DNA from: a virus
DNA: 41,965 nt
Reading direction: 5' to 3' (one strand)
IMG/VR virus record: IMGVR_UViG_3300038548_000477
Location: 1 to 41,965 of that record
This document shows positions 1 to 41,965 of the stretch, piece by piece (the first letter of the stretch is position 1; each line of letters opens with the position of its first letter). A program made the position numbers and the translations under genes. Below the pieces are notes generated by a model. That model was not told the origin of the DNA. It ran no database searches and was given only the letters and a program-made list of their open reading frames with translations.

Positions 1-722
1 CCGAGCAGCGACGAGGCGTGCGCCCGGTACGGAGTCGGTAGCTCTTCGAGCTTCTTCTTCCAGTGGTCGGGAAGGTGCTCCGGGATCAGGAGACCGAAGA
101 GAGCGTAGATCCCTTTGAACTTCGAGTAGGAGAACCCGAACACCGTCGGGTCGAGGAAGCGAAACTGCGACCAGATATCGAGCGGCGAGTGGGGCATCGG
201 CGTGCCGGTCAGGCAGATTTTCTTCTTCGCGCGGAGCGGCCACATCGCTTTCGACTGGGTTCCCGTCGGAGCCTTGATCCGATGCGACTCGTCGAGGACG
301 ACGAGCGTCCACTCGACTAGCGCGAGGAACTTCGCGAAGACTTTCGTCCGCGCGGTCTCGTAGTTCAGAACGAAGACGAGCTTCGCGGCAGGGTTGATTG
401 CTTTTCGACGATGACCGACCTCCTGGATCCGCTTGATCTTCTTCGTCGAGTCGCCCTTCGTTAGCGTGACGACCGCGACGTCGGTCTCCGGCGCGACGTC
501 TTCGTCGACTCCGCCAAGGTAGAACTTCTCGAACTCGCCGAGCCAAACCGGGAGCACCGACTTCGGGACGACGATCAGAATCGTCGAACCGCGAGCGAAG
601 CGCGAGACGAGGTCGACGATAACGCGGGATTTTCCCGTACCCATATCCATCGCGAGCATCATCGCGGAGCGCGAGAGCGCGAGACCGAGCGCTTCCTCTT
701 GGTGCGGCCAGAGCGGTTTCAT
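1..722 (-). CDS. SNF2/DEAH-type helicase (3' end outside window)
   Basis: The reading frame starts at an ATG at 722 and runs off the left edge; 240 residues are visible. Motif I is MGTGKS at residues 27-32, motif II is DESH at 144-147 and motif III is LTGTP at 171-175, the set expected of superfamily 2 helicases of the SNF2 class found in phage replication regions. It should hydrolyse ATP and remodel or unwind DNA. The C-terminal RecA-like domain is not in the window. The start overlaps the stop of the upstream nuclease gene by ATGA, so the two are probably translationally coupled. Confidence 0.92.
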   Translation of the reverse strand, partial: MKPLWPHQEEALGLALSRSAMMLAMDMGTGKSRVIVDLVSRFARGSTILIVVPKSVLPVWLGEFEKFYLGGVDEDVAPETDVAVVTLTKGDSTKKIKRIQEVGHRRKAINPAAKLVFVLNYETARTKVFAKFLALVEWTLVVLDESHRIKAPTGTQSKAMWPLRAKKKICLTGTPMPHSPLDIWSQFRFLDPTVFGFSYSKFKGIYALFGLLIPEHLPDHWKKKLEELPTPYRAHASSLL

Positions 723-1438
723 TCTTCGGTCTCCATCGTAACCGGCATCGACGCGACCGGGATCGCGATCGAAGGGGGTCGACCCTTCTTGAAGATCCGA
801 TGCCGGCTCGCGTCGATCTTTAGAACGTCGATCCCCTTGACGCAATCGAGGAACTTCACCATCACGTAGACCGGGAGACAAGTCCCGTGCGAGAGCGAGA
901 CGAGGTTCGCCCACTTCGGAACGGAGAGGTAGTAGTCCGGCCACCGATCGCTTCGGTGGGTGCTGCCTTTGACTTCGATGAACCCGGTCAGTCGTCCGTC
1001 TCGAACGGTGTACAGGTCGACCGGCGAGAACTGCGCGAGGAAGTGGTGAGCCTCGCATCCCCACTCCTTCTCGATCGCGAGTCGAAGAACCTCTTCCTTG
1101 TGGAAGTCCGCGTGGCTCGCGGAACCGACGCGGTTACCGGACTTCAACCCTTCGGCTTCCTTCTCTAACCGATCCCGATCCTGCGCTTCGTTCGCTCGCT
1201 TCTCCTTCGCGTTGAGAAAATGGAAGAAGGCAGCAGGAAGGAGGTGATCGGGCGCTTCTCTTAAGTCGCGAGCGAGTTCTTCGATTCGCTCCGCAAAATT
1301 CGGGTCGTTGCGAATCCCGTCGCACTGGTGAGCCTCGACTCGGTCCTTTTCGATCTTGTACTTCTCGCCTTTCCTGGCTCTGTACTTCTCGATCAGTTCC
1401 CGGTAATTCTCTCGGTAACCCTCTACGTCGTCGCTCAC
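719..1438 (-). CDS. putative PD-(D/E)XK-type nuclease
   Basis: 239 residues from a GTG at 1438 that overlaps the previous stop (GTGA). The frame is open further upstream, but that part lies over the neighbouring gene and is compositionally odd. The N-terminal 100 residues are charged and helical. The C-terminal half has SPVD at 138-141 followed by EVK at 155-157, spaced like the active site of the PD-(D/E)XK nuclease fold. The family is inferred from this motif and the predicted strand order; a different restriction-like protein is possible. It sits next to the helicase, so a recombination or repair role is plausible. Confidence 0.75.
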   Translation of the reverse strand: MSDDVEGYRENYRELIEKYRARKGEKYKIEKDRVEAHQCDGIRNDPNFAERIEELARDLREAPDHLLPAAFFHFLNAKEKRANEAQDRDRLEKEAEGLKSGNRVGSASHADFHKEEVLRLAIEKEWGCEAHHFLAQFSPVDLYTVRDGRLTGFIEVKGSTHRSDRWPDYYLSVPKWANLVSLSHGTCLPVYVMVKFLDCVKGIDVLKIDASRHRIFKKGRPPSIAIPVASMPVTMETEE

Positions 1439-1710
1439 TTCACCCCTCCGATAACTCGAACCTCGGTCCCCGTCGCGTCGTCGTCGCTCTTGAACGAGAC
1501 CTCCCAGCGCCACTCGGCGGCGACGATCCTGCAACAGAACGCGAAGAGGAGATGTCCGGCGTCGAGGAAGGAGAGACCCTTCGGCGGAGCGGGCATCCGG
1601 AACGCTTCTTCGAACACGTCCGGAGCCTCGCCGTACAACGCGACGAGCGCGAAGACGCGATCCTCCGCGAGCTTCGTGACGTAGCGCTCCCACTCTTCGG
1701 CGGCGGTCAT
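1435..1710 (-). CDS. hypothetical protein
   Basis: 91 residues starting MTAAEEWERY at 1710, where the ATG overlaps the previous stop. An in-frame start seven codons earlier is less likely because of this overlap. Residues 36-60 are mostly hydrophobic and may form a buried core; no family is recognised. It lies between a 52-residue gene and the PD-(D/E)XK-like nuclease in an unbroken chain of 4-bp overlaps. Confidence 0.7.
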   Translation of the reverse strand: MTAAEEWERYVTKLAEDRVFALVALYGEAPDVFEEAFRMPAPPKGLSFLDAGHLLFAFCCRIVAAEWRWEVSFKSDDDATGTEVRVIGGVK

Positions 1711-1865
1711 CGGTTTCTCCAGCGAGTCCACGCGAACAAGAACGGTCCGATCCGGAATCCGTAGTAGGCTCGGTAGGTCCGACCGGCGAAGTCACCGTCG
1801 TCCTTCGAGAACCAGCGGAGATGACCGACGAGATTCGCGACGCTACGCCCCCAGAATACCTTCAT
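1707..1865 (-). CDS. small basic aromatic protein, hypothetical
   Basis: 52 residues from an ATG at 1865 overlapping the stop of the ParB-methyltransferase gene (ATGA). It is rich in tryptophan, phenylalanine, tyrosine and arginine and ends WTRWRNR. The pattern with FSKDDGDFAGRTYRAYYGFR in the middle looks like a small folded domain. No function can be named. Support comes from exact overlaps on both sides. Confidence 0.6.
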   Translation of the reverse strand: MKVFWGRSVANLVGHLRWFSKDDGDFAGRTYRAYYGFRIGPFLFAWTRWRNR

Positions 1866-3088
1866 CGTCGCACCTCGAACGTCGCGCCGCCTGCGTCTTC
1901 GTCGAAGACGCGGAGCGCGGAAAGACCGGGGCAAGCATCTTCGATCAGATCGACCCACGCTTCCCGCGACCGGATGTTGATGTGAAGCTTCGCGCCGATC
2001 TGCTTCCCTCCGTCGTCTTCGGACCACGAGATCGAGAGGAGAAGAACCTTGTCCGTCACGCGCCAGAGTTCGCGGAGCGCGGCGTCGGTATCCTCCGGGA
2101 GAATGTGTTCGAGGACGTCGAGGCAGGTTACGAGGTCGAAGCGATTATCGACGGTGGAATAGCAACTCAGGTCGTGGACCCCCCAAATCAACTCGACGTC
2201 TTCCGGTCCGATAGGGTGAGCGAGCGTTTCCAAAACCTCCGCGCCCTCCCACTGAAGACCGTTCTCGCGAGCGACGTCGCGGGTCTCCGCCTTTCCGCAG
2301 CCGACGTCGAGCCACGTCGTTCCTTCTTCGTACCCGCTCCACGAGTTCAGGTAGCCCCGCAGCGCGGCGAGCCGAAGCTCACCCATTCCGTAGCCATACT
2401 CCTCGTAGAGCAACGCGTACTTCAACCGCTCGAAGTGGCGACGCTCCTCGATCGGCGAGTTCCCGCTCTCGTCGACCGGCGCGGAGAACATCCGAGCTTC
2501 CGTCCAGTCGTTCCAGGAGTCCGTCTGCTTCGCGACGATGCACGGGACCGAGAGCCAAGCGTCGCAGCCGGGTCCGGACGTCGGTCGCTTCCGGATCATC
2601 TTCGGGTTCGCGTTCCAGTGCCGCGCATCCTCGCTCGCCATCCCGCGAAGGACCGCGAGCCTCGTGTTCCCGACGATGACGAAGTACTCGTCGCCGTAGC
2701 GCTTCACGATTAGCGGGTTCTTAAGTCCTCCCTCGCGGATCGAGCGCCAGAGCTTTCCCTCCGGACTGTCCTCGACGAGCATCTTCTCGGAGTCGTTCCG
2801 GCATCGAAACTCCAGGATCGAGTACCCCTTCCAGCGCATCGGATCGAGGTCGGGATTCAAGTCGACGTGTTGCCAGCGGTAGCGAAGCTGGTCGAGCCGG
2901 ACGCTTTCGAGCGGTCGTTCGTCGGTCATTGGCTCTTCTTCTCCTACTGGAACTGCGAGAACTCCGTCGTCGTCGATATCTGTAACTCTGTAGGACCGAC
3001 CGCGAGCCTCGAAGGTGTGACCAACCTTGAGCCCGCGCTCCAGCGCTTCGCCGACCGGCATGATTCGCTGAACAAGTTCGTCGGTCAT
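1862..3088 (-). CDS. ParB-like domain fused to class I SAM-dependent methyltransferase
   Basis: 408 residues from an ATG at 3088 that overlaps the previous stop. Residues 70-190 look like a ParB/Srx-type domain: GLKNPLIV at 121-128 and GNTRLAV at 140-146. Residues 250-408 form a Rossmann methyltransferase with motif I DVGCGKAE at 261-268 and CLDVLEH at 322-328, typical of the Methyltransf_11/12 type. The methyltransferase part lacks the NPPY or PCQ motifs of standard DNA methylases, so the substrate is open: a modified base, a small molecule or a protein. ParB-type domains of phages are linked in published genomic surveys to base modification and to nuclease or NTPase activity. Fusion order and function here are inferred from motifs. 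Confidence 0.82.
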   Translation of the reverse strand: MTDELVQRIMPVGEALERGLKVGHTFEARGRSYRVTDIDDDGVLAVPVGEEEPMTDERPLESVRLDQLRYRWQHVDLNPDLDPMRWKGYSILEFRCRNDSEKMLVEDSPEGKLWRSIREGGLKNPLIVKRYGDEYFVIVGNTRLAVLRGMASEDARHWNANPKMIRKRPTSGPGCDAWLSVPCIVAKQTDSWNDWTEARMFSAPVDESGNSPIEERRHFERLKYALLYEEYGYGMGELRLAALRGYLNSWSGYEEGTTWLDVGCGKAETRDVARENGLQWEGAEVLETLAHPIGPEDVELIWGVHDLSCYSTVDNRFDLVTCLDVLEHILPEDTDAALRELWRVTDKVLLLSISWSEDDGGKQIGAKLHINIRSREAWVDLIEDACPGLSALRVFDEDAGGATFEVRR

Positions 3089-3348
3089 TTCTTCTTCACC
3101 TTCTTCCGAGTCTTCTTCTTCGCCGCCCGCTCCTTCTGTCCGCGGATGACGTCCTCCTGATGCCACTCGACCGCGCGGATCGCGGCGGAACTATTCCCCT
3201 TCGCCTTAAGGTCCGATCGGATCTCCGGCGGGAGCATGAACCAGTGGGTATGGCAGATCCCGTAGCGATCCCACGTCGACTTGTAGAACCCGCTCCGCGG
3301 TTCGTTCGGAACGTGGATCGGACACGCTTGGATTCGGCAGAGGTTCAC
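3085..3348 (-). CDS. small Cys/His protein with basic tail, possible zinc binding
   Basis: 87 residues from a GTG at 3348 overlapping the upstream stop (GTGA). Cysteines at residues 4 and 9 precede CHTHWF near residue 37, a plausible zinc site. The last 20 residues are almost all lysine, arginine and alanine, which suggests nucleic acid binding. No named family is recognised. It belongs to a run of small genes with conserved 4-bp overlaps. Confidence 0.65.
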   Translation of the reverse strand: MNLCRIQACPIHVPNEPRSGFYKSTWDRYGICHTHWFMLPPEIRSDLKAKGNSSAAIRAVEWHQEDVIRGQKERAAKKKTRKKVKKK

Positions 3349-3707
3349 GGTCCGTCCCCCTGCGCTCGGTACGCCTCGCCGAGCATCTTCGCTTTCGACT
3401 CCGCCGACTTCATAACGGCGACGCACTCGTTACAGAGCTTCCCGTACGTCTTGTGCGGGAAGAGTAGGAGCGTGTCGCCGACGATGATCCCGCCCGCCGA
3501 CTTGTCGTTGACGAGACAGAGACCGCAGACGCGACCGTCGTCGCCGCCGCGGCGAGCGGCGACCCGCTTAAGGACGTTCCCGAGGATCTCGACCATCCCT
3601 GACATCGCGTTGTGCGCGGCGTACAGGTTCTGGAGATTCCGAGAGAGCCCGTTGATCCCGGCGCGGATCTGCTTATCGGTCAGGGGTGGTGGCTCTTCGT
3701 CAGGCAT
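3345..3707 (-). CDS. zinc-ribbon-like hypothetical protein
   Basis: 120 residues, ATG at 3707. The N-terminal half is helical; the C-terminal half carries CGLC and, about 28 residues later, CNEC, a two-knuckle zinc-ribbon arrangement. Between them lies a hydrophobic strand-turn segment around GGIIVGDTLLLF. Such small ribbons in phages often bind nucleic acid or a host protein, but the role is unknown. The start overlaps the upstream stop by 8 bp. Confidence 0.7.
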   Translation of the reverse strand: MPDEEPPPLTDKQIRAGINGLSRNLQNLYAAHNAMSGMVEILGNVLKRVAARRGGDDGRVCGLCLVNDKSAGGIIVGDTLLLFPHKTYGKLCNECVAVMKSAESKAKMLGEAYRAQGDGP

Positions 3708-3882
3708 CCTTCTTTTTCTCCTCGATGATCCGTTCGATCTCTTCGTCGCTCAGCCCCGCCATCTTGCCGAGATCGCGAAACGTATCGTGGATGCCGAAGT
3801 CGGACTTTGGCGGCTCGCGACCGGGATCAGGTCGACCGGCGAGCGCCGCGCGGAACCTTCGGAGCGCGTGGTTCTCGCTCAT
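3700..3882 (-). CDS. small hypothetical protein
   Basis: 60 residues, ATG at 3882 overlapping the previous stop. The middle is proline- and glycine-rich, and the C-terminus has a helical segment (LSDEEIERIIEEKKKDA). No domain recognised; supported by its place in the overlapping gene chain. Confidence 0.6.
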   Translation of the reverse strand: MSENHALRRFRAALAGRPDPGREPPKSDFGIHDTFRDLGKMAGLSDEEIERIIEEKKKDA

Positions 3883-4151
3883 TCGACGACCTCCATCTTC
3901 TGTACCGTGACGTTGCCCTTCGTGTCGACGATTACCGCCGTGAACTTCCCGACGTTGTAGACCGCGACCTGATCCTCCGTCGGGATCGTCGTCGCCTTGA
4001 CGAGTTCCGTAGTGAGATGCGCGACGTGTTCCTTAAGCCGCGTCTTCTCCTCCAACTTCCGGTCGATCAGTACGCCGACCTCTCGGAGTTTCTCCTTCGC
4101 TTCCGCGTACTGGAGCGCGACGTGACGAGGTTTCGCTTCCTCAGTTTCCAT
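3879..4151 (-). CDS. hypothetical protein, N-terminal coiled coil
   Basis: 90 residues from ATG at 4151. Residues 10-55 are strongly helical with heptad-like spacing, and residues 60-90 alternate hydrophobic residues like a small beta sheet (VAVYNVGKFTAVIVDTKGNV). Overlaps the gene on each side by 4 to 11 bp. Function unknown. Confidence 0.65.
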   Translation of the reverse strand: METEEAKPRHVALQYAEAKEKLREVGVLIDRKLEEKTRLKEHVAHLTTELVKATTIPTEDQVAVYNVGKFTAVIVDTKGNVTVQKMEVVE

Positions 4152-4350
4152 CGCCCTTCGCCGCTTCCGCGGTCCTCATGCCGAGTTCGATCGCGTAGAC
4201 GCCGACCATCTCTCCGGCGACCCGGCGCTCCGACTCCGTCGCCGCTTCGCACTCCGCGATATCCGAGAAGAGCTTGATCGCCTTCGCGACCTCCACGTCG
4301 TTCGACGACTTCGCCGCGCCGCGCACGATTGCTTGAACTTGTTTCCGCAT
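4141..4350 (-). CDS. small helical hypothetical protein
   Basis: 69 residues from ATG at 4350. A ribosome binding site GGAGAA precedes the ATG by about 9 nt, just after the six-T run that follows the inverted repeat at 4382-4475. The protein is predicted all helical with alanine-rich segments and one cysteine. No family recognised. It is the first gene after a 204-bp structured gap, so its expression may depend on read-through. Confidence 0.65.
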   Translation of the reverse strand: MRKQVQAIVRGAAKSSNDVEVAKAIKLFSDIAECEAATESERRVAGEMVGVYAIELGMRTAEAAKGDGN

Positions 4351-4381
4351 CTGATTCGTTCTCCGTTGGAAAAAAGGAAGA

Positions 4382-4475
4382 GGGTACGCCGCCGAGTCGA
4401 CTTCGGAAATAAAGGAGAGAGTCGTCTACTGCGAGACCATGCCTGGACGATCGCGATAGGTCCGGCGGCGTACCC
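4382..4475 (-). terminator. large-loop inverted repeat with T run (terminator or attenuator)
   Basis: A perfect 13-bp inverted repeat: GGGTACGCCGCCG at 4382-4394 and its complement at 4463-4475, with a 68-nt loop. On the minus strand the second arm is followed after a few bases by six T residues at about 4373-4378. The loop has further short pairings. It lies directly before the gene starting at 4350, so an attenuator or regulatory RNA is as likely as a plain terminator. Confidence 0.55.
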
Positions 4476-4487
4476 AAAAATGTGAAA

Positions 4488-4549
4488 AGGGGCGGAGGGT
4501 CGCTATCGGCTGCAACACGTTAGAGAGTCGACCCGGTAACTCCGCCCCT
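4488..4549 (-). terminator. inverted repeat with T runs, likely terminator
   Basis: Ten-base arms at 4488-4497 and 4540-4549 (AGGGGCGGAG on the minus strand) with an inner GGTCG/CGACC pairing. On the minus strand the hairpin is followed by TTTTCACATTTTT. It lies a few bases past the stop of the 4555-4977 gene, as expected of an intrinsic terminator, though the loop is unusually long. Confidence 0.6.
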
Positions 4550-4554
4550 GGAGG

Positions 4555-4977
4555 TTACGACAACGAGTCGATCGCTCCGGTAGTCGGTAGCTCCGGTTCC
4601 TCCGAGTTGAGGATCGCGTGAGCTTCGCGCCAACGCGCGACCTTCTCCGGCGTACGCCAACAGTCGGACGGAACTCGGTTGTAGAGAAACATCACGAGAC
4701 CCGGTAGCGCTTGGCGGTTCGTCTCGTCGGCGCGACCTACCGCTTCGGCGAGATCGTTCGTCACGACCGCGTCGAGGAAGTGACCGAGCGGACCGCCGAA
4801 CTTGACGTATTGAGCGAGCGAGTTCCAGACCGCGGTACTCGCGACTCCGTCGCCGGGTTGGAATAGACCGTCGAGGTCGAATTGCCACCGATCCCTAACC
4901 GCTCGCGCGACTCCGATAGTCCGTTCGAGTTCCGGACTCCGCTCGATCGTCGTCGAGCCTTCTTCGCTTTCCGTCAT
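4555..4977 (-). CDS. hypothetical protein
   Basis: 140 residues from ATG at 4977, preceded by an ideal ribosome binding site (GGAGG about 8 nt upstream). Mostly helical, with tryptophans in the first 60 residues and a WRTPEKVARWREA segment near residue 107. No known domain recognised. The strong ribosome binding site and the terminator just downstream suggest a separately expressed gene. Confidence 0.75.
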   Translation of the reverse strand: MTESEEGSTTIERSPELERTIGVARAVRDRWQFDLDGLFQPGDGVASTAVWNSLAQYVKFGGPLGHFLDAVVTNDLAEAVGRADETNRQALPGLVMFLYNRVPSDCWRTPEKVARWREAHAILNSEEPELPTTGAIDSLS

Positions 4978-5113
4978 TCCTAACCTCCTTGTTGTTGGTA
5001 ACGCTCCGCGGAGAACGACTACCGGGGCGCGGGGAATGACCCGACGCGACCGAGAGAGAGCCCTCCGCGGAACGCCGAGAGACCCTACCCTGCCGAGGGA
5101 CGAAAGTCCCGCG

Positions 5114-5443
5114 TCATCCCCCTTTTTCGTCCCTCCCTCGCGATCGCGTTCTCCCGGTGCTACGGAGCGTTCCGACGGCGAACTGAGCCTCGCCGAGAGA
5201 GCGAACGACGAAGACCCGCCCCCCCGATCGTCGGATCCGTTCGTGCTCGACCGCCTGCCGCGGCGAGACCTTCCCGGTGATCGTCTTCACTTCGAGGTAG
5301 AGCGAGACCGTTCCGACGTTCCCGCAGATATCCGGGATCCCGTTCCGACCGAAGACCGTGCCGACCGTCTTCCAGGCGTAGACGTCCGGCTGCGTCTTGA
5401 GCCACCTCATAATCGACGCCGTGATCGACTTCTCTGACCGCAT
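5114..5443 (-). CDS. VRR-NUC domain nuclease
   Basis: 109 residues from ATG at 5443. GIPD at 35-38 and LEVK at 50-53, followed by a conserved SPRQ and a helix, match the VRR-NUC family of PD-(D/E)XK nucleases, which in phages are stand-alone enzymes thought to act on branched DNA such as Holliday junctions. The length is normal for phage members. The basic C-terminal tail may bind DNA. It lies just past the terminator that ends the structural operon, so it belongs to the DNA-metabolism region. Confidence 0.88.
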   Translation of the reverse strand: MRSEKSITASIMRWLKTQPDVYAWKTVGTVFGRNGIPDICGNVGTVSLYLEVKTITGKVSPRQAVEHERIRRSGGRVFVVRSLGEAQFAVGTLRSTGRTRSRGRDEKGG

Positions 5444-5473
5444 CGTCGCGACGATACCGAGTGACGAGAGAAA

Positions 5474-5502
5474 AGCACCCGGTTCCCGAAGGAACCGGGC
5501 AC
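5474..5502 (-). terminator. intrinsic terminator ending the structural operon
   Basis: Arms CCCGGTTCC at 5478-5486 and GGAACCGGG at 5491-5499. On the minus strand the loop reads TTCG closed by C-G, the very stable UUCG tetraloop, and the hairpin is followed by TGCTTTT. It is downstream of the last tail gene (5556-5882). Confidence 0.85.
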
Positions 5503-5555
5503 CCCAACAAAGAAGCGAACGACCCGGCCTGCGAAGAATCAGGGCCGATCGGTTC

Positions 5556-5882
5556 TCAGTTGAGTCTAACTCCGGCGGGATCGTACCGCACTCGTTCGCC
5601 CTTCGAGTTCCGAAGGACTGTAACGACGGTCTCCTTCATTCCGATCGTATCGTCGAACGGACTCTTTGGCGGGTTCGCGATCAGTCGCCGCGCGAGGTCG
5701 ATCAGCGGAGCGAGAGCTTCGCCGCCGACCGTCGTCGTGCAGAGATCCTTGCCGCGATGACGGAGACGGATCTCGACCGTCCCGTCTCCCTTGTCGATCA
5801 CCTTCGCGTCGAACGACTCGATGACCTTCGGCGGCGAAGCGCCGCCACCTCCGACTACTGCTCCGACTGATTCGCTGACCAT
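5556..5882 (-). CDS. hypothetical protein at the end of the tail operon
   Basis: 108 residues. The ATG at 5882 is preceded by GGAGAA eight bases upstream; a TTG at 5906 in the same frame has no such site. A glycine-rich start is followed by a beta-rich domain (VIDKGDGTVEIRLRHRGKDL) and a region with ALAPLIDLARRLI. No family recognised. Its position after the DUF2793 protein suggests a tail-tip or accessory virion role. Confidence 0.7.
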   Translation of the reverse strand: MVSESVGAVVGGGGASPPKVIESFDAKVIDKGDGTVEIRLRHRGKDLCTTTVGGEALAPLIDLARRLIANPPKSPFDDTIGMKETVVTVLRNSKGERVRYDPAGVRLN

Positions 5883-5902
5883 GTGTTTTTCTCCGTTCGT
5901 TA

Positions 5903-6517
5903 TCAAACTATCTCGGTGGTAACCGGGACGACGACCTCCGCGATCGCGATCGCTTCGTCCACGACTTCGGCGGCGAGCGGAACGCCCGCCATCAGTAGAC
6001 CTTTGATCAGCGCGGCGATGATCGCGTTCTGCTTCGTCGCGAGCGAAGCGAAGTTGGCGTTGATCGTTGCGTTACTCGTTGAGTTCCCTTCGTCTAATAC
6101 CTCTTCGACCGCCGACGCAGGAGTGCCACCGGAGTTGTCCGTTAGCTCGACGACGTTGTCGCACTGGAACGGAACCCACTTCCCGCCGCCGTTCCAGACT
6201 CCGGTGAAGATCATCATCCGAGATCGCCGAGCGTCGAACGCTCGCCAGCCGCGACGCGGAGTGAGGAACGTCCAACCGCTTTGCCAAACCGCGACCTTGT
6301 CGTCGCTCGTCGCCCACGCGAGAAGAGCGCTCGCCGGAACGATCCAGGCGTCGCCATCGTCGAAGCCCGACGTCGGCGGAGTTACGTTCGGCTCGCCGTC
6401 GACGACCCAGAGTTGAACGATCGAGTCGAGGACGAGGTTGTTCGCGTTCGACTTCGTCGCCGCCTTCTGCTGACCTTCGACGAGGTCGTCGAGGTCCAAG
6501 TTCGGAGTCGTGGTCAT
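5903..6517 (-). CDS. DUF2793-type tail protein with C-terminal repeat unit
   Basis: 204 residues, ATG at 6517 in ATGA overlap. Residues 35-95 match the DUF2793 pattern seen in distal tail proteins of alphaproteobacterial phages and prophages (GDAWIVP, then WQSGWTFLTPRRGW). Residues 140-175 look like a short helical trimer segment. The C-terminus (185-197) reads VVDEAIAIAEVVV, one copy of the 20-residue repeat found in the protein at 19324-20721. Probably a tail-tip or fibre-attachment protein. Confidence 0.8.
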   Translation of the reverse strand: MTTTPNLDLDDLVEGQQKAATKSNANNLVLDSIVQLWVVDGEPNVTPPTSGFDDGDAWIVPASALLAWATSDDKVAVWQSGWTFLTPRRGWRAFDARRSRMMIFTGVWNGGGKWVPFQCDNVVELTDNSGGTPASAVEEVLDEGNSTSNATINANFASLATKQNAIIAALIKGLLMAGVPLAAEVVDEAIAIAEVVVPVTTEIV

Positions 6518-7671
6518 CCGGTTATCTCCTCAGTCGTTTCGCTATCGATCCAGGATCCGGTCCGAAGAACCGTGACGAAGATCGCGTTCTCTGTATCGCC
6601 GAAGTCCGCGGTCTGCTGCGCGACAGTATACGTCGCCGCCTGGGCTGTCACGGGGATAGTCCGTACCACCGTCTCGGAGCCGGAGCTTTCGAGGATCTGA
6701 ATGTCGAAAGTCTCCGGGTCCGGATCCTGAACTCCCCGCGCCGAGAATAGTTGAGGTCGAGAGGTCCGCGAGACGGGATCGAAGGTGATCGTCCAGTCGA
6801 GGTTCGCTTCCTGGACGGCGACGACGTTGATCGGAGGGAGGAGCCGAAGGTTCTCGCCGAGAACGGTCAGGTCGCGCTCGCCGAGAAGCTCGACACCAGC
6901 TTCGAGGTCGTACTCCCGAGCGCGAGCGCGGTAGTGGAGAGGCGTCGCGTCGTCGCCGGTCTGAATCCGAACGGGAACGAACGGACTGGTCAGGTCGATC
7001 ACGAGCGGTTGAGCCTTGATCCGACCGCCGCTTCCGGGGAACTCCTTCGGCGTCGGGTCGATCGGCGTCGTACCGCGGAGCCCGCGGATCCAGGTCGTGA
7101 GCCTGTAGGTCTTCCCCTGCGCGACGATTCCGAGGGGGGTGACTTCCGTCGCCGTGAGGAACGCGCGGATCTCTCCGTCGATCCTGACAAGGTTCGCGCC
7201 CGCGTAGACCTCTTCCTTCGTCGCGCTCTTTAGTTCGCCGGATGCCATCTCGACGGTGACCTGCGAATAGACGTCCCACCGATCGGGTTTCGGGTTCCCG
7301 AGTTCCCGGTCGCCGGTCGCCGGGTCGTCGACCACGAACCCGATCGTCGCCTGACCGCGCTTCCCCTCGAACTCGACGCGACCGAGATCCCAACTCAACC
7401 CGCCGTCGTACGAGACGTCGATGAACCCGCCGTCGTACGAAGCGCTCTGATCCCGGTTGAAGACGAACCCGAAGAAGTACGGATCCTTCTCGTAGTCCTC
7501 GTGCAGCGACGGGATGTCGAGAACGATCAGCGTCAGGATCGGCGGCGTTCTCCGCTGCTCGTTCTCGTGGAACCCGTGCGCGACCTCGATTACCGAGAGG
7601 TTCTCCAGCTTCGTCGAGATCGACTCGACGATAGCGATCGACTCGTTGACGACGGCGAAGAGCGCGGCCAT
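6514..7671 (-). CDS. tail hub protein, C-terminal part (Rcc01698 C-terminal-like)
   Basis: 385 residues, ATG at 7671 in TAATG overlap with the upstream gene. Residues 150-210 (GANLVRIDGEIRAFLTATEV, then YRLTTWIRGLRGT) resemble the Rcc01698-like C-terminal domain of the large hub protein of gene transfer agents (GTA gene 15). C-terminal residues look like fibronectin-type beta domains. The N-terminus carries one copy of the 20-residue repeat motif, VVNESIAIVE at 7-16. In GTAs this region and the preceding gene form one protein; here they are two. Confidence 0.75.
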   Translation of the reverse strand: MAALFAVVNESIAIVESISTKLENLSVIEVAHGFHENEQRRTPPILTLIVLDIPSLHEDYEKDPYFFGFVFNRDQSASYDGGFIDVSYDGGLSWDLGRVEFEGKRGQATIGFVVDDPATGDRELGNPKPDRWDVYSQVTVEMASGELKSATKEEVYAGANLVRIDGEIRAFLTATEVTPLGIVAQGKTYRLTTWIRGLRGTTPIDPTPKEFPGSGGRIKAQPLVIDLTSPFVPVRIQTGDDATPLHYRARAREYDLEAGVELLGERDLTVLGENLRLLPPINVVAVQEANLDWTITFDPVSRTSRPQLFSARGVQDPDPETFDIQILESSGSETVVRTIPVTAQAATYTVAQQTADFGDTENAIFVTVLRTGSWIDSETTEEITG

Positions 7672-9317
7672 TAGAAACCTACCGACCGCGGCGGGTCGGG
7701 ATTGAGAACGTGACCGGAGAGCTTGATCGATCGGTCCTGACCGCGCTCCGCTACCTGGATCGCGAGTTGGATCGATCGTCCGTTGAAGGTCGTCTCGACA
7801 ATGTCGTTCTCCAGGATGTACCAGTACCGCGCCGGGAGGTTCCCGGTAAACTTCCGACCCTCGCGGTGAGGTCGCCAGAGAAGACGCTCCGCGATCTCGA
7901 CCGCCTGCGTCATCTCCATCGTGATCGCGCGAAGGTCGATCTCTAGCGAGTCCTCAGAGACCACGTGAGGCGACGCGATGTGCCGCTCGACCGACGCATC
8001 CTCCCAGCCGGTTAGCCGATCGGTGTAGTGAACCGAGACCTTCGACGGGAGGTTCGCCGGAGTCAGCGGGTTGAACGAGAGTCCGACGTTCGCGTCGTCG
8101 ACCGAAGCTCCCCAGTCCGATTCGGGAACCGCCCAGACGCGAGCGTCCGGCGGATGGAAGAAGTTGATCTCGCTGTTGCGGATCTGCGCCGCGAGGTCGA
8201 AGGCGTAGACGAGCGGTTGGAGTCGGTGGTGGATCGACCCTTCCTCCATCATCGTATAGCCGTAGACGATGTCGTCGCGAAGGTCGGTCACTCTCCAGGA
8301 GCGTTTCGTGAACTTCGCCCAGCCGCCGGCACGCTCGAATATCTTGTCGATCGCCTGCCCGATCGTGACCGGCGTCGCGCTCTCTCGAACGATGAAGACG
8401 AAGTCGGGAACGCGGAGACCGAACTGCGTCATCTTGAAGTCGCGGATTCCGACCCACGCGGTTCCCTCCATCTCCGGAGCGTTCGCGGCATACGTGTTGA
8501 TCGCTCCGCCTGGAGGGTCGACTTGACCGGGGATCCCCTTAAGGATGTCGATCGCGGAAGCGAAGGTCGCGTTAACCGGGACGAACGTCTGCTCGATCGT
8601 GATCGTTCGTCCGGCGACCTCGCTGACCTGGACGAGCGGGTTCAGGTACCACTCCTCTCGCGCGGCGTGGAGTTGGGTCCGTCCGTCGGGTTCCCGCGAC
8701 GTGAGGTAGACCGTTCCTCTGTTCATCCCTTTTCCCGACGGTTCGTTTCCCCAGTTGTTTCCGCCGTCGAGCCACCCAGCCATCTTCAACGTGTCGAACT
8801 GAACGCGGAACTTCGTCAGGTCCGGACCGAGAATCGACGAAAAGATGTTAGACCCGCCGAACGAGTAGCACGTCGACCCGCCGCATTGGTACGAGACGAT
8901 CCAATTCTTGATCTCGATCTTGTCGCTGATCTCTTGGAGGAACCCGCCCTCGTTGAAAATCTCGTAACCCTCCGCGTAGATCCGAACGATCCCGTCGATA
9001 TCACTCTCGTTCGTCACAGCGATCGCGACCTCGACCGCGTTCTCGCTGTTGTGTTGGTAGAGCGGCGAGAGCGAAATGATCTGACCGCGAACGCGACACT
9101 CCTGACCGATTAGCGATCGCGCCGGACCTCCCTCCGTCGCGGTCTGGAGTTGCATGTCCGTTTGCCTTTGCGGATCCTTGTCTTCCTTGAAGATCGTCTG
9201 ATTGTCGATGTACGCCCCGGCGAGCGAGCCGATCGCACCGAGCACGGCGAACGTAGCGGTCCCTGCCGTAGCTCCGGCGACGGCGGGAAGAGCAGCGCCA
9301 AGAATGATCGTTGCCAT
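7671..9317 (-). CDS. tail hub/baseplate protein (Phage-tail_3-like)
   Basis: 548 residues from ATG at 9317; the frame is open further upstream but only over the NlpC/P60 gene. A 40-residue hydrophobic N-terminus (alanine- and glycine-rich, ILGAALPAVAGATAG onward) is typical of hub proteins of this class. The middle and C-terminal parts contain the beta-rich domains with VSVHYTDRLTGWEDASVER and AVEIAERLLWRPHREG that are usual before the DUF-rich end of hub proteins. It should sit at the tail tip and help penetrate the envelope. Function inferred from gene order and sequence style. Confidence 0.8.
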   Translation of the reverse strand: MATIILGAALPAVAGATAGTATFAVLGAIGSLAGAYIDNQTIFKEDKDPQRQTDMQLQTATEGGPARSLIGQECRVRGQIISLSPLYQHNSENAVEVAIAVTNESDIDGIVRIYAEGYEIFNEGGFLQEISDKIEIKNWIVSYQCGGSTCYSFGGSNIFSSILGPDLTKFRVQFDTLKMAGWLDGGNNWGNEPSGKGMNRGTVYLTSREPDGRTQLHAAREEWYLNPLVQVSEVAGRTITIEQTFVPVNATFASAIDILKGIPGQVDPPGGAINTYAANAPEMEGTAWVGIRDFKMTQFGLRVPDFVFIVRESATPVTIGQAIDKIFERAGGWAKFTKRSWRVTDLRDDIVYGYTMMEEGSIHHRLQPLVYAFDLAAQIRNSEINFFHPPDARVWAVPESDWGASVDDANVGLSFNPLTPANLPSKVSVHYTDRLTGWEDASVERHIASPHVVSEDSLEIDLRAITMEMTQAVEIAERLLWRPHREGRKFTGNLPARYWYILENDIVETTFNGRSIQLAIQVAERGQDRSIKLSGHVLNPDPPRSVGF

Positions 9318-9742
9318 TAGTACTCGACTCCTCGGAAAGCGTAGACCGACTGGACGGTCGTCCAGTCGACCGCGCGGCGAACGACCTTCTCGACGCCGGG
9401 ATCGTTCACCGCCGCGATCATCGTCCCCATCGAGTCGAGGATCCCGAGGTGGACGACCGCGTTCCGCGGCTTGACGACGACGACCATCCCGCGGCTCGCC
9501 CAATGGTTCGCTCGCCATACGAGACCGCGACGAAGTTGATCGTTGACGAAGTCGAGGCGACACGCGCGTTCGTAGTCGACCGGCGAAGGAGGAAGCGGGA
9601 GGTCGAGTTCCTTCGCGACGAGGACGACGAGACCGACACAGTCGACGCCGTGAGTCGAGCGACCCTTCTCGACGTAGCGGATCCCGAGCATCCGTCGAAC
9701 GGTTAGAACTACCTGAGCGCTTTTGGTTTCTAGGACGACCAT
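9317..9742 (-). CDS. NlpC/P60 family tail peptidase
   Basis: 141 residues from ATG at 9742. The catalytic pair is visible: Cys35 in GVDCVGLV and His98 in NAVVHLG. This matches the phage cell-wall peptidase of GTA gene 14 type, a tail-tip hydrolase that cuts peptidoglycan peptides at DNA entry. Position between DUF2163 and hub genes is the canonical one. It is not expected to be the lysis endolysin. Confidence 0.9.
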   Translation of the reverse strand: MVVLETKSAQVVLTVRRMLGIRYVEKGRSTHGVDCVGLVVLVAKELDLPLPPSPVDYERACRLDFVNDQLRRGLVWRANHWASRGMVVVVKPRNAVVHLGILDSMGTMIAAVNDPGVEKVVRRAVDWTTVQSVYAFRGVEY

Positions 9743-10770
9743 CGGACTCGCGGAGACTGTCCGGCTCGCGTCGGACCGGGGGTGAGATGGTAACCGCCGA
9801 AGTTCTCGGGATTCCCGTAGACCTCGAAGCACGTACCGAAAGTGTTATCGCAACCCTCCTCGATCGTACACTGGTCGCCGATCTGGATCTCGTTCTCCAT
9901 CTCGATCGTCGACGCGAACTGACCCGTCCACCCGGCTTGACCGACGCTCTGATTGTAGTCGCCGATATCGTACTTCAAGCCCGCGTTCGCGCCGGTCGTC
10001 CAGAGGATCGTTCCGTACTTGTAGGGACGACCGAGCGGGATCGTCGGCGTTCCCGAACCCTGGTTCACCGATCCGGCGCGAATGATGTTGAACGCCATTC
10101 GGTTACTCGACGTTCCGTCGCGAGCAACGTCGATCACGGAGCAGGTAATCCAGGTGAAGTCGAGAATATCGAGCTTGATCCCTCCCGACCCGCTTCGGTC
10201 CTGACCGCAACCCTTCCCCGCGACTCCCTTGTCGTCCCGACCGAGAGACCACCGACAAGTCCGACCGAACCGGTTCCCGAAGTTCTCGCGCACGAGACGA
10301 CCAAGTCCCTCCGCGTCGAAGCTGAACTCGTCCTCGTTGAACCCGACTCCCGAGATGACGTACTCGTTCGTCTCGAACCACCGGAAGAACGGCCAGCGAG
10401 AGTCGACCCTCCACTCGGTTACCTCCGCCATGTCGTACCGACCGCCTTCGAGCTTCGTTAGGTCGAGCCCGCCGATTACTCCGGCGACCTGGAAGGTCTG
10501 CGAACGAAGTCCGGTCTCGCGTCGGGAAGCGCTCGCCGTGAGTCCGGTCGTCGCGAGGAACGTAGCGACGCCGAAGATCGCGTCGGCGTTGATCCCGCTA
10601 GCGTTCGTCCGAACCGATTCTAGGATACCGAGCGTCAGATCCTCGTCGTGCGACGTGTAGTACTCCTGGACTCCGTCGACCCGCATGATCCGCCAAAGCG
10701 AGATGTAGTTCTGGACTTGAAGCTGGGTCGTCGCGATCTCCGTCCCGACTAGGAAGATGGACGCGGTCAT
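9730..10770 (-). CDS. DUF2163/BR0599-type distal tail protein
   Basis: 346 residues, ATG at 10770 in TAATG overlap. The C-terminus has GCDNTFGTC and, soon after, NPENFGGYHLTPG, the signature of the DUF2163/phage BR0599 family (GTA gene 13). Several cysteines (CGQD, CTIEEGC) could bind a metal, as reported for the GTA homologue. It links the distal tail ring to the hub. Confidence 0.88.
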   Translation of the reverse strand: MTASIFLVGTEIATTQLQVQNYISLWRIMRVDGVQEYYTSHDEDLTLGILESVRTNASGINADAIFGVATFLATTGLTASASRRETGLRSQTFQVAGVIGGLDLTKLEGGRYDMAEVTEWRVDSRWPFFRWFETNEYVISGVGFNEDEFSFDAEGLGRLVRENFGNRFGRTCRWSLGRDDKGVAGKGCGQDRSGSGGIKLDILDFTWITCSVIDVARDGTSSNRMAFNIIRAGSVNQGSGTPTIPLGRPYKYGTILWTTGANAGLKYDIGDYNQSVGQAGWTGQFASTIEMENEIQIGDQCTIEEGCDNTFGTCFEVYGNPENFGGYHLTPGPTRAGQSPRVRWSS

Positions 10771-11207
10771 TAGTAGTCGCTCCAGTAGTACGCGGTCCAG
10801 AGTCCGTTGCTCGTCGTGTTCACGAGAAGGCGAACTTCGATCCCGCAACTCGCCGCCGCTCCCGCGTCGACTCCCCAGTCCGGCGACGTGAAGTCGATCA
10901 CAGTCCGCGAGACTCCGCCCCGATCGAAGATCGCCTGAACCGCTCCCGAGTACATTTGGAGTTGCGTATCCTGACTCGCCGACGTGAAGAGGATATGGAA
11001 CGTCGTACCGAGCGGGAGACCCTTCGCGTTCGGTAGCTTGAGGATGACGTTCCCTGCTCCGCCGCTCGGGAAGAAGAGACACCAGCGACCGCCGGGATCG
11101 GAAGCGTCGCCGCTGTGCGGAATTAGCTGGCGAGTCTCGCCGCCGCTTAGTCCGGCTCCGTCGTTCGTGTCGCCGCCGCCGCGGAAGGTTTCGTGGGTGA
11201 GGCTCAT
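10770..11207 (-). CDS. accessory tail-tip protein, hypothetical
   Basis: 145 residues from ATG at 11207 (TGATG). It begins with a polar, glycine-rich stretch and continues as a beta-rich domain (GGAGNVILKLPNAKGLPLGT). Two cysteines. Lies between the two DUF2460 genes and DUF2163, where GTA-type clusters normally have no gene, so it is probably an accessory binding protein. Family unknown. Confidence 0.7.
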   Translation of the reverse strand: MSLTHETFRGGGDTNDGAGLSGGETRQLIPHSGDASDPGGRWCLFFPSGGAGNVILKLPNAKGLPLGTTFHILFTSASQDTQLQMYSGAVQAIFDRGGVSRTVIDFTSPDWGVDAGAAASCGIEVRLLVNTTSNGLWTAYYWSDY

Positions 11208-12214
11208 CAGAACATCCGGTAATGACCGGTCGAGTTGATGAACACCTTCTTCCCTCGCTTCGGCGGGATCACAGAGTTCGGCGAGAGAGCCGACCAAGTG
11301 TTCGCCGAGAAGAGTTCGTCGACCGTGATGTCGAACGTCCCGAGATTGAAGATGACGAAGTACGGACCGCCCTCGTGAGTGATGTCCGCGGACTCGAAGC
11401 CGACCTCGCCGCTCTTCCCGCGGATATCGGGAAGCCGAGCGACCATCGCCGCCGCCGGAGTAATGAAGTGGAATAGTCCGTGCTGGAACTCTAGCTGGAC
11501 TCTCCCGAGCGTCGACGGATGAGAGAACCCGATGTCGATCGGTTGCCGATCGTGATCCTGAGTCGTCGAGACCTTCTCCTCGATCATCGGAGCCGAGACC
11601 GAGCCCGCGTCGAAGTCGTCGAGCGAGTTCTTTAGCCAGTCGTCGAGGTCGAGCTTGAACCGGACCTCGACGAAGAAGGTCGCGCCGATCGTGATCGCCG
11701 AGCCTCGCGAGGGAGGAGAGATATCGAACGTGAGCGACCCCTCTTCGTGGTTGACGGAGAAGTCGATCCCCTGAGTCAGAGGGGATCCGTCGAGAGCGGC
11801 GATGACGAGGTTCGTCTTTTGTAGTCGTCGCGTTAGTTCGTACCGACCGGAGACGTCGCAGTACCGCTTCACGATCCAGAACTTCTGAGTGATCCCGTCG
11901 CCGGTTCCGATCCGGACGTCCTCGGCTCCCGGATCGTTGACCGGGATCGCCGCCGTCGTGAAGTCCATCGGGTCGGTGACCTTGAACGAGTGCAGCGATC
12001 CCTCGCGAGCGATGACGAACTCGGTTAGCTCGCGAAGGTCGACGTCCTCGACGATCGCGTTCGTTACATCGTAGTGCCGGCGGGGATGACGCCAGTTCTC
12101 GACGCGGTGCTCGAACCCGTTCGACGCTGGCATGATGAGCGTGTCGTGCTGCGGTCCGAACGCGGACCCGAACCCGAAGAACTTCGTTGGTAGCTCGATA
12201 TCGTGGAACGTCAT
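11207..12214 (-). CDS. DUF2460 distal tail protein, copy 2, with extra C-terminal domain
   Basis: 335 residues, ATG at 12214. Residues 1-210 match DUF2460 (GTA gene 12): F.GFGSAFGPQH at the start, a REGSLHSFKVTDPMDF segment near residue 70 and VEVRFKLD near 187. Residues 215-335 form an additional beta-rich domain with GGPYFVIFNLGTFDITVDE, shared with the adjacent paralogue. Distal tail proteins form a ring between tube and hub. Confidence 0.87.
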   Translation of the reverse strand: MTFHDIELPTKFFGFGSAFGPQHDTLIMPASNGFEHRVENWRHPRRHYDVTNAIVEDVDLRELTEFVIAREGSLHSFKVTDPMDFTTAAIPVNDPGAEDVRIGTGDGITQKFWIVKRYCDVSGRYELTRRLQKTNLVIAALDGSPLTQGIDFSVNHEEGSLTFDISPPSRGSAITIGATFFVEVRFKLDLDDWLKNSLDDFDAGSVSAPMIEEKVSTTQDHDRQPIDIGFSHPSTLGRVQLEFQHGLFHFITPAAAMVARLPDIRGKSGEVGFESADITHEGGPYFVIFNLGTFDITVDELFSANTWSALSPNSVIPPKRGKKVFINSTGHYRMF

Positions 12215-13233
12215 CGAGCCCTCCAGATGCCGAGGTCGTCGAGGAAGACTTCCTTCCCCGCTCCGGCGGCGATCGTCGGGTTCTCTAGTACTGTTCGCCA
12301 CGCCGCGGCCTGGAACTCTTCGAGAGTGATATCCGCCGACCCGTTGTTGTAGATGACGAAGTACGGACCGCCCGCGACGACGACGCCGCTCGTGAAGAGG
12401 GAGAACCCGCCGATCAGGGTACTGAGATCCGGAAGCCGAACCGTTAGCGCGGTCGTGTTGATGTACTCGATATAGAGACCGTGCTCGATCTGGACGTAGT
12501 TCGGCGTGATGACCTGACCGGCGATATGCGTCAGCCCGCCGCCGAACGTGATCAGGTCGGAGTGAGCGACGTTCCGCTCTCCCGCGACGACCGGCGACAT
12601 CTCCTCGATCAGGTCGATCGAGTACGTCGAGTTCCGGAACCCATCGTAGGTTAGACCGAGTAGATCGTCCGCGGACTTCCCGAAGCGGACGTTGACGCGG
12701 AACTCGCAACCCGCGGTAACGGCCCCCGTAGTCGGTGCGGTAACGAAGCTGACCCGACCGATCTGATGATCGATCGTGTAGTCCGCGTTCAGAACCTTCT
12801 CCTCGCCGTCGGAGAAGATCGAGACAGAACCGACAAGCGGTTTTAGGAGAACTCGATCGAAGATCGTCGCGCCGGACGTGTAACGCTTCTTGAGCGTGAA
12901 CTCCGTCTTCGATCCGTCGGCGGTACCGATGTTAGCGTCCTCCGAACTGGGAGCGCCGACGTGGTTGCCACCGGTCGTAAAGTCGAGCGGATCTCGGATC
13001 AGAAACGAGTGCGCCGACCCGTGACGGCAAAGGATGAACTCGAAGAGCTCAATCGCGTCTTCCAGCGAGATCGAGTTCGAGAGCGTGTAGCGTCGCCGCC
13101 CCTGACTCCAGTTCTTCTTTCGGACTCCCTCGACGCCGCTCCCGGTATCCGGGACGAAGGTCTGATGACCGGGACCGGCGACGGAGCCGAACCCGATGAA
13201 CTTAGAATCGAGCGTGACGTTATGAAGTCCCAC
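12211..13233 (-). CDS. DUF2460 distal tail protein, copy 1, with extra C-terminal domain
   Basis: 340 residues; the start at 13233 is GTG overlapping the TAG of the tape measure gene. Residues 1-205 are DUF2460 (FIGFGSVAGPGHQT, HGSAHSFLIRDPLDF, RVNVRFGKS). The C-terminal 120 residues contain GGPYFVIYNNGSADITLEE and a final KEVFLDDLGIWRAR, clearly related to the copy at 11207-12214. The two copies are colinear along their whole length, so they arose by gene duplication. Confidence 0.87.
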   Translation of the reverse strand: MGLHNVTLDSKFIGFGSVAGPGHQTFVPDTGSGVEGVRKKNWSQGRRRYTLSNSISLEDAIELFEFILCRHGSAHSFLIRDPLDFTTGGNHVGAPSSEDANIGTADGSKTEFTLKKRYTSGATIFDRVLLKPLVGSVSIFSDGEEKVLNADYTIDHQIGRVSFVTAPTTGAVTAGCEFRVNVRFGKSADDLLGLTYDGFRNSTYSIDLIEEMSPVVAGERNVAHSDLITFGGGLTHIAGQVITPNYVQIEHGLYIEYINTTALTVRLPDLSTLIGGFSLFTSGVVVAGGPYFVIYNNGSADITLEEFQAAAWRTVLENPTIAAGAGKEVFLDDLGIWRAR

Positions 13234-15959
13234 TACTGATCTCGGAGGAAGTCCCTCGCCTCTCGCTTCTGCGCTCGCGTACTCCTCCGGAACGAGTCGA
13301 AGTCGCGACCGCGATCGTAGAAGTTGTTGGTGATCGTCACGCGACGGTTATCGACGCCGCCGCCGCCGCCGCCGCCGCCGTGAAGCGCGACGCCGAGCTT
13401 GCCGCCGGGACCGCGGACCGCCGGAAGAACGAACTCGTCCTGACCCGCTTCGCCGACGATGTTCACGCCCTGACGGAACGCGGTCGGCTTGTTTACGAGG
13501 AGCCCGCCGTGGGAGAAGTGCTGAGTTGTAGGGATACCGCCGCCGCCGCCGCCAGCGCCCAGTCCGACGCCGACGCCGAAGCTACCGGCCAAGTTCGTGA
13601 GCGACCGCCGAAGAGCGAGCTTGGCTAGTTCCTTGATGAGACTCTTGACGACGTCCTTCGCCTTCCCTCCTTCGAGCGCGATCTCGATGATCGAGTCGAT
13701 GATCGAGTCGAGAACTATCCGCCCCGTCTCTAGCCACTCCTGATTCGCGCGGGTCGCCTCTTCGGTCGCCGCGCGATCCTTTTGCATCGCTCGACCCTTC
13801 GCCTCCATCCGGTCGACGAACTCGGTGATCCCGTCTTCCTTGAGCCCGTTCCGGATCGCCGCGTTGTAGGCATCCTGACGGATCGCGAGAAGCTCGATCT
13901 CGTCCGCGGTCTTCCCGGCGGTATCCGCGAACTTGTCGAGTTCCGCTTCGAACGCTTGTAGGTTCGCTACCTGACGAAGTTGAGCGAACGCGACCGCCGT
14001 GTCGACGACCTCCTCCGCGAGTTCGTGGAACACCACTTTCTCTCTCTGAGTGAGGTCGCCCTGGATCTTCTTGAACTCGTTATTGACCTTAAGCTCCGCC
14101 GTGAGCCGCGCGACTCCTTCGATCGACTCCCCGCGGACCTTGTTGCTGAACTCCATCTGCACGACTTCGCGCTGAAGGATGTCGATCGAACGGTTGATAC
14201 GAGCGTCGCGAGCCTGCGCTTCCTTCTCCTCTTCGGTCGTTACGATCGCCGCCGCGTTCCGATCCTTGAACGCTTTCTCCTGCTCTCGGATGATCCGAAT
14301 CGATTTCTGGATCCGCTCGATCATCAGTTCGAGCGAGACGATCGCCTGCTTGTTCGTCACGACCTCGGTCCCCGCGACTCCCTGCCCGAAGACTTTCCGA
14401 GTCGGCGGGACTTTGAGACCGCGCTCCGTGAAGAGGTCGGGAGAGATGTTCCCGCCGATCGCCTTGACCTGCTTCACCGCATCTTCGAGTCCCGCGATCT
14501 GAGCCTTCATGTTCAGGACGCGAGCGTCGAACGCGATGAACGGAAGCTTCGCTGCATTATTCAGAGCGTCGACGAATCGGTTAAGACCGCCGCCGAGATC
14601 CATGATCGCCTGCTCCGCCTTGTTCGACGCAGCGACCATGTCGAGTAGCCAGACGATAAGCGCCGCGCCCGCGATCAGCATAAGACCGATCGGGTTCGCC
14701 GCGATCGCCGCGTTGAACCCGAGCATCGCGCGGGTCGCAGCCCAGAGCGCGATACCGAGAGTCCGCGCCCAGGTCAGGAGCTTTAGACCGAGGATGAGAC
14801 TCCACCGAACGAACATCAGCTTGAGCGCGAAGACGATCGCGTTGACGACCGTCACGTTGTTCTTTAGGTGACCGTCGACGCCGACGAGTACGCGGATCAC
14901 GTCGGTCAGAAGGTCGACCGTCGAGCGAAGTCCTCCGGAGAACCCGGTATCGCCCATCGCGAGGAACGACTCCTGGACCGCCGAGACGAGAGCCTTGAAC
15001 GAACCCGAGAGGGTATCCATGTTCAGCGCAGCGATCGTCGCCGCGTCGTTCATCGAACCGAGACTCGCGATCGCGTCGTCGATGTGAGCCGCCGATCCCG
15101 AGAGGATCAGACCCGCCGCCGCGTTCCGACGACCAAAGAGCGCAGCCGCCTGCGCCGCGGTGAGACCCGCCTTCCGGAACCTCTCGAAGATGACCGACGT
15201 TTTCTGCATCGCCGGGTTGACCGAGTCGACCGAGAGCCCCATCTCTTCGAGCGCTTTCTTCGCTCGACCCGTCGGAGCGGTCAGCGCGAGCATCGTGCCG
15301 CGGAGATTCGTTCCCGCCTGCGACGCTTGAATACCGGCGTCGCCGAGGAGCCCGATCAGGACCGCGGTCTCCTCGACCGTCTTCCCGAGAGCCCCGGCGA
15401 TCGGACCGGCGAACTTCATCGCCTCGCCGAGTTGCCGGACGTCCGTGTTCGCTTGGTTCGATACGCGGAGGAGCGCATCGACGACGCGGACCGTCTCGTC
15501 GGCTTCGAGGGAGAACTGCCGGAGGACGTTCGAGGCGAGGTCGGCGGCGAATCCTAGCTCAAGGCCCGCAGCAGCCGCCAGATTCAGCGTAGCGGGCAGC
15601 GCGGCGAGAGACTCGCTAGCAGAGAACCCTGCTCGGGAGAGGAACAGGAGACCTTCTCCGGCCTGTGTCGCGGTGAACTGCGTCGTCGCGCCGAGTTCCC
15701 TCGCCGTGACGATCATCCGCTTCATCTGCTCGTCGGTCTGGCTGGTAACGCCCTGGACCTTCCGCATCGTCAGTTCGAAGTCAGCCATGATCCGGACCGC
15801 GGACTTTACGACGGTGAACGCGGCGAGGATTCCGATCAGCCCCTTGATCTGAGCCTGAGCGCCCTTCGCGTTGAAACCCATCGACCGCGTCGCCTTCCCG
15901 AAGACCGCGGCTCCGGCGACCGCTCCGCGTGCGTCGATCGCTGCATGAAGAGTTGCCAT
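13233..15959 (-). CDS. tail tape measure protein
   Basis: 908 residues, ATG at 15959. The N-terminal third has the TP901 tape-measure core (LGATTQFTATQAGEGLLFLSR, then LGDAGIQASQAGTNLRGTM). Residues near 390-450 are hydrophobic with two possible membrane segments (ALKLMFVRWSLILGLKLL and PIGLMLIAGAALIVWLL). A long coiled-coil part follows. The C-terminus has the lambda-type tape measure end (FSHGGLLVNKPTAF, VGEAGQDEFVLP) with two glycine runs. It fixes tail length; 908 residues would fit a tail of roughly 130 nm by the usual scale. Confidence 0.95.
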   Translation of the reverse strand: MATLHAAIDARGAVAGAAVFGKATRSMGFNAKGAQAQIKGLIGILAAFTVVKSAVRIMADFELTMRKVQGVTSQTDEQMKRMIVTARELGATTQFTATQAGEGLLFLSRAGFSASESLAALPATLNLAAAAGLELGFAADLASNVLRQFSLEADETVRVVDALLRVSNQANTDVRQLGEAMKFAGPIAGALGKTVEETAVLIGLLGDAGIQASQAGTNLRGTMLALTAPTGRAKKALEEMGLSVDSVNPAMQKTSVIFERFRKAGLTAAQAAALFGRRNAAAGLILSGSAAHIDDAIASLGSMNDAATIAALNMDTLSGSFKALVSAVQESFLAMGDTGFSGGLRSTVDLLTDVIRVLVGVDGHLKNNVTVVNAIVFALKLMFVRWSLILGLKLLTWARTLGIALWAATRAMLGFNAAIAANPIGLMLIAGAALIVWLLDMVAASNKAEQAIMDLGGGLNRFVDALNNAAKLPFIAFDARVLNMKAQIAGLEDAVKQVKAIGGNISPDLFTERGLKVPPTRKVFGQGVAGTEVVTNKQAIVSLELMIERIQKSIRIIREQEKAFKDRNAAAIVTTEEEKEAQARDARINRSIDILQREVVQMEFSNKVRGESIEGVARLTAELKVNNEFKKIQGDLTQREKVVFHELAEEVVDTAVAFAQLRQVANLQAFEAELDKFADTAGKTADEIELLAIRQDAYNAAIRNGLKEDGITEFVDRMEAKGRAMQKDRAATEEATRANQEWLETGRIVLDSIIDSIIEIALEGGKAKDVVKSLIKELAKLALRRSLTNLAGSFGVGVGLGAGGGGGGIPTTQHFSHGGLLVNKPTAFRQGVNIVGEAGQDEFVLPAVRGPGGKLGVALHGGGGGGGGVDNRRVTITNNFYDRGRDFDSFRRSTRAQKREARDFLRDQ

Positions 15960-16777
15960 CTACTCTCGTTCCTCCATCGCTTTACCGGACTCCGCGCGAC
16001 GGTCGCGGATCGCGCGGATCTCGCGACGCCAGACCTTATCGAGCGACTGAATAACCGCGGTGAACTCCGCTCGCTCGTCGGTCTCGATCCCGTTGTTGTT
16101 AAACCACGATTCCATTTCGCGCTGCGTTATCGGTTCCATCCCGTCGAGCCCGGACTCGCGGCTCTGCTGTAGATCCTGGAACGCCGTCCACTGGTCGCGG
16201 TGCTCGTCGGGAATGTCAGGCATCGCCGCGAGAGCGGGAACGACCTCGCCGTTCCCCTCCGCGTCTAACCTGCGTTGCTTTTTGAAAAGAACTCGGAGAT
16301 GCGTCGGCGACTGGCCCCACTCGATTAGGAAGGTGAGGCAGCGGGTGAGTTTCCCACCGTCTCTTCTTTCGCCTCTGCCGCGTGCGCCGCTAGGTTCGCG
16401 CCGCACTCGTGAACGAACTCGACGATGTCGCCGTGCGCCGGATCGTTGAAGACTTCCTCCGCGCGAGTCGTCGAGAACTTGTCTTCGGTCCCGTCGTCGT
16501 TCTCGACCCCGTCCCAGTCCTGGATAAGTTCGAGCGCGAGATCGATTTGCATGACCTGCATCGAATTGTCGCCGAGTCGGAACCCGCCAGAAGAGAAGCG
16601 ATCGCCGGGTCGCGTGTCGAGGTGACGTCGCGCGAGTCCGCGCTGCTTCCTCTTGTAACTCGCGCTCGCCGTCGAGCCGACCTTGAACCTGATCGTCTTT
16701 TCGACGCCGTCGGGATCCACGTAGTATTCGAACCACCGTCCGTCGTCGGTGATCCGAACTTTGCTCAGTCGAGCCAT
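15960..16777 (-). CDS. tail assembly chaperone long form (GT-like, -1 frameshift)
   Basis: The short chaperone frame (start 16777) can shift by -1 at G GGA AAC (16349-16355) and continue in a frame that ends at 15960. The product would have 143 plus 129 residues, 272 in all. The downstream frame has no good start of its own and codes for a credible helical domain (LTFLIEWGQ, then SWFNNNGIETDERAEFTAV). This is the usual arrangement of lambda G/GT and its analogues: both forms coat the tape measure during assembly and leave before the virion is complete. Confidence 0.85.
16325..16777 (-). CDS. tail assembly chaperone short form (G-like)
   Basis: 150 residues from ATG at 16777, preceded by GGAGAA. 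N-terminal beta-rich domain (GRWFEYYVDPDGVEKTIRF) followed by a helical part, and an alanine-rich end after the shift site. The position, between tube and tape measure, and the overlapping second frame define the role. Zero-frame translation ends at 16325. Confidence 0.88.
   Translation of the reverse strand: MARLSKVRITDDGRWFEYYVDPDGVEKTIRFKVGSTASASYKRKQRGLARRHLDTRPGDRFSSGGFRLGDNSMQVMQIDLALELIQDWDGVENDDGTEDKFSTTRAEEVFNDPAHGDIVEFVHECGANLAAHAAEAKEETVGNSPAASPS
16349..16355 (-). promoter_or_regulatory. -1 ribosomal frameshift site G GGA AAC
   Basis: The heptamer GGGAAAC lies in the zero frame as G GGA AAC, the X XXY YYZ form. After slippage both codons pair again as GGG AAA, and reading continues CTC ACC CGC into the long chaperone frame. 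It is close to the lambda G/GT site. Confidence 0.85.
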
Positions 16778-16832
16778 GAGAGTTTTCTCCAGTGTGAGAG
16801 AAGGGGAACGCTCCCGCGCGGAAGCGGAAAAC

Positions 16833-18071
16833 TTAAACCTTGAACTTCCAGATCCGAATCGCGGAGCGCTGAGCCTCGCCCGAAAGCGCCGACGCTTCCT
16901 GCTGAGCCTCGAAGGGGAGCGACGCGACGACGTCTTGATTCTGACCGCCCGCGACGGTGTCGCCGCCGCCGAACTGGCACGACGGGATCTCGATCACGTA
17001 CGCGTCGCCCACTCCGTTGTAGAGCATGTACGCGATCCGCGTCGTAGTGTACGCGAGGTGCTTGTCGACCTGAGTCGAGTCCGCGAAGAGCATCGTCACG
17101 CTGCCGGTAACCTCGCAGGTTCCGGAACCCATCGACTTCGGACCGAGGTTCCCTTGGACCTGTCTCGGGTGGTGTCCGTTCTTGACGTCGATCGTGATCT
17201 GCGTCATGTCGTACTCGATGTTGTTCTCGGCGAATGCCTTCATATCGTCGACGACGTTGAACTGCCGCGCGACTCCCGCTGCGATGATCGTCCCGCCGTC
17301 CTGCTTCGCGGTCGGTCGTCCGTCGCCGGGAGTGTGCGTCGCGTTGTCGCCCTCGAACTCCCGCTGACCCATGATGTGAAAAGTGATGTTCACGAACCCG
17401 TCGACGTCGGAGTCGATCGTGAACCCGTCGATCGTACAACCGGCGTAGAGCGCGAACTCCGCCGTGAGATCCTCGAAGTTCTTCTCGAAAGAGTACGAAT
17501 CGATTGCGGTGCCGGCGGCGGTCGCCTTGTTCCCGATCGAAACTCCTTGGACGAGAACCATCGCACTCGCAGCCTCCGTTATCAGGTCTTGGTTATCGAC
17601 CGTGATCGACGCACCGCCTTCGCCCAGGACTCGCATCGGACGATTGTTCGCCCCGTTCGTCGCGGAGTGGATAATGATGAAGTCGCCGGTATTGAAACCT
17701 GCTAGTCCCGATCCAGAATCCGCGATCGTGTTCGGTGCAGTGATCGAGATCGTCGTCGGGATCGGAGGGATGACCGTAGGGAAGACGTCCTGGAGACTCG
17801 ACTCCATCAACTCTTCGAAGGAGAGATCCTTCGAGAGTTCGCAGACGATATCGCCGGTCACTTCGAGCCCGGTCCGAATCACGTTCGAGATGTTCCGGTC
17901 GTTCCGGATCTCCGCCGACTTCTTCGTCGCCGTATTCTGAACGAGCGAGTCCGAAGCGTACCGCATGAAGCGATAGACCGCCGACCCCGTGTTCGGCACG
18001 CCATAGGCGACGTCTTCCTTCGCGTAGTTCAGGGAGACCCGATTGGTGTCGGCTTCCGTTGACGTGACCAT
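16833..18071 (-). CDS. major tail tube protein
   Basis: 412 residues from ATG at 18071, with AGGAAAGAG about 7 bases upstream; an earlier in-frame start would cover the terminator gene's end. The N-terminus (ADTNRVSLNYAKEDVAYG) and the repeated beta patterns match tail tube proteins of siphoviruses. The long form suggests extra surface domains: residues near 105-180 (ITAPNTIADSGSGLAGF to GGASITVDNQD) look like an inserted module. It polymerises around the tape measure. Confidence 0.85.
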   Translation of the reverse strand: MVTSTEADTNRVSLNYAKEDVAYGVPNTGSAVYRFMRYASDSLVQNTATKKSAEIRNDRNISNVIRTGLEVTGDIVCELSKDLSFEELMESSLQDVFPTVIPPIPTTISITAPNTIADSGSGLAGFNTGDFIIIHSATNGANNRPMRVLGEGGASITVDNQDLITEAASAMVLVQGVSIGNKATAAGTAIDSYSFEKNFEDLTAEFALYAGCTIDGFTIDSDVDGFVNITFHIMGQREFEGDNATHTPGDGRPTAKQDGGTIIAAGVARQFNVVDDMKAFAENNIEYDMTQITIDVKNGHHPRQVQGNLGPKSMGSGTCEVTGSVTMLFADSTQVDKHLAYTTTRIAYMLYNGVGDAYVIEIPSCQFGGGDTVAGGQNQDVVASLPFEAQQEASALSGEAQRSAIRIWKFKV

Positions 18072-18082
18072 GATTCTCTTTC

Positions 18083-19324
18083 CTAGCTCGTGAGGGTTTC
18101 GTAACTGAACGGGCAAGCGACGTTCACCTGCCACCACTTTCCGTCGCGACCTTCTCCTATCGAAGAGACGACCGGCGCTCGGAACGAGATCCCGTCGACC
18201 GACACCGACCGAAAGGCATCGGCGATGGTATCAGCGGTCTGGAGAGCGAGACCATCCCCGATCCCTAGCTGGACGAAAATCTGAGCGATCGCGAGCCCCG
18301 TCGTCCGGTGCGCGATGAACCCGCCGCGGTTCTCGACCGCGACGCTCCCGCCTTCGAGGATCGTAAAGCGGACCCACCTAGCGGTATCCGGCTGCGTGAA
18401 CGGAGCGTCGTCGTACAGGGTCGGAAGGGAATCCGGACCCTCGACCTGATCGCCGAACCACGTCCGGATCGAGTCGCCGACCTCGACGGGATCGAGGACC
18501 ACCCCGGATTCTGACCCGAGAGTCGGTCGCGTCGAGAAGTCCGACCGGAACGGGATCTCGACTTCCATCTCGTACCACCGCCCGTTCCGGCGAACCGGCG
18601 AGACGGTCGCGCTTCCGTAGTTGACGTCCTCGGCGATCTTCCCCTCGAACGCAGCGCGGATCGTCTTCGCGAGATCCCGGTCGTCGAAGTCGCCGTCGGT
18701 CAGCGGAGCTTTGATCGTCGCGAGGAGGACTCCCTCCATCCGGTACGCCCGCGTGCCGGCGGTCGAGATCATCGTCGTGTTCTCGTGCTTGATCGAGCAG
18801 CGGACCCAGAGACCGGTCTCTAAGTGCATACTCGCGAAGTCGAAGTAGACGAACCTTCCGACGGTGGGGGCGGAGGTCGTTGTAAAAACAACGGTGCCCG
18901 CGAGGTCTGCCGGGTCGGGATTGACTTCCAGCGTGATCCGTTGCCACGCATCCCTGATCCCCATGTCGGCGCTCTGACGGGATAGGTCGAGGACCGCGCC
19001 CACCCAAGTCCCGGAGTCGACGATCTTGATAATTCCGCCGTCCCAATCGGACGGTATGTAGACCCAGATTTCCGCAATGTAGTTTTGGGGGGTAAGTATC
19101 AGACCGCCGAAGTGTGCTGCCAGAGCGTTGTGATTCTGATACGTCGCCTTAAGCGAGAGGCTCCCCTCGAAAACTTGCTCGGAGGTAGCTTCGATGATGT
19201 TCGCGCCGAACGTCTGCCAGTTCACCGTACCCTCCTCGATACTCGGGTTCAGCATGAGGTTGACCCGCGCCGCCGCCGGTCCTCCGGCGAGCTTCGCGTT
19301 ATCGTACTGGGTCGGCGTAGGCAT
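18083..19324 (-). CDS. tail terminator-like protein: duplicated domain with inserted carbohydrate-binding-like module
   Basis: 413 residues, ATG at 19324 in TAATG overlap. Residues 275-413 look like a complete tail terminator domain of the DUF4128 kind: IRTWFGDQVEG, PTLYDDAPF, ARWVRF, then DGKWWQVNVACPF. Residues 173-262 repeat its C-terminal part (LWVRCSI, IRAAFEGKIAED, NGRWYEMEVEIPF), and residues 4-20 (PTQYDNAKL ... AAAR) match its N-terminal part. Between these, residues 21-172 look like a carbohydrate-binding module of the CBM4/9 type (NLMLNPSIEEG start, VYFDFASMHLETG end). So the first domain copy is interrupted exactly at the ARW-VRF position. Domain calls come from reading; the internal alignment is direct. 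Confidence 0.75.
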   Translation of the reverse strand: MPTPTQYDNAKLAGGPAAARVNLMLNPSIEEGTVNWQTFGANIIEATSEQVFEGSLSLKATYQNHNALAAHFGGLILTPQNYIAEIWVYIPSDWDGGIIKIVDSGTWVGAVLDLSRQSADMGIRDAWQRITLEVNPDPADLAGTVVFTTTSAPTVGRFVYFDFASMHLETGLWVRCSIKHENTTMISTAGTRAYRMEGVLLATIKAPLTDGDFDDRDLAKTIRAAFEGKIAEDVNYGSATVSPVRRNGRWYEMEVEIPFRSDFSTRPTLGSESGVVLDPVEVGDSIRTWFGDQVEGPDSLPTLYDDAPFTQPDTARWVRFTILEGGSVAVENRGGFIAHRTTGLAIAQIFVQLGIGDGLALQTADTIADAFRSVSVDGISFRAPVVSSIGEGRDGKWWQVNVACPFSYETLTS

Positions 19325-20721
19325 TAGACGTCCTCGACTTCGTTCCCGAAGCGCTTCCGGATCTTGTTCGCGAGGGTCTCATAGAACCCGGTCGCTAGCA
19401 AGGTACCCGTGATGACGGTCTCGACGATCGCGATCGACTCGTTGATCACGAGGATGAACCCACCCTGCGGGACGACGGTCTCCGCGATCGAGATCGGATC
19501 GTCGACTACCCGAACGAGACCGCGCGGCGTGAAGAGCGTCTCCGCGATCGCTACCGTCTCGTCGACTACCCTGGTCAGTCCGCGCGGCGTAAAGATCGTC
19601 TCCGCGATCGCGACGGTCTCGTCGACTACTCGGGTCAGGGCGGCTACGCGGACGACGTCCTCCGCGATCGCTACCGCCTCGTTCACGACGCGGGTCATCG
19701 CCATCGTAGTAACGACGTTCTCTGCTACGGCGATCGCTTCGTCGACGACGCGGATAATCCCTCGAACCGTGACGACGGTCTCCGCAATCGAGATCGACTC
19801 GTTGACGACGAGCGTGAGCGCGATCGCGAGTTGAGTGACGACGACCTCGACGACGGCGATCGCCTCGTCGACGACGCGGACCAGACCGAGAGGAGTAAAG
19901 ACCGTCTCGGCTACCGCGATCGCTTCGTCGACTACCCGAGTCAGAGCGGCGACCGGAACAACCGTCTCCGCTACGGCGATCGCTTCGTCGACTACCCGAG
20001 TCAGGGCGGCGACCGGGACAACCGTCTCCGCTACCGCGATCGCCTCGTCAACTACCCGAGTCAGAGCGGCGACTCGAACCACCGTCTCCGAGATCGTGAT
20101 CGCCTCGTCGATCACGAGAATGATCGAGGTAGCGAGTTGGGTAACAACGACCTCGACGATCGCTATCGCTTCGTCGACTACGCGGACGAGACCTCGGAGC
20201 GTGACGACCGTCTCCGCGACGGCGATCGCCTCGTCAACTACCCGAGTCAGAGCCCCAACCCGGATGACCGTCTCCGCTACGGCGACCGCTTCGTCGACGA
20301 CGCGGGTCAGGGCGGCGACTCGAACAACTACCTCCGCGATCGCTACCGCCTCGTCGACGACCCGAGTAATCGCGACGATCCGAACTACCGTCTCAGAAAT
20401 CGTGATCGAATCGTCGACGACGACGACGATGGCTCCCGCGACCTGAGTAACGACGACCTCTGCGATCGCGATCGCTTCATCGACAACTCGCACGAGACCG
20501 AGAGGGGTGATAACCGTCTCCGCGATCGCTATCGCTTCGTCGACTACCCTCGTGATCGCGACGATCCGAACGACCGTCTCCGCAACGACGATCGACTCGT
20601 CGACGACGCGGACGAATGCCTGCGGTCCGGTCGGAGCCGGGATCGCGGCGATCGGCGGACGCGGAGCGGGCACGACCACGTTCGGTCGATATACGCCCAG
20701 ACCTCCGTGGTGCCACGTCAT
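19324..20721 (-). CDS. 20-copy short-repeat virion protein
   Basis: 465 residues, ATG at 20721. Residues 1-35 are proline-rich. Residues 36-441 are twenty units of 20 residues (three units are 22) with the core RVVDEAIAVAETVV; positions of valine, the D/N-E pair and the E-[TV]-V end are nearly fixed. Alternating hydrophobics suggest stacked beta strands, as in a fibre or solenoid. The C-terminal 24 residues leave the repeat: IRKRFGNEVED at 454-464 matches IRTWFGDQVEG of the terminator domain in the next gene. Function is unknown; a fibre, adhesin or spacer on the virion is a reasonable guess from its position among accessory virion genes. Confidence 0.8.
   Translation of the reverse strand: MTWHHGGLGVYRPNVVVPAPRPPIAAIPAPTGPQAFVRVVDESIVVAETVVRIVAITRVVDEAIAIAETVITPLGLVRVVDEAIAIAEVVVTQVAGAIVVVVDDSITISETVVRIVAITRVVDEAVAIAEVVVRVAALTRVVDEAVAVAETVIRVGALTRVVDEAIAVAETVVTLRGLVRVVDEAIAIVEVVVTQLATSIILVIDEAITISETVVRVAALTRVVDEAIAVAETVVPVAALTRVVDEAIAVAETVVPVAALTRVVDEAIAVAETVFTPLGLVRVVDEAIAVVEVVVTQLAIALTLVVNESISIAETVVTVRGIIRVVDEAIAVAENVVTTMAMTRVVNEAVAIAEDVVRVAALTRVVDETVAIAETIFTPRGLTRVVDETVAIAETLFTPRGLVRVVDDPISIAETVVPQGGFILVINESIAIVETVITGTLLATGFYETLANKIRKRFGNEVEDV
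19399..20616 (-). repeat. 60-bp tandem repeat array (20 units)
   Basis: About 1.2 kb of head-to-tail, in-frame 60-bp units (three of 66 bp) inside the 465-residue gene. Neighbouring units 10 and 11 are identical at the protein level. The 66-bp units are the 3rd, 8th and 13th, so a five-unit higher-order period is visible. Copy number could change by recombination. Confidence 0.9.
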
Positions 20722-20724
20722 CGG

Positions 20725-21186
20725 CTAGGCCACCTCGTACTCCCGCCACGTCACCGAATACCGAATATCGAATCCGGTTACCGCAATGAGGGACATCGCA
20801 AAATCGTCGTCGGGTCGGAGCCACAACTGCATCTCCGGCGTCGGCAGGAAAACCGCTTCGTTGACGTTGTTAAACCCCATGCGATACGACCAGTCGACGC
20901 CGGTCACTTCCGTGGTCGGTGTCTCTTGAATCATTTGGGCTATCGATATCGGTTGACCCTGCACCCAGTTTGTTTCGAAGATATTTGAGCCGCCCGCGCC
21001 GCCCGTTCCTCGCTCCAACTTGATACCCTCCGAAATTACTGTATTGGCTGCGGTGGTGACCCTAGCCTCCAGGATCTCGACGAGAACGGCAGAGGTAGAA
21101 CGCAGTTGACAGAACTGAGTGGCGTCGATGATGGTCAGAGCCCCCGAGAGCGAAGTATACTGACCTAGAAATTGTCCTGCGATCAT
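20725..21186 (-). CDS. virion accessory protein, paralogue A
   Basis: 153 residues, ATG at 21186. Shares with the next gene upstream (21193-21651) the patterns DATQF.QL, VEILE.RV, ERG.GGAGG, LPTPEMQLWLRP and a final S.TW.EY. Predicted beta sandwich. No named family; likely a small capsid- or tail-decorating protein because of its location between neck and tail genes. Confidence 0.75.
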   Translation of the reverse strand: MIAGQFLGQYTSLSGALTIIDATQFCQLRSTSAVLVEILEARVTTAANTVISEGIKLERGTGGAGGSNIFETNWVQGQPISIAQMIQETPTTEVTGVDWSYRMGFNNVNEAVFLPTPEMQLWLRPDDDFAMSLIAVTGFDIRYSVTWREYEVA

Positions 21187-21192
21187 CGCTCT

Positions 21193-21651
21193 CTACCCAG
21201 CGTCGTACTCGTTCCAGGTCAGGGAGTATCCGATCGTCAGGATATCAGTCCCAGTCAGACGCACGCCGAGATCGTCGCTCGGTCGCAGCCACAACTGCAT
21301 CTCCGGCGTCGGTAGCCAGATCGCCTCTTGGAGAATATTCCAGCCGACGCGGTAGGTGAAGTCGAGCGTGCCGACCTCCGACGACGGAGCAGCGTGGTTC
21401 ACAGTCCCGACCGCTGCCGCCCCGCCAGCGACCCACTTGCTAACCGTCGCTGCCGTGCCGCCGGCACCGCCGACGCCGCGTTCGATGACGATTCCATTCA
21501 ACGCGATAGCCGTATCAGCGGTTTGGAATACGCGAAGCTCCAGAATCTCGATACAGACTCCCGCCGCCCCGATCAACTGGATGAACTGCGTCGCGTCCGA
21601 GACGGCAACGGAATCCGCGGACGCGGTGAACTGACCTTGTTTTTGTTTCAT
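21193..21651 (-). CDS. virion accessory protein, paralogue B
   Basis: 152 residues, ATG at 21651. Colinear with the 20725-21186 protein over its whole length and clearly a tandem duplicate (roughly 35-40% identity by eye). Contains DATQFIQL near residue 19 and PTPEMQLWLRPSDD near 118. Function unknown. Confidence 0.75.
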   Translation of the reverse strand: MKQKQGQFTASADSVAVSDATQFIQLIGAAGVCIEILELRVFQTADTAIALNGIVIERGVGGAGGTAATVSKWVAGGAAAVGTVNHAAPSSEVGTLDFTYRVGWNILQEAIWLPTPEMQLWLRPSDDLGVRLTGTDILTIGYSLTWNEYDAG

Positions 21652-21653
21652 GT

Positions 21654-22292
21654 CTACATCCTCAAGTGCGGTGCTGGTGCCACGATCTCTTGGTAGCGTT
21701 TCAGGTAGGTGCTGTGAGCGAACGGAGCGTCGATCTCGATAGTACAGTTCGCGTGCGGAGACGGATAAGCGAACATCACGGAACCACCCTTATCGACGAT
21801 CCGAAACTCGATCGAATCGGCGTCGGAGAGGTCCAACTCGCGGAGTTGGAAGCAGTACTCGACCGCCCAGTATTCGTCTAAGGCAAACGACTTGTTCGGC
21901 GTCTTCCCGTCGACCTCGTCGACCGCGTCGTTATCCGCGGTGAACGGTCCCGCCCCAACGAAAGTTACCCCGTGCTCCGTCGTGTCTTCGTTGTTAGTCA
22001 GGTTCGCCGACGCCGACGACCGCACCACGCTGCTAGCATCGGTAACGTCTAAGAAACCATCGGAGTTCCTATCGTACTGAAGCTGCCACCCGTTACCGCC
22101 GCCGGCAATCCCGACGAGCGTGACGTGCATCGAGAACCGGAGCCGTAGATTGATGTCTAGCTGGTCCTGAGCGAAGATGATGGTCGTGTCTTCCGCTACG
22201 AGGAACGTCGCGCCGGTCGACGACTCGTCACCGTCGTCGTCGCGCCAGTGCCAGTGGTCCTCGTGGATTTCCGGAACGTCCATTCCCGCCAT
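21654..22292 (-). CDS. virion accessory protein, beta-rich
   Basis: 212 residues, ATG at 22292. Starts with HEDHWHWRDDDGDE, a pattern seen at the start of many phage and prophage beta-sandwich surface proteins. The remainder alternates strand-like segments (INLRLRFSMHVTLVG, CTIEIDAPF). A lectin-like or decorating role is possible but not shown. Confidence 0.7.
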   Translation of the reverse strand: MAGMDVPEIHEDHWHWRDDDGDESSTGATFLVAEDTTIIFAQDQLDINLRLRFSMHVTLVGIAGGGNGWQLQYDRNSDGFLDVTDASSVVRSSASANLTNNEDTTEHGVTFVGAGPFTADNDAVDEVDGKTPNKSFALDEYWAVEYCFQLRELDLSDADSIEFRIVDKGGSVMFAYPSPHANCTIEIDAPFAHSTYLKRYQEIVAPAPHLRM

Positions 22293-22295
22293 GAT

Positions 22296-22754
22296 TCAGT
22301 CCTCATGCGCGGGTAGGACCATCGCGGGATCGAGGTTCGCGCTCTTTACCCGGACGTGTTCGTCGGACTTCGAGCGGTCGATCAGTTCGTAGTATCGGTC
22401 GGTGCTCATGTACTCGCCGAGTTTCACTATGCCGTACTGACCGGACATCGCAGGTAGAAGTCTCGACTCGACCCCGGAGAACGTCAGAGCCGGACCGCCG
22501 CGAGTCTGCGGAGCGAGAGCGTAGTACTGCTCCTTCCCGCGGAGAGTGAAGCGACCGACGACCGGATCCTCGACGAGACCGATCCCGACGCCGAACGCGG
22601 GCATCTCGACGAACGATCGCGGGAGGGAGAAGACGGTCTGTTCGAGATCCTCCGGACCGCCGCCGCGGTAGACCTTCCCGTCCGTGTAGTAGAAAGAGAA
22701 CCGCGGGAACGTCCCGGCGTGGTCACACTGGCAGGTAGGGCATTCGCATGTCAC
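22296..22754 (-). CDS. Cys-rich hypothetical virion protein
   Basis: 152 residues from GTG at 22754 in GTGA overlap. The N-terminus is CECPTCQCDHAG: five candidate metal ligands in twelve residues, so a zinc or iron site is likely. The remainder is beta-rich. Longer in-frame readings upstream lie over the neighbouring gene. Family unknown. Confidence 0.68.
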   Translation of the reverse strand: MTCECPTCQCDHAGTFPRFSFYYTDGKVYRGGGPEDLEQTVFSLPRSFVEMPAFGVGIGLVEDPVVGRFTLRGKEQYYALAPQTRGGPALTFSGVESRLLPAMSGQYGIVKLGEYMSTDRYYELIDRSKSDEHVRVKSANLDPAMVLPAHED

Positions 22755-23341
22755 GTCAGCTTCCGCCAGTCCTCCAATCGGTCGCGCGGACCTCCGAAGC
22801 TCGCCGCGTCGTTCGCGAACTCGAACATCTGATTGCACGATCGAAGCGCTACGCGAGCGTCGTTGACGAGCGCTTCCGTCGCGGTATTGGTAGCGTCGGA
22901 GATGTTCAACTGAACCGCCGACTGAGCGTCCGAATCCCCACCCTGGAAGCTCTTGAACTCCGCCCACGCTTCGTCTCCCGCGACGAGCGCGTTCCTAAGA
23001 GCGCGGATCAGAGGTCGGACCTCGGCGACCATCGGGTTCTTACCGAAGCTGAACCCGAGACCGCGGAACGCCGTCAAGCGATCGGCCTGGATCGGCGACG
23101 CTTCCTGGTTCGCGAAGTTGTAGAGTTCCTCCGCCTTCTCTAGCGCCACGCGGACGAGAATGATATCGACGAGATCCCACATCTCTTCAGAGTTGATCGT
23201 CTCGTCGCTCCGACCCGCCTGAAAGACCAGCCACGAGAGGTAATACTCGTGAGCGGAGAGGAGCCCGGTCTTGATCTGAACCGAGCATCGAGACGCGAGC
23301 GTTTCGAGGTCGGTCCAGTCCCAGAGATCGTGATGACTCAT
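22751..23341 (-). CDS. helical hypothetical protein
   Basis: 196 residues, ATG at 23341. Predicted all-helical with several tryptophans at the start (HHDLWDWTDLE) and many aspartates and alanines. Sits between neck genes and the accessory virion cluster. No family recognised. Confidence 0.7.
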   Translation of the reverse strand: MSHHDLWDWTDLETLASRCSVQIKTGLLSAHEYYLSWLVFQAGRSDETINSEEMWDLVDIILVRVALEKAEELYNFANQEASPIQADRLTAFRGLGFSFGKNPMVAEVRPLIRALRNALVAGDEAWAEFKSFQGGDSDAQSAVQLNISDATNTATEALVNDARVALRSCNQMFEFANDAASFGGPRDRLEDWRKLT

Positions 23342-23350
23342 CGCGCTTTC

Positions 23351-24001
23351 CTACGCTCCGTTGAACGTGTGATTGATGTAGACGACGAGCGTATCGCTCG
23401 ACGACTTCGTGACCGCGAGACCGTCGGCCCACATCAGCATCGCTTCGGTCGCACCCGGCGTCGGATTCGTCAGGTCACAGTCGTCGAGCGCCGCCGCGTC
23501 CGACCAGTCGCCCGCGGTGTACGAGACCTTGTAAGTGAGAACGTCCGCGCCCTTTCCGGAGTTATCCGCGTCGAGGTCGTTCACCTTCGGGTAGGTGCCG
23601 TCCATCGACTTGAGCGTGGTTCCCGACGTCGGGTTCGCCTTCGAGGTCATCCCCGAACGGTTCGCCGCCTTCGTCGGCGCGACGGAGACCGACTTGAACA
23701 TCTCCAACTGACCGTCGAACGCGAACGGCGTTCCCGCGACGGTGAAGTTCGAAGGGATGGTCGCCGCGACGCCAAGTTCGGCGTAGTAAAGATCACCCGC
23801 GTCGAGCACGAGGTTCCGGCTCTTGTGGATCGACTTGATCTGACCCGTCTCCGCGTCGCGGAGAATGCACCGAACCTCGCCGTGGATTCGATAGCGGGAG
23901 TGGCCGAACTTCTTCTCGACGAAGAACGGGAACTTGTCGCCGTAGACCGTCCTCGGCTGCGCGACGATGATGTTGAAGCTCGGGATAGCGATAGCGGTCA
24001 T
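23351..24001 (-). CDS. structural protein, hypothetical
   Basis: 216 residues, ATG at 24001, overlapping the previous stop by 4 bp. Contains GEVRCILRDAETGQIKSIHKSRNLVLDAGDLYY, cited here in part only for its DAETG and NLVLDAGD marks, which are common in phage virion proteins of unknown role. The last 70 residues are beta-rich and polar. Probably on the virion surface. Confidence 0.7.
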   Translation of the reverse strand: MTAIAIPSFNIIVAQPRTVYGDKFPFFVEKKFGHSRYRIHGEVRCILRDAETGQIKSIHKSRNLVLDAGDLYYAELGVAATIPSNFTVAGTPFAFDGQLEMFKSVSVAPTKAANRSGMTSKANPTSGTTLKSMDGTYPKVNDLDADNSGKGADVLTYKVSYTAGDWSDAAALDDCDLTNPTPGATEAMLMWADGLAVTKSSSDTLVVYINHTFNGA

Positions 24002-24420
24002 GGGGAAACTCCTACGAACTGTTGACGGACTTCTTCGAGTGTGAGCGCGAGCATCCCGTTCGGAGCCTGGGTCGAGTGACCCTCTTCGAGCGGAATTATG
24101 TACTCGACGTTATTGCTGATGTAGACCACGGAGAACGGAGTCAGGTTCGCGAGCGCGGCGACCCCGGCGGCGATGGTAGCACCGCCCGCCTTATCTTTCA
24201 CGCCGGTCGGGATACTGGCGTCGATGAAGTTGATCGTCACTTGCCAGCCGCCCTTCGCTCGACCCGTATCGACCGGCGTCTTCTCGACGACGCCGGAGAG
24301 GACTTGGAGAACGACCTTCTGGTGGAAGTCGACGAGTTGCTGCGGGAGGAGGAGCTTTCCGAACCGGGTAATCTCCTTGTTGAACCTCGCGAGTTCGGCG
24401 TCGGCGAATCCGGTGGTCAT
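23998..24420 (-). CDS. head-tail connector, HK97 gp10-like neck protein
   Basis: 140 residues, ATG at 24420. Has the family pattern TPVDTGRAKGGWQV (residues 48-61) and VEYIIPLEEGHSTQAPNGM (near 105-123). These proteins join connector and tail in HK97-like phages. Order, following the two adaptor genes, agrees. Confidence 0.85.
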   Translation of the reverse strand: MTTGFADAELARFNKEITRFGKLLLPQQLVDFHQKVVLQVLSGVVEKTPVDTGRAKGGWQVTINFIDASIPTGVKDKAGGATIAAGVAALANLTPFSVVYISNNVEYIIPLEEGHSTQAPNGMLALTLEEVRQQFVGVSP

Positions 24421-24794
24421 CGGATCACCAACCTGAACGCGACGTCGACGTCCTGCGTCCGGAACGGCTTTACCTCGGTGATCGCGAACGTCTTCCCGTC
24501 GATCGTGACCGTCGTCTCGCCGGGTTCGATCGTGAACGTGAGCCGCGACTCCTCGACGTAGATGATCTGGTCGCTCTCCTGGATCGTGTCCCCGTTGACG
24601 AGTCGCGGCGAGACGCCGATCGGACCACCGATCGAGGTCGGAAGAACCGTCGGCGATCCCTCCGTCGTCTTCCCGGTCTCGCGGTTGTACACCTTGTCCG
24701 CGTTCGGGTGGTTGAAGGTCGCCGAATTACCGAACTTCGTCGTCGCGGTCATCCGAGTCGCGAGCGCTTGCATTCGAAGGGCGAAGGCACTCAC
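24417..24794 (-). CDS. head closure / head-tail joining protein
   Basis: 125 residues from ATG at 24794. A small beta-barrel pattern (DQIIYVEESRLTF, VTIDGKTFAITEVKPF) with a short N-terminal helix is typical of gpFII/gp16-type head-closure proteins. It is between the DnaT-like adaptor and the gp10-like neck gene, which is the usual place. Family call is by pattern and order. Confidence 0.7.
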   Translation of the reverse strand: MSAFALRMQALATRMTATTKFGNSATFNHPNADKVYNRETGKTTEGSPTVLPTSIGGPIGVSPRLVNGDTIQESDQIIYVEESRLTFTIEPGETTVTIDGKTFAITEVKPFRTQDVDVAFRLVIR

Positions 24795-25333
24795 GCGCGA
24801 CCCGCTAGCTGGCTCGACCCGCTGATGATCAAGTCGTGCAGCAGACGATCGATCACGGTGAACGTAACGTACGGGTCGACGCCGCCCGCGTACTCGGTCT
24901 CCTCTTCGAAGACGTCGAACTTCTCTCGCTTAAGCAGGATAATCCCCGCCCCTGTGATATCCGGCGTGAGCCCGTCCGGGTTCTGCGCCGCGTCTCGCGA
25001 GCGGAGCGCCGCTTCGGCGGTCGCGTCGAGGAGCGCTTGAGGGATCGTATTCGAGACGACGTTGAAACCGTCGGTATCGATCACCGACTGACGGGGCCAG
25101 TCGAGAGGGTTCGTCCCGTCCGATCGGTAGCCTTTCCAGCGCTTCCCGTACTTCGCGTCGAGGTAGCGGGTCGCGTCGCGGAGAGCCTGTTCCCTTTCAT
25201 CGAGAGGAACGGAAGCCCAATCTGCCGTGGGCGTACCGATATCCTCGTGGTACTGAAGCGCTGCGAGGTCAGTGCTGTACGAGTTCGCCCCCGCGACGCC
25301 GGTCCCGTCTTCGACTACGAACGTCGGAGCCAT
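24791..25333 (-). CDS. head-tail adaptor (DnaT-like family)
   Basis: 180 residues, ATG at 25333 in TAATG overlap. VVEDGTGVAGANSYSTD at the start, then ATRYLDAKYGKRWKGYR and LDWPR, the classical pattern of the phage protein family annotated as DnaT-like ssDNA-binding, which works as a head-tail adaptor (P22 gp4 position). Confidence 0.85.
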   Translation of the reverse strand: MAPTFVVEDGTGVAGANSYSTDLAALQYHEDIGTPTADWASVPLDEREQALRDATRYLDAKYGKRWKGYRSDGTNPLDWPRQSVIDTDGFNVVSNTIPQALLDATAEAALRSRDAAQNPDGLTPDITGAGIILLKREKFDVFEEETEYAGGVDPYVTFTVIDRLLHDLIISGSSQLAGRA

Positions 25334-25500
25334 TAGTCACCTTCGCTCGCGGGTCGAGGAGGAGGAGTCGGCGACTTCGCCTTCGAAGGCGGAGCGTCGA
25401 GGACGTACCCCTTCCCCTTCGCCCACTCCCGACGTTGCGGAGTATCGTCGACCTCCATCTTCCCGCCGGACTTGTTGTAGAGAGTGATCTTGTCGCTCAT
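25333..25500 (-). CDS. small hypothetical protein
   Basis: 55 residues from ATG at 25500 in ATGA overlap. Starts DKITLYNKSGGKMEVDDT and ends in a proline- and serine-rich tail. Similar short proteins follow the coat gene in many phages, but no function is known. Confidence 0.6.
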   Translation of the reverse strand: MSDKITLYNKSGGKMEVDDTPQRREWAKGKGYVLDAPPSKAKSPTPPPRPASEGD

Positions 25501-25985
25501 GTCGTCTCCTCGTCGGTCGTCTCGATCGGGTCGACCGCTCCGGTCGGCTCTGCCGGAACAGGGTCTTCGACGACGATCGGTTCGACGTCTACAGGGTCTT
25601 CCGCGATCCGACCGGCGAACTCCTCCGGAGTCTCGACGACTGGGTTCTCGGAGTGCGTCTTCGGAATCTCCATCTCTTCCGGCGGGACCGGAGCCGACGC
25701 AGCGAGCGCCGACTCTAGCCAACCGGACGGTTTCCCGCCCGCGCTCCACATCAACCGGATCTGCTCTTCGAGCGTCGCTCGATCGGAGTCCGACTCGACG
25801 ACGACGTTCGTCACCGAAGCGATATGGAGAAGCTGAGCGTTGTCGTACGGAGAGAAGTCGAGAACCGGCTCGACGTCTTCGACGGGTTCCGTTTTCGACC
25901 AGCCTTCCTTCTGGAAGACCGTTCTCCAAAGATCGAGGTTCACGATCTTCCGGTCGCCGTCCTTGTAGATGTAGAAGGTCAACAA
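25497..25985 (-). CDS. hypothetical protein after the coat gene
   Basis: About 162 residues. No ATG is available; the most likely start is TTG at 25985 or 25982, just after the coat stop at 25994, with AGGTCGAG upstream. N-terminal beta-rich domain with FYIYKDGDRKIVNLDLW, then an acidic, proline-rich tail. The start is uncertain; the reading frame downstream is credible and overlaps the next gene by ATGA. Confidence 0.6.
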   Translation of the reverse strand: MLTFYIYKDGDRKIVNLDLWRTVFQKEGWSKTEPVEDVEPVLDFSPYDNAQLLHIASVTNVVVESDSDRATLEEQIRLMWSAGGKPSGWLESALAASAPVPPEEMEIPKTHSENPVVETPEEFAGRIAEDPVDVEPIVVEDPVPAEPTGAVDPIETTDEETT

Positions 25986-25993
25986 AGCTCGAC

Positions 25994-27157
25994 CTACTGC
26001 GTGATCATCTTCACGGCAAACATCGAGTTCAGTTCCTTCCAGCCGAAGAGCACGTCGAAGGCGATCTCGATCTGAGAGGTCGATCCGACGTAGTACATCC
26101 GAGCCCGCATCGTGAGACCCGTATCCGGATCCTGGATCGAGGAGATGTTCGCGTCCTTGAACTTGTTGTCGTAGTCCGGGAGACGGGCGAACGCGAGAGC
26201 CGCCCACTGCTTGTGGAACATCGGAATGACGTTCGCCGCGGTCTGCGTCGCGTTACCGTTCAGCGTGACGACCTCCGCGTCGCCGATCGGCTTGACGAGT
26301 CCTTCCTTGAGGATAACCGTGACGTCCACGCCGGACGCGGTCGCCGTCGCCGAGACGGTGTACGCCTGCGCGTGACCCGCGAAAACGAGTTGATCGCCGG
26401 GTTCGATCGTTTCGGTCGTCGTCGCCGCCGACAAGACGATCGTCTTCGCGCCGACGCCGAGAGCACCGTTCACGTCGAGCAACTTATCGCCCCCGTCGAC
26501 CGCCGTGCCGGGAGTGTAGGTCGCCCCGGCGTTATTCGCCGGGAACATCTCGATCCCGTACTTCCGACCGAGCGTGCCGGTGTTCTGAGCGTCGACACCT
26601 TCCTGACCCGCGCCCTGATGCTGCGTGAACGCTTCGAGCTTGAGGAGATCCGCTTCGCTCGCCGTATCGAGCGCGAAGTGGATGTTCGTATCCATCGGAA
26701 CGCCCTGGTCGCGGAGCTTCTTCCGCATGTCGACGAGATCGGCGATAGCGAGCGTCGCTCCGGCCTGAGCGTACGTCAACGCGGTTCCGCTCGCGAGCGC
26801 ATGGCCCTGACCGTCGATCTCGTCCGCGATCTCGTAGACCGCCGGGACGATGTGATCTCGGATGATCCGCTCCTCGCTGTACGCCATCTCCTTGTCGGTC
26901 AGCTTGAACTTAACCGTCTTCCACTGGTCGAGAAGGATGTTGACCGTCTCGGTCGTCAGCGTGTCGGCGGTTCCCGGCGCGTTCTGGACGGTGAACTTCG
27001 AGGGGCGACGAATCGAGATCGTATCGCCCGCGTTGAACGTCTTTCGTTCATCGTCGAAGCCGCGGTGAACGCGATTCGCGATACCGAGCGCGTTCTGGAG
27101 ATGCGCGAGCGCTTCCTGAGCGTAGAAGATTGGTTTGTAGACGCCGAGTTCTGACAT
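25994..27157 (-). CDS. major capsid protein, P22 coat-like
   Basis: 387 residues, ATG at 27157 with AGGA upstream. The start (GVYKPIFYAQEALAHLQNALG), the RRPSKFTVQ segment and the FKLTDKEMAYSEE segment match the P22 coat protein family (HK97 fold). Residues near 215-300 form an inserted beta domain (GAKTIVLSAATT, GDQLVFAGHAQAYTV) corresponding to the P22 I-domain. Scaffold gene upstream supports P22-like head assembly. Confidence 0.92.
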   Translation of the reverse strand: MSELGVYKPIFYAQEALAHLQNALGIANRVHRGFDDERKTFNAGDTISIRRPSKFTVQNAPGTADTLTTETVNILLDQWKTVKFKLTDKEMAYSEERIIRDHIVPAVYEIADEIDGQGHALASGTALTYAQAGATLAIADLVDMRKKLRDQGVPMDTNIHFALDTASEADLLKLEAFTQHQGAGQEGVDAQNTGTLGRKYGIEMFPANNAGATYTPGTAVDGGDKLLDVNGALGVGAKTIVLSAATTTETIEPGDQLVFAGHAQAYTVSATATASGVDVTVILKEGLVKPIGDAEVVTLNGNATQTAANVIPMFHKQWAALAFARLPDYDNKFKDANISSIQDPDTGLTMRARMYYVGSTSQIEIAFDVLFGWKELNSMFAVKMITQ

Positions 27158-27251
27158 GAGTCCGATCCTATGGATGAAGGAGAAGTGAAATTGCTTCTGC
27201 TTCTCCGCCCCGGAGACTCAGTCGGCGACCGCCCCGGCCACCTTCGATCGT

Positions 27252-28112
27252 CTAGTCGACTTGAAGAGGAACTCCGCGCTTCGCGGCTTCCGCCTTCGCT
27301 GCTTGGTAGCGCTTCGGCTGACTCGCCTCGTCGCGCGTTAGCTTCACCGCGCCGCCGACGCCGGATGCCCCACCCGACGAAGCCGGTGCGCCGCTTCCGC
27401 TCTGTCCCGATCCGGGGAACGCGGGAGCGAAAGCCGACATGGTCGACATCTCCTCCACGAGTTCGTCGGGCTGCATCAAGTCTTCGGATCCGGCTCCGGA
27501 CTTTAGACTGATGCGAGCGTTGCCGTTTTCGCCCTTCACGAACGCGGTCGGCATCTCACCTTTGCTGTTGATTCCTAGTCGTTCGACGACGTGAGGAAGA
27601 AGTAGCTCGACCTGCTCCGACGGGATCTTCGCGTTCAGGAGAGCGGAGATCGCGGACCCGCGAACGACGACGTTCGAGAGTTGCTTCGTCACCGTTGCGA
27701 TCTTCGCGTCGCGCTCCGCGACGTCGTGATTGAACTTCTTCTCGCGCTCGACGAGTCTCGACTTGACGATCTCCTCGACCTTGTCCTTGTCGACCGCTCC
27801 TTCGAGCGACGCGAGCTTCGTGATCGCCTCGGAGTACTTCTTCGCGTCGAGCACGTTCCCGTCCGCGTCCTTGAGCTTGTCGAGAAGAGCCTGCGCCTTC
27901 TCGTGCTTCCCGCGCCGATCTTCGAGCGAAGAGCGGAGCCCGCCGACGTCGTCGAGGGAGAGCGACCACTTCTTCCCGTCCTTCTCGCCCGATACCGCGG
28001 TGATGTCCGCGCGGAACTTCCCGGCGTGAACGCCGGAGCTGACTTTCGAGTAGTGAGCCTGATCCGAGTCGGAGAGACCTTCGAGGGAGTCGAGAAGTGC
28101 TTTTAGAGCCAT
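27252..28112 (-). CDS. scaffold protein
   Basis: 286 residues from ATG at 28112. An in-frame GTG at 28154 lies upstream of the predicted -10 element, so the ATG is preferred. Highly charged, helical, with coiled-coil segments (residues 60-150), a polar serine/glycine linker near 235-255 and a basic C-terminal helix that could bind coat, as in P22. Lies directly before the coat gene. Confidence 0.82.
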   Translation of the reverse strand: MALKALLDSLEGLSDSDQAHYSKVSSGVHAGKFRADITAVSGEKDGKKWSLSLDDVGGLRSSLEDRRGKHEKAQALLDKLKDADGNVLDAKKYSEAITKLASLEGAVDKDKVEEIVKSRLVEREKKFNHDVAERDAKIATVTKQLSNVVVRGSAISALLNAKIPSEQVELLLPHVVERLGINSKGEMPTAFVKGENGNARISLKSGAGSEDLMQPDELVEEMSTMSAFAPAFPGSGQSGSGAPASSGGASGVGGAVKLTRDEASQPKRYQAAKAEAAKRGVPLQVD

Positions 28113-28144
28113 GAGCGTATCTAGGACCGTGCTGCCGAGTTGGG

Positions 28145-28174
28145 ATTCTCGCACCCGAAAATCGGTTCTGTCAA
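28145..28174 (-). promoter_or_regulatory. promoter for scaffold and coat genes
   Basis: On the minus strand TTGACA at 28169-28174 and GAGAAT at 28145-28150, 18 bp apart. The -35 is a full consensus match; the -10 matches TATAAT at four of six positions. The predicted transcript starts near 28138, some 26 bases before the scaffold ATG. The same two hexamers with the same spacing occur at 33289-33318. Confidence 0.75.
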
Positions 28175-28400
28175 GGGGCTGACCGTAGATCGGGACGATT
28201 CTCGGCGGTAGAGTCCTCGCTATCCGATCGGTCTCTCTGACCGGAGTCAGTCGGTTAGCCGGGTTCGAGGCGCAGGGTGGAGCCTGATAAATTCCCCCTC
28301 CCTAACCGCCCTCTCCACTGGTGGCGTCTCACCCGGCGACTTTCTACCGCCCATCGCAGCGCCGAATCCGGCGGTCGGAGGGATCCGGTAGGATCGGGGG

Positions 28401-28757
28401 ATGAAGTATCTCGCCCTTTTCGTAGCTCTCCTCCCGTCCTGCACGAACTTCGAACTCGTCGACCGGCTCCGCCTCGACATGAGCGAACCCGAGATCGTCG
28501 AGATGCTCGGCGAACCTCTCCGCCGACACGCCTTCGACGCCGACCGAGCGGTCTGGGATTACACCTTCGTCGCGTCGAACGTGATCATCTGGCCGTTGAC
28601 CTATCCGGAGAGGATCCGACTCGGGATCGAGGAGCGCCGACTCGTCGTCTGGGGAAGCGAGGAAGAGATGCTCTCGTACATGAAAAACAATCGCTGGAAT
28701 TGGCCGAAGCTCGAAGCGGACGACCGAGCGCGGAAGATCGCGGCGACGAAGCGCTAG
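28401..28757 (+). CDS. BamE/SmpA-like lipoprotein, only plus-strand gene
   Basis: 118 residues, ATG at 28401 behind AGGATCGGGGG. The N-terminus MKYLALFVALLPSC is a lipoprotein signal with Cys14 as the acylated residue. MSEPEIVEMLGEPLRR near residues 27-42 and VWDYTF near 51 match the SmpA/OmlA (BamE-like) fold, which in bacteria is part of the outer-membrane protein assembly complex. It should be anchored in the host outer membrane. It is convergent with the MuF gene and shares CTAG with its stop. Orientation and content fit a moron, a gene carried for the benefit of phage or lysogen, such as one that alters the cell surface; this is inference. Confidence 0.83.
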   Translation: MKYLALFVALLPSCTNFELVDRLRLDMSEPEIVEMLGEPLRRHAFDADRAVWDYTFVASNVIIWPLTYPERIRLGIEERRLVVWGSEEEMLSYMKNNRWNWPKLEADDRARKIAATKR

Positions 28758-29881
28758 ACTCCCGCCTTCGCGAGCGCCGGAAGACCCGACCGCCGACGAA
28801 GCTCGGAGATCGTGAACGACCGCGGCGGGAACTTCGAGTAATCGACGAACTCGTCGATCTTCACCTTCCCTGATCGGAAGAGTTCGGCTCGCTGCGGACC
28901 GAGTACGTCGTTCTGGAACGCTCGCGGTTGCCGCGTGAGGAAGTCGCCGTAGTTCTCGTTTGCGAACGTCTTCCCTCGCGTCCCCGGCATCTGCGCTCGA
29001 ACTCCCGGCTTGAGTTCCTTCGCCTTGATCCCGAGCGCTTTCCAACTCTTGAGGACCGGCGTCGTCGTCGACCGACACTGGTGGTGCGCCGGAGGTCGCG
29101 GTCCCTTCTCGACGTGGAACTCCTTCCCGTCGAGACCGGCGCAGATATCCGTCGTCCTTGCGTCGAGCGTCGAGACCCAGCGCACCGCGCGGACGACGTT
29201 CGACTTTTTGTACGCTTCCTCCTTCGCCCTCGACGAGATGTCGGTCGCGAGCGTTCGAACCGCCGATCGAAGGTGCCGGCGGTCGACCGGAATCCCGTTC
29301 TTCCCCTCGATCGCTCGAACGATCTTGTCGACGCCGTGACCCTGAGCGATCCCCGCGCGGGTCGTCGCGCCGATCCGGCGGCGAGCCGAATCGGAGAGAT
29401 CCGAGAACCACTCCGCGAGTAGCTTCCCGTGAGCGGGTTTCTGAGTGACGAGCGCTTCGAGCGTTCCGATCGCCGGAGTCGCGAAGTCGATCGAGATCGG
29501 CATCGACGCTCGGATCGCCTGACGAACCCACTCCGCTTCGGTGATCGCTAGCTTCTTGAGTTCCTTCCCCGCTCGCCGCATCGCCGCGCGGTAGCCACGC
29601 TTGAAGAGTTCCTTCTGCTTCCGGATGAGACTCGACGTCAGCGTCCGGATCCTCTTCGAGTCGAAGCTACCCTGCCGGATCTGTACTCGACGGATCTTCG
29701 AGAGGTCCGCGCGGGTCTCGGCGATGACCTGATCGAAGACGGATTCGAGACTCGGCGCGATCCGCGCGAAGAGACCCGCCTTGTGCCGTTCGAGTTGGAC
29801 CTGATGACGAACGACGCGGTCGAACATCCGTCCGTCCTGCGTCTTCGAGAACGCGAGGGAGACTTTACGCTTCGTCGCCAT
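28754..29881 (-). CDS. MuF-type minor head protein
   Basis: 375 residues, ATG at 29881. After a long helical N-terminal part, residues 230-275 carry the MuF motif: VSTLDARTTDICAGLDGK, then PPAHHQCRSTT. These proteins (SPP1 gp7 family) bind the portal and are packaged in small numbers. Gene order portal, small genes, MuF is normal. Confidence 0.9.
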   Translation of the reverse strand: MATKRKVSLAFSKTQDGRMFDRVVRHQVQLERHKAGLFARIAPSLESVFDQVIAETRADLSKIRRVQIRQGSFDSKRIRTLTSSLIRKQKELFKRGYRAAMRRAGKELKKLAITEAEWVRQAIRASMPISIDFATPAIGTLEALVTQKPAHGKLLAEWFSDLSDSARRRIGATTRAGIAQGHGVDKIVRAIEGKNGIPVDRRHLRSAVRTLATDISSRAKEEAYKKSNVVRAVRWVSTLDARTTDICAGLDGKEFHVEKGPRPPAHHQCRSTTTPVLKSWKALGIKAKELKPGVRAQMPGTRGKTFANENYGDFLTRQPRAFQNDVLGPQRAELFRSGKVKIDEFVDYSKFPPRSFTISELRRRSGLPALAKAGV

Positions 29882-30284
29882 CTGGGATCGGAGCGATGAC
29901 CTCGTCGCCGTCGACCGCGTCCGTCAGATCGATCGGAACGTCGACGACCGCCGCGTCGCTACCAGCCTGTATCTGGTGAGTGATGATCCGATCGAGCCGA
30001 CCGAGAACCTCGCCGCGGTAGATCGCGAGAGCGTCGGCGACCGCGGTCTGTAGCGACGCGATCCGCTCGATGGCATCCATGATCGGCGCGGTCGCCTCGA
30101 CCATGAGCTTCCGGATCTCCTCGTCCGACTGGAGCACCCCGGCTTCCTCGATCATCTTCGCCTGTGCGCGGAGGATCTCGCTCGCCGCGGCGGGATCGGC
30201 TCCCAGGTGATCGGTAATCCCCTTGATTTGCTGGTGGACCGCTTCGGGTCGCATCGGGAGATCGGCTCCGTAGGGTAGGCTCAT
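29865..30284 (-). CDS. helical hypothetical protein between portal and MuF
   Basis: 139 residues, ATG at 30284 in ATGA overlap. Residues 15-100 are helical with many isoleucines and alanines; the end is acidic (DAVDGDEVIAPIPDGDEA). Unknown function; perhaps a head accessory protein. Confidence 0.68.
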   Translation of the reverse strand: MSLPYGADLPMRPEAVHQQIKGITDHLGADPAAASEILRAQAKMIEEAGVLQSDEEIRKLMVEATAPIMDAIERIASLQTAVADALAIYRGEVLGRLDRIITHQIQAGSDAAVVDVPIDLTDAVDGDEVIAPIPDGDEA

Positions 30285-30418
30285 TCGTCGTTCTCCTCCG
30301 CCTTCCTAGCGAGGTCAGAGTCGCGGTAGACCATGATCTTCTTCCCCTCCGTCGTCACCATGACGTAGCCGCAGAGAAGCGGATCGTAGGTTAGTAGTTC
30401 AAGGAAGCTATTCGCCAT
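30281..30418 (-). CDS. 45-residue hypothetical protein
   Basis: Short frame from ATG at 30418 to TGA at 30281: MANSFLELLTYDPLLCGYVM at the start and an acidic end. It overlaps the portal stop by 11 bp and the next start by ATGA, filling exactly the gap between two genes. That arrangement is the main support. Confidence 0.6.
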   Translation of the reverse strand: MANSFLELLTYDPLLCGYVMVTTEGKKIMVYRDSDLARKAEENDE

Positions 30419-31919
30419 CGTCGTTCTCCGGGTCAGGGTCGTTCGGGTCTGGATCGTCGTCGTCGTCGTCGTCGTCCGGGTCGATCTCCGGCGCGAACAT
30501 CTCCGCCATTCGTTCCTTCTCTTCGAGCACCTTCGCGATCTCCTTCTCGACGTCGACCTCGTCGGAGATGAACCCGTGCTTCTTGATCTCGGTCAGGAAG
30601 AGTTCGTGCGAGATGTCTCCCGCCTTCCGCATGTCGAGGAGCGACTTGACGATGTCGGTCCGCGAGCCGGTCAGCTTGAACTCGTTGAAGACCTCCGGCG
30701 CGGTATCGTCCGGAAGCGTCGCGCCGACCCAGAGACCCGCAGCGACGAGAGCGTCGCGAAGAACCGAAGCGAGATCGCGTACCCACGCCTGGATCGGAGC
30801 TTCGTTCTTGTCGTCCGAAGACTTCTGCGACGTCGCCGTCGTGTTCGCGGTCTTCCGGAGGAGCGGGTTCTTCCCGAGCGTCTCCATCTCCTCGACGAGC
30901 TTATCGATCGCCGATTCGAGAACCTCGATCGAGGAGCCCGACGCTTCGAGCCATTCGAGAACGGTATCCGGCGACTGGAAGAGGTGGACCGCGCCGTGAC
31001 CGAGAGGGAGCCCGCTCTCGACGACCTCCTTCGGTATTCCTCGACCGTGGAGTTGGATCAGCGAGGCGAAGCGGAGAGCCTGACTCTTGTCCGACGACTG
31101 TTGCCAGTGCTGGATATTCTTCCACATCAGATCGAGCATCGGCGGCTTGGCCCGCATGAACGCGACGCGATCGGTGTAGTGCGTAAAGAACGGGAGCCCC
31201 GGTAGGTTCCAGAGGAACGGTCCCGACGCTTCGGGAACGAGAGCGTACTCCCCGGCGTCGTCGTCCTTCTCGCGATGAAGTTCGAAGAACCCGGTCTCCG
31301 TCGGCGGGTTCGCGACGACGCGGATGTAGTTGACGTCCTTCGTTCCGTACTTCCCGTCGGTCTCCTGGCGAATCTCCCTCCATCGTAGCTCGACGATGAG
31401 CTTCTCGCCGTTCGGCGCGGTCCACTCCTTCCAGCCAATCAGGTCGACCGGGTCGACGAAGACGAAGTAGGGACGGACCTCGCCCTTCTGTTCCTTGTCC
31501 TTCTTCTGCGTCCCGCCGGTCTGCTGGAAGTCGACGAAGACATGGGAGAGACCGTAGCCGACTCCCGCGTCGAAGAGTCGCCGCGCGAACTGCGTGAGCG
31601 TCGTCCCGGCGAGGTCGACGTTCCGGAGCATCGGTTCGAGCTTCTCCGGTAGCGTCCCGCGGATCGTTACTTCCTGCGCGAACGGTTTCGAGACGAGCTT
31701 ATCGATCGTGTCGTCGAGCGCTCCGAAGAGGAACGAGCGATCGCGGCGAGCTTGCCAGCGAGTATCTTCTTCGCGATCCTCCTTCGGAAGATACTCGATC
31801 CCGGCGTCGCGCATCCCGCTCGTACTCGAACGGAGCGCGAGGATCGCATTGCGGTCCTCCTGATCTTCCTTGTACGCCTTCGACTCGAAGGCGACGTCGT
31901 TGCCGTCGTGTAGTGTCAT
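30408..31919 (-). CDS. portal protein, DUF4055-like
   Basis: 503 residues, ATG at 31919. Matches the DUF4055 portal family: RSFLFGALDDTIDKLVSKPF near residues 61-80, GVGYGLSHVFVDF near 119, PYFVFVDPVDLIGWK near 148 and SDKSQALRFASL near 279. The C-terminus ends in a run of aspartates from about residue 477. The portal is the dodecameric DNA gate of the capsid. Confidence 0.92.
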   Translation of the reverse strand: MTLHDGNDVAFESKAYKEDQEDRNAILALRSSTSGMRDAGIEYLPKEDREEDTRWQARRDRSFLFGALDDTIDKLVSKPFAQEVTIRGTLPEKLEPMLRNVDLAGTTLTQFARRLFDAGVGYGLSHVFVDFQQTGGTQKKDKEQKGEVRPYFVFVDPVDLIGWKEWTAPNGEKLIVELRWREIRQETDGKYGTKDVNYIRVVANPPTETGFFELHREKDDDAGEYALVPEASGPFLWNLPGLPFFTHYTDRVAFMRAKPPMLDLMWKNIQHWQQSSDKSQALRFASLIQLHGRGIPKEVVESGLPLGHGAVHLFQSPDTVLEWLEASGSSIEVLESAIDKLVEEMETLGKNPLLRKTANTTATSQKSSDDKNEAPIQAWVRDLASVLRDALVAAGLWVGATLPDDTAPEVFNEFKLTGSRTDIVKSLLDMRKAGDISHELFLTEIKKHGFISDEVDVEKEIAKVLEEKERMAEMFAPEIDPDDDDDDDDPDPNDPDPENDDGE

Positions 31920-32140
31920 ATGAAGAGCCTCACGAGCGACCAGATGTCCTCGAAGAGAGCCGCGACGATCGCGTCGAGAGAGATCCAGAACTCTTCGGGT
32001 GCCGCCGCTACCGCTTCGATGGTAGCACAGGAAGAGAAGATCGCGAGCGCGGCGACGACGGCGATCCCTACCGCCGCGATGAAAACGATCGCTCCGAGCA
32101 TGTCATCCCGGAACGCGAGATCGCTCGGAGACCTAGCCAC
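31916..32140 (-). CDS. small membrane protein
   Basis: 74 residues from GTG at 32140, five bases after GGAGGA. Residues 14-37 are strongly hydrophobic (LGAIVFIAAVGIAVVAALAIF), followed by SSC; a second amphipathic helix ends the protein. A holin or other inner-membrane protein is possible; a lipobox is weaker here because the hydrophobic segment starts late. Confidence 0.68.
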   Translation of the reverse strand: MARSPSDLAFRDDMLGAIVFIAAVGIAVVAALAIFSSCATIEAVAAAPEEFWISLDAIVAALFEDIWSLVRLFI

Positions 32141-32339
32141 GCTTCCTCCGCGGTCCGATCCAGTCGAGACAGTACCAGCACGTCACCTCCTCGTGCTTCT
32201 CGGTCACGCGACCGACGACGTCCGCGGTCCATTGCTGACCGACGAAGGTCAGATCGGACCCGAGTCGTCGGAGCCGACCGCAGAACGAACGCTGACCCCA
32301 GTCGACGTGATGGGAAATGAGATGCACGATCCTACCCAC
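32133..32339 (-). CDS. small Cys/His protein, possible zinc binding
   Basis: 68 residues from GTG at 32339. FCGRLRR near residue 19 and CWYCLDW near 54 give three cysteines; histidines near 6-11 could complete a metal site. The short VHLI-to-FCG start occurs in many phage proteins of unknown role. Overlaps on both sides support it. Confidence 0.62.
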   Translation of the reverse strand: MGRIVHLISHHVDWGQRSFCGRLRRLGSDLTFVGQQWTADVVGRVTEKHEEVTCWYCLDWIGPRRKRG

Positions 32340-32793
32340 CGTTCTTCGCGACGAGTCCCGCGATCGCCTGCCCCTGCTCTTCGATCTTCACCGCGAGCGC
32401 CGCCTTGAGCGCTTCGCTATCTCGATTCCTTCGCCGGAGAGCGTCGGCTTTCATTCCGCCCGCGGTGACGACCGGACCGCCGACGCCGACGAGCCAGAGT
32501 AGCCACTCCTCGCCGGACGTCTCGCCGTCGCCGTCCGCGTCGGCTTCCGCCTTGTAAGACTCGAAGCTACCCTTCATCGCGGAGATCCCGCCGACGATCG
32601 CGGCGAGCTTCCCGGCGGTCGACTCCCCGCCTTCTTCGTACGCCTTCTTGAGATCGTCGTACTTCTCCTTCACGTCGGCGACGACGGTCCCGACTCTCTC
32701 CATCCCGGCGCGGACCATCTCCGAGTTCTCGGTCAGCGAGTCGTACAGTCGGCAGGACGGGAGACAGACGACGAGTAGGATCAGGAATCGCAT
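32332..32793 (-). CDS. lipoprotein with EF-hand-like loop and membrane segment
   Basis: 153 residues, ATG at 32793. Signal MRFLILLVVCLPSC with Cys14 as lipidation site. Residues 20-82 are helical. DADGDGETSGEE at 85-96 has the acidic positions of a calcium-binding EF-hand loop, and WLLWLVGVGGPVVTAGGM (97-114) could cross a membrane. A basic helix closes the protein. Its neighbour has a coiled coil plus one membrane segment; together they look like a lysis or envelope-targeted pair. Role uncertain. Confidence 0.72.
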   Translation of the reverse strand: MRFLILLVVCLPSCRLYDSLTENSEMVRAGMERVGTVVADVKEKYDDLKKAYEEGGESTAGKLAAIVGGISAMKGSFESYKAEADADGDGETSGEEWLLWLVGVGGPVVTAGGMKADALRRRNRDSEALKAALAVKIEEQGQAIAGLVAKNGG

Positions 32794-33119
32794 CACGATT
32801 GCCCTCCGTAGGCAGCGCCGAGGTAACTGAGGACCGGAGCGAGTACGGCGACGATACCGACGCCGATCCAGACCTTCTTCGAAAGAGAACCGATCGCGAG
32901 CGTCAGGTCGCGGATCGAGGAGATGACCATCGCGTTCGTCTGGTCCTGGTTCCTCCACTTCTCGTTGATCCGACCGTCGTGGTCCGCTTCCCAGAGCTTC
33001 GACTCCTGGATCTCCTCGCGAAGCGAATCGAGTTCCCGTTCGAGTCGATCGATCCGTTCGGTGTCAGTCATCGGCTTCCGTACTTGCGTCGTGAACGTGA
33101 TCGGTTCGGCGGTCGTCAT
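32793..33119 (-). CDS. coiled-coil protein with C-terminal membrane segment (XhlA/holin-like)
   Basis: 108 residues from ATG at 33119, 8 bases after AGGAG; first gene of the operon downstream of the 33289 promoter. Residues 17-45 form a coiled coil (TERIDRLERELDSLREEIQES). Residues 82-104 are hydrophobic (WIGVGIVAVLAPVLSYLGAAY). The layout is that of hemolysin XhlA-like or holin-associated phage proteins. A lysis role is likely but not proven; no endolysin lies nearby. Confidence 0.72.
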   Translation of the reverse strand: MTTAEPITFTTQVRKPMTDTERIDRLERELDSLREEIQESKLWEADHDGRINEKWRNQDQTNAMVISSIRDLTLAIGSLSKKVWIGVGIVAVLAPVLSYLGAAYGGQS

Positions 33120-33288
33120 GGCGAGGACTCCTGTGGGGGAATCGCCGCATGGTAACCACGTCCGGAGAGCGAGGTAAATGGGCCGGTCCCGAAACTCGCC
33201 TGAGACCACAGGACCGACCCGCCCCCCCGGAGCCCGTCTCGACTCCGAGTGTAGTAGCGCACCTCGTCCACCAACGGACGAACCACCG

Positions 33289-33318
33289 ATTCTCCCGCGC
33301 CCCCCGCTCGGATGTCAA
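33289..33318 (-). promoter_or_regulatory. promoter of the structural operon
   Basis: Minus strand TTGACA at 33313-33318, 18-bp spacer, GAGAAT at 33289-33294. It follows a strong terminator and precedes the long head and tail operon. The second site at 28145-28174 has identical hexamers and spacing. Confidence 0.75.
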
Positions 33319-33402
33319 GCCGCGCTCCCGCACCATCTTCCGTCGCCGCACGACCGGGATAGAGCCCGAAGAGGGTACTACGCCGGCACCTTAACGAAAA
33401 AC

Positions 33403-33438
33403 GGGGCGAACCCGGAACACTGGAAACCGGGTCGCCCC
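33403..33438 (-). terminator. intrinsic terminator after large terminase
   Basis: Arms at 33403-33415 and 33427-33438 pair over 12 bp with one bulged base. On the minus strand the second arm is followed by GTTTTTCG. It lies about 65 bases past the terminase stop. Confidence 0.85.
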
Positions 33439-33501
33439 TCCGAACCGCCGAGAAAAGGCACAGGGAGCGCCCCAACGGAGAACGGCGAGTCGGTGAAGAT
33501 T

Positions 33502-34860
33502 TTAGTAGAAGCTCGTCGAGTACTGCGACGACGACTCGAAGACCGGGAACTTCTCGAAGATGTAGTAGCCGATTCCGTCGGTGAGGTGCGTCAGGTTCTT
33601 GTCCGTCTTCTTGTCGAGTTGGTCGGTCGTTCCCTCGACGAGTTGGACCCCCTCGAAGTCCTCGACGATGTGAGGACACTTCGCCGGGTCGACGAGGAGC
33701 CGAGCGATCCGGTCGGCGTTCATTATCCGGTTGTTCGTCGCGTTGATCCGCGACTTGACGAGCGGGTTCGCCTTCGCGACGTTCAGTTCGAGGCGATCGC
33801 CGAAGACCGGACAGAGATACTGCTGGATCAGATCCCAGTCGTTCCCGTCGGTCTGACTCGTCGAGCGGTTCCCTCCCGCCGCGTCGCCGTAGCAGAGGAC
33901 TTTCCCCTTGTGGTGCGACCACTTGTTGATGATCGCCTTGCAGACGAGAGGCGTGTTCGAGTTCTTCGGGATCCAGACCTCGTCGATGATCGCCGTGATC
34001 CGCTTCGCGACCTGGACGTTCGTCCCGCGGTACTCCTGCTCCTGTAGGATCGTCGCGGTTCCCGGCTCGACGTTGAAGTCGAACGCGAGGACGAGCGGAA
34101 GAGTCGGGTCGTACGTCAGCGTCTCCGCCGCGTGGATCTCGGCTAGGAAGTCGTAGTACGCACGACCGGCGAAATCAACGAACTCGCCGCCGAACTCCTG
34201 AGCGTAGAGCCGCGAGTCGAAGTCGTTCCGCGCCGCGGCGAGAGTCGCTTCGGAGAGAATCCCTTCGGCGCTCCAGCCGTGCGTTTCCCAATCGGTCTGC
34301 GTCGGGTCGAGTCCCTTCTTATGCATCCGGTAGTAGTGGTTCCGCCCTTCGGGAACGCCGGTCAGCCACGCCCAACCGGGAGTCGGGAGCGACGGATCGG
34401 AGAACATCGGATAGATGTGTCCCCAGACGTCCTCCTTCATATTCGCGTACTCGTCGAGGATCGCGCCGGAGAGCGGGATCCCCTCGATCCGTTCGGCGAC
34501 GTCCATCCCGCAGACGATCACGCTCGCGCCGTTCCAAAGGTGAATCGTCTTGTCGACCTCCGACGTTCCGCGCTTCGCGATCTTCGGGATCAATGCCTTC
34601 GCGTCCTTCCAGAAGATCCGCTTCGCCTGCTGATGCGTCGGCGCGGAGAACAGGTAATTGGTCTCCGACTCTCGCGGCTTCGCCTTCATCGCCGCGCGGA
34701 CGAGCTTCCGCTTCGCGAGGTCCGACTTCCCGCAACGCCGAGCGGCGTGAACGACGACGAAGCGAGCGGTCGAGTTCCAGAGTCGAACCTGATCGTCGGT
34801 CCAACCGACGCGGGTCCAACGCTTCGCGTGCTCTCGGAGGAGTTGAGCTTTCGGGTTCAC
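33502..34860 (-). CDS. terL: terminase large subunit
   Basis: 452 residues from GTG at 34860. Walker A AARRCGKS at 39-46, Walker B ILDEY at 134-138, nuclease acidic residues in LAFDFNVEPG (258-267) and YGDAAGG (324-330), with a further aspartate near 433 (LTDGIGYY). It pumps DNA through the portal and cuts the concatemer. The length is normal. It ends an own transcript with the terminator at 33403-33438. Confidence 0.95.
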   Translation of the reverse strand: MNPKAQLLREHAKRWTRVGWTDDQVRLWNSTARFVVVHAARRCGKSDLAKRKLVRAAMKAKPRESETNYLFSAPTHQQAKRIFWKDAKALIPKIAKRGTSEVDKTIHLWNGASVIVCGMDVAERIEGIPLSGAILDEYANMKEDVWGHIYPMFSDPSLPTPGWAWLTGVPEGRNHYYRMHKKGLDPTQTDWETHGWSAEGILSEATLAAARNDFDSRLYAQEFGGEFVDFAGRAYYDFLAEIHAAETLTYDPTLPLVLAFDFNVEPGTATILQEQEYRGTNVQVAKRITAIIDEVWIPKNSNTPLVCKAIINKWSHHKGKVLCYGDAAGGNRSTSQTDGNDWDLIQQYLCPVFGDRLELNVAKANPLVKSRINATNNRIMNADRIARLLVDPAKCPHIVEDFEGVQLVEGTTDQLDKKTDKNLTHLTDGIGYYIFEKFPVFESSSQYSTSFY

Positions 34861-34938
34861 GGGGCGGATCGCTTAACGCGGGCGTTTCACTTTTTGAAAA
34901 CAGGCACGATTTATTTCAGGGACCGTTCTATTTGGTAA

Positions 34939-35568
34939 CTACGAATCGGTGGAGGACTTCCCGGCTTTCGGAGCCTCTTGCGGAGCAGCGTTCCTTTTTC
35001 CGTATCGCGCCTTCACGATGAGCCATGCGAAGAGAAGGACGAGACCGAGACCGAAGAGACCGTAGCGGTCGATGAAGAGGTCGACGGATTCCTTCCAGTC
35101 CTGAGCCGCCGCGAGTTCGAGACGGAGCTTCGTCAGAGCAACGCCACAGTCGTTCGCTTCGGTTCGAGCGTCGTCCCGTTCCCGCGTTCGAGTCCGGAGA
35201 TCGCCTTCGAGATGATCGACCTGATCCCGAAGAGCGTTCGCCGCGGCTCGCTCCTTCTCGACCGCGCCGGTCAGAGCGGTCAGACGCTCCGCCCCCTGCA
35301 TGACGACGCCGACGTTCCCGCCGCCGCCCCGTAGACCGCGGACGAGTTCTCGATCGGTCTCGGAGAGGACGACCGGAGCGATCGCTCGGAGTGTGAGCGT
35401 CGCCGCGTGGAAGTTCCCTTCCGACGACGAGCCCCAGGAAGGGTCGTTGTTCATCGCCGTCGACCCGTCCGACTCGCCGGACGTGAACGATAGCTCCGGC
35501 GCGAACTGCCAGCCGACGCAGGCGGAGAGGGAGAGCGCGGCGATCGCCGCTAGAAAGTTCCGTCGCAT
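34939..35568 (-). CDS. putative unimolecular spanin (u-spanin)
   Basis: 209 residues, ATG at 35568. N-terminal lipoprotein signal with lipobox LSAC and Cys17; residues 102-157 are a coiled coil; residues 168-190 (YGLFGLGLVLLFAWLIVK) are a membrane segment followed by a positive tail. An outer-membrane lipid anchor plus an inner-membrane C-terminal segment is the layout of u-spanins such as T1 gp11, which fuse the two membranes at lysis of Gram-negative hosts. It lies between the terminase genes, where many phages have none. Function is by architecture. Confidence 0.72.
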   Translation of the reverse strand: MRRNFLAAIAALSLSACVGWQFAPELSFTSGESDGSTAMNNDPSWGSSSEGNFHAATLTLRAIAPVVLSETDRELVRGLRGGGGNVGVVMQGAERLTALTGAVEKERAAANALRDQVDHLEGDLRTRTRERDDARTEANDCGVALTKLRLELAAAQDWKESVDLFIDRYGLFGLGLVLLFAWLIVKARYGKRNAAPQEAPKAGKSSTDS

Positions 35569-35596
35569 CCCATTCGGTCATCCTCCAGTGTGTCGG

Positions 35597-36088
35597 TTAC
35601 TCGTCGTCGTCATCGAACGAGACCGAGATTCTTCCCGCCCCGTTCGCCTGTCCGTTGGTCCCGTTCCGCCGCCCTTCCTCCGCGCCTTCGAGGATGTTCC
35701 CGTCCATCGCTTCGATGAGGTCGGCGATCTCCTGCGCCTGATCTTCCTGCGACGCTCCCTCGGTTCCGCGGTCGATGACCCGTGCTCGGAACTCGTCGGT
35801 CGTACGTTCGAGGTAGAACCGAATCGCCGGGAAGTGGCCCGCGTTGATCATCACCATGAGCTTTCCCATAGCGAGGATCTTCGGGTTCGCCTTCGCCTGT
35901 TTACAAGCGAGCGAAAAGTCTGGATCCTCGTTCCGCCAGCGGGTGACGCACTCTCGACGGACTCCCGCGAAGTGAGCGGCGAGTTTGTAGTCTGCCCCGG
36001 AGGAGAGAGCACGAAGGACCACGTCGCGGGTAGCGGTCATCGTCTTCGGCGGTCGACCGATCAGCTTTCCGTTTTCGCTTTTCGTCAC
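35597..36088 (-). CDS. terS: terminase small subunit
   Basis: 163 residues from GTG at 36088 (GTGA overlap). N-terminal helix-turn-helix (VVLRALSSGADYKLAAHFAGV, then VTRWRNEDPDFSLACK), helical middle and acidic C-terminus. The fold and position before the large terminase fit a small terminase that recognises packaging DNA. Confidence 0.83.
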   Translation of the reverse strand: MTKSENGKLIGRPPKTMTATRDVVLRALSSGADYKLAAHFAGVRRECVTRWRNEDPDFSLACKQAKANPKILAMGKLMVMINAGHFPAIRFYLERTTDEFRARVIDRGTEGASQEDQAQEIADLIEAMDGNILEGAEEGRRNGTNGQANGAGRISVSFDDDDE

Positions 36089-36957
36089 GTCGCCTTCCGT
36101 AGCTCCTCGCGCACGATCTTCGGAGCGGTCGCGTTCCAGTCGATCTTGTGATGGAGCCGGTGGTTCATCCTCCCGAGCGTCGAGATCCGAGCGCAGGACG
36201 GAGCGTACATCACCGTGTAGAAACTCTTGAGGAACGTCCCTCCGTCGAGGTAGAGATCGGTCATCCCGCCGTCGCCGGACTGAGTCATCTCCTGATTCAG
36301 TTGCAGCGGTCGGAACGTGAAGAAGAGCTTCCCGGTTCGACCGCGAGAAACGTACGTGTTCACGTCCTCGTTGATCCGACCGACGAAGTCGAACGGTCGC
36401 GTCGCGTCGCAGACGAACGAGTTCATCGCCTTCCGCATGAGCGCGATTCGTCGACACCACTCCGTCGACCCGCCGCCCATGTAGTCGCCGCCCTGAGCGA
36501 ACGCAACGGTGTCAGCCTTCGTTCGATCGAGGAACTCGACGAGCGCTTCGAAGACTTCGTCGATCGATCGGATAATCCAGCCGTGGAACTTCGGTCTCGT
36601 ATCGCCGTCGCGCTTCCCGATCCACCGGTAGCCGAACCACGAGTAGTCGTCGTCGAGTTCGACGAAGTATCGGCACCCGACCTTCTCGGCGAGTTCCCAG
36701 CAAGCGTTCCGCGCCCAGAAGATCGCTCGCCGATCGGAGAACGTATCGCCCTGATCGAACCTCTCCGCGATCGCGCTCTTCGAGAAGACGAGAACCCGAT
36801 CGCCGTAGCGCTTCCGGTAATCGGCGAGAGCCTCGTCCTCGTCGTCGACGACGAGGAACCACTTCCCGGTATAGCCGCACTTGTCGAGCGCCGGGAGCGT
36901 CTTCACGTTGTCCGCTCGCCCGTGCGTCAGGATGAACGCGCAGAAGTCATTCCGCAT
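36085..36957 (-). CDS. GT-A-like glycosyltransferase, resembles TET-associated type
   Basis: 290 residues, ATG at 36957. FILTHGRADNVKTL at 8-21, VVDDEDEALADYRKRYG at 36-52 and LDDDY at 101-105 (a DXD-type metal and nucleotide-sugar site) fit a GT-A fold; the sequence style recalls the TAGT family of phage glycosyltransferases that act on hydroxymethylated cytosines. Such enzymes protect phage DNA from restriction. No TET dioxygenase is in the window, so the substrate is an inference. Overlaps ParB-like and small-terminase genes. Confidence 0.72.
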   Translation of the reverse strand: MRNDFCAFILTHGRADNVKTLPALDKCGYTGKWFLVVDDEDEALADYRKRYGDRVLVFSKSAIAERFDQGDTFSDRRAIFWARNACWELAEKVGCRYFVELDDDYSWFGYRWIGKRDGDTRPKFHGWIIRSIDEVFEALVEFLDRTKADTVAFAQGGDYMGGGSTEWCRRIALMRKAMNSFVCDATRPFDFVGRINEDVNTYVSRGRTGKLFFTFRPLQLNQEMTQSGDGGMTDLYLDGGTFLKSFYTVMYAPSCARISTLGRMNHRLHHKIDWNATAPKIVREELRKAT

Positions 36958-37717
36958 CCGGGTAGTCCTCGCGGAAGAGATGCTCGACTCGATCGGTCAG
37001 CGTGACGAACCCGCGCTCGACCGCCTGCTCGAAGTCGAGGATCACGAGAACGGAACGCTCGAAGAGCTTCTGAATGTTCTCGTCGGCGTGAGCGTAGTAG
37101 TTCGCGATTCGATCGAACTTGAAGACCGTATGTCGTTCGGCGGCGGAGACGAGGAACCGACGAACGTCGTCGGGTAGTTCCGCCGCCGCGATCTCGGCGA
37201 GGAGGTCGTTCGTCGTCGCCCGATCGGAGAGTTCGCTCTCCTTCGGTTTCGGTCCTTCCGGTTCGTAGATCGGCGAGATGATCTTCTTGGTGTATTCCTC
37301 CTCGACCGCCCCGATCTTCCGCGCCAGTTCCTCGATATCGGCGGCGGAGAAACCCGGCACAGGACCGAGGTCGGTCAGGAGCGTCGAGAGCGCTTCGTCG
37401 TCCCACTCGGCTAGCTCCGCGGTCCGGTTATCGGCGATCGCAAACGCCATCGCTTCTTCGTCTCCCTCGTCGACGATCACCGCGGCGATCTCGGTCCATC
37501 CGAGGTTCCTCGCGGCGATGACCCGACCGTTGCCGGCACGGACGACTCGACCCTGCTTTTGGACGACGATCGGGAGCCTCTGACCGAACCGAGCGAGCGA
37601 GTCCTCGATCGAGGCGATATTCAGATCTCCGTGGTTCCGAGCGTTCGCCGGATCGAGGACGAGCGACTCGATCGAGACCGATTCGGCGGCGAGCGCGAGA
37701 TCGATGGGTTCTGCCAT
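36947..37717 (-). CDS. ParB-like domain protein
   Basis: 256 residues from ATG at 37717; an earlier in-frame start lacks a ribosome site. LDPANARNH at 21-29, AGNGRVIAARNLGW at 61-74 and ADNRTAEL at 95-102 are the ParB N-terminal domain motifs. The helical C-terminal half is unknown. Phage ParB-like proteins next to terminase genes may act as nucleases or in DNA modification rather than partition, since no ParA is seen. Confidence 0.87.
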   Translation of the reverse strand: MAEPIDLALAAESVSIESLVLDPANARNHGDLNIASIEDSLARFGQRLPIVVQKQGRVVRAGNGRVIAARNLGWTEIAAVIVDEGDEEAMAFAIADNRTAELAEWDDEALSTLLTDLGPVPGFSAADIEELARKIGAVEEEYTKKIISPIYEPEGPKPKESELSDRATTNDLLAEIAAAELPDDVRRFLVSAAERHTVFKFDRIANYYAHADENIQKLFERSVLVILDFEQAVERGFVTLTDRVEHLFREDYPDAE

Positions 37718-37783
37718 AGCGGCGGAGGTTACCACCACCGGCCACCGGCTCACCAGCGGGTCGAACGTCCTCGGTACGAAAAA

Positions 37784-37811
37784 GAGCCCGGAGAGGTGAA
37801 TCTCCGGGCTC
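37784..37811 (-). terminator. intrinsic terminator after DUF932-type gene
   Basis: Perfect 11-bp arms GAGCCCGGAGA (37784-37794) and complement (37801-37811), 6-base loop, followed on the minus strand by TTTTTCG. Confidence 0.9.
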
Positions 37812-37864
37812 TCAACGAAGGGCGGCGAGGTTGGTGTGAAGAACGGCTCGCCGCCGCCATGAGC

Positions 37865-39088
37865 CTAGCTGACGGCGATCGCCGCCTTGACGGTCGCCCG
37901 CTCGATCTCCTTCCCGAGCTTCCCGGTGCAGACGACGTGAGCGAAGGTCTCCAGTTCGTTCGCGCGGTCGGGCTCGACCTCCTGCGCCAGACGGGAGACG
38001 GCCTGACCGAGGTTGAACTCGTTCGTCGAGCCGGGTTGCTGAACGAAGAACGAGAGCAGGTTATCGAGGTCGCTCTCGTTCAGAGCGTCGCTCGCGGTGA
38101 TCGCGACCCGGCAGGCGACGGAGGGAGCGCGGATCTCCGACTTCTGAGCGTCGTCGTATCCGGCGATGACCTTCGCGAAGGAGTCGGCGGTGAAGTAGGA
38201 GTCGACCGCGTCGTTGATCTTCGCGTAGACGAGGTCGGCGTGCTTGATCGCGGTATCCTGCGAGAACACGCCTTCGTCGAGCGCGGCTCCGAGGTGAACT
38301 TCGTGGATCATCTTCCGGACCCAGGCGAGGTTGAAGCACGCGCCGAGAAGGATCCCGCCGTCGAGGTCGCAGCCGCCGTGACCGGTCTCCGAGTTCGAGA
38401 ACCCGAGCGCCGGGTGAACGGTATCGCCGGGGAGTTCGCCCCAGGACTGAGCAGCGACCTTCGAGAGCGCGGTCTGCTTCCCGAGTCCTCCGGCGAACCA
38501 CGACTTTTGGTTGTCGTCGCGAACGCGCTGGAGAGCCTCGCCGATCTGCTTCGAGACGAAGCGGAGCCGCATCTTCGAGTCGGTAACGCTCGCCTCGATC
38601 GGGACCGCGTTGTGAGAGATCGCGACGTTCATCGCCTTCTCGGCGATCGCGAGGTTATCGATGCACTTGAACTTGTTCGAGAGGAACGCTCGCACGTTCC
38701 CGTCGAGGACGCGGATCAGGCGACGGTTTCCGTCGTCGTGCATCAGCCCCGTCAGGAAGTCGGAGGTCCGATACGGGTTGTCGTCCCAGACCCGCTTGAG
38801 GAAGCGCGACGGGATCCCTCCCTCGCAGGCTCGACCGCCGACCTGCATCAACGCCGAGTCGAGGAGCGGGTAACCGTCGCGGGGAACGAAGTCCCTCGCC
38901 GAGTCGGTCGCCGGGATGATGACCGGGTCGCCGTCGTAGGAGATACCGACCGCGATCTCGCGCGTGTCGATGACGAAGTCGTGCCGGTTGTCGACCTGAC
39001 GCCGGAGTTCGGTAACGATCTGCTCGATCGATCCGCGTCCCTTGAAAGCTCCGCTGCCGTGTTCGCCTTTGATGTTCTGGTTCTTCAT
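37865..39088 (-). CDS. DUF932-type protein
   Basis: 407 residues, ATG at 39088. RRLIRVLDGNVRAFLSNKFKC around 122-142 with CIDNLAIAE after it and an earlier GIPSRFLKRVW (91-101) match the DUF932 family of phage and plasmid proteins, whose function is unknown. Followed by its own terminator, so probably highly expressed. Context with the acidic protein before it does not reveal a role. Confidence 0.78.
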   Translation of the reverse strand: MKNQNIKGEHGSGAFKGRGSIEQIVTELRRQVDNRHDFVIDTREIAVGISYDGDPVIIPATDSARDFVPRDGYPLLDSALMQVGGRACEGGIPSRFLKRVWDDNPYRTSDFLTGLMHDDGNRRLIRVLDGNVRAFLSNKFKCIDNLAIAEKAMNVAISHNAVPIEASVTDSKMRLRFVSKQIGEALQRVRDDNQKSWFAGGLGKQTALSKVAAQSWGELPGDTVHPALGFSNSETGHGGCDLDGGILLGACFNLAWVRKMIHEVHLGAALDEGVFSQDTAIKHADLVYAKINDAVDSYFTADSFAKVIAGYDDAQKSEIRAPSVACRVAITASDALNESDLDNLLSFFVQQPGSTNEFNLGQAVSRLAQEVEPDRANELETFAHVVCTGKLGKEIERATVKAAIAVS

Positions 39089-39166
39089 GGTTCTATTCGT
39101 TGTTGGGGTTTCGCCGGTTCTGCCGGACTCGTCAGCGACGCGAGAAGCGCCGGACCCCGTAGGGGG

Positions 39167-40231
39167 TTAGTACTGCGGATCCTGCTCCCGGTGAGCACTC
39201 TCGATCGAGAACTCTCGCCGCATGTCGTACTCGTCCGACAAGCGCTCCATGCCATCCTCGCCGAGACGAGCTTTCAACTTCGCGAGCGCAGCGTCGTACT
39301 CCGAGCGCTTCTCGCGAGGGAGGAGGATCCCGCCCTTCCAGGCGAGAGCGTTGACGCGACGGAACTCGTCGATGTCCTTCTGGTCGATCTCGTCATCGTC
39401 GGTCGCCTGCGCTACCGCTTCGATCTGGTCGGCGGTCGGAGCGCGAGGGAACGACGGGACCGACGTGTTCTCGACCTCGCTCGTCGACTTCGCCATCGAG
39501 TCGGTGAGATCCTCGACCTGACCATCGTAGTCCTCGTCGACGTCGTCGTCCTCGTCGTCCGGGTCTTCGTCGCCGCCGATGTAGGAGAACGGCGAATCTT
39601 CGATGTCAGCGTCCGGCTCGTCGGAGTTCGGAGCGCCGGGATAGAACTCGTCGTCGGCGTCGACGATCTCGACGTCGCCTTCGTCGTCGATCTGAACCGT
39701 CCCGCGGAAGAGCGCGGTCGGGACGTCGGAAGCGTTCGGTCCGTTCTCGACGTCGGCTTTCTGAGTCCGCTCCGAGATCACGATATCGAGTTCGTCGAAC
39801 CCGGTTCCTTCGCGACGCTCGGAGACGTGGATTTGGTTGTAGGTCGGCGAGACGTTCTTCGAGAACTCGTCGATCGCGCGGAAGATCGCCTTCCGCTCGT
39901 CGGCGGTTATCACGTCGCCGGAGTCCTGATCGGCTCCGCGGGTCTTCGCGTCGCGAGCCTTCGCGCTCTCCTCGACCTTCGCGACGTAGATCGCGGCGAC
40001 GACGAGATCGAACTTCCCGCCCTTCTCCCAGACGACGTAGGTCGTTCCGGCGACCGCCTGCGAGCGACCGGTCCAGTCGGTTCCGTCCTTCCAGGACCGA
40101 CCGCAGAAGAGACCGATCGTCTCCTTGTTGCCGGGAGCGTGGACGAGAAGGCCGATGTCGCCGTCGTTGGCGTTATCGACGCAGGGAACCGAGAGAGTGC
40201 GGACGGTCGTGGTCGTGAACAGGTTCTTCAT
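39167..40231 (-). CDS. acidic hypothetical protein
   Basis: 354 residues from ATG at 40231, six bases after GGAGA; an in-frame TTG at 40276 is less likely. Residues 1-150 form a compact domain (LSVPCVDNANDGDIGLLVHAPGN, shown for its marks DNANDGD and LFCGRSW). Residues 190-260 are a long run of aspartate and glutamate, probably disordered. The C-terminal 80 residues are helical. No family recognised; the pairing with the DUF932 gene may mean a joint role. Confidence 0.75.
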   Translation of the reverse strand: MKNLFTTTTVRTLSVPCVDNANDGDIGLLVHAPGNKETIGLFCGRSWKDGTDWTGRSQAVAGTTYVVWEKGGKFDLVVAAIYVAKVEESAKARDAKTRGADQDSGDVITADERKAIFRAIDEFSKNVSPTYNQIHVSERREGTGFDELDIVISERTQKADVENGPNASDVPTALFRGTVQIDDEGDVEIVDADDEFYPGAPNSDEPDADIEDSPFSYIGGDEDPDDEDDDVDEDYDGQVEDLTDSMAKSTSEVENTSVPSFPRAPTADQIEAVAQATDDDEIDQKDIDEFRRVNALAWKGGILLPREKRSEYDAALAKLKARLGEDGMERLSDEYDMRREFSIESAHREQDPQY

Positions 40232-40274
40232 GGCGTTCTCCGTTTGGGTTGGGTTGACGTTCTTCACGCCCACC

Positions 40275-40303
40275 AAGCTACTCCCTTTTCGTCCCTCTGT
40301 AAA
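40275..40303 (-). promoter_or_regulatory. possible promoter for acidic protein and DUF932 gene
   Basis: Minus strand TTTACA at 40298-40303, 17-bp spacer, TAGCTT at 40275-40280. The -35 is one base off consensus, the -10 is weak. The gap between genes and the good ribosome site downstream make a promoter here likely. Confidence 0.35.
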
Positions 40304-40347
40304 GCCACCTACTTAGGTTTTTTCCGAGGAACGACAACCGCCCACCG

Positions 40348-40560
40348 CTACGGCGTTTGCGCGAGTCTTCGCTCCGCGACTTCGAGCCTGTACGCGAGGA
40401 GTTCCCGGTTCAGTTCGTCGCATCGTCTCCCGTCGTCGCCCTGATCCTGCCGCCACGCCGACGGCATCCCCGCTTCGAGGTCGGCTACCGCCGCCGCGAG
40501 ATGGTCCTCCGTCATCGCTACGGTCCGGTCGCGTATCGCTCGGTCGGAGAGTCGCTTCAC
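40348..40560 (-). CDS. small helical hypothetical protein
   Basis: Probably 70 residues from GTG at 40560, or 55 from ATG at 40515. The frame is open to 40686 but the upstream part crosses the terminator hairpin at 40614-40650, so a later start is preferred. Helical and charged (ELNRELLAYRLEVAERRLAQ). Unknown function. Confidence 0.55.
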   Translation of the reverse strand: MKRLSDRAIRDRTVAMTEDHLAAAVADLEAGMPSAWRQDQGDDGRRCDELNRELLAYRLEVAERRLAQTP

Positions 40561-40613
40561 CTCTCCGATGGTAGCACGGCTCCGACGAGCGCCGCCGGAG
40601 CCGGTGTACGAAA

Positions 40614-40650
40614 ACGCCGCCGAGAGGGTTGACCCAGTTCTCGGCGGCGT
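40614..40650 (-). terminator. intrinsic terminator
   Basis: Arms ACGCCGCCGAGA (40614-40625) and complement (40639-40650), with an inner GGG/CCC pairing in the loop, followed on the minus strand by TTTTCG. Ends the transcript from 41935 to 40751. Confidence 0.82.
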
Positions 40651-40750
40651 CGGTTCGTACGATTTGTTCGCTTTCCCTACATCCAACCGTCCTATGGGTT
40701 CGAAAGGGTTCTCCGATTTGCCCCGGAGAGAAGGGCGTAACGCCGAGAGT

Positions 40751-41005
40751 CTACTCGATCGAGCGTTCGATCACCACGTCGGCGAGAACGCAGGCTCGAT
40801 CAGCGATCACCGCGTTGCAGGGACCGTTCGCGTACGCGGTCGGACCGCCGACCCGGAGTTCGCCGACCGACCCGGCGACCATCGCCGCGGCGAACTTCGC
40901 GATCAGGTACTCGCGGATCGTCATCCCGTCGACCGCCCCGTGATACACATCGGCGGGAGATAGCGGGAACGCCGAACTACCGCCGCGGATCTTCGCTTCG
41001 CTCAC
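40751..41005 (-). CDS. short phage protein of the GMTIREYL type
   Basis: 84 residues from GTG at 41005 (GTGA overlap). FPLSPADVYHGAVDGMTIREYL and IAKFAAAM (quoted in part) match the very common short phage proteins with FP, GM(S/T)LRDYF and an AD near the end (here ADVVIERS). Function not known. Confidence 0.78.
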   Translation of the reverse strand: MSEAKIRGGSSAFPLSPADVYHGAVDGMTIREYLIAKFAAAMVAGSVGELRVGGPTAYANGPCNAVIADRACVLADVVIERSIE

Positions 41006-41580
41006 AGCGACCTCCCGTAGAGAGCGTCGTCGACGTCGTCCTGATTCTCGCGCTGCTCCGGCGTGTCCTCGCCGTCGACGTTCGAGGCGATCGCGTGCGC
41101 TCGCTCCGCTTCGAGGAGCCGGACTCGGTCGTCGATCATCGTCCGCGTCTCGCCGAAGGGCGAGTGGTCGTCTCGCGAGCGGATCAGTTCGGCGATCTCC
41201 TTCGTCGTCTCGGGAACGAACCACTCCTCGTGGCCGCAGTTCTCACAGTGGATCAGGCTCCCGTCCGTCTTCAACTCGGAGCCGCACTCCTTCACCGGGC
41301 AACGTCCAGAGTTCCCCATCTCGATCGCGCCGGAGTTCAGGTTCGCGGCGAGAGCCTTCGCCGCGAGCGGCGTCAGTTGCTCGGCGATGATCCCGGAGTT
41401 CGGGTAGTCCGTCGACCCGTCGACGAAGTCGTGGTCGGTCACGGTCCACCACGACGCGATGAAGTCCTTCTCCGCCGTCCAGCGCTTCCGCTCGCGGAAC
41501 GCTCGCATCCTCTTCGCGAGCGAGTCGAGTCCGTCGGCGAGTTCCCTCTCTCTTCGTTCGATCCAGGCTCTAATATTCAT
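41002..41580 (-). CDS. zinc-ribbon hypothetical protein
   Basis: 192 residues, ATG at 41580. CPVKECGSELKT and HCENCGHEEWF near 95-120 form a treble-type zinc ribbon. N-terminal 40 residues are basic and helical. May bind nucleic acids or act as an adaptor. No closer family recognised. Confidence 0.75.
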   Translation of the reverse strand: MNIRAWIERRERELADGLDSLAKRMRAFRERKRWTAEKDFIASWWTVTDHDFVDGSTDYPNSGIIAEQLTPLAAKALAANLNSGAIEMGNSGRCPVKECGSELKTDGSLIHCENCGHEEWFVPETTKEIAELIRSRDDHSPFGETRTMIDDRVRLLEAERAHAIASNVDGEDTPEQRENQDDVDDALYGRSL

Positions 41581-41935
41581 CGGTCAATCTCCTTTCGTCT
41601 GCGAGTAGCACGGCGAGTCGACGCCGCGCGATGTGTAGTTCCTGCCGCCAAGCGTCGACGTCGACCGGGTGGCAACCGGTCGTATCGCGAAGGCAGGATT
41701 TGAAAGAGTCGATATCGATCCGGAGGTTCCGGATCGCTCGCGGTTCGAGAGGCTCGCACTGGCGGCAGCGGAGCTTCGTCTTCCTTCGCCCTTCGGCGAA
41801 GGGTCGGTAGTGACGGTGACCGCAGGAGAGTTCGAGCCGCCAGCGGACGAACGTCCGGACTCCGCGGAACATCCCGCCGAGTTGCGTGACCTGGAATCGA
41901 CCGACGACTTCGCGCATCGGGTAGTCGCTCATCAT
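41570..41935 (-). CDS. small zinc-binding hypothetical protein
   Basis: 121 residues, ATG at 41935 after GAGG. SCGHRHYRP near residue 37 and CRQCEPLE near 57 give a CGH-CxxC zinc motif, common in small phage proteins; the C-terminal half is helical with two more cysteines. Function unknown. Confidence 0.7.
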   Translation of the reverse strand: MMSDYPMREVVGRFQVTQLGGMFRGVRTFVRWRLELSCGHRHYRPFAEGRRKTKLRCRQCEPLEPRAIRNLRIDIDSFKSCLRDTTGCHPVDVDAWRQELHIARRRLAVLLADERRLTDEY

Positions 41936-41965
41936 CGTGACCTCGCTCCGCCGACCAACTCGTCG

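Follow-up and report, generated by a model that had tools for sequence, protein, structure and literature searches.

A duplicated siphophage tail terminator with a predicted carbohydrate-binding-type insert and a first copy divided between two genes

The gene immediately preceding that of the major tail protein in the structural operon of the studied siphophage, a member of a poorly known, uncultured phage group, encodes two copies of the tail terminator domain. The first of these (copy 1, T1) harbours an insert which is predicted to fold as a jelly roll of the carbohydrate-binding module (CBM) type. Judged from sequence and model, copy 1 is moreover split between two genes, its first helix being carried by the stalk protein encoded upstream. 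We consider it rather probable that the terminator ring of this phage doubles as a collar, namely a hetero- or pseudo-hexamer whose copy-1 subunits would anchor outward-pointing adhesin stalks. The window, i.e. the whole stretch of DNA which was analysed, comprises 41,965 nucleotides, and the features relevant to the argument are the following:

18083..19324, minus strand: 413-aa ORF, duplicated tail terminator with CBM-fold insert (Pfam, PHROG, alignment, predicted structure)
19265..19324, minus strand: residues 1-20, strand beta-1 of terminator copy 1 (MPTPTQYDNAKLAGGPAAAR)
18812..19264, minus strand: residues 21-171, predicted CBM_4_9/16/22-like jelly roll within the alpha1-beta loop of copy 1, not present in L004
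18539..18811, minus strand: residues 172-262, body of copy 1 (most 10-residue blocks with pLDDT 84-97)
18086..18502, minus strand: residues 275-413, complete terminator copy 2 (TM 0.85 to the FCWL1 terminator, normalised by target)
19324..20721, minus strand: upstream ORF of 465 aa with a unit of 20-22 residues (VVDEAIAIAETVV...) repeated about 20 times, the last ~21 residues assigned to helix 1 of copy 1
19327..19389, minus strand: predicted helix alpha-1 of copy 1 (GFYETLANKIRKRFGNEVEDV) at the C-terminus of the stalk ORF (alignment, conservation in L004, profile)
19322..19326, minus strand: TAATG stop/start overlap of stalk ORF and 413-aa ORF (translational coupling or split gene)
16833..18071, minus strand: major tail (tube) protein, the next gene after the terminator (Pfam Phage_tube_2, 9e-33; PDB 8xan_B, 2e-18)
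23998..24420, minus strand: neck1/gp10-like tail completion protein (PHROG 169, 6e-38), which the terminator gene adjoins in plain relatives
20725..24001, minus strand: six additional genes separating the neck protein from the stalk ORF

The duplicated terminator and its operon

The ORF runs from 19324 to 18083 on the minus strand and comprises 413 codons. A sequence-only reading of the window had placed the gene at 18083-19324, which is correct; the plus-strand reading of this stretch was discarded as its translation contains stops. The landmarks named in that reading are likewise found where it had put them, with AAAR ending at residue 20, LWVR beginning at residue 172 and VEIPF and VACPF closing the two copies.

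The head part of the operon encodes portal, head morphogenesis protein, scaffold and major head protein, followed by a head-tail adaptor (PHROG 477), a head closure protein (PHROG 161) and the neck1/gp10-like protein (PHROG 169). Six small genes, the repeat-rich ORF, the 413-aa gene and the Phage_tube_2 major tail protein come thereafter, and the operon ends with the tail chaperone, the tape measure and tip proteins with domains resembling those of roseophages and gene transfer agents. Immediately ahead of the major tail protein, the 413-aa gene occupies the usual place of a terminator, with the PHROG 169 protein upstream and Phage_tube_2 downstream; six genes plus the stalk ORF intervene on the neck side. 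At the position of the tail chaperone (15960-16777, minus strand) two overlapping frames are present, a layout typical of programmed frameshifting that yields G and GT products.

None of the six extra genes (20725..24001) gives a Pfam match. Two adjacent ones (20725-21186 and 21193-21651, minus strand) form a tandem pair of paralogs with 45% identity over 148 residues. Right after the neck gene, 23351-24001 (minus strand) encodes a 216-aa protein, which is among the genes lacking a Pfam match; L021, a locus with a duplicated terminator, possesses a 43% relative of it in the corresponding position, and we regard it as a candidate neck fibre or decoration protein.

That the terminator domain is duplicated, as had been claimed from internal alignment, is borne out both by sequence comparison and by predicted structure. 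The body of copy 1 aligns to copy 2 with a BLAST E of 4e-10 and 29% identity, a score reached by none of 2000 shuffles. Pfam Phage_tail_terminator_5 (PF13554; 9e-11, 42.4 bits at a cut-off of 27) and PHROG 179 'tail terminator' (9e-34) each match in two stretches, and an HMM built from single-copy relatives only recognises both copies with 61.8 bits (residues 166-262) and 134.6 bits (281-411). An AlphaFold2 model calculated from an alignment of 30 sequences is of high confidence over most of both terminator domains. The terminator fold, two helices flanking a four-strand sheet, is complete in copy 2 and, except for helix 1, in copy 1. When searched with Foldseek, the model matches the terminators of phages T1, FCWL1, T5, lambda and R4C, with TM values to solved terminators, normalised by target, of 0.85 and 0.83. 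Nearly all BFVD matches of the model are single-domain proteins and the terminator ORFs of the cultured relatives which were checked are short; a search of genome contigs with the terminator alignment returned no relative.

The insert and the division of copy 1

In copy 1, strand beta-1 (TQYDNA) precedes the insert (residues 21-171), and the first long strand (LWVRCSI) follows it. Pfam CBM_4_9 (PF02018) matches it with 23.9 bits, i.e. below the cut-off of 25.9, at an E of 6e-5. A start-motif scan of viral contigs for phage CBM-like modules provided 86 stretches. An HMM of 22 phage CBM-like modules, from which the insert was excluded, gives 45.0 bits over insert residues 1-143 counted from the NLMLN start and, after removal of the selected start motif, 18.8 bits compared to a best value of 11.3 in 1000 shuffles, both scores being somewhat flattering because some seeds had been picked by similarity to the insert. 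As the AlphaFold2 model of the terminator left the insert unresolved for want of an alignment, a second model was calculated from 29 phage CBM-like modules. It is all-beta with a pLDDT of 78.7 and a pTM of 0.78, and its top PDB matches in Foldseek are CBM16, CBM22 and CBM4 at TM values of about 0.6-0.76. The assignment of the insert to the CBM-type beta-sandwich jelly rolls is thus supported by sequence and model, as is the claim that about 150 residues resembling a CBM4/9-type module interrupt copy 1 after residue 20. The sequence-only reading had expected structure prediction to return two terminator folds with a jelly roll in the insert, and this is what was found. Searched alone against viral contigs and phages, the insert gave no match, and no CBM_4_9 was detected in 44 records of relatives; hence the insert has no close relative there, and one contig only has been found to contain it. 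We regard it as a probable sugar-binding module.

The description of copy 1 as interrupted holds but is incomplete, since this copy is, in addition, split over two genes. What the earlier reading had missed is that, according to AlphaFold2, copy 1 lacks its N-terminal helix within the 413-aa ORF, the corresponding helix of copy 2 being formed by residues 279-298. At the junction the upstream ORF reads ...GFYETLANKIRKRFGNEVEDV-stop, upon which ATG-CCT... opens the 413-aa ORF as MPTPTQYDNA. Taken across the gene boundary, helix 1 aligns gap-free with IRTWFGDQVEGPDSLPTLYDDA of copy 2 (0 of 5000 shuffles) and also with NAIRTRFNTEVEDAHPVAVAYENA of the uninterrupted copy 1 of L021. Positions 4-20 of the helix profile fall into the stalk ORF and the profile resumes at position 24 in the 413-aa ORF. 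Since the profile match of the stalk-ORF helix alone is weak (7.0 bits compared to 7.2 for the top shuffle), the assignment relies on where the helix lies, on its pairwise match and on its conservation in L004. In this closest relative the same split occurs at the same TAATG, and on both sides of it the differences between window and L004 are mostly located at third codon positions, each in its own frame. Alignment and model thus indicate that two genes share copy 1 between them, the stalk ORF upstream supplying its first helix. A terminator-profile alignment just upstream of the ATG of L004 and in its frame was not counted as there is no start codon.

The upstream ORF contains 20 repeat motifs with a spacing of 20 or 22 residues, and we read this repeat part as a stalk. 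Pfam and PHROG searches of the ORF gave no match to neck passage structure (NPS) proteins, its N-terminal region consisting mostly of repeats.

Relatives and the position of the chain break

In the 72% identical L004, the split and both copies are retained and only the CBM insert is missing, YDNVRLDPPSSGVWIRC of L004 corresponding to YDNAKLAGGPAAAR-(CBM)-LWVRC of the window. This locus is hence a relative without the insert, of the kind for which the earlier reading had proposed to search, and it is a split duplicate like that of the window. Elsewhere the duplicated terminator is encoded in one chain. Manatee Spring phage (MW202657, L003) possesses a single chain of 546 aa (ORF UOF80047) with an N-terminal region, small-residue repeats and two terminator domains. 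L013 encodes one chain of 1095 aa in which a large unassigned N-terminal region precedes both copies (about 820 residues fused ahead of the duplicated terminator; L013:5097-7556). In L022 and L024 repeats and both copies are combined in one chain, and L021 comprises both copies devoid of a stalk or other parts. L010-L012 and L016/L017 represent a third arrangement in which stalk and copy 1 share an ORF and copy 2 is encoded by the next, the two overlapping by ATGA. L011 and L017 had been considered plain single-copy terminators, which was rejected after an HMM scan of all frames revealed the duplication over two ORFs. Throughout, the order of stalk or large N-terminal region, copy 1 and copy 2 is constant, while the break either does not occur or is found between the copies or within copy 1; this is as expected if the parts assemble together. 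In a tree of the copies, which is poorly resolved, one clade for T1 is not rejected (p-AU 0.57).

Most relatives possess a plain single domain of about 135 residues starting less than 150 nt from the neck gene. This spacing is below 150 nt in 26 of 26 plain single-copy loci and at least 450 nt in all nine measurable loci with a duplicated terminator or extra domains, with L011 and L017 classed as duplicated. The latter loci harbour additional genes in this gap, which the plain single-copy relatives lack. Between neck protein and duplicated terminator of L003, positions 4571-5011 encode a member of the GP4 fibre I (Gp80, PF23140) family, relatives of which are present at the same place in L010 and L011.

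Extra parts are also seen on single-copy terminators. L051 encodes a 643-aa ORF (L051:7094-9022) with a weak fn3 match followed by one terminator domain and constitutes another candidate neck spike. By eye, its N-terminus appears beta-helix-like, and the N-terminal regions of both L051 and L004 look like parallel beta-helices; they show no significant Pfam match and do not align to each other. L025 carries an N-terminal domain and, between helix 1 and strand 1, a 70-residue insert. The single-copy terminators L025:1994-2914 and L040:5973-6635 both contain such an insert of about 70 residues, which resembles a small beta-domain and, by eye, an insert in the major tail protein of the window.

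A putative neck collar and its alternatives

Published terminators are hexamers which cap the tail tube and dock to the head (PMC11784142), and their two helices are located at the periphery (PMC10276861), which makes helix 1 a plausible outward anchor. The collar could have arisen as follows. A single terminator gene would have been duplicated, giving rise to T1 and T2 (copy 2); T2 would have kept the standard form and would cap the tail tube, while T1 would have turned into a carrier of surface domains. The ring would most likely consist of three T1 and three T2 in alternation, three T1-T2 chains replacing the usual six subunits, since a T1-T2 unit fills two of the six sites and thereby provides three T1 sites. 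In the window, the stalk protein would donate its C-terminal helix 1 to the T1 body produced from the next, translationally coupled gene and thus become fixed to the ring; in related phages the stalk is simply fused to T1. The predicted CBM-fold jelly roll occupies the helix1-strand1 loop of T1, that of T2 staying plain. Stalk and CBM would point outward at the head-tail joint and would probably recognise glycans on the host surface or in its surroundings, providing a loose first attachment. The helix1-strand1 loop makes contact with the neck hexamer in the terminator of cyanophage A-1(L) (PMC10966104); hence an insert of 150 residues at this place could disturb docking unless T2 alone serves this purpose.

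CBM-fold jelly rolls often do not bind sugar, which counts in favour of a purely structural function, in which T1, stalk and CBM fold are present in the ring as proposed and the extra domains serve no more than to stabilise the neck, to shield it or to organise the folding of fibres. In line with this, the CBM of the A-1(L) neck fibre did not bind the host (PMC10966104) and the neck collar of TP901-1 is reported to be non-essential for infection (PMC6669499). Between lineages, however, the terminator body is conserved whereas the N-terminal regions of T1 vary sharply, comprising repeats whose units differ, beta-helix-like regions or a large unassigned region. Such variation is seen in host-facing proteins, and we therefore hold mere decoration to be rather unlikely. 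A different objection would be that T1 is a decaying or non-ring duplicate which tolerates insertions, the terminator hexamer being made of T2 only. T1 copies are indeed more divergent than T2 as judged by their lower HMM scores, and insert and break both fall into T1. Yet, no duplicated lineage has lost an open and foldable T1 body, core positions such as the R, G and GD motifs and the WW/PF end are retained, conservation of helix 1 extends across the gene boundary, and the single origin of T1 which the tree does not reject likewise speaks against decay; this explanation appears distinctly improbable.

The split itself could reflect decoding only, a -1 (or +2) frameshift at TAATG generating a single stalk-T1-T2 chain as in L022 or L013. 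While relatives indeed encode the same order as one chain and L004 shows the same reading-frame offset, the 66 nt examined at the junction contain no X_XXY_YYZ slippery site in either phage, the 413-aa ORF of the window starts with ATG preceded by GAGG 7 nt upstream, and other relatives show ordinary ATGA overlaps between T1 and T2, which renders a frameshift highly improbable. As to an assembly artefact, i.e. a CBM insert or split originating from a chimeric contig or a sequencing error, the restriction of the insert to a single contig would fit. The identical split in the independent contig L004, however, and the placement of the insert, which is in frame, sits exactly at the loop and is bounded by CBM domain borders with the ORF staying open, make such an artefact scarcely conceivable. 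A terminator ring doubling as a collar remains our preferred reading.

Compared to the canonical siphophage terminators (lambda gpU, SPP1 gp17, T5 p142, T1 gp42, R4C gp18), each of the two domains shares the fold and the gene takes the same position between neck protein and major tail protein. While the former are built of six copies of one plain domain, two domains are present here, one of them split over two genes and equipped with a stalk and a CBM-fold insert. The cap/terminator PVC16 of extracellular contractile injection systems (eCIS) likewise contains a second terminator-like domain (PMC11784142), which is, however, C-terminal to the first, belongs to a contractile system and is not reported to bear an adhesin. 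UOF80047 of L003 is uncharacterised and annotated as hypothetical; in contrast to the split terminator of the window, it forms one chain, and no CBM_4_9 match is found in it.

The earlier reading had regarded adhesins at the head-tail joint as unusual. This part needs qualifying, as CBM-bearing neck adhesins are already known. The neck passage structures of lactococcal 936 and TP901-1 phages carry CBMs at a head-tail collar, in some groups other C-terminal folds (PMC6669499), and the neck fibres of A-1(L) are bead chains ending in a CBM (PMC10966104). The lactococcal NPS is, however, a separate protein on a BppU-like ring, neither terminator nor duplicated; the A-1(L) fibres are anchored via gp82 on the gp5 pentadecamer and not on the terminator (PMC10966104). 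A search of the literature, confined to open-licence papers, found no terminator with adhesin domains and none divided between two genes. It is hence the terminator itself as adhesin carrier which looks new.

More tentatively, and with somewhat less than even confidence, we suggest that a stalk donating its C-terminal helix to an alternating T1/T2 ring provides an exchangeable, host-facing stalk at a fixed head-tail socket, a mode of mounting adhesins not described before, and that this split terminator is a neck adhesion system in general use among a widespread group of uncultured phages. Tail terminators, so far treated as plain conserved caps, appear here as a modular platform for surface domains. 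The chain break, which is absent, lies between the copies or falls inside a domain, constitutes a natural experiment in how a ring protein may be split without loss. In metagenomic phages, candidate neck adhesins may in practice be flagged by additional genes which separate neck protein and terminator. Phage adhesion would thereby be extended from the tail tip to the tail terminator, which would offer an unexpected route to host recognition or to retention by capsule and biofilm.
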